A stretch of DNA of 64,000 nt from Massilia oculi. Lineage in GTDB: Bacteria > Pseudomonadota > Gammaproteobacteria > Burkholderiales > Burkholderiaceae_D. Below, piece after piece: positions 1 through 64,000 of this stretch; within the stretch, counting starts at the first letter, position 1, and each line of letters opens with the position of its first letter. A model generated the notes under the pieces. That model had not been told where the DNA came from. It saw only the letters and a program-made list of their open reading frames with translations, and did not search any database. The translations under genes were made by a program, and so were the position numbers. The stretch lies in contig NZ_CP029343.1 in NCBI RefSeq assembly GCF_003143515.1, forward strand, positions 3,162,001 through 3,226,000, given 5' to 3'.

Positions 1-44
1 GTGGCCTGGTTGAGTCCAAGTCTTCCGGCAATTGATATCGCGCG

Positions 45-79
45 GCCCTCATCCGCTGTCACGAGCAGCGGATGAGGGC
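45..79. repeat. Perfect 14-bp inverted repeat (hairpin)
   Basis: The arms at 45-58 and 66-79 are exact reverse complements around a 7-nt loop. No T-run follows on either strand, so this is at best a weak terminator of whatever lies before the window. It sits about 50 bp upstream of the first peptidase gene. Confidence 0.5.
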
Positions 80-126
80 GGCGTGCTATTTGAAGTACTT
101 CTTTCCCACAACGAACAAGAGACACT

Positions 127-2250
127 ATGAACCGCCCACAACTGCTGCTGATCGCAGCCAGCGTCGCCATGGCCACCTTCTCCTTCGCCCAACCGGCGGC
201 TGCCGCCCTGGAGGCCTCGAACCCGTTCGCCAAGCCGAGCACCCTGCAATATGGCTACCCGGCCTTCGACAAGATCAGGAACGAGCACTTCGCGCCGGCC
301 TTCGCCGAAGGCATGCGCCAGGAAGCGGCTGAAGTCAGGAAGATCGCCGACAACAAGGCCGCGCCGACCTTCGACAACACGATCGTGGCGATGGAACGTA
401 CGGGCGAACTCCTGACGCGCGTGCGCTCGGTGTTCTACACGCTGACCGGCTCGTACACCAACGACACGCTGCAGGCGCTGCAAAAAGACCTGGCGCCGAA
501 ATTCGCGGCCCACGGCGATGCGATCCGCCTGAACCCGAAGCTGTTCGCGCGCATCAAGACCCTGCACGACAAGCGTGACTCGCTGGGCCTGGACGCCGAA
601 TCGACATTCCTGCTGGAGCGCTACTACAAGGACTTCGTGCGCTCGGGCGCCAACCTGTCCGAGGCGAACAAGGCCAAGCTGAAAGGCTACAACGCCCAGC
701 TGGCGGCGCTGCAGACCCAGTTCAGCCAGAACGTGCTGCGTGAAGTGAACGCCTCGGCCTTCGTGGTCGATACCCGCGAAGAGCTGGCCGGCCTGTCGGA
801 AAAAGCAATCGACGCGGCCGCCGCCGAAGCGAAGAAGCGCGGCCTGGAAGGCAAGTTCGTGATCCCGGTCGTCAACACCACCCAGCAGCCGGCGATGGCG
901 CAGCTGAGCACCCGCGGCACCCGCGAGAAGCTCCTGACCACCTCGATGATCCGCGGCGCCCGCGGCGGCGAGTTCGACAACCGCAACGTCGTGCTGCAGC
1001 TGGCCAAGCTGCGCGCCGAGCGCGCCGAACTGCTGGGCTACGACAGCTACGCGGCCTATTCGCTGGAAGACCAGACCGCCAAGGACACCGCGTCGGTCAA
1101 CAAGCTGCTGGGCGACCTGACCGCGCCGGCCGTGCGCAACGCGAAGAAAGAAGCCGCCGAGATCCAGCAGGTGATCGATGCAGAAAAGGGCGGCTTCCAG
1201 GTCGGCGCCCAGGACTGGAGCTACTACAGCGACAAGGTGCGCACCGCCAAGTACGCGTTCGACGCCAACCAGCTCAAGCCTTACTTCGAGTTCAACAACG
1301 TGCTGGAAAAGGGCGCCTTCTTCGCCGCCAACCAGCTGTGGGGCATCACCTTCAAGCAGCGCACCGACCTGCCGACCTATGACCCGGACGTGCGCGTGTA
1401 CGACGTGTTCGAGGAAAACGGCGAGCACCTGGCGATCTTCATCATCGACCCGTACGCGCGTTCGAACAAGCGCGGCGGCGCCTGGATGAGCTCCCTGGTC
1501 GACCAGAGCTTCCTGCTGAACCAGAAGCCGGTCATCACCAACAACCTCAACCTGACCAAGCCGGCCGCCGGCGAACCGACCCTGCTCACCTGGGACGAAG
1601 TGCGCACCACCTTCCACGAACTGGGCCATGCCACGCACGGCTGGTTCTCGAAGGTGAAGTACCCGCGCTTCTCGGGCACCAGCGTGCCGCGCGACTACGT
1701 CGAGCTGCCGTCGCAGGTCTACGAGATGTGGATGGCCTGGCCTGAAGTGCTGGCCAACTACGCCAAGCACTACCAGACCGGCGCGCCGATGCCGAAAGAA
1801 CTGCTGGACAAGCTGCGCGCCGCCCAGCGCTTCAACGAAGGCTACCGCACCACCGAGTACCTGGCGGCCGCGGTGCTGGATCAGAAATGGCACCAGCTGG
1901 GCTCCAAGCAGATGCCGAGCGACGTGATCGCGTTCGAGAAGCAGGCACTGAAGGACGCCGGCCTGGACTTCGCGCCGGTGCCGCCGCGCTATCGCAGCAC
2001 CTACTTCTCGCACGCCATGGGTGGCGGCTACTCGGCCGGCTACTACAGCTACCTGTGGGCCGAGCGCCTGGACGCCGATGCCGGCGAGTGGTTCAAGGAA
2101 AACGGCGGCCTGCTGCGCAAGAACGGCGACGTGTTCCGCCAGAAGGTGCTGTCGAAGGGCGGCACCATGGATGCGGTCGAGATGTACCGCGACTTCCGCG
2201 GCCGTGACCCGGTCATCGAGCCGCTGCTGGAACGCCGCGGCCTGAACTAA
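127..2250 (+). CDS. Exported M3 family oligopeptidase (peptidyl-dipeptidase Dcp-like), copy 1
   Basis: This 707-residue protein is a thimet-oligopeptidase/Dcp family (M3) zinc metallopeptidase, which cleaves short peptides. The zinc motif HELGH is at residues 497-501, inside the family signature TTFHELGHATHG. The downstream segment RSTYFSHAMGGGYSAGYYSYLW is also typical of M3. The N-terminus (MNRPQLLLIAASVAMATFSF, then AxA-type sites near residue 26) reads as a Sec signal peptide, so periplasmic action on imported or cell-wall peptides is inferred. Its length fits the family. A close paralogue follows 68 bp downstream on the same strand, suggesting tandem duplication and probable co-transcription. 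Confidence 0.93.
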   Translation: MNRPQLLLIAASVAMATFSFAQPAAAALEASNPFAKPSTLQYGYPAFDKIRNEHFAPAFAEGMRQEAAEVRKIADNKAAPTFDNTIVAMERTGELLTRVRSVFYTLTGSYTNDTLQALQKDLAPKFAAHGDAIRLNPKLFARIKTLHDKRDSLGLDAESTFLLERYYKDFVRSGANLSEANKAKLKGYNAQLAALQTQFSQNVLREVNASAFVVDTREELAGLSEKAIDAAAAEAKKRGLEGKFVIPVVNTTQQPAMAQLSTRGTREKLLTTSMIRGARGGEFDNRNVVLQLAKLRAERAELLGYDSYAAYSLEDQTAKDTASVNKLLGDLTAPAVRNAKKEAAEIQQVIDAEKGGFQVGAQDWSYYSDKVRTAKYAFDANQLKPYFEFNNVLEKGAFFAANQLWGITFKQRTDLPTYDPDVRVYDVFEENGEHLAIFIIDPYARSNKRGGAWMSSLVDQSFLLNQKPVITNNLNLTKPAAGEPTLLTWDEVRTTFHELGHATHGWFSKVKYPRFSGTSVPRDYVELPSQVYEMWMAWPEVLANYAKHYQTGAPMPKELLDKLRAAQRFNEGYRTTEYLAAAVLDQKWHQLGSKQMPSDVIAFEKQALKDAGLDFAPVPPRYRSTYFSHAMGGGYSAGYYSYLWAERLDADAGEWFKENGGLLRKNGDVFRQKVLSKGGTMDAVEMYRDFRGRDPVIEPLLERRGLN

Positions 2251-2260
2251 GCCGGCCCGG

Positions 2261-2287
2261 GAAGCCGGCCCCGCGCCGGCTTCCTTC
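2261..2287 (+). terminator. GC-rich hairpin between the two M3 genes
   Basis: A 9-bp perfect stem (2261-2269 with 2275-2283) with a CCCGC loop follows the first stop codon. It is trailed only by a mixed CTTCC tract. It could be a weak terminator or an mRNA-stabilising hairpin that tunes expression of the second gene. Confidence 0.45.
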
Positions 2288-2318
2288 CGCACCATCTTCA
2301 AAAAGAGAAGCAAATAAT

Positions 2319-4478
2319 ATGAAACGTACCCACCTCCTGCTGGCCGCCGCCGTGAGCGCGGCCGTCCTGAATATCGCCCACGCCGCGCCCGCCGCGCAAG
2401 CCGCTGCCCCGGTCGCCGCCTCCGCGAAATTCGACGCCTCGAATCCGTTCGCGAAAGAGAGCACCCTGCCGTTCAACTACCCGGCCTGGGACAAGATCCG
2501 CAACGAGCACTTCGCGCCGGCCTACGCCGAAGCGATGCGCCAGCACGCCGCCGAGATCGAGAAGATCGCCAACAACAAGGCCGCGCCGACGTTCGAAAAC
2601 ACCATCGTCGCCATGGAGCGCTCGGGCCGCATGCTGGCGCGCGTGAGCACCGCTTTCGGCACCCTGTCGGGTTCCTACACCAACGACACCCTGATCGCCC
2701 TGGGTCGCGAGATGGCGCCGAAGCTGTCGCAGCACAGCGATGCGATCCGCCTGAACGCCAAGCTGTACCAGCGCATCAACACCCTGTACAACAAGCGCGA
2801 CAGCCTCAAGCTGGACGCCGAATCGGCCTACCTGCTGGACCGCTACAACAACGACTTCGAGCGCGCCGGCGCCAAGCTGTCCGAGGCCGACAAGGTCAAG
2901 CTGAAGGAATACAACAGCAAGCTGGCCGCCCTGCAGACCCAGTTCGCCCAGAACACGCTGAAGGAAGCCAACGCCTCGGCGCTGGTGGTCGACACCCGCG
3001 AAGAGCTGGCCGGCATGAGCGACAAGGCGATCGACGCCGCCGCCGCCGAGGGCAAGAAGCGCGGCCTGGACGGCAAGTTCGTGATTCCGGTGGTGAACAC
3101 CACCCAGCAGGCCGCCCTGTCGGTGCTGACCAACCGCGACACCCGCGCCAAGCTGCTGTCGGCCTCGATGGCGCGCGGCAGCCGCGGCGGCGAGTTCGAC
3201 ACCCGCCAGATCGTGCTCTCGATCGCGAAGCTGCGCGCCGAGCGCGCCGTACTGCTGGGTTACCCGAACCACGCCGCCTACAACCTGGAAGAGCAGACCG
3301 CGAAGACCACCGACGCCGTCAACGCCCTGCTGGGCGAACTGGCCCTGCCTGCCGTCAACAACGCCAGGAAAGAGGCGGCCGACATCCAGAAGGTGATCGA
3401 TGCGGAAAAGGGCGGCTTCAAGGCCGCCGCGCACGACTGGGCCTTCTACAGCGACAAGGTGCGCGCCCAGCGCTACGCCTTCGACGCCGGCCAGCTGCGC
3501 CCTTACTTCGAGATCAACCGCGTGCTGGTCGACGGCGTGTTCTTCGCCGCCAACAAGGAATTCGGCATCACCTTCAAGGAGCGCAAGGACCTGCCGGGCT
3601 ATAACGAAGACGTGCGCATGTTCGACGTGTTCGACGTCGACGGCAAGCAGCTGGCGATCTTCACCTTCGACCCATACGCGCGCTCGAACAAGCGTGGCGG
3701 CGCCTGGGCCAATGCCTGGGTCCCGCAGAGCAAGCTCCTGGGCACCAAGCCGGTCATCGCCAACAACCTCAACGTGGCCAAGCCGGCCGCCGGCGAGCCG
3801 ACCCTGCTGACCTACGACGAAGTGCGCACCACCTTCCACGAGTTCGGCCACGCGCTGCACGGCATGTTCTCGGATGTGCAGTACCCGCGCTTCTCGGGTT
3901 CGCGCGTGCCGCGCGACTACGTCGAGTTCCCGTCGCAGGTCAACGAGATGTGGATGGCCTGGCCCGAAGTGCTGGCCAACTACGCCAAGCATTACCAGAC
4001 CGGCGAGCCGATGCCGAAGGAATTGCTGGACAAGGTCCAGGCATCGAGCCAGTTCAACGAAGGCTTCCGCACCACCGAGTACCTGGCCGCGGCGCTGCTG
4101 GACCAGGCCTGGCACCAGCTGGCCCCGAACCAGATCCCGCAGGACGTGCTGGCCTTCGAGGCTGAAGCGCTCAAGAAGGCCGGCGTCGACTTCGCCCTGG
4201 TGCCGCCACGCTACCGCAGCACCTACTTCTCGCACACCTTCTCGGGCGGCTACTCGGCCGGCTACTACGGCTACCTGTGGGCCGAGAAGCTCGACGCCGA
4301 CACCGTCGAATGGTTCAAGGCCAACGGCGGCCTGACCCGCAAGAACGGCGACCACTTCCGCAAGACCCTGCTGTCGCGCGGCGGCACGCTCGATGCGATG
4401 CAGATGTACCGCAACTTCCGCGGCAAGGATGCCGACATCAAGCCGCTGCTGGAGCGTCGTGGTCTGACCGGCGAGTGA
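2319..4478 (+). CDS. Exported M3 family oligopeptidase (Dcp-like), copy 2
   Basis: This 719-residue paralogue of the preceding gene is collinear over nearly its whole length. The zinc motif HEFGH is at residues 507-511, and the later RSTYFSHTFSGGYSAGYYGYLW block is conserved. The N-terminus MKRTHLLLAAAVSAAVLNIA followed by HAAPAAQAAA is a Sec signal peptide with a short Ala/Pro-rich spacer, so it is inferred to be periplasmic. An AAAGAGAAG Shine-Dalgarno-like stretch precedes the ATG. Differences around the active site (ELGHATHG versus EFGHALHG) and elsewhere suggest the two copies could differ in peptide preference. Confidence 0.93.
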   Translation: MKRTHLLLAAAVSAAVLNIAHAAPAAQAAAPVAASAKFDASNPFAKESTLPFNYPAWDKIRNEHFAPAYAEAMRQHAAEIEKIANNKAAPTFENTIVAMERSGRMLARVSTAFGTLSGSYTNDTLIALGREMAPKLSQHSDAIRLNAKLYQRINTLYNKRDSLKLDAESAYLLDRYNNDFERAGAKLSEADKVKLKEYNSKLAALQTQFAQNTLKEANASALVVDTREELAGMSDKAIDAAAAEGKKRGLDGKFVIPVVNTTQQAALSVLTNRDTRAKLLSASMARGSRGGEFDTRQIVLSIAKLRAERAVLLGYPNHAAYNLEEQTAKTTDAVNALLGELALPAVNNARKEAADIQKVIDAEKGGFKAAAHDWAFYSDKVRAQRYAFDAGQLRPYFEINRVLVDGVFFAANKEFGITFKERKDLPGYNEDVRMFDVFDVDGKQLAIFTFDPYARSNKRGGAWANAWVPQSKLLGTKPVIANNLNVAKPAAGEPTLLTYDEVRTTFHEFGHALHGMFSDVQYPRFSGSRVPRDYVEFPSQVNEMWMAWPEVLANYAKHYQTGEPMPKELLDKVQASSQFNEGFRTTEYLAAALLDQAWHQLAPNQIPQDVLAFEAEALKKAGVDFALVPPRYRSTYFSHTFSGGYSAGYYGYLWAEKLDADTVEWFKANGGLTRKNGDHFRKTLLSRGGTLDAMQMYRNFRGKDADIKPLLERRGLTGE

Positions 4479-4533
4479 TTGTGATTGCGCCGATCGTGGG
4501 TTGCGATCGGCGTAGGTAGTTGGTTGAAAAACG

Positions 4534-4559
4534 TGGGCTCCCACCTTCGTGGGAGCCCA
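4534..4559. repeat. 11-bp perfect stem-loop (REP-like or minus-strand terminator)
   Basis: The arms at 4534-4544 and 4549-4559 pair perfectly around a CTTC loop. Read on the minus strand the stem is followed by CGTTTTTC. It could therefore be a terminator in that direction, although no minus-strand gene ends here. Its position just after the M3 pair also fits a dispersed extragenic palindrome. Confidence 0.5.
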
Positions 4560-4661
4560 ATTGCATTCGCGCACCACATCGGCCATTCATACCCCACAGC
4601 CGTGTTCTCCTTCCCGCCTCCCATGCCTTACAATGAAATCGAGCCAACACCGGAGAACACG

Positions 4662-4946
4662 ATGCAACCAGAACACGATGCCGACCTGAAGGCACGCCTG
4701 AAAGCCCTGCACCGCGAGTTGCAAGAGACGGGCGACACCGATGTCGAACTGGAAACGCTGCTGCGCCAGCTCGATGGCGACATCGAGAAAGTGCTGGAGC
4801 GCCGCGCCGAGCAGCAGCTCGACGCCAATACCTATGGCCTGGGCTCGCGCACCCAGGAACTGGCGGCGCGCTTCGCCGCCCGCCACCCGCGCGTCGAGTC
4901 CGGCCTGCGTGAACTGGGGCAAATCCTGTCCAATATGGGCATCTAG
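4662..4946 (+). CDS. DUF4404 family small protein
   Basis: This 94-residue charged, mostly helical protein has heptad-like segments ([35 protein letters not shown]). It ends in a segment about membership and length of which ([21 protein letters not shown]) match the DUF4404 family, whose function is unknown. The ATG at 4662 is chosen because GGAGA lies 5 nt upstream. An in-frame ATG at 4623 would add 13 residues without a ribosome binding site. No signal peptide or membrane segment is visible, so it is probably cytoplasmic. It stands alone between the M3 pair and the radical SAM gene. Confidence 0.75.
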
Positions 4947-4993
4947 CGCGCAGCCCTATCGCGGCATCCACGCCACAAGTCATTGATTTTAAG

Positions 4994-5028
4994 CCATTTT
5001 TCGGGGCACTCCGATGCCCCCGAAATGG
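4994..5028. repeat. Imperfect inverted repeat in the leader of the YgiQ gene
   Basis: CCATTTTTCGGGGCA at 4994-5008 pairs with TGCCCCCGAAATGG at 5015-5028, with a small offset in the stem and a 6-nt loop. A TACAAT hexamer follows at 5037-5042, just before the ATG at 5051. The element may be an operator or the end of the preceding transcript. Confidence 0.45.
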
Positions 5029-5050
5029 TTTTCCGGTACAATGCCGGCCA

Positions 5051-7312
<2,262 letters not shown>

Positions 7313-8527
7313 TCATGCCTCTGGGGGCGTGCTGGACGTCGCGTTCAGCGCGCCATTCGGCGTCGGCGCCCCACGCCGTTCGCGCGCGATGTCCAGGTCC
7401 ACGCTGGCCTGCCTGGTGCGCAACGCGCGTGCATAGCGATGCCGTGCCCGCAGCCGCGGATTGGTCACCAGCGTCCCCAGCGTCTCGCCGATCACCATGA
7501 CCACCCCCAGCAGCGGCAGCACCAGCATCAGCCCGACCACGCCCGCCAGCATGCCGCCGATAAAAATCATCAGCACCGTGACCAGCGGGTGGATATGCAG
7601 GCTGCGCCCGAGCGTCAGCGGCATGAACAGGAAATCGTCCAGCAGCCGCACCAGCACGAACACGCCGATCGCCCCATAGGCCATCAGCGGATTGCCCGGC
7701 GCATCGGTCGACGCCACGATCACCACCAGCACGCAGCCGGCGATGGAGCCGACGAACGGCACCCAGGCCAGCACCGCCGAGATCAAGCCGAGCAGCAAGG
7801 GCGAGGACACCCCGATCACCCACAGCCCCAGCGCCAGCACCAGCGTGTCCAGCACGGTCAGCTTCAGCAGCCCCTCGAAATAGCGGCGCGCGGTCTGGTC
7901 GACCTCGTGCAGCAGATAGAGCGCACGCTCGAAGTAGGCATTCGGCACCGCCCGCGCCAAAAACTTCTTGAAGCGCACGCCGTCGCGCAGCAGGAAGAAG
8001 GTGAGGAAGGGCGCCAGCAGCAGCGACGGCACCCAGGTCATGACGCCGACCACGATGTCGCCCAGGTGGTTCTGCGCGAAGTCGTTGGTATAGGTGCTGA
8101 ACGCCATGTCGACGGTCGAGGTCAGCCGCATCCCGGCCAGGATCGGGAAGCGCGCCTCGAGCATGGCCAGCGAGTTGCGGACAAACGCCACGCCGCCATC
8201 CAGGTAGAGGCCGATGGTCGCTTCCCACGATTCTTCTTCCGGCCCGTCGCTCCAGCTCAGGGCCAGCGCCAGCGCCAGCGCGGCCAGCGTGAAGAACAGG
8301 GCGCAGACCCAGACCGCCGCGGCGTTGCGGCTGAAGCCCGAGCGCACCATCCGCTGCATCGGTCCCAGCAGGACGTAATAGAGCACCGTGCCGAAGATGA
8401 AGGGCAGGAATAGCCACAGCAGTTGCTGGACTACCAGCAGCAGCAGGCAGGTGGCGGCGACGATCCCGGTCCAGACCACGGGACCGGCGCGCTCGGGGCC
8501 GTTGACGATGCCCGGCACCGGACTCAT
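7313..8527 (-). CDS. AI-2E family transporter (PerM-like permease)
   Basis: This 404-residue inner-membrane protein has about eight hydrophobic helices in the AI-2E/PerM arrangement. A pair lies near the N-terminus (AATCLLLLVVQQLLWLFLPF). A C-terminal cluster includes PLLLGLISAVLAWVPFVGSI and LVTVLMIFIGGMLAGVVGLM, the usual conserved block. Family members export varied solutes or act in Na+/H+ exchange, so the substrate is not predictable. The ATG at 8527 overlaps the stop codon of the upstream cyclic-nucleotide-binding gene by 4 bp (ATGA), which indicates translational coupling and chooses the start. Confidence 0.88.
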   Translation of the reverse strand: MSPVPGIVNGPERAGPVVWTGIVAATCLLLLVVQQLLWLFLPFIFGTVLYYVLLGPMQRMVRSGFSRNAAAVWVCALFFTLAALALALALSWSDGPEEESWEATIGLYLDGGVAFVRNSLAMLEARFPILAGMRLTSTVDMAFSTYTNDFAQNHLGDIVVGVMTWVPSLLLAPFLTFFLLRDGVRFKKFLARAVPNAYFERALYLLHEVDQTARRYFEGLLKLTVLDTLVLALGLWVIGVSSPLLLGLISAVLAWVPFVGSIAGCVLVVIVASTDAPGNPLMAYGAIGVFVLVRLLDDFLFMPLTLGRSLHIHPLVTVLMIFIGGMLAGVVGLMLVLPLLGVVMVIGETLGTLVTNPRLRARHRYARALRTRQASVDLDIARERRGAPTPNGALNATSSTPPEA

Positions 8528-9009
8528 AGCGCTTCCAGCTGCGGCCGGCCGGTACCCATCCATTCGCGCAGGCGCAGGCCGATGTGGCGCGCCAGCGCCA
8601 GCGAGATCTTGTAGCCGAGGACGGCGTCGGTTTCCATCAGGCCCAGGAAGTCGGCGCGGAAGAACACCGCCACCTCGCACGGCTCCATCGCGCGCGCCTG
8701 GGCATTGCGCGGCGAGTTGTCGAGCAGGGCCAGGTCGCCGAAGAAGCCGCCCGGTTCCAGCTCGGCCACCACCTGGGTCACGCCCTCGTGCAGGCGGCTG
8801 ATGCGCACGCGGCCGCTCATCAGGAGATACAGCGCCTGGCCTTCCTCTCCTTCGTCAAAAACGATCTCATCCTTTAGATAGCGGCGCTCGTGCAGCAATC
8901 CATCGACAATCTTCAATTCCAGCGGTGTGAGCGCACTGAACAGGGAAGAACTCTTGAGCCGGTGCAGGCGCGGCGACATCCGAGGGGGCTTGAGGAAACG
9001 AAAAATCAC
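8524..9009 (-). CDS. Cyclic nucleotide-binding domain protein (stand-alone)
   Basis: This 161-residue protein is a single cyclic nucleotide-binding (Crp/EPAC-type) beta-roll at about residues 25-135. Its phosphate-binding cassette is GGFFGDLALLDNSPRNAQAR, where Glu is replaced by Asp and the usual Arg is offset. No helix-turn-helix follows, so it is not a Crp-type transcription factor. It is coupled by a 4-bp overlap to the AI-2E permease downstream, which suggests it may gate or sense for that transporter. Whether it still binds cAMP or cGMP cannot be told from sequence. Confidence 0.85.
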   Translation of the reverse strand: MIFRFLKPPRMSPRLHRLKSSSLFSALTPLELKIVDGLLHERRYLKDEIVFDEGEEGQALYLLMSGRVRISRLHEGVTQVVAELEPGGFFGDLALLDNSPRNAQARAMEPCEVAVFFRADFLGLMETDAVLGYKISLALARHIGLRLREWMGTGRPQLEAL

Positions 9010-9253
9010 TGGTGCTCCGGCGTGGTGCGGTGTGTTGTCTGTTTGATTATCCGCGATTGGATGCTGCTACGCATCAAAAAGCGTCACGCGCGCACAACAG
9101 TGTCGCATTTGTCCATACATTGACCAAACGTGCGCGCCGTGAAATGGGAAAGCGTGTAACATAAATTCTTTAATGCAACATTAGTTGCTGCGAAGTCATG
9201 TGCCGCGCGAGCCGTCGCGCGTGGCCCCGCCAACGTTCCGAAGAGGACAGGCA

Positions 9254-10405
9254 GTGATCGATATACAGACTTTCCTTCTTGCGCTCGGGATCGGTAACGT
9301 CGGCTTTGCGATCCTGATGGCAGGATATACCCACGGCGCCGACCGCAACCCCGGTTTGCAGCTGTGGATGTGGGCGCGCCTCGGCATGGGCCTGAGCCAG
9401 TTGGTCGGTTGGGCCCGCCCCATGCTGGACTTGCCGTTCCTGGGGGGCGTGGAAGGCATCGGCTGGATCCTTGCGGTGTCGCTCGAAATGGCCGCCTATT
9501 GCGTGTTCTTCGGATTCACGCGCTGGGGCCGGATCGTATTGCCGGTTGCCGTGCTGTCGTCGACCGTGGTGATCGCCGCCGGCATCCACGGCGCCAGCCA
9601 CGCCCAGCTCAGCGCCCTGGTGGCGGGCGTGGTCGCGCTGTTCGCCGCCGCCATGGCCTGGGTGCTGCTGCGCCGGCGCCATGCGTCGTTGCTGCAGCGG
9701 ATCATCGGCATCAACGATGCGCTGTTCGCCGTCGCGGTCGCACTGTGGGCCGGCTCGGCCCTGATGGGCAAGGGCCCGTTCGACCATGTGCTGGCGCGCG
9801 AAGCCGCCTATCTCGCCGGCTACCTGCTCATGATCGTCAACGGCTTCGGTTTCCTCTTGCTGTGCAAGCAGAAGGACGACGCGCGCATGGCGAGATTGGC
9901 CTCGACCGACTGCCTGACCGGCCTGCCCAACCGCCATGCCTTCCTGGAGCGCGCCGAGCGCGCCCGCCTGGCGGCCCAGCGCCAGCGCCATCCGCTGGCG
10001 CTGATGATGATCGACATCGACCACTTCAAGCAGCTCAACGACCGCTGGGGCCATGCCAGCGGCGACGACGCCCTCAAGGTGTTCGCCCGCACCGCGCGCG
10101 ACGTGATGCGCGAGCACGAGACCATCGGCCGCCTGGGTGGCGAGGAATTCGCGATGATGCTGCCGGACGCCGACATCGACGCCGCGGTGCAGGCGGCCCA
10201 GCGCCTGCGCCGGGCGGTACGGGCGGCTACCGTGATCACCAGCGGGCCGAGCTACACGATGACGGTCAGTGTCGGCGTGGTGGTGCTCGATCCGAACGAA
10301 GACCTGAGCGCGGCGCTGGCGCGCGCCGACCATGCGCTGTACGCGGCCAAGCGCGCGGGGCGCGATCGGGTGGAAGTGGGGGATCCGGTGCGGCGGCGGG
10401 CGTGA
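9254..10405 (+). CDS. Membrane diguanylate cyclase (GGDEF)
   Basis: This 383-residue protein has about six N-terminal membrane helices, up to residue 210, and a C-terminal GGDEF domain. The domain carries an intact active-site motif GGEEF at residues 295-299 and the substrate-binding DxLTGLPNRHAF segment. It should make c-di-GMP from two GTP at the cytoplasmic face, in response to a signal at the membrane domain. The start is a GTG at 9254 with AGAGGA 6 nt upstream. An upstream in-frame ATG lacks a ribosome binding site and would prepend a basic stretch before the first helix. No I-site RxxD is seen five residues before the motif. Confidence 0.9.
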   Translation: MIDIQTFLLALGIGNVGFAILMAGYTHGADRNPGLQLWMWARLGMGLSQLVGWARPMLDLPFLGGVEGIGWILAVSLEMAAYCVFFGFTRWGRIVLPVAVLSSTVVIAAGIHGASHAQLSALVAGVVALFAAAMAWVLLRRRHASLLQRIIGINDALFAVAVALWAGSALMGKGPFDHVLAREAAYLAGYLLMIVNGFGFLLLCKQKDDARMARLASTDCLTGLPNRHAFLERAERARLAAQRQRHPLALMMIDIDHFKQLNDRWGHASGDDALKVFARTARDVMREHETIGRLGGEEFAMMLPDADIDAAVQAAQRLRRAVRAATVITSGPSYTMTVSVGVVVLDPNEDLSAALARADHALYAAKRAGRDRVEVGDPVRRRA

Positions 10406-10441
10406 ACCGGCCACCGCGGATGCGCGGATGAAACCGGGGCG

Positions 10442-10475
10442 GAAAAAGAAAAAGGGTCCGACGAATCGGACCCTT
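10442..10475 (-). terminator. Rho-independent terminator of the tRNA operon
   Basis: Perfect 10-bp stem (10452-10461 with 10466-10475) and tetraloop. Read on the minus strand it is followed by TTTTTCTTTTTCC. It lies 12 nt beyond the 3' end of tRNA-Asp. On the plus strand it also sits 46 bp after the diguanylate cyclase stop. Confidence 0.85.
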
Positions 10476-10487
10476 CTTCCTTGATGC

Positions 10488-10564
10488 TGGCGGAGCGGAC
10501 GGGGCTCGAACCCGCGACCCCCGGCGTGACAGGCCGGTATTCTAACCAACTGAACTACCGCTCC
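10488..10564 (-). tRNA. tRNA-Asp (anticodon GTC)
   Basis: A 77-nt cloverleaf on the minus strand with a 7-bp GGAGCGG/CCGCTCC acceptor stem, TTCGAGC in the T-arm, encoded CCA and anticodon loop CTGTCAC (GTC). It is the second gene of a two-tRNA transcript and starts 40 nt after tRNA-Val. Confidence 0.97.
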
Positions 10565-10604
10565 GTTTACTCTGATCGTACCTTCGATCGACCATCGAGA
10601 TGCT

Positions 10605-10680
10605 TGGTGGGCGCTGAGAGGCTCGAACTCCCGACCTAATCCTTGTAAGGGATCCGCTCTACCAACTGAGCTAAGCGCCC
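10605..10680 (-). tRNA. tRNA-Val (anticodon TAC)
   Basis: A 76-nt cloverleaf on the minus strand with a GGGCGCT acceptor stem, D-arm AGCTCAGTTGGTAGAGC, anticodon loop CTTACAA (TAC, reads GTA), T-loop TTCGAGC and encoded CCA. It is the first gene of the tRNA pair. Confidence 0.96.
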
Positions 10681-10730
10681 ATCTCGGTGGTTTCTATCTG
10701 ACGCTTGTCATTGCGTCCGAAGAGGCCCGA

Positions 10731-10760
10731 ATTATAGAGGCTGGGTTTCAAGGTCTGCAA
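10731..10760 (-). promoter_or_regulatory. Sigma-70 promoter of the tRNA-Val/tRNA-Asp operon
   Basis: On the minus strand a perfect TATAAT (10736-10731) lies 50 bp upstream of tRNA-Val. An 18-bp spacer separates it from TTGCAG (10760-10755). A GC-rich discriminator (TCGGGCC) follows the -10, as in stringently controlled stable-RNA promoters. A/T tracts upstream could act as an UP element. Confidence 0.75.
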
Positions 10761-10764
10761 GGGT

Positions 10765-11071
10765 TTTTCGAAAAAAATTCAAAAACCTTTTTTGCGGGCG
10801 TGGAAGCACGGCCGGAAGGCGGAGCCCGAACCGGCACATCTGCATGTGTTGTAATCAAGGCGACATACGCGATATTTACTTGCCGTTGTATGGACCATTC
10901 ACGGACAATACCGCCTTTGACAAGTCGGCAACCTTAAAGCATCGCAAAGATGTGCGCCCTAGACGCGCTGCCGAGGGCGGGTCATATCCGCTCGCGCACC
11001 CGGTGGGGGTAGCGTCCATAAGAAGAGGAACGGGGACATCGGTTCTTTTTTTAATCACCAGGAAACACTCC
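10765..11071 (+). other. Intergenic leader upstream of the TonB receptor
   Basis: The first part is A/T-rich and belongs to the tRNA promoter region. The remainder holds no coding sequence that I can support. A frame open through it joins the receptor but lacks a ribosome binding site. No riboswitch, Fur box or clear promoter is recognisable by eye. Confidence 0.4.
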
Positions 11072-13297
11072 ATGACCAAGATGTCCAAGATGCACAAGCG
11101 CGTTATCCGCGCGCATGGCGCAATGCTGGCGCTGTCCGCCGCGTTGCCGATCGCACCGGCGTTCGCCCAGACGACCGAGTCCAACCAGTCCCTCCAACTG
11201 CAATCCGTGACCGTGACGGCCCAGCGCCGTACCGAGAACATCCGCGACGTGCCGGTCTCCGTCACCGCCCTGAAGGGCGACAAGCTGGATGTGCTGGTCT
11301 CGGGCGGCGACGATATCCGTTTGCTGGCCGGCAAGGTGCCGAGCCTGAACGTCGAATCGTCGAACGGCCGTACCTTCCCGCGCTTCTATATCCGCGGCTA
11401 CGGCAACACCGACTTCAACACCTTCGCCTCGCAGCCGGTTTCGCTCGTCTATGACGACATCGTGCAGGAGAATCCGATCCTGAAGGGCTTCCCAATCTTC
11501 GACCTGGCCAGCGTCGAAGTGCTGCGCGGCCCGCAGGGCACCCTGTTCGGCCGCAACACCCCGGCCGGCGTCGTGAAATTCGAATCCGAGAAGCCGAACC
11601 TGAAGAAGGTCGAGGGTTACTACAACCTGTCGGCAGCCTCGCACTACACGATGAACGCCGAAGGCGCCGTCAACGTGCCGCTGTCGACCAATGTGGCGAT
11701 GCGCGTGTCGGCCGTCGGCCAGCACCGCGACGACTACGTCAACAATTTCAGCGATGTCGCCAAGACCCAGAAGCGCGGTGAGCTCGACGGCTACAACGAG
11801 CACGCCGAACGCGTCCAGTTCTTGTACAGCAAGGACGGCTTCAGCGGCCTGCTGGGCTTCCACCAGCGCCAGACCAACGGCAGCGCACGCCTGTTCCGCG
11901 CCAACCTGATCAAGAAGGGCAGCAATACCTTCGCCGACGGCACCGACCTGGACGACATCGTCACCAACGCCCAGAACTTCCAGAGCCTCAAGACCAACGG
12001 CATCAACCTGCGCCTGCAGTGGGACCTGGGCAACTACAAGCTGCACTCGATCACCGGTTACGAGCACATCGTCGACTACTCGAGCCGCGGCGACATCGAC
12101 GGCGGCACCCCGGCCGGTCCGGGGTTCATCCCGTTCCAGGTCGAGACCAACGGCTACATCGAGAACCTGGACCAGTACACCCAGGAATTCCGCCTCGAGT
12201 CGGCCTATGCCGGCCCGTTCAACTGGCAGACCGGCCTGTACTTCTTCGACGAAGACGTCACCGGCGGCAGCGACAACTTCAACAGCACCACCTATGCGCG
12301 CACCTCGCGCCTGCGTTCGAACCAGAAGAACGAGGCCTGGGCCGCGTTCGCATCGGCAAGCTACGACCTGACCCCGGACTGGACCGTCCGCGGCGGCCTG
12401 CGCTACACCAAGGACGAGAAGGACTTCCGCACCATCGAGGCGACCAACGTCGTCCAGATCGGCCCGTCGTCGGTCGAAGAAAGCAAGGACAAGATCAGCT
12501 GGGACGTGTCGGCCACCTATAAAGTGACCCCGACCGTGAACGTCTACGGCCGCGCCGCCACCGGCTTCCGCGCGCCGAGCATCGCCGCCGCCTCGGCCGA
12601 AGTGCCGATCACGGTCGCCGATTCGGAAACCATCAAGTCGTTCGAGCTGGGCGTGAAAGCCGACCTGTTCGACCGCCGCGCGCGCACCTCGTTCTCGATC
12701 TACGACTACACGATCGAAGACCAGCAGCTGACCGTGGTCGGTGGCAACTCGAACGTCAACCGCCTGATCAATGCCGACAAGACCAAGGGCAAGGGCGCCG
12801 AGTTCGACTTCGAAGCGGCCGTCAGCACCGCCCTGCGCGTGAGCGCTGGCGCCAGCTACAACTACACGCAGATCCGCGACGGCAGCCTGTCGGTCAACAA
12901 ATGCGCCCAGTGCACCATCACCGATCCGCTGAACGCCGTCGGCCGCGTCGTCATCGACGGCAACCCGCTGCCGCAGGCGCCGCGCTGGACCTTCAACGCG
13001 ACCGCCCGCTACGGCGTGCCGTTCCGCGACGGCGAGCTGTACTTCTTCACCGACTGGTCGTACCGCAGCAAGATCAACTTCTTCCTGTACCAGGCCACCG
13101 AGTTCACCGGCGCCCCGCTGACCGAAGGCGGCGTGCGCGTCGGCTACATCTTCGGCAACGGCAAGTATGAAGTCGCTGCCTTCGGCCGCAACGTCCTCGA
13201 CCAGCGCCGCATCACCGGCGCCATCGACTTCAACAACCTGACCGGCTTCACCAATGAGCCGCGCCAGTGGGGTATGCAGTTCAAGGGCAATTTCTGA
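11072..13297 (+). CDS. TonB-dependent outer-membrane receptor
   Basis: This 741-residue protein has a signal peptide ending at FAQ (about residue 33), then a plug domain. The TonB-box-like segment is SVTVTAQRRTENIRDVPVSV, and plug motifs include VEVLRGPQGTLFGRNTPAGV. A 22-strand barrel follows and ends in a terminal phenylalanine (MQFKGNF). The Arg-Arg-x-Glu-x-x-x-x-x-Pro-Val-Ser pattern is that of the large Caulobacter/Sphingomonas-type receptor group, whose ligands range from siderophores to carbohydrates, so the substrate is not assigned. The ATG at 11072 has AGGAAA 6 nt upstream. The gene is monocistronic, with a strong terminator behind it. Confidence 0.92.
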   Translation: MTKMSKMHKRVIRAHGAMLALSAALPIAPAFAQTTESNQSLQLQSVTVTAQRRTENIRDVPVSVTALKGDKLDVLVSGGDDIRLLAGKVPSLNVESSNGRTFPRFYIRGYGNTDFNTFASQPVSLVYDDIVQENPILKGFPIFDLASVEVLRGPQGTLFGRNTPAGVVKFESEKPNLKKVEGYYNLSAASHYTMNAEGAVNVPLSTNVAMRVSAVGQHRDDYVNNFSDVAKTQKRGELDGYNEHAERVQFLYSKDGFSGLLGFHQRQTNGSARLFRANLIKKGSNTFADGTDLDDIVTNAQNFQSLKTNGINLRLQWDLGNYKLHSITGYEHIVDYSSRGDIDGGTPAGPGFIPFQVETNGYIENLDQYTQEFRLESAYAGPFNWQTGLYFFDEDVTGGSDNFNSTTYARTSRLRSNQKNEAWAAFASASYDLTPDWTVRGGLRYTKDEKDFRTIEATNVVQIGPSSVEESKDKISWDVSATYKVTPTVNVYGRAATGFRAPSIAAASAEVPITVADSETIKSFELGVKADLFDRRARTSFSIYDYTIEDQQLTVVGGNSNVNRLINADKTKGKGAEFDFEAAVSTALRVSAGASYNYTQIRDGSLSVNKCAQCTITDPLNAVGRVVIDGNPLPQAPRWTFNATARYGVPFRDGELYFFTDWSYRSKINFFLYQATEFTGAPLTEGGVRVGYIFGNGKYEVAAFGRNVLDQRRITGAIDFNNLTGFTNEPRQWGMQFKGNF

Positions 13298-13327
13298 TCG
13301 TTTGACAGTCAGTTCGCCCGAGCCGGA

Positions 13328-13354
13328 GGGCCGCGCATTGCGCGGCCCTTTTTT
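13328..13354 (+). terminator. Rho-independent terminator after the TonB receptor
   Basis: Perfect 9-bp GC stem (13328-13336 with 13340-13348), 3-nt loop and a six-T tract, 30 bp past the stop codon. Confidence 0.92.
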
Positions 13355-13688
13355 CGTTTTGGCCCATGGTGCATAGGATAAAAACCAAAAGTGTTACATG
13401 AATATTTATCCGCTAATTACTATATTCGCAATGCATACTTGTTCAATATCTTTATTGTGGCAGTAAATATTTTGCATATTTAACGATTGGCCGAAGAAAT
13501 CATGTTTTTGCCGGATGTGCCGAGTTAACCGTTGTATGCACGCCGAAAACGGTTGGAATTTCTTCCTGCTGACTCTTTCCTTCAGGCTAAGCTCAGTTCG
13601 CCGCCTCGAGACGGCACCGGCATTGCCGGTCCTACAACGACACAAGCGAGCCATTCGCTTGACGGAAAACCTTGAAGAAGGAAGAACC
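13355..13688 (+). other. AT-rich intergenic region before the protease gene
   Basis: About 13375-13500 is markedly AT-rich against a GC-rich background and contains several TATATT/TAAATATT-like stretches. It probably contains the promoter of the secreted protease and is a candidate site for nucleoid-protein silencing. I see no supported gene in it. Confidence 0.5.
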
Positions 13689-15503
13689 ATGAAGCAAACG
13701 CATTCGACTCATCCAACCGTGTTGAAGATGTGTGCAGCGGTCGCGCTGGCGCTGGTCTCCGCAGCGAGCCTCGCGGCCGCCGGCGGCGACGGCGGCCGCG
13801 GCGCGCCGCAGTTCGTCGTGGAGACAGACCGACTCATCGTGAAGTACCGCGACTCGAAGGCCGCCGCCAACGGCGCCGCGGCCAGGGTCGCCAGTGTGAC
13901 CCCCGACCGCAAGGCCAGGCTCGACCGCGCCGGCCAGCAGTTCGGCATGGTGGTCAAGGAGAGTCATGCCATCTCGACCGGCGCCCAGGTGTTCAAGCTG
14001 GACCGCCGGCGCCACCTGAAGGAAGTGGAATCGCTGGCCGCCGAGATGATGGCGCGCGACCCGGCCATCGAATACGCCGAGCCGGACCGCATCATGACCC
14101 ATATGGCGACGCCGACCGACCCGCGCTACACCGACCAGTGGCATTACTATGAAACCGCCGGCGGCCTGCGCCTGCCGACCGCCTGGGACAAGTCGACCGG
14201 CAGCGGCGTGGTGGTGGCGGTGATCGACACCGGCTACCGCCCGCACGCCGACCTGTCGGGCCAGCTGTTGGCCGGCTATGACTTCATCAGCACCGCCACC
14301 ATCGGCAACGACGGCAATGGCCGCGACAGCGACGCCAGCGATCCGGGCGACGCCGTGGTGGCCGGCGAATGCGGCAACGGCCAGCCGACGCGCGACCAGG
14401 GTTCGAGCTGGCACGGCACTCACGTCGCCGGCACGGTGGCGGCGCGCACCAACAACGGCGCCGGCGTGGCGGGCGTGGCCTACAACGCCAGGATCGTCCC
14501 GGTGCGCGTGCTCGGCAAGTGCGGCGGCTACACCTCGGACATCGCCGACGCGATCACCTGGTCGTCGGGCGGCAGCGTGTCGGGCGTGCCGGCCAACGCC
14601 AACAAGGCGCGCGTGCTGAACCTGTCGCTGGGCGGCGGCGGCGCCTGCGGCGCGACCACCCAGAACGCCATCAACGGCGCCCGCTCGCGCGGCGCGGTGG
14701 TGGTGGTGGCCGCCGGCAACGACGCCGTCAACGTCAGCAACGCCAGCCCGGCCAACTGCTCGGGCGTGATCGCGGTGGCGGCCACCGGCCGCACGGGCGG
14801 CCGTGCTTCCTACTCCAACTACGGCACCCTGGTGGACGTGGCGGCGCCGGGCGGCGACGGCGCCTATGGCGTGTTGTCGACGCTGAATACCGGCACCACG
14901 GCGCCGGCCTCGGACAGCTATGCGGCCTACCAGGGCACCTCGATGGCCACGCCGCACGTGGCGGGCGTGGCGGCGCTGATGCTGGCGCTGAACGCCAACC
15001 TGACGCCGGACGACATCGAGTCGAAACTGAAATCGACGGCGCGCGCCTTCCCGGCCAGTTGCTCGGGCTGCGGCACCGGCATCGTGGACGCCACCGCGGC
15101 GGTCAATGCGGCCACCACCGGCGGCACGGCGGCCACCACCCAGGCCGAGGCGGAGGCGAACAACAGCACCGCCACCGCCAACCTGGTCACCTCGGGCAAC
15201 ACGACCGTCAACGGCAACCTCGGCTCGACCACCGACACGGATTACTTCCGCGTCGACCTGCCGGCCGGTAAAACCCTGAGCGCGGTCCTGACGCCGGGCC
15301 TCTCCAATGCCGACTACGACCTGTACGTGTACAACGCATCCGGCACGCAGCTGGGCACCAGCCAGAACGGCGTCGGCGCGGTGGACAGCGTCAGCTCCAG
15401 CAACACCGGCAGCAGCGCGTCGACCCGCTACGTGCGCGTGACCTACTACAGCGGCGGCACCGGCGCCACCAATGGCAAGTACGGCCTGAAGCTCACCTGG
15501 TAA
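13689..15503 (+). CDS. Secreted subtilisin-like serine protease (S8) with C-terminal PPC domain
   Basis: This 604-residue extracellular protease has a signal peptide (about residues 1-32). A propeptide with inhibitor-I9-like features follows, up to about residue 140. The S8 domain has the catalytic triad Asp180 (VVAVIDTGYRPH), His242 (WHGTHVAGTVAA) and Ser418 (GTSMATPHVAGVAAL). A linker and a bacterial pre-peptidase C-terminal (PPC) domain (about 515-604, TDYFRVDLPAGKTLS, DYDLYVYNASG) complete it. PPC domains are usually cleaved after secretion. The ATG at 13689 has AAGGAAGAA just upstream. The gene ends 11 bp inside the convergent AraC gene. Confidence 0.94.
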   Translation: MKQTHSTHPTVLKMCAAVALALVSAASLAAAGGDGGRGAPQFVVETDRLIVKYRDSKAAANGAAARVASVTPDRKARLDRAGQQFGMVVKESHAISTGAQVFKLDRRRHLKEVESLAAEMMARDPAIEYAEPDRIMTHMATPTDPRYTDQWHYYETAGGLRLPTAWDKSTGSGVVVAVIDTGYRPHADLSGQLLAGYDFISTATIGNDGNGRDSDASDPGDAVVAGECGNGQPTRDQGSSWHGTHVAGTVAARTNNGAGVAGVAYNARIVPVRVLGKCGGYTSDIADAITWSSGGSVSGVPANANKARVLNLSLGGGGACGATTQNAINGARSRGAVVVVAAGNDAVNVSNASPANCSGVIAVAATGRTGGRASYSNYGTLVDVAAPGGDGAYGVLSTLNTGTTAPASDSYAAYQGTSMATPHVAGVAALMLALNANLTPDDIESKLKSTARAFPASCSGCGTGIVDATAAVNAATTGGTAATTQAEAEANNSTATANLVTSGNTTVNGNLGSTTDTDYFRVDLPAGKTLSAVLTPGLSNADYDLYVYNASGTQLGTSQNGVGAVDSVSSSNTGSSASTRYVRVTYYSGGTGATNGKYGLKLTW

Positions 15504-16506
15504 GCGCGTCGGCGCCAGGATGAGGTGAACGCGCGGTCTCGGCCGCGCGTTTTTTTTGCCGGTACACCCCGGGCGCGCAGCCGCTGGCGCGCTTGAACGC
15601 GGCGCTGAACGCGCTTTCGGATGCATAGCCGAGGCGCCAGGCGATGGTGGCGACCGGGGTGTCTTCTTCGTGCAGCGCCTTGCGCGCCAGCCGCATGCGC
15701 CAGGCCTGCAGGTACTGCAGCGGCGCCATGCCGACCAGCTGGCGAAAGCGCAGCGCCAGCGCCGAGCGCGACATCGCGGTGTCGCGCGCCAGTTCGCCGA
15801 CGCTCCAGCGTCGTTCGGGCGCGCCGTGCAGCAGGCGCAGCGCGGGGCCGATCTTCGCGTCGGCCAGTGCGGCCAGCCAGCCGTGCCGCGCGCCGCCCGG
15901 TTCGCGCAGGGCCTGCACCAGGGCGATGCGCGCCAGGCCGTCGGTCACCAGGCGTGCGCCGGCGTCCGGCGCCCCCGCTTCCTTGCCATACAAATCCAGC
16001 AGCGCGCGCAGCGCCGGCGCGGCCTGCGCATCCGCACGGATGTGCAGTTCGGGCGGCGCCACCTGTTCCAGCAGGTCGCGTTGCGAGGCGTCGAGCTCGA
16101 AGCGGCCCGCGATCATTTCCATCCGCTCACCTGCATCCGGATCGCCCCACGTGATCGCACCGCCGCGCAGCGCCGCGAAGTGGGCCGGGCCATCCTGCGC
16201 CGGCAGTGCCGGATCGGTAGCCGCGACATAAGGCCGGCCGCTTCGCATCAACAGGCAGTCGCCAGCCTCGAGCCGGTAGGAATGCGCATCGCCCTCGACC
16301 CGCACATGCAGGACGCCGCGCAACTGGGCGATGAATTTCAGGTAGGGATACGCAGGAAAGCGCAGCGCCCACGGGCCGCCGGCGGTCATGCGCAGCGCGG
16401 CGCCGCTGCGCACCTGGAGCAGGGCCAGCATGTCGGAGAGCGGATCGGAAGATCGGACTGAAAGCAGGTCTGGACGGTCGCGCATGAACGGTGGAGGACG
16501 CAGCAT
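15493..16506 (-). CDS. AraC family transcriptional regulator
   Basis: This 337-residue protein has an N-terminal cupin-type sensor domain (about 20-210, with YPYLKFIAQLRGVLHVRVEG and LEAGDCLLMRSGRPY). The C-terminal double helix-turn-helix AraC domain (about 225-320) includes LARDTAMSRSALALRFRQLV and the second-motif WRLGYASESAFSAAFKR segment. Such cupin_6 AraC proteins often control neighbouring oxidoreductases. It is divergent from the aldo/keto reductase across 60 bp, so regulation of that gene is plausible. The 3' end overlaps the protease gene by 11 bp. Confidence 0.92.
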   Translation of the reverse strand: MLRPPPFMRDRPDLLSVRSSDPLSDMLALLQVRSGAALRMTAGGPWALRFPAYPYLKFIAQLRGVLHVRVEGDAHSYRLEAGDCLLMRSGRPYVAATDPALPAQDGPAHFAALRGGAITWGDPDAGERMEMIAGRFELDASQRDLLEQVAPPELHIRADAQAAPALRALLDLYGKEAGAPDAGARLVTDGLARIALVQALREPGGARHGWLAALADAKIGPALRLLHGAPERRWSVGELARDTAMSRSALALRFRQLVGMAPLQYLQAWRMRLARKALHEEDTPVATIAWRLGYASESAFSAAFKRASGCAPGVYRQKKRAAETARSPHPGADALTR

Positions 16507-16566
16507 GGTGGGCCACGCCGCCCGATTCTACACTGGCCCCATCGATTTTCCTGAAAGGACCCTCTC

Positions 16567-17595
16567 ATGCAATACCGACGACTTGGCAATAGCGGCATCA
16601 TCGTCTCCCGCCTGTGCCTGGGCGCCATGACCTTCGGGGGAGCGGCGACGCCGCCCTACGACAAGGTCGGCGGCCTGGACCTGGCCGCCACCGAGCGTCT
16701 GGTGGGAACGGCACTGGACGCCGGCATCAACTTCATCGACACCGCCGACGTGTATGCGGACGGCGAATCCGAAAGCCTGCTGGGGCAAGCCCTGGCCGGC
16801 CGGCGCGAAGAAGTGGTGCTGGCCACCAAGTTCCACGCGCCGATGGGGAAAGGGCCGAACGACGCGGGACAATCGCGCCTGCACCTGACGCGCGCGCTCG
16901 AGGCCAGCCTGCGCCGCCTGAAGACCGACCACATCGACCTGTACCAGATCCATAACGTCGATGAACTCACGCCGATGGAAGAGACGCTGCGCGCACTCGA
17001 CGACGCGGTGCGCGCCGGGAAGATCCGCTACATCGGCTGCTCGAACCTGTCGAGCTGGCAGACCGCCAAGGCGCTCGGCTTGTCCAGACTGCACGGCTGG
17101 TCCTCGTACGTGTCGGTGCAGGCCTGCTATTCGCTGGCGGTGCGCGACGTCGAACGCGAGATCCTGCCGCAGGCGCAGGACGCGCAGCTGGGCCTGATGG
17201 CCTGGAGCCCGCTGGCCGGCGGCCTGTTGTCCGGCAAATTCGACCGCGCCGGCAGCAGCGATCCGGATGCGCGCCGCATCCACATCGACTTCCCGCCGAT
17301 CGCGCCGGAACACGGCTACACCGTCATCGACGCCGTCAAGCGCGTGGCGGCGCGGGTCGAGGCCACGCCGGCCCAGGTGGCGCTGGCCTGGCTGCTGGCG
17401 CGTCCCGGCGTGACCACCGCCATCGTCGGCGCGCGCCGTCCGGAGCAATTGCAGGACAATCTGCGCGCGCTGGAACTGGCGCTGAGCGAGCAGGATATGT
17501 CAGAGCTGGATGCGGCCAGCAGCCTGCCGACGTATTACCCGGCCTGGGTGCAGGCGATGACCAACGTGCACCGGGACGGCTTCCTGGCGCGCTAG
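16567..17595 (+). CDS. Aldo/keto reductase
   Basis: This 342-residue NADPH-dependent oxidoreductase of the AKR superfamily is a TIM barrel acting on carbonyl substrates in the cytoplasm. Visible features are the N-terminal beta-hairpin (MQYRRLGNSGIIVSRLCLG), the catalytic DTADVY segment (Asp and Tyr), Lys in VVLATKFHAP and the His in YQIHNVDE. The cofactor-binding C-terminal part reads TTAIVGARRPEQLQDNL. GAAAGGA lies 8 nt before the ATG. The divergent AraC gene makes AraC-dependent induction by a small carbonyl compound likely, but the substrate is unknown. Confidence 0.92.
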   Translation: MQYRRLGNSGIIVSRLCLGAMTFGGAATPPYDKVGGLDLAATERLVGTALDAGINFIDTADVYADGESESLLGQALAGRREEVVLATKFHAPMGKGPNDAGQSRLHLTRALEASLRRLKTDHIDLYQIHNVDELTPMEETLRALDDAVRAGKIRYIGCSNLSSWQTAKALGLSRLHGWSSYVSVQACYSLAVRDVEREILPQAQDAQLGLMAWSPLAGGLLSGKFDRAGSSDPDARRIHIDFPPIAPEHGYTVIDAVKRVAARVEATPAQVALAWLLARPGVTTAIVGARRPEQLQDNLRALELALSEQDMSELDAASSLPTYYPAWVQAMTNVHRDGFLAR

Positions 17596-17624
17596 CGGCT
17601 TGCGCCAAACCGGATTTCGGACGA

Positions 17625-17644
17625 TACTGTATGCAATTACAGTA
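17625..17644 (+). promoter_or_regulatory. LexA (SOS) box upstream of dinB
   Basis: TACTGT-N8-ACAGTA, an intact CTGT-N8-ACAG LexA operator with symmetric TA flanks. It lies 28 bp upstream of the dinB start codon and 29 bp after the previous stop. It matches the proteobacterial consensus in all fixed positions. Confidence 0.9.
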
Positions 17645-17672
17645 GTCCTCCCCACATGGGGCGGCCTCCAGC

Positions 17673-18761
17673 GTGAACGCCCCGGTCCGAAAAATCATCC
17701 ACTGCGATTGCGATTGCTTCTATGCGTCGGTCGAAATGCGCGACGATCCGCTGCTCCGCGGTCGTCCGCTCGCCGTGGGCGGCCGGCCCGACCAGCGCGG
17801 GGTGGTCGCCACCTGCAACTACGAGGCGCGCCGCTACGGCATCCATTCGGCGATGGCCACCGCCACCGCGATCAAGCTGTGTCCCGACTTGCTGGTGATC
17901 CCGCCGGCGATGGAAAAATACCGGATCGCCTCGCGCCAGATCATGGACATCTACCAGGACTACACCGAACTGGTGGAACCGCTCTCGCTCGACGAAGCCT
18001 ACCTGGACGTCACCGATTCGCCCCATTGCAAGGGCAGCGCGACCCTGATCGCGCAAGAGATCCGGCGCCGCATCTTCGAGACCGTCGGCATCACCGCCTC
18101 GGCCGGCGTGGCGCCGAACAAGTTCGTGGCCAAGATCGCCAGCGACTGGAACAAGCCGGACGGGCTGTTCCTGGTACGGCCCGACGAGGTGGATGCCTTC
18201 GTCGCGGCGCTGCCGGTCAAGAAGCTCCATGGCGTCGGCAAGGTGACTGCCGAAAAGATGAACCGCCTCGGCCTGCAGACCTGCGCCGACCTGCGCGCCT
18301 GGAGCATGGACCAGCTGCAGGAACACTTCGGCAGCTTCGGCGCGCGTTTATATGACCTGAGCCGCGGCGTCGACGGTCGCGAAGTGAACGTCTCGCGCGA
18401 GCGCAAATCGATCAGCACCGAAGAGACTTATACGCCCGACGTGCCCGACCTGGCCGCTTGCCTGGCCCTGCTGCCCGATCTGCATGAACACCTGCTGGGC
18501 CGCATCAAGCGTGCGAATGCCGAAAAATTCATCAACAAGCTGTTCGTGAAGATCAAATTCTCGGATTTCCAGCAGACGACGGTCGAGTGCGTGGGCCATG
18601 CGCCACATATTCCGACCTATGCGCGCCTGATGGAAACCGGCTGGGCCCGCGCCAGCCGCCCGGTGCGCCTGCTGGGCGTGGGCGTGCGCCTGGGCGAGAC
18701 CGAGACCGTCGAGCAGTTGCGGCTGTTCGACGATGTTCTGGACGATTCGATAAGGTCCTGA
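17673..18761 (+). CDS. dinB: DNA polymerase IV (Y-family, DinB)
   Basis: This 362-residue Y-family translesion polymerase shows the palm motif CDCDCFYASVE with its catalytic acidic residues. It also has the NYEARRYGI finger segment and the catalytic LSLDEAYLDVT. ITASAGVAPNKFVAKIAS and the little-finger domain (EETYTPDVPDLAACLALLPD onward) follow. It bypasses damaged template bases and is error-prone. Translation starts at a GTG (17673) without a strong Shine-Dalgarno sequence. It lacks an obvious C-terminal beta-clamp QLxLF motif at the very end, but EQLRLFDDV near the terminus fits. An SOS box directly upstream implies LexA repression. Confidence 0.96.
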   Translation: MNAPVRKIIHCDCDCFYASVEMRDDPLLRGRPLAVGGRPDQRGVVATCNYEARRYGIHSAMATATAIKLCPDLLVIPPAMEKYRIASRQIMDIYQDYTELVEPLSLDEAYLDVTDSPHCKGSATLIAQEIRRRIFETVGITASAGVAPNKFVAKIASDWNKPDGLFLVRPDEVDAFVAALPVKKLHGVGKVTAEKMNRLGLQTCADLRAWSMDQLQEHFGSFGARLYDLSRGVDGREVNVSRERKSISTEETYTPDVPDLAACLALLPDLHEHLLGRIKRANAEKFINKLFVKIKFSDFQQTTVECVGHAPHIPTYARLMETGWARASRPVRLLGVGVRLGETETVEQLRLFDDVLDDSIRS

Positions 18762-18835
18762 GCTTTTTATGCGACGTTGCCATATAGCAGCGTAGAATAT
18801 CGATCCTTTGAAATACTGACACAACCGGATAACCT

Positions 18836-19732
18836 ATGTGGTTCAAGAATCTACAGATCTACCGTCTGCCGGCCCCTTGGGCCTATACCCCTGAACAACT
18901 GGAAAAAGCCCTCGAGCCGCAGGCTTTCGTGCCTGCCAGCAGCAATGAGTTGCTGCGCCAGGGCTGGGACGCGCCGCGCCCGAACGGCGGCCTGGTCCAC
19001 GTGGTCAACAAGCAGATGCTGATCATGCTGGGCACCGAGAAGAAGCTGCTGCCGGCATCGGTCATCAACCAGGTGGCCAAGGCCAAGGCGGCCGAGCTCG
19101 AAGAGCAGCAGGGCTTCCCACCTGGCAAGAAGGCAATGAAGGAACTGAAGGAACGCGTGGCCGACGAACTGCTGCCGCGCGCCTTTACCCTGCGCAGCAA
19201 CGTCTGGACCTGGATCGACCCGGTCAACGGCTGGCTGGTGGTCGATGCGGCGAGCCCGGCGAAGGCCGACGACATCGTCAAGCTGCTGCTCAAGGCCGTC
19301 GACAAGATGCCGCTGGAATCGCTGCGCGTGCAAAAATCGCCAGTGGCCGTGATGACCGGCTGGCTGGAAGCCGATGAAGCGCCGTACGGCTTCACGATCG
19401 ACCAGGACACCGAGCTGCGCGCGACCGGCGAAAGCCGCGCCGCGGTGCGCTACGTGAAGCACACGCTGGAACCGGACGACATCCGCCGCCACATCGCCGC
19501 CGGCAAGCAGTGCACCCGCCTGGCCATGACCTGGAACGACCGCATCAGCTTCGTGCTGACCGAGTCGCTGGCGATCAAGGGCATCAAGCCGCTCGACGTG
19601 ATCAAGGAAGGCGAAAGCCCGACCTATAGCGACGACGAGCGTTTCGACAACGACATCGTGCTGATGACGGGCGAGCTGGCCAAGCTGCTGGCCGATGTGG
19701 TCGAGGCGCTGGGCGGCGAAGCCAAGGCGTAA
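18836..19732 (+). CDS. rdgC: Recombination-associated protein RdgC
   Basis: This 298-residue protein matches RdgC end to end. It begins MWFKNLQIYRLPAPW, carries LPRAFTLRSNVWTWIDP and TRLAMTWNDRISFVLTESL, and has the usual length. RdgC forms a DNA-encircling ring and limits RecA-mediated recombination in the nucleoid. It lies 74 bp after dinB on the same strand. I see no LexA box in that gap, so it could be read through from dinB or have its own promoter. Confidence 0.96.
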   Translation: MWFKNLQIYRLPAPWAYTPEQLEKALEPQAFVPASSNELLRQGWDAPRPNGGLVHVVNKQMLIMLGTEKKLLPASVINQVAKAKAAELEEQQGFPPGKKAMKELKERVADELLPRAFTLRSNVWTWIDPVNGWLVVDAASPAKADDIVKLLLKAVDKMPLESLRVQKSPVAVMTGWLEADEAPYGFTIDQDTELRATGESRAAVRYVKHTLEPDDIRRHIAAGKQCTRLAMTWNDRISFVLTESLAIKGIKPLDVIKEGESPTYSDDERFDNDIVLMTGELAKLLADVVEALGGEAKA

Positions 19733-19756
19733 TCGCCCGGCGACTGGACGGGCGCT

Positions 19757-19789
19757 GACAATGGCCGGACCGTGCGTCCGGCCATTGTC
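19757..19789. terminator. Bidirectional hairpin between rdgC and asparaginase
   Basis: Perfect 14-bp stem (19757-19770 with 19776-19789) with a 5-nt loop between convergent genes. T-tracts are short on both sides, so termination efficiency is uncertain. Confidence 0.6.
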
Positions 19790-19791
19790 GT

Positions 19792-20277
19792 TTACAGCGG
19801 CTGGAACACGCCTTCGCTGCGGTTCTTGGTCACGTTATCCCACGGGAAAACCTGGCCGTTCATGGCGACATACACGCCGGCCGGCAGGGTCTGCGCCACG
19901 CCGCAGGCAAAGCCGAGGTTGAACAGCGCATCCGAATTGGCGATGGAATACGGGATCATGGCGCCGGTCAGCACGATGGTCTGGTCCAGCTTGGCGGCGC
20001 CGAGCACGGCGGCCGTCTCGCGCATGGTGTCGGTGCCGTGCACGATCACGATCGCCTTCTCGCTGGCAGCCTGGCACGAGGCCAGCACGCGCTCGCGGTC
20101 GGCGTCCTGCATGTCGAGCGAATCGAGCAGCGGCAGCACGTCGAGCGCGACCGGCACCGTCATGCGGCTGCGCTTGATCACCTCTGGCAGATGGCTTTCA
20201 GCAAAGCCGAGTACGCCGTTCAGTTCATTGTAATGCTTGTCGAAAGTGCCACCGGTGGCGATGAGTCGCAAAGTCAT
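19792..20277 (-). CDS. Short asparaginase-family protein (N-terminal domain only)
   Basis: This 161-residue protein carries both threonine motifs of type I/II L-asparaginases, IATGGTFDK near the N-terminus and VHGTDTM near residue 79, plus the VLTGAMIPY strand. It stops before the C-terminal domain of full-length (about 330 residue) enzymes. Such single-domain forms are annotated as asparaginases in many proteobacteria, so this looks like a family form and not a truncation. Amidohydrolase activity on asparagine or a related amide is inferred and not certain. It is divergent from the following unknown gene. Confidence 0.85.
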   Translation of the reverse strand: MTLRLIATGGTFDKHYNELNGVLGFAESHLPEVIKRSRMTVPVALDVLPLLDSLDMQDADRERVLASCQAASEKAIVIVHGTDTMRETAAVLGAAKLDQTIVLTGAMIPYSIANSDALFNLGFACGVAQTLPAGVYVAMNGQVFPWDNVTKNRSEGVFQPL

Positions 20278-20414
20278 GTTGGTTTATCTATTCGCAGAAA
20301 AAAGGTGCGTCATGATAGCCGCAAACCATAGTGTATCCGACTGTGACTGCGCTAGAATCGTCCGGATCGGATGAGTACACTCATCGCCTTTCACCTCTTT
20401 CTTTTCCCCTGGCC

Positions 20415-21170
20415 ATGAAAGCAGTCGCACCCGGCACCGTCATCTTCCACCGCCATCGCGGCTATGGCGTGATCACCCACGTCAACCTGCTCACTGGCTG
20501 GATTTCGGCGCGTTTCAACGACGAGGCGCGCGCCCTCGACCTGAACCTGTCGAGCGACGAAGTCCAGCACGCCGACGGCGAGCCGATCCTGTTCCGGCGC
20601 GCGCCGCCAGACCGCATGCCGCATGCGCGCCTGATGGCCGTGGTGCGCGCATTGCACGAGGCGGGCTACCAGAAGCTGTACCTGTATTCCTGGCCCAAGC
20701 CCTCCGGCCTGCACTGGCGCTGGCACCTGTTCACGGGGCCGCGCAACTGGATGCAGCGCACCTGGCGCGAAGGCTGGTACGGTTCGGGCGCCGACTACAA
20801 CAACAATCCCGTGATGGGTTGGGGCGACGTGCCGGGCGCCACCACCGACGAGCTGATCCATGCGCTGGCGAAGTTCGATCCGCAAGGGCTGGCGCAGGCG
20901 CTGGGCCGCGACGAAGACCATACCGCCTGGTTCGCGCAAGCCTGCGACCTGCTGCTGCCGGGATACATGTACAGCCTCAATATGGAGCGCCCCGCGGGCG
21001 GCGGGCTGGTCGAGGCGCCTGTGGTGCCGATCGTGCCGGTAAGGGCGGGCTTGAAAGCCTACAGCGGCCGCGACATCGGCTGGCCGCCGGGCTGGGCCGG
21101 GCTCTGGACCGGCACCCACGTGATGCCGGCGCCAAGGATCAATCTGACGGGCGAGCCCGAACTGCGCTGA
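20415..21170 (+). CDS. Conserved hypothetical protein with an SH3/tudor-like N-terminus
   Basis: I do not recognise this 251-residue protein. The first about 50 residues (PGTVIFHRHRGYGVITHVNL, then TGWISARFNDEARALDL) resemble the small beta-barrel seen in CarD and at the UvrD C-terminus. The remainder is rich in aromatic residues (WPKPSGLHWRWHLFTGPRNW, WGDVPGATTDELIHALAKFD) and has no catalytic motif I can name. No signal peptide is seen if the ATG at 20415 is used. An upstream in-frame ATG at 20331 would add a non-conserved-looking leader. It abuts the convergent dehydrogenase gene with no gap. Confidence 0.7.
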   Translation: MKAVAPGTVIFHRHRGYGVITHVNLLTGWISARFNDEARALDLNLSSDEVQHADGEPILFRRAPPDRMPHARLMAVVRALHEAGYQKLYLYSWPKPSGLHWRWHLFTGPRNWMQRTWREGWYGSGADYNNNPVMGWGDVPGATTDELIHALAKFDPQGLAQALGRDEDHTAWFAQACDLLLPGYMYSLNMERPAGGGLVEAPVVPIVPVRAGLKAYSGRDIGWPPGWAGLWTGTHVMPAPRINLTGEPELR

Positions 21171-22162
21171 TCAGCGCTTTTCCAATGCCTCCGGATTGAG
21201 AATGTTCGCCGGCTCGCCTTGCGCGAACTTGACGATGTTCTCGAACGCCGCCTGGAAATAAATCTCGTAACTGTCCTTCTCGACATAGCCCAGGTGCGGG
21301 GTGGCCAGCACCGTGGGGATGCGCAGCAGCGGCGAGTCCTGCGCCAGCGGTTCGCCCGTGAACACGTCCAGCGCCGCCGTGCCCGGACGTCCCCCTTGAG
21401 GGCTCCCTCGAGTGCGCCCTCCGCCACCAGTTCGGCGCGGCTGGTGTTGACGAACAGCGCGTCCGGTTTCATACGCGCCAGGTCGCTTGCCGTGACGACG
21501 CCGCGCGTCGATTCCGCCAGCCGCAAATGCAGGCTGAGCACGTCGGCCTGCTCGAACAGCGCCTCGCGCGACGCCGCCGCCTCGAGGCCGTCGGCGACGG
21601 CCGCCGCGCGGCTGGCCTCGCTGCCCCAGACCAGCACCCGCATCCCGAAGGCGCGCGCATAGCCGGCCACCAGCTTGCCGATCTTGCCGTAACTCCACAG
21701 GCCCAGGGTCCGCCCGTGCAGCACCCGTCCCACGCCATTGAGCGCCGGATTGATCGAGGCCGTCTGCCACAAGCCGTCCTTCAGATTGTTCGCATACGGC
21801 ACGATCTTGCGGCTGGCCGCCATGATCAGGGCCCAGGTCAGCTCGGCCGGCGCGAGCGGCGAGCCGACACCTTCGGCGATGGCGATGCCGCGCGCGGTCG
21901 CGGCCGCCACGTCGATGTGGCCGCTGACCTTGCCGGTCTGCGAAACGAGCTTCAGGTTCGGCAGCTTCGCCAGCAATGCCGCCGACAAGGCGGTGCGTTC
22001 GCGGATCAGCACCAGGGCGTCGAAAGGAGCGAGGCGGATCGCCAGCTGGCCCAGTCCGCGGGTGGTGTTATTGAAGACTTTGACCTCATGGCCGTCGAGC
22101 AGTCGGAAGCAGTCAAGACCGAGCACGGCGTCTTGATAATCGTCAAGAATCGCGATTTTCAT
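21171..22162 (-). pseudogene. D-2-hydroxyacid dehydrogenase, frameshifted
   Basis: The 5' part (from ATG at 22162) encodes the N-terminus (MKIAILDDYQDAVLGLDCFR), the NAD-binding GLWSYGKIGKLVAGYARAFG and the catalytic-region MKPDALFVNTSRAELV of a D-isomer-specific 2-hydroxyacid dehydrogenase. At the five-C run 21391-21395 the frame shifts. The expected continuation GRPGTAALDVFTGEPL, with the catalytic His in ATPHLGYVEKDSYE, is in another frame and ends at 21171. One extra base in the run would restore one 331-codon gene. This is either a recent inactivation or a homopolymer error in the sequence. Confidence 0.85.
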
Positions 22163-22489
22163 TGATGTTGTCAGAGTTATATCAGTTAAATGTAAACAAA
22201 TAACAGGGTAGGGCATTTGCCCAAATAGCCTACTACATTACTGGGGCATTTTTCCTACTTTTTTGTAGTGAAAGGGCCCGTAAGGCGGTTTTTGGGGTGT
22301 ACAATCGGCGCAGAACTTACAGGAATGACACGTATCCAACGGTGCTCATGAGACGTACCGCTCAGCCTTGCCAGAGGCTGTTGACCCCGACCGCTGTCCC
22401 ACCGCGATCCTGACCAGGCTGCTTGCCCGATGGATGATCCCGACCCAGCGATCCACCCGAATTCTTTATTGGCATTTGGAGGACTCCCC
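22163..22489 (+). promoter_or_regulatory. Promoter region of pckG
   Basis: This 327-bp non-coding stretch has an AT-rich start. It contains a GGGCATTTGCCC near-palindrome (22211-22222) and inverted ACTAC/GTAGT arms around 22233-22269. A TACAAT hexamer at 22300-22305 is a possible -10 without a convincing -35. The palindromes could be operators, since PEP carboxykinase is usually controlled by carbon status, but no regulator can be named. Confidence 0.4.
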
Positions 22490-24358
22490 ATGAACCAGCC
22501 CGTGATGGGCGGCGTCGCCGCACTGAACGTTCCAGCTTACATCAAACATCAAAAGCTTATCAATTGGGTCGCGGAAATCGCCGCCCTGACCAAGCCTGAC
22601 AGCATTTACTGGTGCGACGGTTCGGAAGAAGAATACGACCGCCTGTGCGCACAGATGGTCGAAGCGGGCACGATGAAGAAGCTCAACCCCGCCAAGCGTC
22701 CGAATTCCTACCTGGCCTGGTCCGATCCATCGGACGTGGCGCGCGTCGAAGACCGCACCTATATCTGCTCCGCCACCAAAGAGCAGGCCGGCCCGACCAA
22801 CAACTGGATGGAGCCGGCCGAGATGCGCCGCACCCTGCACGGCCTGTTCGACGGCTGCATGGCGGGCCGCACCCTGTACGTGGTGCCGTTCTCGATGGGC
22901 CCGCTGGGCTCGCCGATCGCCCATATCGGCGTCGAACTGTCCGACTCGCCTTATGTCGCGGTCAATATGCGCATCATGACGCGCATGGGCAAGGCCGTAT
23001 ACGACGTGCTGGGCCCGGACGGCGAGTTCGTTCCTTGCGTCCACTCGGTCGGCGCGCCGCTGGCTGCCGGCCAGAACGACGTCGCCTGGCCATGCAATGC
23101 CACCAAGTACATCGTGCACTACCCGGAAACCCGCGAGATCTGGTCCTTCGGTTCCGGCTACGGCGGCAACGCGCTGCTGGGCAAGAAATGCTTCGCGCTG
23201 CGCATCGCCTCGAACATGGGTTACCAAGAGGCGCAAGCCGGCGGCACCGGCTGGCTGGCCGAACACATGCTGATCCTGGGCGTCGAGTCGCCGCAGGGCG
23301 ACAAGAAATACGTGGCTGCAGCCTTCCCTTCGGCCTGCGGCAAGACCAACTTCGCGATGCTGATCCCGCCGAAGACCTTCGACGGCTGGAAAGTGACGAC
23401 CATCGGCGACGACATCGCCTGGATCAAGCCGGCGGCTGACGGCAAGCTGGTCGCGATCAACCCCGAAGCCGGCTACTTCGGCGTGGCGCCGGGCACCAAT
23501 GAAAAGACCAATCCGAACTGCATGGCCTCGCTGCGCGAGAACGTGATCTTCACCAACGTGGCGCTGACCGACGACGGCGACGTGTGGTGGGAAGGCATGA
23601 CGAAGGAAGCGCCGGCGCACCTGATCGACTGGCAGGGCAAGGACTGGACGCCGGCCTCCGGCACCAAGGCGGCGCACCCGAATGCGCGCTTCACCGTGGC
23701 CGCGACCCAGAATCCGGTGATCGACCCGGCCTGGGACGATCCAAGCGGCGTGCCGATCTCGGCCTTCATCTTCGGCGGCCGCCGCTCGACCACGGTGCCG
23801 CTGGTGACCGAGGCGAATAACTGGGTGGATGGCGTGTACATGGCCGCGACCATGGGTTCCGAGACCACCGCCGCCGCCGCCGGCCAGATGGGCGTGGTGC
23901 GCCGCGATCCGTTCGCGATGCTGCCGTTCATCGGCTACAACATGAGCGACTATTTCCAGCACTGGCTGGATCTGGGCAAGAAAGTCGCCGCGATCAATCC
24001 GGCTGCGCTGCCGAAGATTTTCTGCGTCAACTGGTTCCGCACCGGCGAGGATGGCGGCTTCGTGTGGCCGGGCTATGGCGACAATATGCGCGTGCTGAAG
24101 TGGATTCTTGACCGTACCGAGGGCAGCGCCGCCGCCGGCAACGCGCACCTGTTCGGCACCTCGCCATCGTATGGCGATCTGAACTGGGATGGGGTGGAGT
24201 TCACCGAAGCGCAGTTCACGCAAATCACGTCGATCGACAAGAACGCATGGGCCGAAGAGCTGAAGCTGCACGGTGAACTGTTCGACAAGCTGGCCTACCG
24301 CCTGCCGCAAGAGCTGGTGGACACCAAGGATCGGTTGGAGAAGCAACTGGCTGGCTAA
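22490..24358 (+). CDS. pckG: Phosphoenolpyruvate carboxykinase (GTP)
   Basis: This 622-residue cytoplasmic enzyme converts oxaloacetate plus GTP to phosphoenolpyruvate plus CO2, the first step of gluconeogenesis. It is of the GTP class. The kinase P-loop [12 protein letters not shown] carries the hyper-reactive Cys at about residue 283. GDDIAWIK (metal-binding Asp) and [14 protein letters not shown] are present, and length and start fit. The ATG at 22490 has GGAGG 7 nt upstream. The gene is transcribed alone, convergent with uvrA, with a strong bidirectional terminator between. Confidence 0.97.
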
Positions 24359-24402
24359 GACCGGCCGAGTGGGGGAGAGGCCGCTGTTGGAAGCGGTCAT
24401 AT

Positions 24403-24443
24403 AAAAAAGAACAGGGGCAACGCCAATGGCGTTGCCCCTGTTT
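24403..24443. terminator. Bidirectional terminator between pckG and uvrA
   Basis: Perfect 15-bp stem (24410-24424 with 24428-24442) and AAT loop. Read on the minus strand it is followed by CTTTTTTAT, a good U-tract for uvrA. On the plus strand a short TTTC follows. Confidence 0.9.
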
Positions 24444-24465
24444 CATTTGGGTCGAACGGTGAAGA

Positions 24466-27315
<2,850 letters not shown>

Positions 27316-27422
27316 TAAGTTGGGCAGACTTTCTATCAGTTTTTGCGGGGCCGCAGACGCCAGCAGCGCGGTAAGCGGGCCAATCGGGGAGAACCCGTAA
27401 GTGTAGCGCGTTTTTGTTTCGG

Positions 27423-27438
27423 CTGTACATCTATCCAG
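27423..27438 (-). promoter_or_regulatory. LexA-like box for uvrA (one mismatch)
   Basis: CTGT-N8-CCAG on the plus strand, i.e. CTGG-N8-ACAG in the uvrA direction. It differs from the CTGT-N8-ACAG core at one fixed base. It overlaps the expected -35 position relative to a TACACT at 27405-27400. Confidence 0.55.
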
Positions 27439-27651
27439 TAGTTGCTGTACCAGGGGTGCCAGGTTGGCATACCACTTTGACAAGCGCAGGAGGGCCGGGT
27501 CTATGCTATGTGGGCCGATCAGCGGGCGCTTCAATGACAAAGCGTTCAGAACTGGAAAATAATTTTCAGCGCAGTTATTTATCTGACTTAATCGACAACG
27601 AAACAGCCTTTTCGATAGTGTGTTTTGGCTGATGCCCGCCAACGAAAAGGA

Positions 27652-27681
27652 TTGCTGAAACTGGGTGGCGGACCGCATAAT
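27652..27681 (+). promoter_or_regulatory. Putative sigma-70 promoter of ssb
   Basis: TTGCTG (27652-27657), an 18-bp spacer and CATAAT (27676-27681), placed 79 bp before the ssb start codon. Confidence 0.55.
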
Positions 27682-27760
27682 AGTCAGCTGCAACACATCG
27701 TTCCCTGACGCCTAGAAATACGCAGAGTCAGGGCTTACCATACCCAGCAGGAGTAACACC

Positions 27761-28264
27761 ATGGCATCAGTCAACAAGGTCATCATCGTCGGCAACCTCG
27801 GCCGCGATCCGGAAATCCGCTACATGCCGAGCGGCGACGCCATCGCGAACATCGCGGTCGCCACCTCGTACAAATCCAAGGACCGCAATACCGGCGAACA
27901 GAAAGAACTGACCGAGTGGCACCGCATCTCCTTCTTCGGCCGCCTGGCCGAGATCGTGGGCCAATACCTCAAGAAAGGTTCGTCGGTCTACGTCGAAGGC
28001 CGCCTGCAGACCCGCAAGTACACCGACAAGGACGGCATCGAGCGCTACGCCACCGACATCATCGCTGAAAACATGCAGATGCTGGGTGGCCGCCAGGGTA
28101 TGGGCGGCGACAGCATGGGCGGCGGTATGGGCGGCGGCATGGACGACGACTACTCGGCCCCGCAGCGTCCGGCTCCGCGCCAGGCGCCACCGGCCCCGGC
28201 CGCGCGTCCGCAGCCGAAACCGGCGCCGAATTTCTCGGATATGGATGACGATATTCCGTTCTGA
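27761..28264 (+). CDS. ssb: Single-stranded DNA-binding protein
   Basis: This 167-residue SSB has an N-terminal OB fold ([20 protein letters not shown], then [20 protein letters not shown] and [17 protein letters not shown]) to about residue 110. A Gly/Pro-rich disordered linker and the acidic protein-interaction tip DMDDDIPF follow. It coats single-stranded DNA and recruits replication and repair proteins. AGGAG lies 8 nt before the ATG. It is divergent from uvrA and is followed by a strong terminator. Confidence 0.98.
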
Positions 28265-28288
28265 TATTTCCGGTCTGAGCGGTACGAC

Positions 28289-28324
28289 AAACCCTGTGAG
28301 TGCATCATTCGCAGGGTTTTTTTT
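28289..28324 (+). terminator. Rho-independent terminator of ssb
   Basis: An 11-bp stem with one G-T pair (28289-28299 with 28309-28319), a 9-nt loop and an eight-T tract (28317-28324), 25 bp after the ssb stop. Confidence 0.9.
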
Positions 28325-28361
28325 ATGGACGGCGATCTGGTCGTTAACCCAGTAACGGAAC

Positions 28362-28445
28362 TCAGCTGCAGTTGATATTCAAGATATTCCCGTCCGGATC
28401 TGTTACCCACACGATCTTCATCTTCCCGGCATAGCGCACGCCTTG
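28362..28445 (-). pseudogene. C-terminal remnant of a VOC/glyoxalase-fold protein
   Basis: On the minus strand, directly after and in frame with the stop codon of the ROK gene, 27 codons read QGVRYAGKMKIVWVTDPDGN then ILNINCS and stop. The KIVWVTDPDGNILNI pattern is the last strand and metal-binding turn typical of VOC-superfamily (glyoxalase/bleomycin-resistance) proteins. No N-terminal part exists nearby, so this is a leftover after deletion or rearrangement. Confidence 0.6.
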
Positions 28446-29696
28446 CTAGCGCCGGGCCGCCTTCAGGAACAATCCATGCGCCGGCGCGAAGTTCGCATGC
28501 AGCGGCAGGTAGGCCGCGCCGATGACCTTGGCCGTCATCCCGATCGTCCCCGCCATCACCAGCGGCCGCTCGGTGCCCTGCCAGCTGTAGCGCGTCATCT
28601 GCTCCTGCATCGCGGCGATCAGGCGTTCGAGCAGGGCGCGGCTGACGGCGCCGTCGACGATCACGCCATCCAGGTCGAGCAGGCAGGCCGCGCCGGTGAC
28701 GCCGAAGGTGATCGCATTGGCGGCTTCCTCGATCCATCGCAGGGTCACCGCTTCCCACGGCCCGCTCAAGAGGCGTTCGTCGCCGAACGCCAGCGGCGCC
28801 AATCCCGCCTGGGCATGCATCTCTTCGAGCCGCACCAGCGAGGCCGCACCGAGCAGCTGCGGCGCCACGCCGCGTTCTGCAGTATCGGCCAGGCCCAGGG
28901 GCATCGAACCGATCGCGCCGGCGTTGCCGAACTGGCCGCTGTGCGGCTCGCCGTCGATCACCAGGCCGCCGCCGACCAGGGTGTCGACGAACACGTACAG
29001 ATAGCTTTTCAGCGTGCGTCCGCGGCCGGCCACCAGTTCGGCCACGCAGGCCGCGATCGTGTCCTTGGCGAAGTCCACGCGCAATGGCGTCATGGCCTGC
29101 AGGCGGATGCGCACGTCGACCCGGCGCCAGGCTTCCGCCTCTTGCGGCAGCAGGCTTTCCAGGCCGTGCCAGGTGCCCAGCGTGAGCGGGGCGGCCAGGC
29201 CGATGCCGGTCAGGCGCGGCGCCAGTTCAGGGCCGAGGAAGTCGTCCACCTCGCGCAGCCTGGCGTCGATGGCGGCGAATACCTGCTCCACCTCGGGGCT
29301 GGCGTACGGCGTCGACGACTGCCAGCGCAGCGCGCCCGTGAAATCGAGCAGCACCACGTCCAGCGCGCGCCTGCCGATCTGGATGCCGATCGAGAACGCG
29401 CCTTCCGGATTCAGGGCGATCGGCTGCGACGGCTGGCCGACCTTGCCGCGCACGGCGTCGCGCTTGACCACCAGCTGCTCGTCCAGCAGGCGGTTGATGA
29501 TCACCGAGGCCGTCTGGGTACTGAGCTTGGTCAGGCGCGCGACTTCGGCCTTGGGCAGGCTGCCATGGGTGCGGATCGCCTGCAGCACGACCCGCTCGTT
29601 GAACTCGCGCATGCCGACCTGGTTCGAGCCGACGGTGCGCAGCAGCGGCATGGTGGCGGGATCGAAGGCGGTAGGCGGTACGTTATCGGGCGGCAT
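28446..29696 (-). CDS. ROK family transcriptional regulator
   Basis: This 416-residue protein has an N-terminal winged helix-turn-helix (about 35-85, GSLPKAEVARLTKLSTQTAS then VIINRLLDEQLVVKR) followed by a ROK domain (from about 100, with VDTLVGGGLVIDGEPHSGQFGNAGAIGSM). The zinc-binding Cys cluster of classical ROK kinases/repressors is not visible, and the ATP-binding motif is degenerate. It is therefore probably a sugar-responsive repressor and not a kinase. It is divergent from the cobalamin-riboswitch operon, but a functional link to it is doubtful. The ATG at 29696 is one choice. A second in-frame ATG at 29651 would remove 15 residues. Confidence 0.88.
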   Translation of the reverse strand: MPPDNVPPTAFDPATMPLLRTVGSNQVGMREFNERVVLQAIRTHGSLPKAEVARLTKLSTQTASVIINRLLDEQLVVKRDAVRGKVGQPSQPIALNPEGAFSIGIQIGRRALDVVLLDFTGALRWQSSTPYASPEVEQVFAAIDARLREVDDFLGPELAPRLTGIGLAAPLTLGTWHGLESLLPQEAEAWRRVDVRIRLQAMTPLRVDFAKDTIAACVAELVAGRGRTLKSYLYVFVDTLVGGGLVIDGEPHSGQFGNAGAIGSMPLGLADTAERGVAPQLLGAASLVRLEEMHAQAGLAPLAFGDERLLSGPWEAVTLRWIEEAANAITFGVTGAACLLDLDGVIVDGAVSRALLERLIAAMQEQMTRYSWQGTERPLVMAGTIGMTAKVIGAAYLPLHANFAPAHGLFLKAARR

Positions 29697-29859
29697 GGCG
29701 CGGGCGTTCAAGGGGCGGGACGGCTGGAAGCCGCCAGTATAAATCCATTCCCCGTAAATAAACCTGTGCGATTTATTTTTCCGGGCATGCGCGAATGCGA
29801 GGAAAAATAATGCGGTGACAACTGGTCGAACTTGGCGGTAGAATCGCGCCCAATCAAGT

Positions 29860-30056
29860 GAATGGTGCCTTCCTGCTCGTCTGCAGGGAGGTGAAACGGG
29901 AAGCCGGTGACGTGCGCGATAACCATCGAGCGCCAGTCCGGCGCAGCCCCCGCTGCTGTAAGCCTGACGACTCCGGTCGAACGCCACTGTGCCCCGCGCA
30001 CGGGAAGGCAGGACCGGGGAAGGAAGACGGCGAGCCAGAAGACCGGCCATCCACGA
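29860..30056 (+). ncRNA. Cobalamin riboswitch
   Basis: The leader contains the hallmarks of the B12 aptamer. These are GGTGAAACGGGAAGCCGGTG (start within 29890-29915), the central CAGCCCCCGCTGCTGTAA segment (29954-29971), AACGCCACTG (29980-29989) and the B12 box GAGCCAGAAGACCGGCC (30032-30048), which fits the published box consensus. It precedes the CobN-like gene by about 190 nt. Adenosylcobalamin binding should switch the operon off. The boundaries are approximate. Confidence 0.95.
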
Positions 30057-30250
30057 TGCATTCGTACGTCCCGGGGTGAGGGCGTGCCTGTTGGTTGTCC
30101 GCTGTTCCTTCTTTTGCTGCTCGTGCTGTCGCCAAGGCGGTCGTGCGCCCTCCTGGCGTGCGCGCAAGCGTCCCTGTTCATCGTGGAAGGATGGCGGCTG
30201 CCTGTTGTCATGCGCGCGTCTAGCGCGCTGCTAAAAGGTCGACGTTCAAC
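30057..30250 (+). promoter_or_regulatory. Riboswitch expression-platform region
   Basis: This leader lies between aptamer and start codon. A GC-only hairpin (GCGCGC at 30212-30217 with GCGCGC at 30223-30228) lies just upstream of an AAAAGG ribosome-binding-like stretch (30233-30238). No canonical stem plus T-tract is seen, so control is more likely at translation initiation than by intrinsic termination. Confidence 0.5.
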
Positions 30251-33200
30251 ATGAACACGCTTCTCCTTGTCCGCATCTGCGCCGTGCTGACGTTCCTGCT
30301 CGCCTGCATGCCGGGCTTCCAGCACGCCAGCGCCGCCACCCTGTTCGCCGTGGTCACCGAGCGCGCCGCGCCGGGCGCCATCGAGGCCGCCCACCGCCAC
30401 CTGGCCAGCCATCCGCGCGACCGCATCCTGCTGCGCACCCCGGCCCAGCTGATGGCGGCGGGCGAGCGCGAAGTGGGACAGTGGATCGCCGGCGCCAACA
30501 CCATCCTGGCGGTGTCGCTGTTCGGCGACCCGGCGCGCCGCATGAAGGATGCCTTGGCGCGCCATGCCAGGCCGGACACCGCCGTGCTGGCGCTGAATGG
30601 CGAGGCGACCCTGAACCTGATGACGCGCTCCCGCCACGGCAGCCTGGCCGGCTTCTCGCCCGAGCTGCTGCGCCAGCTGGCGGGCGAGGCCCCGCCGCCG
30701 GCCGCGCTGCAGGCGGCCGAGCTGGAGCCCGCCGCCCGCCACTGGCTGGCAGCGCGCCGCGTGTGGCAGGCGGGCGGCGTCGACAACACCACGGAGCTGA
30801 TGCGGCACCTGCTTGCGCCAGGCACGGCCCTTGCCGATCCGCAGCCCGAGCCGACCCTGCGCCTGCGCGCGCGACAGCGCGAGCTGCAGGACGCCGCCGC
30901 CTGGGGCAATGCCTCGAAGCTCGGCCTGCAGGACCGGCCGACCGTGGTCGTGCTCGACCTGGCGAACATGGATGGCGTGGTGCCCGCCGCCTTGTGCCGC
31001 CGCATCGAGGAACTCGGCCAGCCCTGCGTGCAGCTGCTGACGCGCTGGGGCGGCGCCTCGCGCGAGGCGCTGGAGCGCCTGCCGCAGCTGGTGGCGCCGG
31101 CCAAGCCGGCCGCACTGGTGGTGCTGCAGGACTTCGTGGTCGGCGCCGCGGAGGGCCGGGCGGCAGTGGAGGAGGCTTTCAAGCGTCTGGACATCCCGGT
31201 GTTCAAGGCGATCCGCCTGTCGGACCGCACCGCGATGCAGTGGCAGCTGTCGCCCGACGGCCTGCCGCCCGACTCGGTACAGTACCGCGTAGCGCTGCCC
31301 GAGCTGCAGGGCATCGGCCAGCCGATGGTGGTGGCGGCCCTGGGCCAGGCCGAGCGCGACCGCCAGACCGGCATCGAGAACCGTCCTCCGGTGCTGCTGC
31401 CGGCCGAAGTCGACCGCCTGTCGGGGCGCGTGGCGCGCTGGCTGGCGCTGCGCGCCAAATCGAACGCCGACAAGAAGGTCGCGGTGGTCTACTACAACCA
31501 TCCGCCGGGCCGCCAGAACATCGGCGCCGACAACCTCAACGTGCCGGACTCGCTGTTCGAGATGCTGCATGCCCTGAAGGCCGCCGGCTACACGGTCGGC
31601 GAGCTGCCGGCCTCGCCCGAGGCGCTGCTCGACATGATCATGGCGCGCGGCGTCAACCTGCCGGAAGACCGCGCCGCGCTGCGCGAGATGGCCGGTACCG
31701 TCAACGGCGTCACGGCCCAGGATTACGCGCGCTGGTTTGCGACCCTGTCGCCGCGGGTGCGGGGCGAGATGCAGGACGGCCTGCTGGGCCGCCTGCATGC
31801 CGACGTGCTGGCGGCCGAGAAGGCCGGCGAGCGCGCGCTGGGCCGCAAACAGGCCGAAACCGTGATCGAGGAGCTGCTGCACCTGGTCGAGGGCGTCGAC
31901 CATCCGCAGCGCGTGCAGGCCACGCGCGACCTGCATGCGCTGGAAGAGGGTTATTTTTCCTGCCTGGACGACGTCAAGCCACGCCCCTGCCAGTCGCTTG
32001 CTCCCCTTTATCGGCGCCTGATCGGCTACGGCATCGAAGGCATGCGCGGCTGGGGGCCGGCGCCGGGCAAGGTGATGGTCGACGGTGGCAGGATGCTGGT
32101 GCCGGGACTGGTGTTCGGCAACGTCTTCATCGGCCCGCAGCCGCCGCGCGGCTGGGAAGTGGACGAGGAACTGCTGCACGCGAACACCAGCATCACGCCG
32201 CCGCACCAGTTCCTGGGCTTCTACCACTGGATCCGCGACCGCTTCAAGGCCGACGCCGTGGTGCACGTGGGCCGCCACTCGACCTACGAGTTCATGCCGG
32301 GCAAGGCCGTCGGCCTGTCGAGCGACGACTATCCGAGCCTCATCGCGAGCGACCTGCCGGGCATCTATCCGTATATCGTCGACGGCGTCGGCGAAGGCAC
32401 GCAGGCCAAGCGCCGCGGCCTGGCCGTCATCGTCGACCACCTGACGCCGCCGCTGGCCACCACGCCGCTGTACGACGAGCTGCTGTCGCTGCGCCAGATC
32501 GTCGAAAGCTTCGAGGCCGCGTCGTCCGAATCGCTCAAGACCCAGGCCGCGCAGCTGATGCGCGAGCGGGTCGTGGCCCTGAACCTGCGCGCCGAACTGG
32601 AAGCGTCGATGTCCGACGTGCTCGAGGTGCGCGGCATCGGTTTCGATGCGGCCGACGACGACCTGCTGGCGCACGAGATCGGCCACTATCTGACCAAGCT
32701 GCAGGAGAAATTCATGCCCCACGGCCTGCACGTCTTCGGCAGGCCGTGGGACCGCGCGTCGCTCGACCTGATGCTCGACTCGATGAAGAAGAGCGGCATC
32801 GACGATCCCGACGTCGCCCATAAACTGCGCGACTCGCCGCGGCGCGAGATGGCGGCGCTGCTGGCCGGCCTGGATGGCCGCTACATCGAGCCGGGCAAGG
32901 GCAACGATCCACTGCGCTCGCCGGAGGCGCTGCCGACCGGCCGCAACTTCCACGCGGTCGACGGCGACATCCTGCCGACCCGCCTCGGGTTTGGGCTCGG
33001 CCGGCAGATGGCGGGCAAGGCCGCCGAGCGCGACAAAGTTGGCGAGGGCAGCGAAGGCATCATCCTGTGGGCCTCCGATGCCGTGCGCGACGAAGGCGTG
33101 ATGGTCGGCTTCGCGCTGGCGATGATGGGCGCCGAGCCGGTGTGGAATGCGCGCGGCATCGTCACCGACGTGAAGCTCACGCCCGGCGCCGTGCGACGCG

Positions 33201-34618
33201 ATGCGGTGGTCACCACTTCCGGCCTGTTCCGCGACCTGTACCCGAACCTGATCCGCCTGATCGACCGCGCCGGCCGGCTGGCGCTGGCGGCGTCGGCGCA
33301 GACGCTGGTCGATCAGGATCCGGGCTTGCGCGAAGCCCTGCAGGCGGCGCTGGCGCCGATCGAGGGCGCAGGGGATGGCAAGGACTGGGGCAGCGAGCCG
33401 GCCACGAACAACCGCGTGGCGCGCGAGTGGTTGACGCGCCAGCGCGCGCTGGCGGCGGGCGGCATGGCGGCCGGCGAAGCAGGGCGGGCCGCCGCGCTGC
33501 GCGTGTTCGGCGATGCGCCGGGCGCCTACGGCACTGGCGTGAACCGCCTTGCCGAGCGTTCGGGCGCCTGGCGCGAGCGCGAAGAGATCGGGCGCGCCTA
33601 CCGCAACCGCATGGGCCATGCCTATGGCCTTGATGCCGAGGGCGCCTCCAGCCACCGCGCTTTCGACGTGGCGCTGGACGGCATCCACCGCACTTATCAC
33701 GGCCGCGCCAGCAATCTGTATGGCCTGCTCGACAACAACGACGCCTTCGACTACCTGGGCGGCCTGTCGCTCGCGGTCGAGACGCGCACCGGGCGCGTGC
33801 CGGACGCGCTGATCCTGCAGCATGCGCAGCCGGGCCAGGCCGACGTCGAGCCGCTCGCCAGCGCCCTGCTGGGCGAGCTGCGCGGACGCTTCCTGAACCC
33901 GGCCTGGCTGCGCCCGCTGATGGACAACGGTTATTCCGGTGCGCGCACCATGGGCCAGGAATTCATCGAGAACCTGTGGGGCTGGCAGGTGACGCGGCCC
34001 GACCTGGTCAAGAACTGGGCCTGGGACGAAGTGAAAGCCGTCTACTTTGATGACCGGCACAAGCTCGGCCTGCCGGAATTCCTGGGCCAGCGTCACAACG
34101 CGCACGTCAAGGCGCACATGCTGGCGGTGTTCATGGTGGCGGCAGAAAAAGGATTCTGGAAGACCGATCCCGAAACCATCCGCCGCATGGGCGGAGAGCT
34201 CGCGCGTCTGGTCGCGGCCAACGGCCTGCCGGGCAGCGGCCACACGGCGCCCGATCACCCGATGTGGGGCTGGCTGGCGCCGCAGCTGGATGGCGCGGAT
34301 GCGCAAAAGCTCGGTGTGACGCTTGCCAAGGCGCGCGGCGAGCTGCTGCCGGCAGTGGCCACATCCGTCCCTTCCGTCGCCGCCCCGGCGCAGCAGGCTG
34401 CAGCGCCCGACGCTGGTGAAGGGACCGAAGCTGCGCCGCCAGCGCCGGCGCCCGCGCCAATGCGCGTCTACGAACTGAAGCAGCAACCCGAACCCGCGCA
34501 GCCTGCCGCGCTGCGCATCGTGCAGGTGCTGGCCATCCTGGCCGCCTGCCTCGCCCTGTTCTCGCTCGGCCTGTGGCGCGGCCGGCACATCCCTCAACCT
34601 CTCAGGAGTCACCCATGA
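30251..34618 (+). CDS. Exported, membrane-anchored CobN-like metal chelatase
   Basis: This 1455-residue homologue of the large cobalt/magnesium chelatase subunit (CobN/BchH, and HmuS-like) handles metal-tetrapyrroles. Characteristic stretches are FGDAPGAYGTGVNRLAERSG (about 1085), the HRTYHGRASNLYGLLDNNDA region, FDYLGGLSLAVETRTGR, and QEFIENLWGWQVTRPDLV near 1240. Unlike cytoplasmic CobN it begins with a Sec signal peptide (MNTLLLVRICAVLTFLLACM, AxA site near residue 29). It ends with an Ala/Pro linker, one transmembrane helix (VQVLAILAACLALFSLGLW) and a basic tail, so the body should sit in the periplasm. The stop overlaps the next start (ATGA). No CobS/CobT partners are present. The reaction (insertion or removal of metal) is inferred only. 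Confidence 0.9.
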   Translation: MNTLLLVRICAVLTFLLACMPGFQHASAATLFAVVTERAAPGAIEAAHRHLASHPRDRILLRTPAQLMAAGEREVGQWIAGANTILAVSLFGDPARRMKDALARHARPDTAVLALNGEATLNLMTRSRHGSLAGFSPELLRQLAGEAPPPAALQAAELEPAARHWLAARRVWQAGGVDNTTELMRHLLAPGTALADPQPEPTLRLRARQRELQDAAAWGNASKLGLQDRPTVVVLDLANMDGVVPAALCRRIEELGQPCVQLLTRWGGASREALERLPQLVAPAKPAALVVLQDFVVGAAEGRAAVEEAFKRLDIPVFKAIRLSDRTAMQWQLSPDGLPPDSVQYRVALPELQGIGQPMVVAALGQAERDRQTGIENRPPVLLPAEVDRLSGRVARWLALRAKSNADKKVAVVYYNHPPGRQNIGADNLNVPDSLFEMLHALKAAGYTVGELPASPEALLDMIMARGVNLPEDRAALREMAGTVNGVTAQDYARWFATLSPRVRGEMQDGLLGRLHADVLAAEKAGERALGRKQAETVIEELLHLVEGVDHPQRVQATRDLHALEEGYFSCLDDVKPRPCQSLAPLYRRLIGYGIEGMRGWGPAPGKVMVDGGRMLVPGLVFGNVFIGPQPPRGWEVDEELLHANTSITPPHQFLGFYHWIRDRFKADAVVHVGRHSTYEFMPGKAVGLSSDDYPSLIASDLPGIYPYIVDGVGEGTQAKRRGLAVIVDHLTPPLATTPLYDELLSLRQIVESFEAASSESLKTQAAQLMRERVVALNLRAELEASMSDVLEVRGIGFDAADDDLLAHEIGHYLTKLQEKFMPHGLHVFGRPWDRASLDLMLDSMKKSGIDDPDVAHKLRDSPRREMAALLAGLDGRYIEPGKGNDPLRSPEALPTGRNFHAVDGDILPTRLGFGLGRQMAGKAAERDKVGEGSEGIILWASDAVRDEGVMVGFALAMMGAEPVWNARGIVTDVKLTPGAVRRDAVVTTSGLFRDLYPNLIRLIDRAGRLALAASAQTLVDQDPGLREALQAALAPIEGAGDGKDWGSEPATNNRVAREWLTRQRALAAGGMAAGEAGRAAALRVFGDAPGAYGTGVNRLAERSGAWREREEIGRAYRNRMGHAYGLDAEGASSHRAFDVALDGIHRTYHGRASNLYGLLDNNDAFDYLGGLSLAVETRTGRVPDALILQHAQPGQADVEPLASALLGELRGRFLNPAWLRPLMDNGYSGARTMGQEFIENLWGWQVTRPDLVKNWAWDEVKAVYFDDRHKLGLPEFLGQRHNAHVKAHMLAVFMVAAEKGFWKTDPETIRRMGGELARLVAANGLPGSGHTAPDHPMWGWLAPQLDGADAQKLGVTLAKARGELLPAVATSVPSVAAPAQQAAAPDAGEGTEAAPPAPAPAPMRVYELKQQPEPAQPAALRIVQVLAILAACLALFSLGLWRGRHIPQPLRSHP

Positions 34619-35058
34619 TCGAAACCCTTTCCTACGCCTGGCTGCACGACGCCGTCAGCTGGCTGCTCGCGCCGTCCCTGGTGGCGCTGCTGGCCGGCTG
34701 CGCGATCGCGCTGGTCGAATCCGGCATCGCCGTCGGCGAACGCTTCCACGGCCTGGCCAGGCTGCGCGACAGCGGCGACGTCGAGGCGGTGCAGCGCATT
34801 GCCCGCCACCGCCTGGAACGCGCCGACCTGCTGGCGCGCATCCCGCCGATGCTGGGCCTGATGGCCACCATCATCCCGCTCGGACCAGGCCTGGCGGCGC
34901 TGGGCGAAGGCGATCCGGCCAAGCTGGCCAGCGCCGTGACCGTCGCCTTCGACGCCACTGTGCTGGGCCTGGTGGCGGGCATCGGCGGCCTGGTGATCGG
35001 CAAGCTGCGCCGCCGCTGGTATGAAGAGACGCTGGACGCCATGGAGCAGCCAGCATGA
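34615..35058 (+). CDS. Small MotA/TolQ/ExbB proton-channel family protein
   Basis: This 147-residue inner-membrane protein has three hydrophobic segments. It carries the ExbB/TolQ signature RIPPMLGLMATIIPLGPGLA and the third helix AVTVAFDATVLGLVAGIGGL. It is shorter than ExbB (about 240 residues) because the periplasmic and cytoplasmic extensions are reduced. It is probably a proton channel that energises the adjacent TonB receptor or the chelatase. The start overlaps the CobN-like stop by 4 bp and its own stop overlaps the DUF2149 start by 4 bp, indicating tight translational coupling and fixed stoichiometry. Confidence 0.88.
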   Translation: MIETLSYAWLHDAVSWLLAPSLVALLAGCAIALVESGIAVGERFHGLARLRDSGDVEAVQRIARHRLERADLLARIPPMLGLMATIIPLGPGLAALGEGDPAKLASAVTVAFDATVLGLVAGIGGLVIGKLRRRWYEETLDAMEQPA

Positions 35059-35372
35059 GTGGGCGCGGCAAGCTGCGGCTATACCGCCACCTCGACGCGC
35101 GCTTCGACCAGAGCGACGAAGATCCGCGCGCCAGCCTCGTCAACCTGGTCGACGTGATGCTGGTGTTCGCCTGCGGCCTGATCGCCGCCATCGCCGGCGC
35201 GCAAGGGGCCCTGAAAACCCCGCAGCCGGTGGAAAAGGGCCGCCAGATCGAGCGTCCCGCCAGCGGCGTGACCCAGGATGGCAGCGGCTACGATCGCGTC
35301 GGCGAAGTCTATCGCGATCCCGAGACCGGCCAGCTGGTGCTGATCGAACCGGTGCAAACCAAGAGCAAATAA
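35055..35372 (+). CDS. DUF2149 family protein (ExbD-like partner)
   Basis: This 105-residue protein has one N-terminal transmembrane helix containing an aspartate (ASLVNLVDVMLVFACGLIAA). A short periplasmic tail follows with GVTQDGSGYDRVGEVYRDPE. The family is uncharacterised, but the layout, with a short cytoplasmic N-terminus and one helix with Asp, mirrors ExbD/TolR, where that Asp carries protons. Its constant neighbour is the MotA/TolQ/ExbB gene. Starts in an ATGA overlap and ends in a TAATG overlap with the receptor gene. Confidence 0.85.
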   Translation: MSGRGKLRLYRHLDARFDQSDEDPRASLVNLVDVMLVFACGLIAAIAGAQGALKTPQPVEKGRQIERPASGVTQDGSGYDRVGEVYRDPETGQLVLIEPVQTKSK

Positions 35373-37456
35373 TGAACGCCATTTTCCAAGCCCGCCCGCT
35401 CGCTGCGGCCATCGCCCTGCTGTGCGCCGCCAGCGCCTTCGCACAAGACCTTCCCACAGTGACGATTCGCGGCGCGGCCGGTGACGAAGGCCTGGCGCTC
35501 GGCCGCCCGAACACCACCGGCAGCCGCCTGGACATCAGCGCGCTCGACCTGCCGGCCAGCGCCGAGAGCCTGAGCGCCGCCACCATCGCCGCCCGCGGCG
35601 ACCTGCTGGTGAAAGATGCGGTGACCCGTAGCACCGGCCTGACCGACAGCAGCTCGCCCGGCAGCGGCATCAGCTATTCGGCGCGCGGCTTCAACGGCAA
35701 CAACTCGATCGCGATCCTGGAGAATGGCCAGCGCCTGCTGGTCGGTTCCACCACCGCGACCTATCCGGCCGATCCCTGGGGCTACGAGACGATCGAGGTG
35801 CTGCGCGGTCCCGGTTCGGTGGTCCACGGCAGCGGCACCACCGGCGCCATCGTCAATGCCGTGCGCAAGGCGCCGCGGCGCGCATCTTCGCTCGAGATCC
35901 TCGGCGGCATCGGTGGCGGCGAGTCTGTGCGCGCCGGCATCGGCGCCACCGGCGCGCTGGGCGAGCAGGGCGCCTTCCGCGTCGACGCTTACGCCGGCCG
36001 CAGCGACGGCTTCATCGACCGCGGCGAGTCCCGCCACGGCAAGATCCTGACCAGCATGACGACGATCCTCGCGCCCGGCGTGACCCTGTACGCCCAGCTC
36101 GATCATGCCGAGCAGGAGCCGATCCGCTACTTCGGCACGCCGCTGGTGAACGGCGGCCTGGCCGAATGGCTGCGCGACGAGAACTACAATGCCGGCGACG
36201 CCGTGCTGCGTTTCGTCGACGACAAGGCCGTCGCGCGCCTGAACTGGCAAGTGGCGCCGAACCTGGAAATCAGCAACGAACTGGCCTACTTCACCTCGCG
36301 CCGCGACTGGCGCAATATCGAGTCGTATGCCTACGACCCGGTGCGCGACGTGGTGGACCGCAGCGACTACATCGGCATCCGCCACGACCAGGAGCAGACG
36401 GCAAACCGCCTGGAGGCGCGCTGGAAGACCGGCGCCAACCAGGTGGTGGCGGGCTGGGAAGCGTCGACCATCAACTTCAAGCACACCAATAACTCGCCCT
36501 ATGGCGGCGCATCGACGGTGGCGCCAAGCGGCTTCGACCCGGGGAGCTTCCGGGACACCCCGGACCCGTTCCGCCCGAACTTCGCGACCGACACCACTAC
36601 CCATGCTTTCTACCTGGAGGATGCCTGGCGCGTGGACGAGCGCCTGCTCCTGACGGCGGGCGCACGCCATGACCGCTACACGATCGACCGCCGCAACCTG
36701 CTGGCCGACAGCGGCCATTTTCAGACCGTCCTGCGCGCCAACTCGGTCCGCGTCGGCGCGAGCTGGAGGCTGGCGCCGGACACCTCGCTCTACGGCCAGG
36801 TCAGCACCGGCAGCGATCCGGTGACGAGCCTCCTGTCGATGACCCTGGCCAACAGCAGGTTCAAGCTGACCGGCGCGCGCCAGGTCGAGGCGGGCGTCAA
36901 GCAGATGCTGGCCGGCGGCCGCGCCGCGTGGACGGCGGCGCTGTACCGGATCAGGAAGGACGACATCATCACGCGCGATCCGGACAATCCGGCGCTGTCG
37001 GTGCAGGGCGGCTCGCAGACCTCGCAGGGCGCGGAAGTGAGCGCCAGCGTGAACCTGGCCCCCGGCTGGCGCATGGATGCCAACGTGGCCTATACCGATG
37101 CCGAGTTCGACGAGCTGGTGGAAGCGGGCAACGTCTCGCGCGCCGGCAATCGCCCGGCCGACGTGCCGAAGGTCTCCTCGAACCTGTGGCTGACGCACCG
37201 CGCCGGCGACTGGCGCACGGGCGCCGGCCTGCGCTACGTGGGCGAACGCTTCATCAGCAATGCCAACACCCAGGCCTTGCCGGGCTACACCACGCTGGAC
37301 GCCTCGATCGGTTGGTCCTTGAATCGCAACGTGCAGCTGCAGCTCAACCTGCGCAACCTGACCGACAGGCTGTATGCGATCACCTCGTATGGTTCGTCGC
37401 AATACCTGCTGGGCGACGAGCGTCATGCAGAGCTGACCGTCCACTGGCGTTACTAA
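35372..37456 (+). CDS. TonB-dependent receptor of the B12-riboswitch operon
   Basis: This 694-residue outer-membrane receptor has a signal peptide ending at FAQ (residue 25), then the TonB-box-like LPTVTIRGAAG. The plug has IEVLRGPGSVVHGSGTTGAI, and the barrel ends in aromatic WRY. The architecture resembles siderophore/haem-type receptors and not BtuB specifically. Riboswitch control suggests a corrinoid, cobalt chelate or another tetrapyrrole as ligand. The ATG overlaps the DUF2149 stop (TAATG). A 156-bp element follows immediately after the stop codon. Confidence 0.92.
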   Translation: MNAIFQARPLAAAIALLCAASAFAQDLPTVTIRGAAGDEGLALGRPNTTGSRLDISALDLPASAESLSAATIAARGDLLVKDAVTRSTGLTDSSSPGSGISYSARGFNGNNSIAILENGQRLLVGSTTATYPADPWGYETIEVLRGPGSVVHGSGTTGAIVNAVRKAPRRASSLEILGGIGGGESVRAGIGATGALGEQGAFRVDAYAGRSDGFIDRGESRHGKILTSMTTILAPGVTLYAQLDHAEQEPIRYFGTPLVNGGLAEWLRDENYNAGDAVLRFVDDKAVARLNWQVAPNLEISNELAYFTSRRDWRNIESYAYDPVRDVVDRSDYIGIRHDQEQTANRLEARWKTGANQVVAGWEASTINFKHTNNSPYGGASTVAPSGFDPGSFRDTPDPFRPNFATDTTTHAFYLEDAWRVDERLLLTAGARHDRYTIDRRNLLADSGHFQTVLRANSVRVGASWRLAPDTSLYGQVSTGSDPVTSLLSMTLANSRFKLTGARQVEAGVKQMLAGGRAAWTAALYRIRKDDIITRDPDNPALSVQGGSQTSQGAEVSASVNLAPGWRMDANVAYTDAEFDELVEAGNVSRAGNRPADVPKVSSNLWLTHRAGDWRTGAGLRYVGERFISNANTQALPGYTTLDASIGWSLNRNVQLQLNLRNLTDRLYAITSYGSSQYLLGDERHAELTVHWRY

Positions 37457-37612
37457 GAGTCTATCCCGGTAGGTGGGAGTCGCTCCTGGCGCGTCTGGCA
37501 AGCGTGCGCTGCGTTGCTCGTCGTTGCATGGCTAGCCATGCGGCCTCCTCGCGCCTTGCTCACGCCCGCCATGCATCGCCATGAGCTTCCCCCCACCTAC
37601 CGGGATAGACTC
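37457..37612. mobile_element. 156-bp palindromic MITE-like element with TAA target duplication
   Basis: The ends are perfect 21-bp terminal inverted repeats (37457-37477 and 37592-37612, outermost bases GAGTC...GACTC). They are flanked on both sides by TAA (37454-37456 and 37613-37615), consistent with a 3-bp target duplication. Inside is a second perfect 16-bp palindrome GCATGGCTAGCCATGC (37526-37541). There is no coding capacity. The left TAA is the receptor stop codon, and the right TAA is directly followed by the GTG start of the PepSY gene. Confidence 0.75.
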
Positions 37613-37615
37613 TAA

Positions 37616-39043
37616 GTGAGTTCCTGGAAGCGTCAGCTCTACTGGTGGCACCGCTGGCTGGGCATCGCAATCGGCCTCCTGGTGCTGCTGTGGTTCGGTT
37701 CCGGCATCGTCATGATGTACGTGCCGTATCCGGAGCTGACGGAAGGCGAGCGCATGGGCTGGCTGGCGCCGCTCGATCCGGACCGTGTGCAGGTGAGCGC
37801 CGCCGAAGCATGGACAGGCAGCGCTGCACCGGATGCGGTGCGCCTGAATACCGTGGCGGGCCGCCCCGCGTGGCACTTCCAGCACGAACGCAGCTGGCAC
37901 TCGGTATGGGCCGACAGCGGCGCGCCGCTGGAAGTGAACTACCTGATCGTCTCGAGCAGCGCGCGCAGCGCGGCCCCCGATGCCCGTTCGCTGGCAGTCG
38001 ACAGGATCGAACTGGACCAATGGACCTTCGGCGCCGTGCGCGCGCACCGGCCCCTGTACCGCGTTGCCGCCGACGATGATGCCGGCAGTGTCCTGTACGT
38101 GTCCGGTCGCACCGGGGAGCTGGTGCGCGACACGACCCGCAGCGAGCGCGCCTGGAACTGGGTCGGCTCCGTCATCCATTGGGTGTACGTGACGCCGCTG
38201 CGCAAGCACGACGAGGGCTGGCGCCAGGCCGTGATGTGGACGTCCGGCGTGGCCATGGTGCTGGCCGTGACGGGCATGGTGATCAGCATCATGCGCCTGC
38301 GTGTGCGGCGCCGTTACGCGGGAGGTCGGATGTCGCCCTATACGGGCTGGCAGGCCTGGCACCACTGGCTGGGTCTCGGTATCGGAGCGCTGGTCATCAG
38401 CTGGCTGTTCAGCGGCTGGTTGTCGGTCGGTCCGTTCGGCTTTCCGTCAGGCGTCGGCGTTACCGCGCACGACCGGCAGGCATTCGCCGGCGGGGCGCTT
38501 GACAGCCACGACCTGGCGCAGGATGCGGCCGCGCTGCTGCGCGCGCATCCCGGCACCCTGGAACTGGAATGGCGCCGCGTGGGCGGCAAGCTGTATCTGA
38601 GTGCCCTCGGCCGCCAGGGACGCAAGCTGGTCGATACGCGCGACAGCGCCGCCGTGCCTGGCGTGCCGAGGGACACCCTGCTGCTTGCCGCGCAAGCGAT
38701 CCGCCCCGGGGCGCCGATGCAGGCGGAACTGCTCACCGGACCGGACGATTATTACTACAGCCATCATCGCCAAGCAGCCTTTCCGGTCTTGCGCGCGCGC
38801 TTCGACCTGCCTGAAGCGCCAGTGTTCTACATCGATCCAGCGCAGGGCCGCCTGGCCGGCTATGTCGACCGCGACAAGCGCTGGGACCGCTGGCTGTTCA
38901 ACGGCCTGCACCAGCTCGACTTCGCCTTCCTGCGCACCAGGCCGTTGTGGGACGTGGTCGTGATCGTCCTGTGCGTGCTGGGCTTTGCGCTGACCTTCAG
39001 CGGCCTGGTGCTGGGCTGGCGGCGCTTGTGCAAGCCAGGATAA
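37616..39043 (+). CDS. PepSY-associated transmembrane protein
   Basis: This 475-residue inner-membrane protein has the PepSY_TM fold. The N-terminal helix is WWHRWLGIAIGLLVLLWFGS with a conserved His. Periplasmic PepSY-like regions, a central helix pair (VMVLAVTGMVISIM, WHHWLGLGIGALVISWLFSG) and a last helix (VVVIVLCVLGFALTFSGLVL) follow. Related proteins next to TonB receptors (for example FpvG/PiuB types) take part in reduction of ferric siderophores at the inner membrane, so a redox role on the imported metal complex is plausible. The start is GTG at 37616, exactly at the border of the inserted element, which leaves no clear Shine-Dalgarno sequence. Confidence 0.87.
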   Translation: MSSWKRQLYWWHRWLGIAIGLLVLLWFGSGIVMMYVPYPELTEGERMGWLAPLDPDRVQVSAAEAWTGSAAPDAVRLNTVAGRPAWHFQHERSWHSVWADSGAPLEVNYLIVSSSARSAAPDARSLAVDRIELDQWTFGAVRAHRPLYRVAADDDAGSVLYVSGRTGELVRDTTRSERAWNWVGSVIHWVYVTPLRKHDEGWRQAVMWTSGVAMVLAVTGMVISIMRLRVRRRYAGGRMSPYTGWQAWHHWLGLGIGALVISWLFSGWLSVGPFGFPSGVGVTAHDRQAFAGGALDSHDLAQDAAALLRAHPGTLELEWRRVGGKLYLSALGRQGRKLVDTRDSAAVPGVPRDTLLLAAQAIRPGAPMQAELLTGPDDYYYSHHRQAAFPVLRARFDLPEAPVFYIDPAQGRLAGYVDRDKRWDRWLFNGLHQLDFAFLRTRPLWDVVVIVLCVLGFALTFSGLVLGWRRLCKPG

Positions 39044-39146
39044 GATGTTTGCGGAGGCGAGATCTTTTTGCTCAAACCTGATACACTCTCCTTAACAACT
39101 AATCCGTGACGCCGGTGTGGCATGACCATCTGGGGCGCGGGGGAAG

Positions 39147-39169
39147 AAGCCGGCGCAAGCCGGTTTTTT
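39147..39169 (+). terminator. Rho-independent terminator at the end of the B12-riboswitch operon
   Basis: An 8-bp stem with one G-T pair (39147-39154 with 39159-39166) closed by a GCAA tetraloop, followed by a six-T run (39164-39169). It lies only 18 nt upstream of the next start codon, so it could also act in the leader of the NYN gene. Confidence 0.75.
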
Positions 39170-39187
39170 CATTTCTACGGAGCGAAA

Positions 39188-40108
39188 ATGGCAGAAGTAC
39201 AGGTCATAGCCACCGCGCCGTTGCGCACCCGCATCTATATCGATGGCTACAATCTTTATTATGGCTGCCTGAAGAGTACGCCATATAAGTGGCTGGATCT
39301 GATGACGCTTTTTGAGCAACATATCCTTCCCTCCAGTGCGCCGGTTGAGAGTGCGCTATTACCTCTGAGCATCAAGTTTTTCACCGCCAAAATATTGGAA
39401 AAGGCTGCCAAAGCGCTCGACTCGGTGTCGTGACAAGCGCGATACCATACGGCGCTGCGTAAACTTTATAGCGAAAAGATTGAACTAATTGAAGGCTACT
39501 ACTCGTTGATTGAGTCGAAAGCCAGGCTTGTGAATCCGGCCGCCCCGGAAACATGGCCACGCGATTGCCAGGAAACGCTCGTATGGAAGCTTGAAGAAAA
39601 ACAGTCTGACGTTAATCTCGCGCTGCAGGCTTACCACGATGCGATAACGGGTGAGGTCGATCAGGTTGTGATCGTAACAAACGATACCGATATTGCTCCC
39701 GCATTGAATTTGATCCGTGCCCATACGAGGGTAAAGATAGGACTTGTGGTCCCATCCCGGAGTCAGCAACGCATTCCCAACAGCGAGCTGGCTGAACTCG
39801 CACACTGGGTACGCACGCATATCACTCTAGAAGAATTAGCCAAATCCCAATTGCCTCGGGTGATTGCTGGGCGCAAGCCCACAATGAAACCGGAGTCATG
39901 GTATGCGCGACCGGATTTGCTTGAACAGGTGGTCGCACTGGCGCTTCCTGTGACAGGGAGTCGTGGCAAGGCATTCAAATGGATGGGAGAACCGAATGCG
40001 CACTTGGGCGGGCGGACACCGATCGAACTCGTCGAGACGGACGAGGGGGCCCAGCAAGTTATTGCCTACATCGAGCGTTATCGGCAACACGCTGCTGGAA
40101 CGGCATAG
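39188..40108 (+). pseudogene. NYN-domain (PIN-like nuclease) protein gene with one in-frame TGA
   Basis: The gene encodes an N-terminal NYN ribonuclease-like fold. It has RIYIDGYNLYYGCLK (first catalytic Asp), then EEKQSDVNLALQAYHDAITG and VVIVTNDTDIAPALNLIRAH with the other acidic residues. The C-terminal segment is GKAFKWMGEPNAHLGGRTPI followed by ELVETDEGAQQVIAYIERY. A TGA at 39431-39433 interrupts the frame after ALDSVS. The same frame then continues as QARYHTALRKLYSEKIELIE with no other lesion to 40108. A C-to-G change in a Ser codon (TCA) would explain it. The ATG at 39188 has GGAGCG upstream. The gene is less GC-rich than its neighbours, suggesting foreign origin. Confidence 0.85.
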
Positions 40109-40198
40109 TCTTCCGGCACCGGTGATTCCAAGGTTGGTCATGTTTTCTGAATGCCTGGCAAGACAGCTTGACGAGCTGCGGCACAGGCATTCAGCCAT

Positions 40199-40978
40199 TT
40201 AACGGCTTTCGCTGGTTCGCCCCAATCCAGTTGCCGCCCAGTAGATCCCGCCCAGCAGGTGGCCCAGGTATTGCGGGTCGCGGTACATCTCGCCGTTGTG
40301 CCCGAGCGTGGTGACGAACACGCGGCCCTTCTCGTACTGGTGGTTCCAGGCGATGGGATGGTCCTTGCCCATGCCCTTCACCGTCTGGCCCGGCCAGATC
40401 AGGGTCGGGTCGTAGCTCGATTCGTCCACGTTCAGCACCGGATTGATCGTCACGTTGTAGGGATTGGTGAACGTGTAGAACTCGTCGCTCCAGACCCAGC
40501 GCTCGGGCAGGCCGAAGGTGGCGGGGAAGCGCTTGTCGACGACGGTCACCACCCCTGTCTGCAGCTTCGGATGCAGCCCCACCGTGCGGCCCACCATCTT
40601 CTCGAACCAGACCCAGTCGTTCGGCTTGGCGATCGCCGCACGGTGCACCACGACGGCATTGCCGCCGCCGCGCATATAGTCCTCGAAATTGGCGCGCTGC
40701 GCCGGGTTGAGCTCCTCGCCCGGCGTGTTCAGGAACATCACCGCCGCATACTGTTTCAGGTCGCCTTCGAACACTTGCGTCTTGGCGGTGTAGGTGAGCG
40801 CGAACGAATGCAGCTTGGCCAGGCGCTCCAGGTTGTCGCGCGCGATCGGGATGTATTCGTAGTGGTATTTGCCGGGCGTGGCCAGGACCAGCAGCTTGAA
40901 CTGGTCTTCGGCCAGGCTGTCCGGTACGGCGATCGCCATCATGGCCAGGCCTGCGGCGAGGGATGTCATTGGTTTCAT
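40199..40978 (-). CDS. Secreted ThuA domain protein
   Basis: This 259-residue protein has a signal peptide (to about residue 23, SLAEDQ) and one ThuA-like glutamine-amidotransferase-fold domain. Visible stretches are FKLLVLATPGKYHYEYIPIA, YAAVMFLNTPGEELNPAQRA, GGGNAVVVHRAAIA (usual His) and NHQYEKGRVFVTTLGHNGEM. ThuA proteins occur in sugar-utilisation loci, with some acting as sugar oxidoreductase- or hydrolase-like enzymes, so the activity here is unknown. AAGGAGAC precedes the ATG. It is the last gene of the minus-strand carbohydrate locus, 19 bp after the esterase. Confidence 0.88.
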   Translation of the reverse strand: MKPMTSLAAGLAMMAIAVPDSLAEDQFKLLVLATPGKYHYEYIPIARDNLERLAKLHSFALTYTAKTQVFEGDLKQYAAVMFLNTPGEELNPAQRANFEDYMRGGGNAVVVHRAAIAKPNDWVWFEKMVGRTVGLHPKLQTGVVTVVDKRFPATFGLPERWVWSDEFYTFTNPYNVTINPVLNVDESSYDPTLIWPGQTVKGMGKDHPIAWNHQYEKGRVFVTTLGHNGEMYRDPQYLGHLLGGIYWAATGLGRTSESR

Positions 40979-40997
40979 CGAGTCTCCTTGTCTGTTC

Positions 40998-41894
40998 TTA
41001 TGGTGCGGGCACGCCTTCGGGCCGGCGTCCGGCGCGCGGCACCAGCCAGCCGCCGTCAAGCAGCCAGTCGGCCAGCCGGTCCGGCCAGTGCTGCAGCGAG
41101 ACGCGCTCGCCGCGCTGACCCATGTTAAAGGCGTGGTCGGTGTCGGCATACAGGTGCAGTTCGGCCGAGACGCCGGCCGCCACCAGCTGCTGGTACAGGG
41201 CGATCGTGGGCGGCATGCAGCAGGCGTCGCGCGAACCGGCGACCAGGAAGGCTGGCGGGGCGTTGTTCGCATCGCTGGCCGGGCTGCCGAGCGGTCCAGG
41301 ATAGACCAGCACCTGAAAGTCGGGCCGGGCCGACTGGCGGTCCAGCGCATCGCCGCCAGACGCGAGTGCCGGCGCCGGATGATTGGCCACCAGCGCCGCC
41401 AGTTCGCCGCCGGCCGAAAATCCCATCACGCCGATGCGTTCGGGATCGACGCCGTAGCGCGCCGCATTGGCGCGCACCCAGCGTACCGCGCGCCGCAGGT
41501 CGCCGGCGGCATCGCCCTCGATGCTGTAGCCCGAGTTTCCATCGCGCGCCAGCCGGTACTTGAGCACGAAGGCGGTGACGCCGATCCGGTTCAGGGTCTT
41601 CGCCGCCACCATGCCCTCGTTCTGGAACACCAGCATGCGGTGCCCGCCACCGGGGACCACGATCACGGCGGCGCCGTTGGCATGGCGGCGGTCGGCCTGC
41701 GCCACCGTCAGCGACGGCGCGTGCACATTGCTGAAGTAGACGCCGTCCTTGACCGTTTCGGGTTCGTGCCGGCGGCCCTGGGAGCCGGGCGCGCCGTCGG
41801 GCCAGAGCTCGATAACAGGCGGGGCCGGGGGCTGCTGCGCGATGGCGCTGCCGGACACCAGCAGCGCCGCGCACAGGATGCGGATCGCGCGCAT
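40998..41894 (-). CDS. Secreted alpha/beta-hydrolase (carbohydrate-esterase-like)
   Basis: This 298-residue protein has a signal peptide ending near AIAQ (residue 20) and an alpha/beta-hydrolase fold. It shows VIVVPGGGHRM (oxyanion HGGG-like), nucleophile elbow GFSAGGELAALVA and the C-terminal DTDHAFNMG histidine. It resembles BD-FAE/acetyl-xylan-esterase-type enzymes that remove acyl groups from polysaccharides. The ATG (41894) overlaps the stop of the upstream glycosidase-like gene (TGATG), so the two are coupled, and shared action on a decorated polymer is inferred. Confidence 0.88.
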   Translation of the reverse strand: MRAIRILCAALLVSGSAIAQQPPAPPVIELWPDGAPGSQGRRHEPETVKDGVYFSNVHAPSLTVAQADRRHANGAAVIVVPGGGHRMLVFQNEGMVAAKTLNRIGVTAFVLKYRLARDGNSGYSIEGDAAGDLRRAVRWVRANAARYGVDPERIGVMGFSAGGELAALVANHPAPALASGGDALDRQSARPDFQVLVYPGPLGSPASDANNAPPAFLVAGSRDACCMPPTIALYQQLVAAGVSAELHLYADTDHAFNMGQRGERVSLQHWPDRLADWLLDGGWLVPRAGRRPEGVPAP

Positions 41895-44800
41895 CAATCC
41901 TTGATCCGGGTCGAGTACAGCGAGTGATGGGTCAGGATGAACAGCGTGCGTTTATCAAGACCGCCGAAGATCAGCTGCAGCGGGCGTTCCGGGACGTCGA
42001 TACGGCCCTTCTGCTTGCCGTCCTTGCCATAGACGAAGACCTGTCCATTGGCCACATAGACGTCGCCGTTCGGGCCGACGGCTGCGCTCTCGCCGCCGCG
42101 GTTGGCCAGCGGCTTGAGGTCGGTGATGCCGCCGCCAGCGTTGACGGTGCCGCTGAAGGTGCGGTTCTCGGAGCCGTTGGTGAACACCACGCGCTGGCCC
42201 ACCGGCGCGGTGACGAAGCCGAAGGCCTGCAGCGAATCGGCCCAGCGCCAGCCCAGGTGGTCCGCCGCGCCCTGGCGCAGCACGCGGTAGGCGGGCAGCA
42301 CCAGGCTGCCGTCGGGCGACACGTATTCTTCCTTCTTCGGCAGGGCGACGTCGCGTGCGAACATCTCGGCCAGGGTCGTGAATTCGAAGGTATCGTAGTT
42401 CAGCTGGTCCTTGAATTCGCCGTTCTGCCAGAAGTTGACGGGCACCGCGACCCGCGCGCCCTGGCGAGGCGCGACCGGGGTCGGCTTGATCATCGTGATC
42501 TCCGTTCCCGGCGTGCCAGGCTTGAACGAATAGACGCTGGCCTGCGGGCCGTAGTTCGAGATCACCATCAGGTTGCCGCTATTGTCGATGGCCAGGTTGA
42601 CCGGATCGAGCGGGGCATCGCGCACCACGACCAGCCCCTCGTCCCGCGTATAGCTGTAGATGCGCTTCCAGTGGCGGTCGACGAAGTACAGCTTGCCCTT
42701 GGGATCGACGGTGGCGCCGGCGATCGAATAGAAACCGCCTTCCAGCTTGTCGACCTTGCCCAGCGGGGCGGGCGCCTTGCGCTGCTTGCCGGTGTAGTCG
42801 AACACGGCGAACTCGCGCTCGCGCACCTCGAGCTTGTTGGAGACGTCGCGGATCGCGTTCTCGTAGGCGAACTTGCTGGCGCGCAGATAGGTGGTGCAGC
42901 CATTGTCGTCGCAGGTGGCGAAGCCGCTCTCGCCATTCACGTGCACGTTGCGAAAGCGGATGTCGCTGGAATTGGTGATCAGGATCGCCGCCGGCATCGG
43001 TTTATACGAACGCGTCACGCGGTAGCCGTGATAGTTCGCGAACAGCAGGTTCTTTGAATTGCGGATCTCCAGCGACACCGCATCGGCGCCGTCGCGGATT
43101 TCTTCCTCGGTCTGCGGCGCCAGGAATTCCCAGTTCTCGACGTTGTCCAACACGATCTCGGCGCGGATATGGTGCTCGGCCGACAGTTCGTAGACCTTGC
43201 CCGGCGTTGTGGTGTTGGTCACGTAGAAGCCGGCCTGGGCATAGCCGCTGGGCGACCAGATGCCGGAGAAGGTGCCGCCGCCGCCATCGGTCACCCACAC
43301 GCTCGGATACTGACGGTCCCAGTGCGCGGTGGTGTCGAATTTTGCATCCTTCTGGTAGGGGTCGGCGCGGCGGCCGTCGTACAGGCGGGTGCCATGGCCG
43401 CCCTGGATGCGCACGTCGTCCACCAGCGAGTGTTCACCGGCACGCCACAGCAGCGCCACCGCGCGGTTGTTGATCTCGCCGGTCGCGAGGCCGATGCCGG
43501 ACACGATGCCTTCGCCGCCGCGCGCGCTCTCGAGCAGCGCCTTGGGACTGTCGACGCCCTGGAACTTGGGCGAGCCGTTCGGCAGCAGGAGCTGGGTCAG
43601 GCCCGGGTGCAGGGCGATGATCACGGTGTCCGGCCGCATGCGGATGGTGTCGTTGACGACATAGAAGCCCAGCGGCAGGTAGACCACGCGGTTGCTGTCG
43701 ATCGCCTTCTGGATCGCCGCCGTGTCGTCGGTCTTGCCGTCGCCTTTCGCGCCGTAGGTGTGCACATTGGCCCACTCCTTCGACGCCGGCAGCGGGCGCA
43801 GGGCGCGGACGGGCGCCTTCAAGGGCGACGGCAGCGCCGCCGTCTTGTAGTTGGTCGAGAACGACCCCGGTTCGCCCATCTGCTTGATGAACAGGCCGTA
43901 GTTGAATTCGCTGACGGCGTAGTCGCGGCCCTTGCCGGCCAGTGTCTTGCCGCTGTCGCGAAAGCGGACGAACGTCGGCACATTGCGCGCGATGGCATTT
44001 TCCATGCCGACCTGGGTATAGACATTGTCTTCGTTGCTGACGATGAGCGCGGCCTTGCTGACGTTCTCGAAGCGCACGTCCTTGCCCCACAGCCAGTCGC
44101 CATAACCGCGGTTGATCTCGACGCCGACCGGGGTGTCCTTGATTTCCGTGTTGATCATCGTGAGGCTGGCCTCATGCTCGCGGATCGCGGCGTCGCGCTG
44201 GCCCTCGAACGTCGAATCCATCAGCGTGAATTGCCATGCCGGCGAGGTCTTTTCGCTCAGGATGCCGTAGCGGCCGCCGTAGAAGCGCAGGTTGTAGGCC
44301 ACGTTGCCGACCTGGTAGACGCCGGCCAGGCCAGACCCAAGATGGAAGTCGATGTGGCTCAGGTTCGAGTGCTGGGCCGTGTGCATGCGCACCGCGGCGG
44401 CGGCCGGGTTGCCGTCCTTGATCTCGAAGTCGACGTTGGACAGCGCCGAGTAGAAGGTCGAGGAGTTGGCGTTTCGGACCGCCTTGCCTTCCTCGGCGCT
44501 GAACGGTACCGCGCTCGGTACCGGCATCGGTACCTTGCCGACGCTGTACTGGTCGCCGCCGGTGAAGATGACCATATTGGCCACGCCCTTCTGGTACCCA
44601 GGCGTGTTCTCGGCCAGCACGAACACGGGCCGGGTCGGGCCGACGCCATACAGGCGCACGGCCAGCGGGATCAGCAGCGAGCGCGTGATGCGATAGCGTC
44701 CCGACGGCAGGAACACGATGCCGCCCTGGCCCTTGTTGGCGGCCGAATCCAGCGCCTGCTGGATCGCGGCCGTGTCGTCGGCCTTGCCGTCGCCTTTCGC

Positions 44801-44929
44801 GCGCACCACGACGGCGCGCGGGTCTTCGGGCATGGTCTGGTAGGCGGAGATGGATGCGGCGTTCGCGGCGCCCGCCAGCAGGAGCGACAGCGCGAGCGCG
44901 CGCGGAAGTACGGAAAGTGTTGTCATCAT
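41894..44929 (-). CDS. Secreted tandem pectate-lyase-3 (GH55-like) protein with C-terminal propeller
   Basis: This 1011-residue protein has a signal peptide ending at ANAAS. Two right-handed beta-helix modules follow, each opening with the same motif, VRAKGDGKADDTAAIQQALD near residue 43 and YGAKGDGKTDDTAAIQKAID near residue 393. Such twin modules are typical of GH55 glucanases and related Pectate_lyase_3 proteins. From about residue 730 an NHL/SMP-30-like propeller follows (AGATVDPKGKLYFVDRHWKR, VNLAIDNSGNLMVISNYG, AAVGPNGDVYVANGQVFVYG). A polysaccharide-degrading role outside the cell or in the periplasm is inferred, and exact linkage specificity cannot be read. It lies 11 bp after gntP and is coupled to the esterase. 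Confidence 0.85.
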   Translation of the reverse strand: MMTTLSVLPRALALSLLLAGAANAASISAYQTMPEDPRAVVVRAKGDGKADDTAAIQQALDSAANKGQGGIVFLPSGRYRITRSLLIPLAVRLYGVGPTRPVFVLAENTPGYQKGVANMVIFTGGDQYSVGKVPMPVPSAVPFSAEEGKAVRNANSSTFYSALSNVDFEIKDGNPAAAAVRMHTAQHSNLSHIDFHLGSGLAGVYQVGNVAYNLRFYGGRYGILSEKTSPAWQFTLMDSTFEGQRDAAIREHEASLTMINTEIKDTPVGVEINRGYGDWLWGKDVRFENVSKAALIVSNEDNVYTQVGMENAIARNVPTFVRFRDSGKTLAGKGRDYAVSEFNYGLFIKQMGEPGSFSTNYKTAALPSPLKAPVRALRPLPASKEWANVHTYGAKGDGKTDDTAAIQKAIDSNRVVYLPLGFYVVNDTIRMRPDTVIIALHPGLTQLLLPNGSPKFQGVDSPKALLESARGGEGIVSGIGLATGEINNRAVALLWRAGEHSLVDDVRIQGGHGTRLYDGRRADPYQKDAKFDTTAHWDRQYPSVWVTDGGGGTFSGIWSPSGYAQAGFYVTNTTTPGKVYELSAEHHIRAEIVLDNVENWEFLAPQTEEEIRDGADAVSLEIRNSKNLLFANYHGYRVTRSYKPMPAAILITNSSDIRFRNVHVNGESGFATCDDNGCTTYLRASKFAYENAIRDVSNKLEVREREFAVFDYTGKQRKAPAPLGKVDKLEGGFYSIAGATVDPKGKLYFVDRHWKRIYSYTRDEGLVVVRDAPLDPVNLAIDNSGNLMVISNYGPQASVYSFKPGTPGTEITMIKPTPVAPRQGARVAVPVNFWQNGEFKDQLNYDTFEFTTLAEMFARDVALPKKEEYVSPDGSLVLPAYRVLRQGAADHLGWRWADSLQAFGFVTAPVGQRVVFTNGSENRTFSGTVNAGGGITDLKPLANRGGESAAVGPNGDVYVANGQVFVYGKDGKQKGRIDVPERPLQLIFGGLDKRTLFILTHHSLYSTRIKD

Positions 44930-44940
44930 CGATCTTTTCC

Positions 44941-46257
44941 TCAGCTATTCAACAACAGCGACAGAAGCATCACGAAAAGCAGGCCGAACACGCCCACCAG
45001 GGTCTCCATCAGGGTCCAGGAGCGGAAGGTATCCTTCAGGGACAAGCCAAAATATTCCTTGAACATCCAGAAGCCGGAGTCGTTGACGTGGCTGCACATC
45101 AGGCTTCCCGCGCCGATGGCCAGCACCATCAGGTTCGGGTCGACGCCCGAGCTGTGCACCAGCGGCGCCACGATGCCGCCGGCCGTCACGCCGGCCACCG
45201 TGGCCGATCCCAGGCAGATGCGGATCACCGTCGCCACAAGCCACCCCAGTACCAACGGCGGCACCGGAAGACTGGACAACAGCGCGCCGAGATCGGCGCT
45301 GACGCCCGATTCCACCAGCACCTGCTTCAGTGCGCCGGCGCCGGCGATGATCAACAGGATCGGTGCGATCTCGCGCATCGCCTCCGCCGGGCCCTGCATC
45401 ACGACGGAGAAGCGCCGCCCCTGCGCCAGTCCCAGCGTCCAGATCGCGACCACGTAGGACACCAGCATCACCACCAGCGGATTGGCCAGGAAGGAAACGG
45501 CGCCGTTCAGGTCGGGCCGCGCCATCATCAGCACTGTTGTCGCCACCAGCAGCAGCACCGGCAGCAGCGCGGTGGCGAAGCTGTTGAAGATGCCCGGTAG
45601 CTCGCCCTCCTGCAGCGCGCGACCGTCCTGGAACATGGCCGCCGGTTGCGCTTCGATGCGGCGCAGCGACATCGCGAACACGGGCCCGGCGATGATCAGC
45701 GTCGGCACCGCCACCACGATCCCGTACAGCAAGGTGGTGCCCATGTCGGCGTGGATTGCCGAGACGAGCGCCACCGGCGAAGGATGCGGCGGCAGGAAGC
45801 CGTGCGCGATCGACAGCCCGGCCAGCAGCGGGATCGCGAGCGCCACCGCCGGCCGCCCCGAGCTGACCACCAGCGAGAAGATCAGCGGCACCAGCAGCAC
45901 GAAGCCGACGTTGTAGTACAGCGGGATGCCGACCACGAAGCCGGTGACGGTCAGCGCCACCGGGATCCGCGACGGCCCGAGTGCGTCGACCAGGCAGGTG
46001 GCGATGCGGCGCGCGGCCCCGCTGTCGGCGATCAGCTTGCCGAACACGGCGCCCAGGCAGATGATCACCACCAGGGAGCCGAGCAGGTCGCCGATGCCCT
46101 TCTCGATCGCACCCGGGATCTTCGACGGCGGCACCCCGAGCAGCAGGGCCGCCGCGATCGATGCCGCCACGAAGGCCAGCAGGGGCTGCACCTTGCCCCA
46201 TGCGATCAACAGCGTCAGCAGGCCGACCGCGAGCAGCACGGAGACGATATTCCACAC
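44941..46257 (-). CDS. gntP: GntP family gluconate:H+ symporter
   Basis: This 438-residue permease has about 12-14 membrane helices of the GntP family. It has SLVVIICLGAVFGKLIADSG, the conserved GIPLYYNVGFVLLVPLIF and SIAHGFLPPHPSPVALVSAI. The C-terminal ATVAGVTAGGIVAPLVHSSG and LVLAIGAGSLMCSHVNDSGF are also present. It should import gluconate or a related sugar acid with protons. The start is a GTG at 46257, 12 bp after the TonB receptor stop. The link to a gluconokinase upstream in the same locus supports a sugar-acid substrate. Confidence 0.93.
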   Translation of the reverse strand: MWNIVSVLLAVGLLTLLIAWGKVQPLLAFVAASIAAALLLGVPPSKIPGAIEKGIGDLLGSLVVIICLGAVFGKLIADSGAARRIATCLVDALGPSRIPVALTVTGFVVGIPLYYNVGFVLLVPLIFSLVVSSGRPAVALAIPLLAGLSIAHGFLPPHPSPVALVSAIHADMGTTLLYGIVVAVPTLIIAGPVFAMSLRRIEAQPAAMFQDGRALQEGELPGIFNSFATALLPVLLLVATTVLMMARPDLNGAVSFLANPLVVMLVSYVVAIWTLGLAQGRRFSVVMQGPAEAMREIAPILLIIAGAGALKQVLVESGVSADLGALLSSLPVPPLVLGWLVATVIRICLGSATVAGVTAGGIVAPLVHSSGVDPNLMVLAIGAGSLMCSHVNDSGFWMFKEYFGLSLKDTFRSWTLMETLVGVFGLLFVMLLSLLLNS

Positions 46258-46269
46258 GGTGGAATCCCG

Positions 46270-49266
46270 TCAGAAGCCGTAGCGCAGGCCGACCCGGTAA
46301 GTGCGTCCAACCACGTCGTACAGCGCCGGATTGATGCCGTAGCTGGCATTGGTCTGCGGCGCCGCTTCCGGCGCGCGGTCGGTGACGTTGTCGATCTTGA
46401 AGTAGGCCTGCAACTGCTTCGACAGGTTGTAGCTGGCGCCGATGTCGAGATAGGCCGCGCCCTTCATCTTGTTGTCGTAGATGGTCGGGTGGATCAGCGT
46501 CGACATCGGGCAATTGGTCTGGCACTCGATGAAGTCGTTGCGGTAGGTGCCGTCGCTGAACCAGCGTTCGGTCAGCGTGAAGCTCAGCTTGTCGTTCTCC
46601 CAGGTCTGCTGCGCCAGCACCTTCCACTTCGGCGTATTGCCCATGTTCGAGCCGGCCGAATCCACCGCGATGGTGCCCACCACGCCCGACTCGGTGATGT
46701 AGTGCAGGTTGCGGGTGGCCAGCGCGCGGAAGGTGAAGCGGCCCGGCAGGGCGAAGCGCTCGAGGCCAGTCCGGTAGGCGGTCTCGAGGTCGAAGCCCTT
46801 GACCTTCAGCGAGGCCAGGTTGAAGTTCTGCACCGTGACGTAGTTGTTGCCCGGGCTGTTGAGTACCATCGCCTGGCAGATCTCCTGGTTGCCGGCCACG
46901 CACAGGTCGACTTCCTGCTGGATCGTCAGCGCCGAGATCACGCCCTTGACTTCGATATCGAAGTAGTCGGCCGAGATAGAAAAGCCCGGCGCCCATTTCG
47001 GCTGGCTCAGGACGATGCCGAAGGTGTTGTTGCGCGCGATCTCGGGACGCAGGCCGGTGTTGCCCACGGTGCGTTCCTGGACGCTGATGGTATTGCCCTG
47101 GTACTGGACCACGTTGTTGACCACCACCGGCGCCGCGAACAGCTCCGACAGGTTCGGCGCGCGCACGTCCTTGGAGGTCACGCCGCGCAGGCGCAGGCCG
47201 TCGATCGGCGTCTGCCAGGTGGCGCCCAGCTTCCAGCTGCCCACGCTGCCGGCGGTGCTGTACTTGGTCTCGCGGTCGGCCAGATTCAGGTTGGCCTCGC
47301 CCCAGGTCTCGGACTTGAACACCGGGACGTTCAGTTCCACGTAGGCTTCGCGCACGTTGTAGCTGCCTTCGCCGTTGTGGAAGTTACCGGCGTACCAGTT
47401 GTTGCCGACCGTGGTATTGAGCAGCGGGTCGCTCGGATACATCGCGTTGTTCGGCGAGTCCGGGGTCACGCCGTTGCCATAGGCGTCGCCGCGCACGCGG
47501 TATTTCTCGCGCCGGTATTCGGCGCCGGTGGCCAGCGAGATCGGGCCGGCCCAGCCTTCGAACAGCTCGCCGTTGATGTTGAAGCTGCCGACGTCCTGGC
47601 TTTGCGTGGTGCGCTGGCGCGGGCCGTTGGCCGGCGCGATATAGGCCCAGGCGGCGGGATCGATCGGGTTGTCGCCGATGATGTTGAGCGGCACGCAGCC
47701 CGACGCAGCGGCCACCGGATTGCGGCAGACGATGCGGCCGTCCGGCGCGCGCACCGCATCGATCGCATTGTTGTAGCGCGCGTTGAGCGTCATGTTGAAG
47801 GCATCGAGATTGGTCTTGTTCTCGCCGTGGGTCACGTAGGCGTCGTACGACCAGTCCTTGCCGAACAGGGCGAACTTGCCTTCGGCGCCGAGCACGAAGC
47901 GGCGCTGGGTGCGGGTCGGCTGGACGTCGATGTTCTCGGGGAAGACCGCGTTCGAGGTGCCGTACTGGAAGCTGGTGATGTTGTTGCGCGCGCAGGCATC
48001 GACGATCGACGCCGGCAGGAAGGGGTTCGAGCACTGGATGTTCAGGTTCGCGTTCTTGGCCGCGCCCGGGTTGGGCGAGAAGCGCGAGTCCACCTTGCCG
48101 TAGTTGGCGGTGAAGTAGAGCTGGTGGTCGGGATTGATGTCGAACGACATGCGGGTATAGGCCACCTGGCGCTTGAAGTTCATCGCCAGGTTGGTGCCCG
48201 AGCCCACGCTGCCGCTCAAGTCGCCGCCGATGCAGAACGGGTTGATGCAACCGGTGACGGCGCCGGTGCCGGTCGGCCGGCCGTTGGAACCGTACTGGAA
48301 CTGGTAGGGAACGCCGCCCGCGCCGAAGGCCGTGCCCTGCAGCGGGCCGCTGGTGATCAGGCCATACTTGGCGTACTGGTATTGCTGCGCCTGTTCGATC
48401 ACGCGATATTGCGGCAGCCCGTCGCCGGTCTGGCCCAAAGGACGCACCGAGTAGGCCGGGTTCTGGTACCAGGTGCGGCCGTTCGGTCCCTTGCCGCCGA
48501 AGCCGGGCGACTCGATGCCGTTTTCCTTCGTGAACTCGGCGCTGGCCGTCACGTGGAAGCGGTCGTTCAGGAAGGACTTGCCCCAGGCCGCCTGCACGCT
48601 GCCGCCGCGGTCGTCGTCATACTTCGTCTGGCCGCCCTGGACGTGGGCCTTGAAGCCGGTGAATTTTTTGTCGGTGACGAAGTTGACCACGCCGCCCACC
48701 GCGTCCGAACCGTAGGACGCCGAGGCGCCGCCGGTGACCACGTCGACGCGCTTGACCAGCAGTTGCGGGAACTGGCTGACGTCGGTCACGCCGGTGACGT
48801 TGGCGCCGACCACGCGCTGGCCGTCGAGCAGGGTCAGGGTCCGGATCGTGCCCAGGCCGCGCAGGCTCAGCGAAGACAGGCCCTGGATGCCGCTGCTGGT
48901 GCTGTTGGTGCTGGTGGTGCGGCCGGTGCTGCCCTGCAGGGCAGGCAGCTCGGCCAGGGTGTTGAACAGGTTCGGCTTGGCCGATTTCTCGAGGTCGGCG
49001 CTGGTGAGGCTGGTGGTCGGCGTCGGCATGGTGAAGCCGCGCGCGGCGATGCGCGAACCCGAGATGCGTACGACGGTGGCGGCGGCGCCATCGGCCGGGG
49101 CCGGAACATCGGTCGCTTGCGCGGCGTCGGCCGGCGTGGTCTGCTCCGCGCTGTCGGCGGCGGGCGTCGGCTCGGGCTGCACTTGCTGGGCGTGGGCGAT
49201 GCCCACATTCCAGCAGGCGCTGGCCACGGCCAGGCTGATGAGAGTCCGTTGAACTGGTGTACGCAT
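46270..49266 (-). CDS. Large TonB-dependent receptor of the sugar-acid locus
   Basis: This 998-residue outer-membrane receptor has a signal peptide ending at AHAQ. A Pro/Ala-rich spacer, the TonB box region VVRISGSRIAARGF, plug motifs (VDVVTGGASASYGSDAVGGV) and a long barrel ending in VGLRYGF follow. The length and the SGSRI plug start are those of the oligosaccharide-type receptors of Xanthomonas, Caulobacter and Massilia, in keeping with a place next to polysaccharide-active enzymes. It probably imports the oligosaccharide released by the secreted beta-helix enzyme. Confidence 0.92.
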   Translation of the reverse strand: MRTPVQRTLISLAVASACWNVGIAHAQQVQPEPTPAADSAEQTTPADAAQATDVPAPADGAAATVVRISGSRIAARGFTMPTPTTSLTSADLEKSAKPNLFNTLAELPALQGSTGRTTSTNSTSSGIQGLSSLSLRGLGTIRTLTLLDGQRVVGANVTGVTDVSQFPQLLVKRVDVVTGGASASYGSDAVGGVVNFVTDKKFTGFKAHVQGGQTKYDDDRGGSVQAAWGKSFLNDRFHVTASAEFTKENGIESPGFGGKGPNGRTWYQNPAYSVRPLGQTGDGLPQYRVIEQAQQYQYAKYGLITSGPLQGTAFGAGGVPYQFQYGSNGRPTGTGAVTGCINPFCIGGDLSGSVGSGTNLAMNFKRQVAYTRMSFDINPDHQLYFTANYGKVDSRFSPNPGAAKNANLNIQCSNPFLPASIVDACARNNITSFQYGTSNAVFPENIDVQPTRTQRRFVLGAEGKFALFGKDWSYDAYVTHGENKTNLDAFNMTLNARYNNAIDAVRAPDGRIVCRNPVAAASGCVPLNIIGDNPIDPAAWAYIAPANGPRQRTTQSQDVGSFNINGELFEGWAGPISLATGAEYRREKYRVRGDAYGNGVTPDSPNNAMYPSDPLLNTTVGNNWYAGNFHNGEGSYNVREAYVELNVPVFKSETWGEANLNLADRETKYSTAGSVGSWKLGATWQTPIDGLRLRGVTSKDVRAPNLSELFAAPVVVNNVVQYQGNTISVQERTVGNTGLRPEIARNNTFGIVLSQPKWAPGFSISADYFDIEVKGVISALTIQQEVDLCVAGNQEICQAMVLNSPGNNYVTVQNFNLASLKVKGFDLETAYRTGLERFALPGRFTFRALATRNLHYITESGVVGTIAVDSAGSNMGNTPKWKVLAQQTWENDKLSFTLTERWFSDGTYRNDFIECQTNCPMSTLIHPTIYDNKMKGAAYLDIGASYNLSKQLQAYFKIDNVTDRAPEAAPQTNASYGINPALYDVVGRTYRVGLRYGF

Positions 49267-49411
49267 GATGTCTCCTCGATGCTTGTTGTAGGGGAGCGCG
49301 CCGTCTCTATGGTCGGCTGCGCGACAGCTTGCAACTGGCTGCTTGCGATGAATCTCGCCGAATCCCGGTGCCAGGGCCGTGGTTCAGGTGTCGTAATTCG
49401 GACGTCGTGGT

Positions 49412-49945
49412 TCAGGCGCTTCGGGTGACGCTTTCCACCAGCGCCGACGGCGCCAGGGTGATGTCCAGCGTGAGGCCGGCTTCGTCGGCCTGCAGTGGCT
49501 CCAGGATGCTCAGCTGCGAATCGAGCAGCGAGGGCGGCATGTAGTGGCCGGGGCGGCCGTGCATGCGCACGGCGATCAGCTCGCGCGGACCGGCCAGGTG
49601 CACGAAGCGCAGCGCCGGGTCGGCCACGCGCAGCAGGTCGCGGTAGCGTCGCTTGAGGGCCGAGCAGGACAGCACCAGGCCTTCGCCCCGGCTGCGGGCC
49701 TGGCCGATCTCGGCCGCCAGCGCGTCCAGCCAGCCGGCGCGGTCGTCGTCATCGAGCGGAATGCCGGCTGTCATCTTGCTGACGTTGCTGGCGGGGTGGT
49801 AGGCGTCGCCTTCGAGAAAGGGCACGGCGAAGTGGCTGGCCAGGGCGGCGCCGACCGTGCTCTTGCCCGATCCGCTGACGCCCATGACGACCCAGCGCAG
49901 GGCGCCGGCGGGTTGGGACGGGGTGTTGACGCTTGATGCTGACAT
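49412..49945 (-). CDS. gntK: Gluconokinase
   Basis: This 177-residue P-loop kinase phosphorylates gluconate to 6-phosphogluconate for the Entner-Doudoroff or pentose phosphate pathway. It has Walker [10 protein letters not shown] (22-30), FLEGDAYHPASNVSKM (substrate-binding GDxxHP), LVLSCSALKRRYRDLLR and GRPGHYMPPSLLDSQLSILE. Length and motifs are standard. GAGGAG precedes the ATG at 49945. A palindromic LacI-type operator lies 20 bp further upstream, so the gene, and perhaps the five downstream, are induced by a sugar acid. A 145-bp gap separates it from the receptor gene. Confidence 0.95.
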   Translation of the reverse strand: MSASSVNTPSQPAGALRWVVMGVSGSGKSTVGAALASHFAVPFLEGDAYHPASNVSKMTAGIPLDDDDRAGWLDALAAEIGQARSRGEGLVLSCSALKRRYRDLLRVADPALRFVHLAGPRELIAVRMHGRPGHYMPPSLLDSQLSILEPLQADEAGLTLDITLAPSALVESVTRSA

Positions 49946-49964
49946 CGTTTCTCCTCGGAAGACC

Positions 49965-49976
49965 GTTAGCGCTAAC
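49965..49976. promoter_or_regulatory. LacI/GntR-type palindromic operator 1
   Basis: Perfect 12-bp palindrome GTTAGCGCTAAC with the central CG typical of LacI-family operators. It is located 20 bp upstream of the gntK start codon. Confidence 0.7.
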
Positions 49977-50130
49977 ATCGCGTTTCTCGGAGTGTTGTTC
50001 AGCTAATTTTTTTTGTAAACACGTTATCGATGTTGCAATGCAATGTGATCCGCGGCTGATTTTGCCGCTTTGCAGTGGGCGCAAACGGGGCTTCCAGCGG
50101 TTTTTCACTCAGGAAGGACCATGAAAAATT

Positions 50131-50142
50131 GATAGCGCTAAC
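50131..50142. promoter_or_regulatory. LacI/GntR-type palindromic operator 2
   Basis: GATAGCGCTAAC shares the core TAGCGCTAAC with operator 1 and lies 166 bp further upstream. The spacing would allow DNA looping across the gntK promoter. The rest of the intergenic region 49946-50262 contains AT-rich sequence and no gene. Confidence 0.65.
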
Positions 50143-50262
50143 ATTGCTGCGACGCGCAATCTATTTTTTCGCGATGTTGTATTTACTCGACGGCGCCAGG
50201 TGTGCGTGACTGGAATCGGCTATGGTGAAGGCAGATCACGCACGCAGAAAGCGAGGACGATC

Positions 50263-50823
50263 ATGGAACGCCGCCTGCGCTGGGCGACGGAAGAAGGAAA
50301 CGGTCTGGAATACCTCGCGATCCGCCACACCGCGCAAGGCGTCGTCGCCGAAGGCGTGGTGGTCGGGCCGGATTCGGGGGACCTGTATCAGGGCAGCCCT
50401 TTCGGTTGCCGCTACGCGATCCATTGCGACGCGCGCTGGCGGGTGCGCCAGGTCGAGGCCAGCGTGGCCGTCGGCGCGCGCCTGCTGCTGCGCGCCGACG
50501 GCGCAGCAAGGTGGCGCGGCCCGGACGGCGCGCCGCTGCCGGCGCTGGACGGCTGCACCGACGTCGATCTGGCCTGTTCGCCGTTCACCAATACCTTGCC
50601 GATCCGGCGCCTGGGCGAGGCCCTGCGCGAACGCCGCGAGATCCTGGTCGCCTACGTCACCTTGCCCGGGGCGGGCGTGACGCCGTCGCGCCAGGCCTAT
50701 ACCTTGCTGGGCGAGGGCCGCTACCGCTTCGAGAGCCTGTCGGATCCCTTCCAGGCCGACATCAAGACCGATGCCGATGGCCTGGTCGTGCGCTATCCCG
50801 GCCTGTTCCGGCGCCTGGGCTGA
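50263..50823 (+). CDS. Putative glycolipid-binding protein (DUF1089 family)
   Basis: This 186-residue protein begins MERRLRWATEEGNGLEYLAI. It contains GPDSGDLYQGSPFGCRYAIH and DVDLACSPFTNTLPIRRLGE, which match the putative glycolipid-binding family (PF06475). No enzymatic activity is established for the family. No signal peptide is seen. GAGGA lies 8 nt before the ATG. It is divergent from gntK, with the operator region between, and convergent with mrpG 18 bp away. Confidence 0.8.
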   Translation: MERRLRWATEEGNGLEYLAIRHTAQGVVAEGVVVGPDSGDLYQGSPFGCRYAIHCDARWRVRQVEASVAVGARLLLRADGAARWRGPDGAPLPALDGCTDVDLACSPFTNTLPIRRLGEALRERREILVAYVTLPGAGVTPSRQAYTLLGEGRYRFESLSDPFQADIKTDADGLVVRYPGLFRRLG

Positions 50824-50841
50824 GCGGCGCCGAGGCTGGCC

Positions 50842-51213
50842 TCATTCGCGCGAGATGGTGTACACCTCGCCCGCGGTCGCGCCCGCATCGCCCTTCTTCG
50901 CGCGCAGGTCGCGGTAGACGGCGGCGCGCATGATCATCATCGACACCACGGGTGCGGTCAGCAGCACGAACACGGTGATGATGATCTCGTGGACCACGGG
51001 CCGCGACTGCGCCACGGTGAAGTACAGCATCGAGGCGATCAGGAGGCTGCCGGCGCCCAGGGTGATCGTGATCGCCGGGCCGTGGATGCGCTGGTAGAAG
51101 GTGCGCAGGCGCATCAGGCCGAGCGCGCCGATCAGGATGATGCTGGCGCCCAGGATCAGCAGCAGCGAAACCAGCAGGGCGGCCCAGTCGGGCAGGTGTT
51201 CGATGCCGGTCAT
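50842..51213 (-). CDS. mrpG: Na+/H+ antiporter subunit G
   Basis: This 123-residue small subunit of the multisubunit Mrp (Mnh/Pha) antiporter has three membrane helices. The family pattern LRTFYQRIHGPAITITLGAG is followed by a cytoplasmic tail. It is the last gene of the operon and starts in an ATGA overlap with mrpF. Confidence 0.92.
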   Translation of the reverse strand: MTGIEHLPDWAALLVSLLLILGASIILIGALGLMRLRTFYQRIHGPAITITLGAGSLLIASMLYFTVAQSRPVVHEIIITVFVLLTAPVVSMMIMRAAVYRDLRAKKGDAGATAGEVYTISRE

Positions 51214-51488
51214 TCGATGATCTCCCCGCGCATCAGGAACTTCGCCATCGCGATGGTCGAGACGAAGCCGACCAGCGCGATCAGCATCGCCATTTCAAAA
51301 TAGACCTGGGTGCCGAAGCGGATGCCCAGCACCAGGGCCAGCAGCATCCCGCACATCCAGAGGGTGTCGAGGGCCAGCACGCGGTCGTGGGCCGAGGGAC
51401 CGATCAGCAGCCGGCCGGCGCACAGCGCCATTGCCGCCAGCACGCACACGAGGGCGTAGCCGATCGAGATTTCAAGCAGGGTCGCCAT
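51210..51488 (-). CDS. mrpF: Na+/H+ antiporter subunit F
   Basis: This 92-residue membrane subunit has three helices and the family motif GPSAHDRVLALDTLWM. Its start lies 17 bp inside the 3' end of mrpE, and its stop overlaps mrpG by 4 bp, so the three small subunits are translationally coupled. Confidence 0.93.
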   Translation of the reverse strand: MATLLEISIGYALVCVLAAMALCAGRLLIGPSAHDRVLALDTLWMCGMLLALVLGIRFGTQVYFEMAMLIALVGFVSTIAMAKFLMRGEIIE

Positions 51489-52002
51489 GGCGTACCTCCG
51501 TTTCGAAGATGTGGATCAAGGGCTGTTCGTAGCGGGTCTGGATGGTGTCGATCCACCACGCGGCGTCGTGCAGGTCGAACACGTGCAGCACCAGCTCGTG
51601 GTGCGCGGGATCGCGGCCGGGCTGAAGTTCGGTCCACACCGTTCCCGGCGTCATGTTGATCAGGCAGGACAGCGCCGCCAGGCCGTAGGGATCGCGTATC
51701 GTGAGCGGCACGCGGATGAACTGCGAGTTCAGGTTGGCGTGATCGGCCAGCAGGATGATGCGGCTGACGTTGAAGCACGAGCGCACCACTTCGACCGCCG
51801 CGAAGCCCAGCAGGCGCACGGCGACGATGGGCTTGCGCAGGCGCGGATAGCCCAGCGGATTGAGGTGCCGCGTCAGGACCGGACCGGCGACGCCGAGCGC
51901 CGCGCCGAGCAGGACGTGGCCCGGATACAGCGTCTGGTTCAGCAGCAGCCACAGGACGCACAGCGTCAGCGACACGAAGGGGTAAGGAAGCCAGCGGCTC
52001 AT
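51472..52002 (-). CDS. mrpE: Na+/H+ antiporter subunit E
   Basis: This 176-residue subunit has two N-terminal helices (YPFVSLTLCVLWLLLNQTLY). The family core is VRLLGFAAVEVVRSCFNVSR, LINMTPGTVWTEL and the soluble C-terminal HVFDLHDAAWW. The ATG at 52002 overlaps the mrpD stop (ATGA). Subunit E is required for Mrp assembly in other bacteria. Confidence 0.93.
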   Translation of the reverse strand: MSRWLPYPFVSLTLCVLWLLLNQTLYPGHVLLGAALGVAGPVLTRHLNPLGYPRLRKPIVAVRLLGFAAVEVVRSCFNVSRIILLADHANLNSQFIRVPLTIRDPYGLAALSCLINMTPGTVWTELQPGRDPAHHELVLHVFDLHDAAWWIDTIQTRYEQPLIHIFETEVRHGDPA

Positions 52003-53669
52003 GGCGCCTCCGGGAGCGACAGGGTGGAAGGGGCGGTGGACGCCGGGCCCGGCACGGATGGCTCGGACAGCACCCGGCCGATGTAGGCGCCGGGACGGTG
52101 GACGTCGTCGCTGGCGCGGCTCAGGTAGCCGAACATCGGCTCGGCCTGCACCGTCATCAGCACCGACAGGGCCAGCAGCAGCAGGATCGGTGCCACCTCG
52201 GAGCGGTGCAGCTTTGGCGGCTCGGACGCGCCGCTGGCCCAGAAGGTGCGCACGCCGAAGCGCATCATCGAGATCACGGTGATCAGGCCCGAGAGGATGA
52301 TCAGGACCATCAGTGCCCAGCCGGCGGCCGGGATCGCGGCGCTGCCGTCGATGGCGCCGGCGCCGTCGATGTGCGGATTGAGCAACGCGTGGAACATCCC
52401 GAACTTGGCGACGAAGCCGGACAGCGGCGGCAGGCCGGCGATCATCAGCGCGCAGGCGGCGAAGGCCAGCGACAGGAACGCCATCGCGGCCGGCACGCCG
52501 CGCCCGACCGGTTCGTCCGGCGCGTCCTCGACCGCATAGGCTTCCATGGTCAGCGCCAGCATGGCCGAGCGTGGGGTGCGGATGCGGTCGATCAGCTCGA
52601 TCAGGAGCAGGAAGGCAGCCACCGCGATGGTGGAGCCGATCAGGTAATAGATGCCGGCCGTGACCAGGGTCGGCTGGCCGTAGCCGATCACCGCCAGCAG
52701 GGTGCCGGACGAGACGATGGCGCCATAGCCCGCCATGCGGCCGGCGGTGTCGGTGGAGAGGATGCCGGCGGCGCCGAACACGATGGTCGCCATGCCGCCA
52801 TACAGCAGCGCGTCGCCGCCGAAGCCGGCCGCGGCGCCCGCGTGATCCGAGAAGATCAGCAGCCACAGGCGCAATATCACGTAGGCGCCGACCTTGGTCA
52901 TGAGCACCAGCATGGCCGCCACCGGCGGCGAGGCGGCGGCATAGGTGGTGGGCAGCCAGAAGCCCAGCGGCCACATCGCGCCCTTGGTCAGGAAGGCCAG
53001 CGCCATCACGGTGGCGCCGACCTTGAACAGGGCCAGTTCGTCGCCCGTCAGCAGCGGCACGCGCGCGGCCAGGTCGGCCATGTTCAGGGTGCCGGTGGTG
53101 GCGTAGGTCACGGCAATCCCGATCAGGAACAGCAGGGCGGCGGCCAGGTTGATCGCGATGTACTGCATGCTGGCGCGAATGCGCTCGGCGTTATACCCGT
53201 GCAGCACCAGGCCGTAGGACGCGGCCAGCATCACTTCGAAGAACACGAACAGGTTGAAGATGTCGTGGGTCAGGAAGGCGCCGTTGATGCCCATGAGCAG
53301 GAACTGGAACAGCGTGTGGTAATGCACGCCGATCCTGCCCCAGCGGGTGCGCGTGAAGTGCAGCGAGGCCAGGCCGAGTACCGCGGTGAGCAGCAGCATC
53401 AGGGCCGACAGGCGGTCGACCAGCAGGGCGATGCCGAACGGCGCGCTCCAGTTGGCGGCCAGGTAGATGCCCAGGCCGCCCGGCCAGTGGCCGCCGTCGG
53501 TCATCTGGATCAGGGCCACCGCGGTGGCCAGCAGGGCGAGCACCGAGGCGTAGCTGAGCCAGTACTTCAGGCGGTGCCAGCCCTGCGTCAGCGGGGCCAG
53601 GGCGGCGCCCACCAGCAGCGGCAGCAGTACCGGCACCAGGATCAGGTGCTGGGTCCAGTGAAGACTCAT
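51999..53669 (-). CDS. mrpD: Na+/H+ antiporter subunit D
   Basis: This 556-residue homologue of the antiporter-like subunits of respiratory complex I (NuoL/M/N family) has about 14 helices. Conserved stretches are HDIFNLFVFFEVMLAASYGL (with the key Glu), FLTKGAMWPLGFWLPTTYAA (with Lys) and AMLVLMTKVGAYVILRLWLL. It forms one of the proton-translocating channels of Mrp. Starts in an ATGA overlap with mrpC. Confidence 0.95.
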   Translation of the reverse strand: MSLHWTQHLILVPVLLPLLVGAALAPLTQGWHRLKYWLSYASVLALLATAVALIQMTDGGHWPGGLGIYLAANWSAPFGIALLVDRLSALMLLLTAVLGLASLHFTRTRWGRIGVHYHTLFQFLLMGINGAFLTHDIFNLFVFFEVMLAASYGLVLHGYNAERIRASMQYIAINLAAALLFLIGIAVTYATTGTLNMADLAARVPLLTGDELALFKVGATVMALAFLTKGAMWPLGFWLPTTYAAASPPVAAMLVLMTKVGAYVILRLWLLIFSDHAGAAAGFGGDALLYGGMATIVFGAAGILSTDTAGRMAGYGAIVSSGTLLAVIGYGQPTLVTAGIYYLIGSTIAVAAFLLLIELIDRIRTPRSAMLALTMEAYAVEDAPDEPVGRGVPAAMAFLSLAFAACALMIAGLPPLSGFVAKFGMFHALLNPHIDGAGAIDGSAAIPAAGWALMVLIILSGLITVISMMRFGVRTFWASGASEPPKLHRSEVAPILLLLALSVLMTVQAEPMFGYLSRASDDVHRPGAYIGRVLSEPSVPGPASTAPSTLSLPEAP

Positions 53670-54010
53670 AGTTCAGGCTCCTTGCCATCGACGTGGTCGG
53701 TGCCGGTCAGGCCGCGCGAACCGATCATCACCACCAGGTACAGCGCGGTGGTGGCGAAGCCGATGACGATCGCCGTGAGCACCAGGGCCTGCGGCAGCGG
53801 GTCGGCCAGGGCGGCCGGGTTGGGGGGCGCGCCGGCGGGCGTGAGCGGCGCGGCGTCGACCCACAGGCGGCCCATGATGAAGATGAACAGGTTGACGGCA
53901 TACGACATCAGCATCAGGCCCGAGAGCACCTGGAAGCTGCGCGGACGCAGGATCAGCCAGATGCCGGAGCCGAACACGATGCCGATGGCGAGCGAAATGA
54001 CGAGCTCCAT
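53666..54010 (-). CDS. mrpC: Na+/H+ antiporter subunit C
   Basis: This 114-residue NuoK-like subunit has three helices (MELVISLAIGIVFGSGIWLI, SGLMLMSYAVNLFIF with the conserved Asn, and PQALVLTAIVIGFATTALYL). The ATG at 54010 overlaps the mrpA stop by one base (TGATG), and the stop overlaps mrpD. Confidence 0.94.
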   Translation of the reverse strand: MELVISLAIGIVFGSGIWLILRPRSFQVLSGLMLMSYAVNLFIFIMGRLWVDAAPLTPAGAPPNPAALADPLPQALVLTAIVIGFATTALYLVVMIGSRGLTGTDHVDGKEPEL

Positions 54011-56931
54011 CAGAAGATCTCCTTGGAGGGCGGGATGGTGGCGCGCGTGGCGTCGGCCGCCGCGCGATGGCTGCGCAGCGACTGGTGGGCCAGCGCGACC
54101 AGGGTCAGCATGGTGGAACCGACCACCACCAGGAACACGCCCAGGTCGAACACGAAGGCGCTCGGGACGTGGATCTCGTCCAGGATCGGCAGGGTGAGGT
54201 GGGCGGTATGGCTGGTCAGGAACGGATAGCCGAGGAACCAGGCGCCGATGCCGGTGAAGGCCGCGCATGCCAGGCCCCAGGCGATCCAGCGGTGGGGCCG
54301 CAGGCGCAGGTGCGATTCGACCCAGTCGGTGCCGGCCACCATGTACTGCACGATCAATGCGGTGGCGAAGATCAGGCCGGCGACGAAGCCGCCGCCCGGC
54401 AGGTTATGGCCGCGCATGAAGAAGTAGGCCGCCATCACGCCCATCACCGGCAGCAGCATGCGCAGGTAGACCGCCGGAATCATGAGATAGCCGCTCGAGG
54501 CCTGCTCGGCCGGGGTTTGCGTGACGGCCGGGTCGACGTCGCTGGCCTGCTGCACCGGAATCGCGATCGATTCGGTAGCGGGGCGGAAGCGGCGCAGCAG
54601 CGCATAGACGGTCAGGGCGACGGCCGACAGCACGGTGATCTCGCCCATGGTGTCGAAGCCGCGGAAGTCGACCAGCAAGACGTTGACCACGTTCGAGCCG
54701 CCGCCTTCGGTGAGCGCGCGCAGCACGAAGAACTCGCCGATCGAGGGTGGCGGCGACAGACGCAAGACCGCATAGCTGGCCGCCGCGATGCCCAGGCCGC
54801 CGGCGACGGCGATGAAGCCGTCGCGCCCGCGCCGGAACCAGGTGCTGGCCGGCGCGCGCTCCTTGAGGCCGGCCGGGGCGAAGCGCGGCGGCAGCCAGCG
54901 CAGGCCGAGCAGGATCAGCACCGTGGTCACGGTCTCCACCATCAGCTGGGTCAGCGCCAGGTCGGGCGCCGACAGCCACAAGAAGGTGATCGAAGTGACC
55001 ACGCCGGTTCCGCCGACCAGGGCCAGCGCGACCAGGCGGTGGTACTTGGCGCTATAGGCCGCGCCGAGGGCGCAAGCGGCGCCGATGATCCACAGCACCG
55101 CGAACAGCGGGTCGAGCGCCTGCACGCTCAGCGCGGGAATCGCGGGCAGCGGATCGACCAGCAGCAGCGGCGCGGCGACCATGACGGCCATCAGCACCAG
55201 CATTTGCGGCTGCAGGCGGCGGGTGCCGGTCCAGCGGATCAGCGCGTTGGCGCCGACCGACAGCGCCAGCATCGTGCTTTCGTAGGCTTGCGCGCCCTTC
55301 AGGCGGTGCAGCACTGGCACCCGGGTGCGCTCACGCAGGTCATGGCGGCGCCACAGCACCCAGTACAGCAGGGCGCCCAGCAGCAGCGCGGCGCCGCTCA
55401 TCAGCAGGGCCAGGTTGAAGCCGTGCCAGATAGCCAGGTCGTACTCGGGCATCGCCGCGCCCAGGACCGAGCTTGAAGCGACCTCCAGCACTTCGCCGAC
55501 CACGCGCTCGGGCATGATGCCGACCGCGACGCACAGCACCACCAGGCACTCGACCGGGAAGCGCATCCAGCGCGCCGGCTCGTGCGGCTCGTGCGGCAGG
55601 TCCTTGGAAAGGCGGCCGAAGAACACGCTGATGAAGCGCAGCGAGTAGGCGACGCTGAAGATGCCCATCGCCACCGCCACGTACGACAGGGTCCAGTCGT
55701 CGCTGCCGCCCACGTGGGTGGTCTCGGCGAAGAACATCTCCTTCGACAGGAAGCCGTTCAGCAGCGGCACGCCAGCCATCGAGGCCGAGGCCACGATCGC
55801 CAGCGCGGCCGTCACCGGCATCGCCTTGCGCAGTCCGCGCAGGACGCGCATGTCGCGCGTGCCGGTCTCGTGGTCGACGATCCCGACCGCCATGAACAAC
55901 GAGGCCTTGAAGATCGCGTGGTTCATGATGTGGAACACCGCCGCCACCACCGACAGCGGGGTGCCGATGCCCAGCAGGCAGGTGATCAGTCCCAGATGGC
56001 TGATGGTCGAGTAGGCCAGCAGCCCCTTCATGTCGTTCTGGAAGATCGCGAAGAACGAGGCCAGCGCCAGGGTGGTGGCGCCCGCGCCGACGATGATCCA
56101 GGTCCATTCCGGGGTGCCGCCGAGGGCCGGGTACAGGCGCGTGAGCAGGAACACCCCGGCCTTGACCATGGTGGCCGAGTGCAGGTAGGCCGACACCGGC
56201 GTCGGCGCCGCCATCGCGTGCGGCAGCCAGAAGTGGAACGGGAACTGCGCGCTCTTGGTCAGCGCGCCGAGGGCGATCAGCACCAGCGCCGGCAGGTACA
56301 GCGCATGGGCGCGGATCTGGTCGCCGGCCGCCAGCACCGTCTCCAGCTCGTAGCTGCCGACGATGTGGCCGAGCGTGAGCACGCCGGCCAGCAGGCACAG
56401 GCCGCCGGCGGTGGTGACGGTGAAGGCCATGCGCGCGCCGCGGCGGGCGTCGTTGCTCTCCTGCCAGTAGCCGATCAGGAGGAAGGACGTCAGGCTGGTG
56501 AGTTCCCAGAACACCACCAGCTGGATCAGGTTGCCCGACAGGACCACGCCCATCATCGCGCCCATGAAGGCCAGCATGTAGGCGTAGAAGCGCGCGACCG
56601 GATCGCGCTTGGACATGTAGTAGCGCGCGTACAGGATCACCAGCAGGCCGATGCCGAGCACCATGACCGAGAACAGCCAGGCCAGGCCGTCCATGCGGAT
56701 GACGATGTCGAGGCCGAACATCGGCAGCCAGCTGTGGCGCGATTGCAGGACTTCGCCGGCTTCGAGGGCGGGGAACTGGGCAATGGCGAAGAGGAGGGCC
56801 GTCAGGGTAAACGCGCCGGCCGCAATGGCGGGACGGTTGCGCGACCCATTGGGCAGGCAGGCGGAGACGAAGGCGCCGGCGAAGGGAAGAAGGACGAGCA
56901 GGATCAGTGGCAGTGAGGTCATTGACATCAT
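54010..56931 (-). CDS. mrpA: Na+/H+ antiporter subunit A fused to subunit B
   Basis: This 973-residue membrane protein is the largest Mrp subunit. The NuoL-like part has NLIQLVVFWELTSLTSFLLI, GALTKSAQFPFHFWLPHAMA (key Lys) and FLSKEMFFAETTHVGG. MrpA-specific C-terminal helices follow, and from about residue 810 a MrpB-type domain (RGHNLPGGGFVAGLIFATAL). The A/B fusion explains the absence of a separate mrpB and is common in proteobacterial (Pha-type) systems. Mrp expels Na+ (or K+) in exchange for protons, giving alkali and salt tolerance. GAAGG precedes the tandem ATG codons. The usp gene ends 51 bp upstream. Confidence 0.95.
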   Translation of the reverse strand: MMSMTSLPLILLVLLPFAGAFVSACLPNGSRNRPAIAAGAFTLTALLFAIAQFPALEAGEVLQSRHSWLPMFGLDIVIRMDGLAWLFSVMVLGIGLLVILYARYYMSKRDPVARFYAYMLAFMGAMMGVVLSGNLIQLVVFWELTSLTSFLLIGYWQESNDARRGARMAFTVTTAGGLCLLAGVLTLGHIVGSYELETVLAAGDQIRAHALYLPALVLIALGALTKSAQFPFHFWLPHAMAAPTPVSAYLHSATMVKAGVFLLTRLYPALGGTPEWTWIIVGAGATTLALASFFAIFQNDMKGLLAYSTISHLGLITCLLGIGTPLSVVAAVFHIMNHAIFKASLFMAVGIVDHETGTRDMRVLRGLRKAMPVTAALAIVASASMAGVPLLNGFLSKEMFFAETTHVGGSDDWTLSYVAVAMGIFSVAYSLRFISVFFGRLSKDLPHEPHEPARWMRFPVECLVVLCVAVGIMPERVVGEVLEVASSSVLGAAMPEYDLAIWHGFNLALLMSGAALLLGALLYWVLWRRHDLRERTRVPVLHRLKGAQAYESTMLALSVGANALIRWTGTRRLQPQMLVLMAVMVAAPLLLVDPLPAIPALSVQALDPLFAVLWIIGAACALGAAYSAKYHRLVALALVGGTGVVTSITFLWLSAPDLALTQLMVETVTTVLILLGLRWLPPRFAPAGLKERAPASTWFRRGRDGFIAVAGGLGIAAASYAVLRLSPPPSIGEFFVLRALTEGGGSNVVNVLLVDFRGFDTMGEITVLSAVALTVYALLRRFRPATESIAIPVQQASDVDPAVTQTPAEQASSGYLMIPAVYLRMLLPVMGVMAAYFFMRGHNLPGGGFVAGLIFATALIVQYMVAGTDWVESHLRLRPHRWIAWGLACAAFTGIGAWFLGYPFLTSHTAHLTLPILDEIHVPSAFVFDLGVFLVVVGSTMLTLVALAHQSLRSHRAAADATRATIPPSKEIF

Positions 56932-56982
56932 CCTTCGGGGCAGTGCGACATGTAGCGGCGCGCGCAGAGGCGCAGGGCGATT

Positions 56983-57876
56983 TCAGGTTTTTTCATTCTC
57001 ATCGTCTTCTCCATGGCGCACAGGGGGACGTACAAGCAGCGTGTCGCACACGACTGCCTGCAGCAGGTATTCACTGCGGCTACCGGTCAGGAGGCGCATC
57101 AGCGCCGATTCTTCATGCAGGCCGAGCACGGCCAGATCGATACTATTATCCACTACATGGCGCGCAAGCTGGGAGGCGGGTTCGCCTTCGCCGATCACCA
57201 GGTCGAGCAGCTCATGGGCGCCGGGCGGCAGTGCGCAGCCGTCCAGGAAGCGGATCAGCTCCGCGTGGGGCGGCGCATCCGGGACCAGGGTCTCGGAATC
57301 ATGGGCGTGGAATACCGTGATCCGGCGCCCGGGGAACAGGCGGGCCGCCGTTTCCAGCGCCAGTTTTGACGCCGGCGTGAAGTCGGTCGCGACCATGATG
57401 CGGCGGTAGGAGCCGCGTACGCGCTGGCGCACCACCAGCAGCGGCTGCGCCAGGCCGCGCGCCAGTTTCTCGACGGTGGAGCCGAGCAGCAGGTCGCCCA
57501 GGCTGTCGTGCTGCGAGGCGCCGGCGACCACGATGGCGCCGGGCAGGGTGGCCGCGCTGTCGAGGATGGCGGCAGCGGCCGGACCGGTGGCGAAATGCTG
57601 GGTGGCCTGCAGGGGCGAGCCGGCGAATTCGCGCGCGAACTCGGCGCGCGCCGCGCCTTCCTGCTGCGTGCGTCCGGCGTCGCCGTCGAGCCATTGGAGC
57701 ACTTCGCCGGGCGCCTGGGGCGCGTCGTGCACCGTCAGGACCACCAGCGGTATTGAAAATTCGTCGGCCAGCTGCTTGGCGCGTTCCAGGGGCCGGTCGC
57801 AGCGGGCGCTCAGGTCCGTCGCAAGCAACAATCCGGGGGGCGTAGTCGGGCTAGGGTCTGGCATGCGCCGCCTCAT
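56983..57876 (-). CDS. Tandem-domain universal stress protein (UspA family)
   Basis: This 297-residue cytoplasmic protein has two Usp folds (about 15-150 and 155-285). Each has an N-terminal strand-Asp start (LLLATDLSARCD and RRIMVATDFTPASKLAL). The ATP-type GxSxHDxxxxxLLGSTVEKL motif is clear in the first domain (GASQHDSLGDLLLGSTVEKL). The second (GLHEESALMRLLTGSRSEYL) is a variant. It lies 51 bp upstream of mrpA on the same strand, so stress-linked co-expression with the antiporter is plausible. An alternative ATG at 57864 has a better-placed AGG. Confidence 0.9.
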   Translation of the reverse strand: MRRRMPDPSPTTPPGLLLATDLSARCDRPLERAKQLADEFSIPLVVLTVHDAPQAPGEVLQWLDGDAGRTQQEGAARAEFAREFAGSPLQATQHFATGPAAAAILDSAATLPGAIVVAGASQHDSLGDLLLGSTVEKLARGLAQPLLVVRQRVRGSYRRIMVATDFTPASKLALETAARLFPGRRITVFHAHDSETLVPDAPPHAELIRFLDGCALPPGAHELLDLVIGEGEPASQLARHVVDNSIDLAVLGLHEESALMRLLTGSRSEYLLQAVVCDTLLVRPPVRHGEDDENEKT

Positions 57877-58030
57877 GGAAAGTCTTCTCGGAAGGCGACA
57901 CTCTACCGTAGTTGACTACCTGACTACAACGCGTTTCTTCAGTTATTTTGAATTTACTTCGGATAACTCCGGGTGCAGTGCAGCATTTTCGCGCATCGTC
58001 GACCCGCGTCCCTGATCCCGCATAGCGGCG

Positions 58031-58561
58031 TCAGGCGGTAATGTCGAGCGCCGGCGTGGCGGCTTCAATCTGTCCATACGCGGCGCGCACCCCGGCCTGC
58101 TTTTCGTTCTGCTCGCGCAGCCTGGCCTCGTAGGCGGCGCGTTCCTCGTCGCTGACCGTCTTGTCCGAATTGGTGTCGGCTTCGGCGATGTAGTCGGTGT
58201 CGGTGGTCGCCGAGGACACTGCAGCGCTCCCGGCGCCCCCGGCGCCGCCAGCCGGTGCCGCTGCGGCCTGGGCGCTTCCGGTTTCCTCGACCGCGTCACT
58301 GTCCTCGCTTGACGCCGCGGCCGATACCGGCGATGCATCCACGGCGCGCTGCACGCGCGTGGCGTCGGCCTGGGCATTCAGTTCGTCGCCCAGGCGCGCC
58401 GCCGCCGCCGACTCGACGCTTTGGGTGGGCGCCGGTGGCGTCGCCTGGGCGTCCGGGGACGGGACCGTGGTGGCCGGGCCAGGCGCCGCTTCGTCGTTTT
58501 TTTTCGGGGGTGGGGCAGATGCCGCCTGTGCGGCGCTGGCGCCGCCGATGCTGTCGATCAT
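58031..58561 (-). CDS. Ala/Pro-rich protein with one EF-hand loop
   Basis: I do not recognise the family of this 176-residue protein. Most of it is low-complexity Ala/Pro/Ser/Glu sequence. Near the C-terminus DTNSDKTVSDEE fits a canonical 12-residue EF-hand loop (acidic or polar ligands at positions 1, 3, 5 and 12, hydrophobic at 8), followed by a charged helix AAYEARLREQNEKQAGVRA. A calcium-binding or calcium-responsive role is possible. There is no signal peptide, but such proteins can be exported by other routes. The ATG at 58561 is preceded by AGGA. It is divergent from the porin gene. Confidence 0.65.
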   Translation of the reverse strand: MIDSIGGASAAQAASAPPPKKNDEAAPGPATTVPSPDAQATPPAPTQSVESAAAARLGDELNAQADATRVQRAVDASPVSAAASSEDSDAVEETGSAQAAAAPAGGAGGAGSAAVSSATTDTDYIAEADTNSDKTVSDEERAAYEARLREQNEKQAGVRAAYGQIEAATPALDITA

Positions 58562-58736
58562 GGTCGTGTCCTGTTTCGGGTTTCGTCCATGATTAACGGC
58601 CGGGCGGACCGTGCGGCGCAGGGCGGGAAATGTAAAGCGGCGTAAAACCAACACGTTTGGGGGGATGGATCTCCCCTCGATTGGGGATAGGCCGGGATGG
58701 GCCCGTGGCCGAGAATTCTGGCAAGGAGAGTCTTCG

Positions 58737-59831
58737 ATGAGTAAATACATGCGCCGCAGTGCCCTGGCGTTCGCGGCATGCGCCGCCGCCGCCCAGACCC
58801 AGGCCCAGACCCAGGTCCAGCTTTATGGCCGCCTGAACGTGTCGGCCGAATACGTGAAGGCGTCCGCCACCGCCGACGGTCCGCGCCTGAGCCAGCAGCG
58901 GGTCTCGAACAACCGCTCGGTACTGGGCTTTCGCGGCAGCGAAGACCTGGGCGGCGGGGTCAGCGCCATCTTCCAGGTCGAGGGCACGCTGTCGCTCGAT
59001 ACCGGCGCGGGTGAGCTCGCGCGCCGCGATACCCGGGTCGGCCTCGATGGCGGCTTCGGCACGCTGTTCGCCGGTCACTGGGTGACCGCCTACAACGGCG
59101 CGACGTCGAGCCTCGACCCTTTCTATCCGACTACCGCCGGTTATATGAGCATCATCGGCAACGGCGCCGGGGCGGCGGTCGACAACGTGAACAATCTGTC
59201 TTCCTTCGACCGGCGCCAGGCCAACTCCATCCATTACTGGACCCGGACATGGAAGGGTATCGGCCTGCGAATGACGCACGGCCTGGCAGAGGAACGCCCG
59301 GCCAGCGGCGCCAAGCCATCCCTGACCTCGCTCGCGGCGGTCTACGATCAGGGGCCGTGGTATGCGACGCTGGCCCATGAGCGGCACCACGAATACCAGG
59401 GACCGGGCTTGCGCGACAGCGGCACCAAGCTGGCCGTGGCGCGGCGCTTCGGTGACACCCGGGTGGCGCTGCTGGCCGAGCGCCTCGAATACGAGACGGC
59501 CGCCGGCGGCCTGGATCGCAATGCCTGGTATGTCTCGGTCACCCATCAACTCGGCGCGCACGGCCTGCGCCTCGGGCTGGCGCATGCTGGTGATGGAAAG
59601 GGCGCCGGCGGCAACCGGGTCGGCTTCATCCGTGGCGGCGCACGCACCGGCGCCACCCACGTCACGCTCGGCTACGAATACCTGCTATCGAAGCGCACCG
59701 CGCTGCATGCCTACGTCACCCATCTCGACAACGAGGAGAACGGCGGTTACGACTTCGCGATCAACAGCCTGGGCGCGGCGCCCGGCGCCACCCTGAAGGG
59801 CGCCACGCTCGGGCTGCGCCACAGCTTCTGA
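58737..59831 (+). CDS. Gram-negative porin (Burkholderiales type)
   Basis: This 364-residue outer-membrane porin has a signal peptide ending near AQTQAQ (residue 23). The first strand is VQLYGRLNVSAEYVK. The family repeats NNRSVLGFRGSEDLGGGVSA and RDTRVGLDGGFGTLFAGHWV follow, and a final strand ends in LGLRHSF. Such trimeric porins admit small solutes. AAGGAGAG lies 5 nt before the ATG at 58737. An upstream in-frame ATG gives a basic leader without export features. Confidence 0.93.
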   Translation: MSKYMRRSALAFAACAAAAQTQAQTQVQLYGRLNVSAEYVKASATADGPRLSQQRVSNNRSVLGFRGSEDLGGGVSAIFQVEGTLSLDTGAGELARRDTRVGLDGGFGTLFAGHWVTAYNGATSSLDPFYPTTAGYMSIIGNGAGAAVDNVNNLSSFDRRQANSIHYWTRTWKGIGLRMTHGLAEERPASGAKPSLTSLAAVYDQGPWYATLAHERHHEYQGPGLRDSGTKLAVARRFGDTRVALLAERLEYETAAGGLDRNAWYVSVTHQLGAHGLRLGLAHAGDGKGAGGNRVGFIRGGARTGATHVTLGYEYLLSKRTALHAYVTHLDNEENGGYDFAINSLGAAPGATLKGATLGLRHSF

Positions 59832-59922
59832 TCCACCCGGCATAGCGATTGTCCGGCGCCGGGCTCGGCGCTACACTTGGTTATCCCGTCGTCCGCACGG
59901 GAACTCAACCAGGGAGAAGCCG

Positions 59923-61074
59923 ATGAGAGCACTGTGGGTGGCGGTCTTGTCGCTGTTGGTTGTCAGCTGTTCGAGCGCATCGCGCGGCCCGGCCCCCGGA
60001 TTGCCGGACCGCGACGTCGAGGCCCTGATGGCGCGCGAAAAAGTGGTCGGACTGGCGCTGGCGCTGATCGACGAGGGGCAGGTGGTCAAGGTCGCGACCT
60101 ACGGCAAGCGCAATCTGGAGTGCGACCTGCCGCTGGAGCCTGACACGGTGATGTACGGCGCCTCGCTGACCAAGACCGCCTTCGCCTACATGCTGCTGCA
60201 GCTGGCCAGCGAAGGCCGGCTCGACCTGGATGCACCGCTCACGCGGCTGCTGCCCCGGGCCTTGCCCGACTACCGGCTTGGCGAACGCAGGGATTTCAGC
60301 GACCTGGCCGGCGACGAACGCTGGCGCCGGCTCACGCCACGCATCCTGCTCACGCACGCGGGCGGCTTCGCCAACTTCCGCTGGCTCGAGCCGGACGAAA
60401 AGCTGCGCTTTCACTTCGACCCCGGCGCGCGCTATGCCTACTCGGCCGAAGGCATGTACATCCTGCAGCTGATCGTCGAGCAGGGGCTGGGCCTCGATGC
60501 CGGCCGCGAGATGCAGCTGCGCGTGTTCGACCGCCTGGGCATGCCCAATACCAGCATGCGCTGGCGGCCGGACTTCGCCGCCAACATGGCCGACGGCTAC
60601 ACCCTGAAGGGCAAGATGGAGCCGCACGACCAGCGCAGCGCCGTCACCGCCGCCGGCTCGATGGACACCACGATCGCCGACCAGGCGCGCATGTGGGCGG
60701 CGCTCGTGCGCGGCGACGGATTGAGCCCGTCGCTGCGCGCCGAGATGGTGCGTCCGCAACTGCCGATCCTGAGCGCCGGCCAGTTCCCGACCCTGGTGTC
60801 GCGGCCCGGCGCGCAGGTAGCGGGGCTGGCGGCCGGCCTGGGCGTGGTCATCTTCCAGGATCGCAGCGGCGCCGGATGGTTCAAGGGCGGGCACAACGAC
60901 AGCACCGGAAACATGGCGATCTGCCTGGAGGCGCGCCGGCGCTGCCTGGTGATGCTGTCCAACGACGTGCGTGCCGAGCGCATCTTCCCCGAGATCGCAC
61001 GCCTGGCGCTGGGCGAGAACGACATGCCGTGGCGCTGGGAATACGGCTGGTACGGAAACGCGCCGCAGCCCTGA
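59923..61074 (+). CDS. Class C beta-lactamase-like serine hydrolase, predicted lipoprotein
   Basis: This 383-residue protein has a lipobox (LLVVSC, Cys at 16) and a beta-lactamase/PBP4-like fold. The nucleophile motif SLTK is at 81-84 and Tyr173 lies in AYSAEGMYIL. The KGGH motif sits near residue 325 (WFKGGHNDSTGNMAI). The usual YxN is YSA, as in several esterase-type members, so peptidase or esterase activity is as likely as beta-lactam hydrolysis. It is probably anchored in the periplasm. A receiver-domain fragment follows 6 bp after the stop. Confidence 0.88.
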   Translation: MRALWVAVLSLLVVSCSSASRGPAPGLPDRDVEALMAREKVVGLALALIDEGQVVKVATYGKRNLECDLPLEPDTVMYGASLTKTAFAYMLLQLASEGRLDLDAPLTRLLPRALPDYRLGERRDFSDLAGDERWRRLTPRILLTHAGGFANFRWLEPDEKLRFHFDPGARYAYSAEGMYILQLIVEQGLGLDAGREMQLRVFDRLGMPNTSMRWRPDFAANMADGYTLKGKMEPHDQRSAVTAAGSMDTTIADQARMWAALVRGDGLSPSLRAEMVRPQLPILSAGQFPTLVSRPGAQVAGLAAGLGVVIFQDRSGAGWFKGGHNDSTGNMAICLEARRRCLVMLSNDVRAERIFPEIARLALGENDMPWRWEYGWYGNAPQP

Positions 61075-61080
61075 CGGCGC

Positions 61081-61329
61081 GTGCTGGCGGAATCCCGGGA
61101 CGCGCGCATCCTCGACATCGGCCTGCCCGACATGGACGGCCGCGAACTGGCGCGCCACATCCGCGCCGTGCCGGGAGAGCGCACGCCGCTCCTGATCGCG
61201 CTGTCCGGCTACGGCAGCAATGCCGACCGCCGGGCCGCGCTGGGTGCCGGCTTCGACCGTTACCTGGTCAAGCCGGCCAATATCCAGCAGCTCGACGCGC
61301 TGCGCGCCGGGGCTCAGTCGCTCGGATAG
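61081..61329 (+). pseudogene. C-terminal part of a response-regulator receiver domain
   Basis: A frame open from GTG 61081 encodes ARILDIGLPDMDGRELARHI, then ALSGYGSNADRRAALGAGFD and RYLVKPANIQQL. This is the second half of a CheY-like receiver as found at the end of hybrid histidine kinases, with the phospho-acceptor Asp (LDIGLPDMDG), switch Ser and Lys in VKPA. The N-terminal acidic pair and first helices are missing, and no kinase lies upstream. It is therefore most likely a remnant. Its 3' end overlaps the convergent oxidoreductase gene by 16 bp. Confidence 0.7.
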
Positions 61330-62297
61330 CGCAGGCCGATCTGCCTGCGGATCGTGTCGAGCAGCCCCATGATCGCCAGCGTATCGTCGTGGGTCATGTC
61401 GGGATGCTCGAGCAGGCCGTCGCGCAGGCACTGTCCTGCGGCGATCGCCTCATGGGTGTAGCCGTTGCCGAGCCAGGGCGTGGAAATCGTGCGCGAAGGG
61501 CCGTCCAGCAGGTCGACCGTGACGCTCTCGGTCATGTGGAACATCCGGTGCATGCGCACGCTGCCGCGCGTGCCGGACACCACCAGCTCGCTCGGCGCGC
61601 GCGCCCGCAGCGAACAGCTGCAGATCGACAGGGTGCCGCCCGCGTGGCGCATGGTGAAGGCCGTGGTGAGGTCGACGCCGGTCTCGCCCATGATGGCCTG
61701 GGCCTGCACCGTCTCGACCCGCCCCAGGAGGGCGCAGGCGATCGACAGCGGGTAGATGCCCAAGTCGAGCAGCGCGCCGCCGCCCAGCGCCGGATCGTTG
61801 ACGCGGTGCGCTGGATCGGGCGTGGCCGAGAAGCCGAAGTCGGCGTGCAGCTGGGTCACCGTGCCGATCTCGCCCGAGGCGATGATGCGCCGTACCTCGG
61901 CCAGCGCCGGCATGAAGCGGGTCCACATCGCCTCCATCAGGAACAGGTTCTTCGCGCGCGCCAGCGCCACGATCTCGCCCGCCTCGCGGCGGTTCATCGC
62001 GAATGGCTTCTCGCACAAGACAGCCTTGCCGGCGCGCAGGGCGAGCAGGGCGTTGGCGGCGTGCATCGGGTGCGGGGTGGCGATATAGACGATGTCGACG
62101 TCGGGACAATCGACCAGCGCCTCATAGGAGCCGAACGCCCGTGGAACGTCGAACTGAGCGGCACAGGCCTGGGCGCCTTCGTCGCTGCGCGAGGCGACCG
62201 CGGCCAGCACGGCGTCGGGCGTGGCGCGCAGGCCGGCCGCGAAGTCGCGCGCGATGCGCCCGGTGCCGAGGATGCCCCAGCGGATGATGCGGGTCAT
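61314..62297 (-). CDS. Gfo/Idh/MocA family oxidoreductase
   Basis: This 327-residue NAD(P)-dependent oxidoreductase acts on sugars, inositol or related alcohols in the cytoplasm. The Rossmann start is WGILGTGRIARDFAAGLRAT. IVYIATPHPMHAANALLALR and the conserved CEKPFAMN (catalytic Lys) follow, then EAMWTRFMPALAEVRRIIAS and the C-terminal sheet with GGGALLDLGIYPLSIACALL. It is close to dihydrodiol/xylose-dehydrogenase-like members. GGAG precedes the ATG, which overlaps the upstream stop by 4 bp, making it the last gene of a coupled three-gene operon. Confidence 0.93.
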   Translation of the reverse strand: MTRIIRWGILGTGRIARDFAAGLRATPDAVLAAVASRSDEGAQACAAQFDVPRAFGSYEALVDCPDVDIVYIATPHPMHAANALLALRAGKAVLCEKPFAMNRREAGEIVALARAKNLFLMEAMWTRFMPALAEVRRIIASGEIGTVTQLHADFGFSATPDPAHRVNDPALGGGALLDLGIYPLSIACALLGRVETVQAQAIMGETGVDLTTAFTMRHAGGTLSICSCSLRARAPSELVVSGTRGSVRMHRMFHMTESVTVDLLDGPSRTISTPWLGNGYTHEAIAAGQCLRDGLLEHPDMTHDDTLAIMGLLDTIRRQIGLRYPSD

Positions 62298-62872
62298 GGC
62301 AGTTCTCCTGTCTGCAGATGGTCTTTCAGCGCGGCCACCACCAGCGCGTGGTCGTCGGCGCCGGGCAGGCCCGACACGGTAGCCGTGCCGACCATGCCCT
62401 TGCCGCGCACGACGATCGGGTAGGCGCCGCCGTGGGCCGCGTAGTCGCGCATGTCGAGGCCGGGCAACTTGTCGTGATCGCCGCCGGCCTGGCGCACCTC
62501 GTGGTGGGTGTAGAAGGAGCTGTGGCCGGTGCGCTTGACCAGGTTGTTCTTGCGCCGGATCCAGTCTGCATGGTCCGGCGAGGCGCCCGGCATCGCATGC
62601 GCGAACAGGACCGTGTCGCCCTGCCTGATCTCGAGCGTCACCGGCCGGCTGGCGCGCTGCGCCCGCGCAACCAGCGCAGCGCCGAGGGCGGCGGCGGTGT
62701 CCCTGTCGAAACGGTCGAACTGGAGCTGCCGTTCTTCCTGCAGCAGGGCGTCGAGCGAGATGGTGGCGATGTCTTGCATGGTGGGTGGAAGTGAAGGTTG
62801 CTGCGCAGCGACCGCGGCCATGGACAGCAGCAGGCAGCACGCGAGTTGAGCGTGGCGGGCATGACGCATCAT
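62294..62872 (-). CDS. Exported UPF0303/HbpS-like (GlcG-fold) protein
   Basis: This 192-residue protein matches the UPF0303/heme-degrading domain family. It has LQFDRFDRDTAAALGAALVA, IRRKNNLVKRTGHSSFYTHH, YAAHGGAYPIVVRGKGMVGT and DDHALVVAALKDHL. Members are usually about 160 residues and cytoplasmic. Here an N-terminal hydrophobic leader (ACCLLLSMAAVAAQQ) indicates export. The function of the family is poorly known, with haem- or small-ligand-binding proposed for relatives. It is coupled to the MFS gene upstream (ATGA) and to the oxidoreductase downstream (ATGA). Confidence 0.85.
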   Translation of the reverse strand: MMRHARHAQLACCLLLSMAAVAAQQPSLPPTMQDIATISLDALLQEERQLQFDRFDRDTAAALGAALVARAQRASRPVTLEIRQGDTVLFAHAMPGASPDHADWIRRKNNLVKRTGHSSFYTHHEVRQAGGDHDKLPGLDMRDYAAHGGAYPIVVRGKGMVGTATVSGLPGADDHALVVAALKDHLQTGELP

Positions 62873-64000
62873 GCCGGCACCGTCTTGCCCGCGGCGTCGG
62901 CATCCGGTTCCGCCTTCGGCTGGCTGCCGTCGTCGTGGTAGAACGGCGCGAACCAGGTGGCCAGGAAGGAGGGAATGGTGGCGACCATCACCAGCACGAA
63001 GTAGCCGACGTAGCCCATCATCTCCTGCAGGTGGCCGCTGATCACGCCTGTGACCATGCCGCACAGGCCCATCAGGCCGGTGCCGAAGGCATAGTGGGTG
63101 GTGGTGTACTTGCCCGGCGCGAGCTGCTGCATCAGGTAGATCATGAAGCCGACGGCCCCGAAGCCGAAGAAGAATTTTTCGATCGCGACGCCGAGCGTGA
63201 TCAGGACCAGGCTCGATGGCATGGTGAGCGCCAGCACCAGGAAGGCCACGTTCGGAATGTTGATCGCGCAGCACAGCACGAACAGCGTCGCCTTCAGGCC
63301 GCGTTTGGCCACGTACAGGCCGCCGAGCAGCGAGCCGACCAGCACCGCGGCCAGGCCGTAGGTGCCGTAGATCAGGCCCAGCATCTCGTTCGACAGGCCC
63401 AGGCCGCCCTTCGAGGCGGGATCGACCATGAAGAAGGGACCGATCTTTTCCAGCAGGCCCACGCTGAAGCGGAACAGGAAGGCGAAGGCGATCATGCGCC
63501 ACACGCCGCGCTTCTGGAACAGGGTGACGAAGGCGTCGAGCAGGATGCGGCCGGCGTCCTTCACCGAGGACGGCGTGTCGGCCGCGCGCGCGCCTTGCGG
63601 CATGGTGCGCCAGTGCCACAGCGCCATCAACAGGGTCAGGCCGCCGACCAGCAGGAAGATGATGCGCCAGGCATCGATCCAGTCCGGCCCGAACACGGCG
63701 GGATCGTGGCCAAAGACGTGCGTGTGCAGGTAGCCGCTCAGGTAGACCATGCCGCCGGCGGCCACGATCGGGCCGATGTTCCAGGACAGGCTCTGGATGC
63801 CGCAGTACAGCGATTGCGCGCGGGCGTCGAGCGAGGTGACGTAGACGCCGTCGCTGGCGATGTCCTGCGTCGCGCCGATGAAGGACAGGGCGAAGAAAAT
63901 CGCCATCAGGAAGGTCATGTAGCCGGGCAGTTCCATCAGCAGCGCGACCCCGGCAAAGCCGGCGCCGATCGCCACCTGCGCGCACAGCACGAAGAATTTC
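62869..64000 (-). CDS. MFS transporter (AmpG/PAT-like), 5' end beyond the window
   Basis: At least 377 residues of a major facilitator permease with about ten helices inside the window are seen. Conserved stretches include FIGATQDIASDGVYVTSLDA, GIQSLSWNIGPIVAAGGMVY and YLMQQLAPGKYTTTHYAFGT. The last resembles AmpG/PAT-type and related proton-driven uptake systems. The cytoplasmic tail is charged. The N-terminus is cut by the window edge. The coupled downstream genes suggest import of a sugar-like compound that is then handled by the oxidoreductase, but the substrate is not identifiable. Confidence 0.88.
   Translation of the reverse strand, partial: KFFVLCAQVAIGAGFAGVALLMELPGYMTFLMAIFFALSFIGATQDIASDGVYVTSLDARAQSLYCGIQSLSWNIGPIVAAGGMVYLSGYLHTHVFGHDPAVFGPDWIDAWRIIFLLVGGLTLLMALWHWRTMPQGARAADTPSSVKDAGRILLDAFVTLFQKRGVWRMIAFAFLFRFSVGLLEKIGPFFMVDPASKGGLGLSNEMLGLIYGTYGLAAVLVGSLLGGLYVAKRGLKATLFVLCCAINIPNVAFLVLALTMPSSLVLITLGVAIEKFFFGFGAVGFMIYLMQQLAPGKYTTTHYAFGTGLMGLCGMVTGVISGHLQEMMGYVGYFVLVMVATIPSFLATWFAPFYHDDGSQPKAEPDADAAGKTVPA

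Follow-up and report, generated by a model that had tools for sequence, protein, structure and literature searches.

A B12-riboswitch operon of Massilia oculi encodes a predicted periplasmic CobN-like protein and an ExbB/ExbD-like pair, and may serve cobalt insertion into scavenged corrinoids

What use is a CobN-like chelatase, placed under B12 control, to a bacterium which seems unable to build the corrin ring? We address this question for a stretch of 64,000 nucleotides of the Massilia oculi genome (the window), in which a cobalamin riboswitch and five genes follow each other (Table 1). The chelatase belongs to a sizeable clade, named CobN or even HypE in databases, whose position among the B12 pathways known so far is unsettled and for which we found no biochemical work in the literature.

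Table 1 Features of the riboswitch operon, in window positions.
Feature	Positions	Strand	Evidence
Cobalamin riboswitch aptamer, RF00174	29846-30065	+	cmscan, 115.5 bits, E 3e-28
CobN family gene, PF02514	30251-34618	+	811 bits
ExbB/TolQ/MotA-like proton-channel subunit gene, MotA_ExbB PF01618	34615-35058	+	34.4 bits (cut-off 22.9)
DUF2149 gene, ExbD-like, PF09919	35055-35372	+	36.1 bits (cut-off 27.1)
TonB-dependent receptor gene, divergent CrtA relative	35372-37456	+	PF00593, PF07715
Inverted-repeat element, 156 bp, flanked on both sides by TAA	37457-37612	.	inverted repeat
PepSY_TM gene, PF03929, predicted CrpH/FoxB-like	37616-39043	+	42.6 bits (cut-off 28.8)
Candidate intrinsic terminator (5 G-C pairs, loop of 4, T6)	39150-39169	+	read by eye

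The aptamer, proposed in an earlier note on this DNA, scores far over the RF00174 gathering cut-off of 31.5 bits and is one of three cobalamin riboswitches found by the Rfam search in the 5.84 Mb genome. Our home-made riboswitch model R1 gives it 143 bits, a value obtained with the same sequence in the training set of R1. The leader, in which we sought an expression platform, folds no better than its shuffles (z 0.56). We kept 80 genome loci of 274 relatives (the best 120 of 504 protein matches are at least 72% identical), and 76 of these 80 best relatives carry a same-strand B12 riboswitch upstream: 48 directly, at most 700 bases from the CobN-like gene, and 28 by an operon proxy, where no annotated opposite-strand gene lies between riboswitch and CobN and unannotated genes could intervene. 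The lowest scores among the 76 are 19 bits (L147), 23 (L136), 27 (L128) and 38 (L146); the four loci in which a same-strand riboswitch is absent are L123 and L142, near contig ends, and L132 and L135, each of which has a riboswitch on the other strand. An independent Rfam check of 15 ortholog loci found the riboswitch in 13, with a marginal upstream match of 33.5 bits in L063 and none in L042 and L065; the Marinobacter plasmid locus has it too. That the operon is a member of the B12 regulon, as the earlier note had concluded from the aptamer preceding the five genes, is close to certain. We infer that low B12 would permit expression and that B12 would repress it.

The five genes had been described as co-directional and tightly overlapping. 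All lie on the same strand and the first four overlap by 1–4 bases, while the fifth follows the receptor gene at a distance of 159 bases, a gap due to the 156-bp element; this element is missing from the equivalent junction in Massilia arenae and M. timonae (L079, L090). The terminator described downstream can be read by eye as a stem with six T, but was not listed by our scanner, and the region holds two terminator-like sites, below the 4.6 of the shuffles. The host is described as a soil bacterium.

By hydropathy, the CobN-like protein starts with a signal-peptide-like stretch and has, near its end, a hydrophobic segment (residues 1423–1441) followed by a basic tail. Because of this N-terminus and the C-terminal hydrophobic anchor we predict that the body of the protein is periplasmic, in line with the envelope location suggested before. 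In a quick, midpoint-drawn tree with SH-aLRT support only, built without BtuS1/BtuS2 and PA1923 sequences, it falls on a separate branch of 26 rows (SH-aLRT 100), its own clade apart from canonical CobN and from the HmuS row, which is partial, on a long branch and of unsure exact place. All 26 rows present GRHST at the active site (HVGRHST in the window), where CobN has GKHGT and HmuS GTHG, and all keep D1164, as CobN does, at the position of HmuS His1209. The catalytic His is retained (H676, equivalent to HmuS H538) and the residue preceding it is basic, like in CobN. The BchH branch holds L059, L060, L068-L071 and L074; the best PDB match of L060, the one member checked, is the Mg-chelatase ChlH.

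The aerobic cobaltochelatase CobN (PDB 7C6O, 9UK9) shares with the operon protein PF02514, the distal Asp and the basic residue before the catalytic His, but is cytoplasmic, whereas the operon protein is predicted periplasmic and paired with ExbB/DUF2149, and 15 of 16 host genomes of the cassette hold too few methylases for the ring pathway. The other obvious relative is HmuS of the hmu operons of Bacteroidota (PDB 9D26), likewise an envelope class I chelatase, with a predicted C-terminal helix according to the accessible text of PMC10100974, which acts on haem (PMC12583661). The resemblance between the two operons holds as first noted, both combining a class I chelatase, a MotA/TolQ/ExbB-like protein, DUF2149 and a TonB receptor; hmu differs in being under iron control, not that of a riboswitch, and its chelatase belongs to another branch. 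We rejected orthology to HmuS, since the family features fail and the protein lies outside the branch of the HmuS row. The motif HFG(T/A)HG is absent; in place of LSLDHxxEFMGG the window protein has LLDNNDAFDYLGG, with Asp at the His1209 column; the haem-site His254 has its counterpart in Glu301, which does not vary among 13 orthologs, in an alignment that left out the Met79 region; and there is no methionine-rich insertion, any 120 residues containing at most 7 Met.

A third CobN-related type, BtuS, is credited to Rodionov 2003 by a 2018 paper (PMC6460266, accessible part), and the GRHST clade perhaps corresponds to it. In that same part, BtuS is predicted to salvage metalloporphyrins, B. fragilis BtuS1/BtuS2 support growth on haem iron while the double mutant still de-chelates haem, and neither a CrtA/CrpH-like pair nor a GRHST signature is mentioned for them. 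The combination of genes has a precedent: for B. fragilis, operons of the hmu kind that carry a cobalamin riboswitch are already in print (PMC10100974, in the text available). Two further clusters are comparable. P. aeruginosa PA1922-PA1925 also has receptor, CobN-like and ExbD-like genes, and differs by its Zur/zinc regulation (PMC4542158). The cobN-exbB-exbD-tonB cluster of Trichlorobacter (Geobacter) lovleyi pSZ77/pGLOV01 has, by the accessible text of PMC3403914, a CobN without CobS/CobT, TonB genes, ExbB/DUF2149 and B12 genes; two riboswitches lie upstream, while its CobN-like protein belongs to another branch, with GTHGT, and is closer to HmuS by score.

The order CobN/ExbB/DUF2149 is kept in 77 of the 80 best relatives, a count that leaves out L125, whose nearby pair belongs to another cassette; the remaining three end at contig edges. 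These three genes are a conserved core unit. On the other hand, a PepSY relative is nearby in just 16 of the 80 loci, and we rejected the five-gene operon as a fixed unit and with it the self-contained five-gene machine of the earlier proposal. The ExbB/ExbD-like nature of the pair is supported; both Pfam domains are over their cut-offs. DUF2149 has one transmembrane helix with an Asp33 that is invariant in 44 sequences and aligns with an ExbD transmembrane Asp, which we take to be the proton path; its fold model is of low confidence (mean pLDDT 66, pTM 0.28). Two Marinobacter-type loci without the adjoining pair also have no C-terminal anchor on their CobN, a joint loss in one lineage. A whole-genome search with PF09919 was dropped as a test for DUF2149, as it missed cassette copies in G000, G056, G084 and G585.

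The last two genes look like a variant of CrtA/CrpH, a pair of metal-chelate importer and metal reductase, rather than like a corrinoid importer. The receptor matches the CrtA structure 9RVQ with 291 bits, the next PDB sequence reaching 130, and this kinship with a copper-chelate receptor speaks against the corrinoid import first assigned to it. The CrtA pocket residues Y130, W265, E337, Q356, H358 and R395 align with V, F, E, I, H and H; with just E337 and H358 kept, we consider the receptor related to CrtA and do not class it as such. The Bordetella pertussis copper pair likewise has receptor then PepSY_TM gene, E337 with the essential H358 and the same haem-ligand His pattern; the operon pair differs by its B12 riboswitch and by four of six changed pocket residues. 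In the PepSY protein H188, H249 and H432 are present in 38 of 38 aligned rows and H12 in 37, with one gap. We equated these columns with the FoxB haem ligands after the description in PMC13038864, and the protein is thus a predicted CrpH/FoxB-like, haem-based periplasmic metal reductase. Foldseek places FoxB 7ABW on top for the PepSY model (E 2.5e-3, TM 0.22–0.27), a match too weak to carry weight, and 7ABW is missing from the 50 VIA-align matches listed.

CrtA/CrpH-like pairs are riboswitch-controlled in 4 of 4 genomes with the cassette, from two genera only, compared with 1 of 16 without it (16 examined of 33, L212 being cut off upstream of the receptor; one-sided Fisher 0.001). A second, fully CrtA-like pair in the genome of the operon has no riboswitch (L206), and neither have L207 and L208, whose CrtA-like receptors are near that of the operon. 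The PepSY subfamily alone was rejected as a B12 marker: it occurs in 37 of 399 genomes of the order, and 17 of 21 loci scanned had no riboswitch. As no PepSY relative was found in the fetched stretch of 64 of the 80 loci, the metal-supply arm would be optional.

The host itself seems unable to build the corrin ring. Its genome has three tetrapyrrole methylase domains (PF00590), and 15 of 16 cassette genomes have 2–4, compared with 6 and 7 in two genomes that carry canonical CobN. Of ten salvage genes, one or more turned up in 36 of the 80 loci at E 1e-5, a number that falls to 35 with a threshold of 100 bits; CbiA occurs in 22, always within 4 kb of CobN; these neighbours are tblastn matches at E 1e-5, taken without individual verification. 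In L126 and L140 the CobN-like gene lies between btuB and btuFCD. CobT (PF06213) gave 0 of 18 genomes, including two with canonical CobN, and with this failed positive control its absence was dropped as proof.

Our leading reading, which we hold tentatively and somewhat below even chances, is that the CobN-like enzyme inserts cobalt into a cobalt-free corrinoid obtained by scavenging, and draws its energy from the proton gradient rather than from CobS/CobT. Corrinoid precursors would reach the periplasm via the BtuB receptors of the genome; the anchored enzyme would bind a cobalt-free or wrongly metalled corrinoid and insert Co(II), the ExbB-like/DUF2149 pair relaying proton-motive energy to it in place of the ATP-driven CobS/CobT ring; the receptor would import a cobalt chelate and the PepSY protein reduce it, freeing Co(II) beside the chelatase; and the cobalt-corrinoid would then be imported by BtuFCD and finished by cytoplasmic salvage enzymes. 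The fuller version is possible but more doubtful. Here a proton-motive-force-driven periplasmic cobaltochelatase, with an ExbB/ExbD-like motor and not an AAA+ ATPase, would be served by its own cobalt-chelate import and reduction arm, and would let ring auxotrophs use the cobalt-free corrinoids of others. The direction of metal transfer is suggested by chemistry, as cobalt corrins resist cobalt loss unless the ring is destroyed (PMC6771967, accessible part). Insertion is therefore favoured, and the metal stripping from corrinoids that had been proposed becomes unlikely in a ring auxotroph, insertion or exchange fitting better. According to the same part of that source, some purple sulfur bacteria grown cobalt-free make cobalt-free corrinoids, and the available text of PMC7693184 has Chromatium hydrogenobalamin as convertible to B12 on cobalt insertion.

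A periplasmic de-chelatase similar to HmuS, taking cobalt or iron from an imported metallo-tetrapyrrole, or clearing wrong-metal corrinoids for reuse of the ring, in either case with an electron from PepSY, is unlikely, though it is the best of the alternatives. Among envelope relatives of characterised function HmuS is the nearest; its operon, too, contains ExbB-like and DUF2149 genes (PMC10434189, in part), and the enzyme requires reduction by a route from NADH to haem that is unsettled (PMC12583661). The operon protein retains the catalytic His, 16 of 80 loci have a linked PepSY relative, and the B. fragilis BtuS proteins are tied to haem-iron use (PMC6460266, accessible part). However, the HmuS features fail as described above, neither the B12 control nor the salvage neighbours point to haem, and a ring auxotroph gains little by destroying a scarce corrinoid whose cobalt resists removal. 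The enzyme could still strip Zn, Ni or Cu out of a corrin, although Ni-corrins are described as exceptionally stable to metal removal (PMC7693184, in the text available).

We regard it as rather unlikely that the protein is a periplasmic capture and release factor without metal chemistry, which would hand corrinoid from the receptor to BtuF or strip its upper ligand, ExbB/DUF2149 driving it and PepSY reducing Co(III) so that cyanide or other ligands are bound less tightly. CobN does bind and co-purify with its corrin substrate (PMC7689651), and the gene position between btuB and btuFCD in two loci would suit such a factor. All 26 rows nevertheless keep the class I active-site His and Asp, which suggests catalysis, and BtuBFCD elsewhere functions without a capture factor, as is textbook background. 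Improbable, in turn, is a private TonB system in which the pair energises the adjoining receptor, the CobN-like protein acting as an enzyme of its own. HmuU/HmuV are given such a role with TonB encoded elsewhere (PMC12583661; PMC10100974, the latter in part), and the transmembrane Asp of DUF2149 is ExbD-like, yet the pair tracks CobN in 77 of 80 loci, receptor types vary and often none is recognised adjoining, and our domain search reveals no TonB among the five operon proteins. Ordinary cytoplasmic late cobalt insertion by a divergent aerobic-pathway CobN, for which PF02514 membership speaks, has hardly any chance: the N-terminus, the anchor and the separate branch oppose it, the TIGR02257 score is 501 bits against a cut-off of 822 with the other listed CobN models also missed, and the genome, in which this was the sole CobN-family gene found, lacks a ring pathway, judging by its three methylase domains. 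Nothing there points to a CobN of cytoplasmic late insertion, in support of the earlier proposal.

If periplasmic cobalt insertion is right, the proton gradient can drive the insertion of metal into a tetrapyrrole outside the cytoplasm, cobalt-free corrinoids would be a traded nutrient and B12-dependent bacteria would need cobalt in a way that current models of B12 auxotrophy omit. The PepSY protein is also a candidate for the kind of reductant that HmuS-type enzymes need. As relatives are tied to haem, haem iron or zinc, corrins are not necessarily the substrate of the module. Nor is the cassette confined to salvagers, since cbiD-type genes adjoin it in Zoogloea (L100, L101, L109) and Rhodocyclales (L108), CbiD being checked in L100 only, and the genome G467 has 6 tetrapyrrole methylases.

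The cobalamin aptamer proposed in the earlier note was recovered as a match to Rfam family RF00174, and five genes follow it on the same strand. A promoter-like match lies ahead of it, but chance alone would give 0.7 matches of this kind in the region. Because the window CobN-like protein has a signal-peptide-like N-terminus and, close to its C-terminus, a single hydrophobic segment followed by basic residues, its 1400-residue body is predicted to be periplasmic. An element whose ends form an inverted repeat, flanked by TAA on either side, occupies exactly the space from the receptor stop to the PepSY start; it is absent from the same junction in M. arenae and M. timonae, and may lower PepSY expression in this strain.

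Features of the operon and of related loci (window positions unless a locus is named)
Feature	Position	Strand	Remarks
Promoter-like match	29815-29844		
Cobalamin aptamer	29846-30065	+	RF00174, 115.5 bits
Five genes downstream of the aptamer: CobN-family, ExbB-like, DUF2149, TonB receptor, PepSY_TM		+	CobN-family protein, 1455 residues
Inverted-repeat element	37457-37612		156 bp
Second receptor/PepSY pair, Massilia genome	L206 7651-11343		genome 1.507-1.511 Mb
Membrane protein near cassette	L110 6537-7106; L044 12943-13512		about 190 residues; examples from 10 loci
CobN-like/ExbB/DUF2149, Azospirillum plasmid	L077 3164-8220		
Second B12 riboswitch	L226 7752-7951		

A scan of genome contigs returned 274 relatives, not necessarily one clade, and the best 80 were kept for counts. 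ExbB and DUF2149 come after CobN in 77 of these 80 loci, the other three (L116, L120, L125) ending at contig edges. Of ten salvage genes, one or more was found in 36 of the 80 (35 at 100 bits or more) and three or more in 21 (20 at 100 bits or more); in 22 loci CbiA (cobyrinate a,c-diamide synthase) is no more than 4 kb from CobN. The cassette stands inside salvage operons of Methylobacillus, Methylotenera, Methyloversatilis, Dechloromonas, Billgrantia, Haliea and others. A small membrane protein that recurs near it gave no match in an NCBIfam search; it may be BtuM. In Zoogloea (L100, L101) two cassettes of different branches stand in succession.

Riboswitch control is general among the cassette relatives. 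A covariance model was trained on 24 aptamers, partly from genomes that recur among the 80. It placed a same-strand riboswitch no more than 700 bases from CobN in 48 loci and ahead of the gene run leading to CobN in 28 more; 4 of the 80 had none on the same strand. Rfam's own model agrees, with a riboswitch at 13 of 15 ortholog loci and on the Marinobacter plasmid.

The Massilia genome, one contig of 5.84 Mb, yielded one CobN-family gene and three tetrapyrrole-methylase domains, which are too few for corrin-ring synthesis. Two further B12 riboswitches bring the base rate to three aptamers per 5.84 Mb; by ORF reading, one precedes btuB-btuC-btuD and genes for CobO, CobB/CbiA, CobU and CbiB, and the other btuB and btuF. 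A model check placed CobB and CbiB above cut-off, with BtuC and BtuF as best matches below it. The few methylases and the riboswitched btu and salvage genes point to a host that salvages corrinoids and already has ordinary importers. Methylases number two to four in 15 of 16 cassette genomes examined and six in the other (G467), as against six and seven in two genomes with canonical CobN. Counter to a strict salvage rule, cbiD-type ring genes adjoin the cassette in Zoogloea (L100, L101, L109) and in one Rhodocyclales genome (L108), the CbiD of L100 being the verified one.

A quick tree of 47 rows places the window protein and 25 relatives on one long-stemmed branch (SH-aLRT 100); HmuS, the G. 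lovleyi type, BchH and canonical CobN all fall outside it. All 26 rows carry GRHST; the corresponding motif is GKHGT in canonical CobN and mostly GTHG in HmuS, BchH and the G. lovleyi type. The position of the axial His1209 of HmuS is Asp in 26 of 26, as in CobN, the counterpart of HmuS His254 is an invariant Glu in the window protein and its orthologs, and the methionine-rich insertion of HmuS was not found in the window protein; the catalytic histidine of HmuS (H538) is retained as H676. A second CobN-like branch (GTHGT) with ExbB/DUF2149 lies under B12 riboswitches at L040, L051 and L052 and amid B12 genes at L050; CobN-like proteins were therefore probably recruited to B12 on more than one occasion. 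The Azospirillum protein has TDH at the distal site, resembling the DH of HmuS, and its cassette is followed by a B12 riboswitch ahead of an ABC substrate-binding protein gene.

The best solved relative of the window receptor is 9RVQ (291 bits; next, 130 bits), which PMC12914433 and PMC13038864 describe as CrtA, a copper-chelate receptor of Bordetella pertussis, followed by the PepSY_TM protein CrpH. From the CrtA pocket the window receptor retains only E337 and the essential H358. The second Massilia pair lacks a B12 riboswitch, its receptor keeps all six pocket residues, and it is likely to be the genuine copper pair of this genome. In the 20 receptors from loci that are riboswitched or linked to B12, Q356 occurs in 0, E337 in 19 and H358 in 16; among 14 others, Q356 occurs in 6 and H358 in 14. 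The receptor tree needs at least four changes of B12 label. An order sample of 399 genomes held a CobN ortholog in 8, the PepSY subfamily in 37 and both in 4; the pair is riboswitched, either within the cassette operon or at another place in the genome, in all four of the latter, which represent two genera, and in 1 of 16 examined (of 33) without the cassette. The pair or PepSY gene is present in 16 of the 80 loci, and its placement takes five forms: behind DUF2149, ahead of btuB, divergently oriented, close by under a riboswitch of its own, or, for PepSY, immediately upstream of CobN. By chance, the eight PepSY proteins of the Massilia genome would give about 0.03 per 22-kb stretch. At L226, in a genome without a CobN ortholog at the threshold used, a second B12 riboswitch follows a riboswitched pair.

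In a ring auxotroph without the cassette there is little reason for B12 to control a receptor for metal chelates together with a metal reductase; such control does make sense for a cell that completes corrinoids by adding cobalt, the step that the CobN-like enzyme would perform. According to PMC6771967, cobalt corrins lose their cobalt only when the ring is destroyed, and certain purple sulfur bacteria produce cobalt-free corrinoids when cultured in the absence of cobalt; cobalt-free Chromatium material was converted to B12 by cobalt insertion (PMC7693184). For these reasons, together with the B12-controlled pair, we tentatively favour cobalt insertion, at somewhat under even chances. The periplasmic stripping or exchange that the earlier note proposed agrees in its predicted location, but stripping ranks below insertion and is unlikely. 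Non-catalytic handling of the corrinoid is about as unlikely as stripping, ranking marginally below it.

Envelope CobN-like proteins with a link to B12 do not form a new kind, since precedents exist: B. fragilis mutants in btuS1 btuS2 show poor growth on haem iron, yet de-chelation persists (PMC6460266); hmu-like operons with cobalamin riboswitches occur in Bacteroides, with a cobalamin role suggested (PMC10100974); G. lovleyi encodes a CobN, with no CobS/CobT, next to TonB and B12 genes, its role given as unknown (PMC3403914); and for Chlorobaculum tepidum it was speculated that cobalt is perhaps inserted into exogenously acquired cobalamin (related in PMC8620254). The HmuS authors consider reliable annotation impossible for most of the remaining superfamily (PMC12583661). 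Among the papers listed by our literature searches, none dealt with the GRHST branch, with its cassette in Pseudomonadota corrin-salvage operons, with its link to CrtA/CrpH-like pairs or with energy coupling of the chelatase, parts of which Rodionov 2003 may cover.

The ExbB-like/DUF2149 pair adjoins CobN irrespective of the receptor. The single transmembrane helix of DUF2149 contains an Asp that is invariant in 44 sequences and aligns with the Asp of a canonical ExbD encoded on the G. lovleyi plasmid. In 69 of 78 called proteins the C-terminal hydrophobic segment of CobN is above threshold; the others have a borderline segment or a cut or doubtful gene call. In the Marinobacter-type loci L039 and L064 both the adjacent pair and the CobN anchor are absent, a joint loss that counts as one evolutionary event at most.
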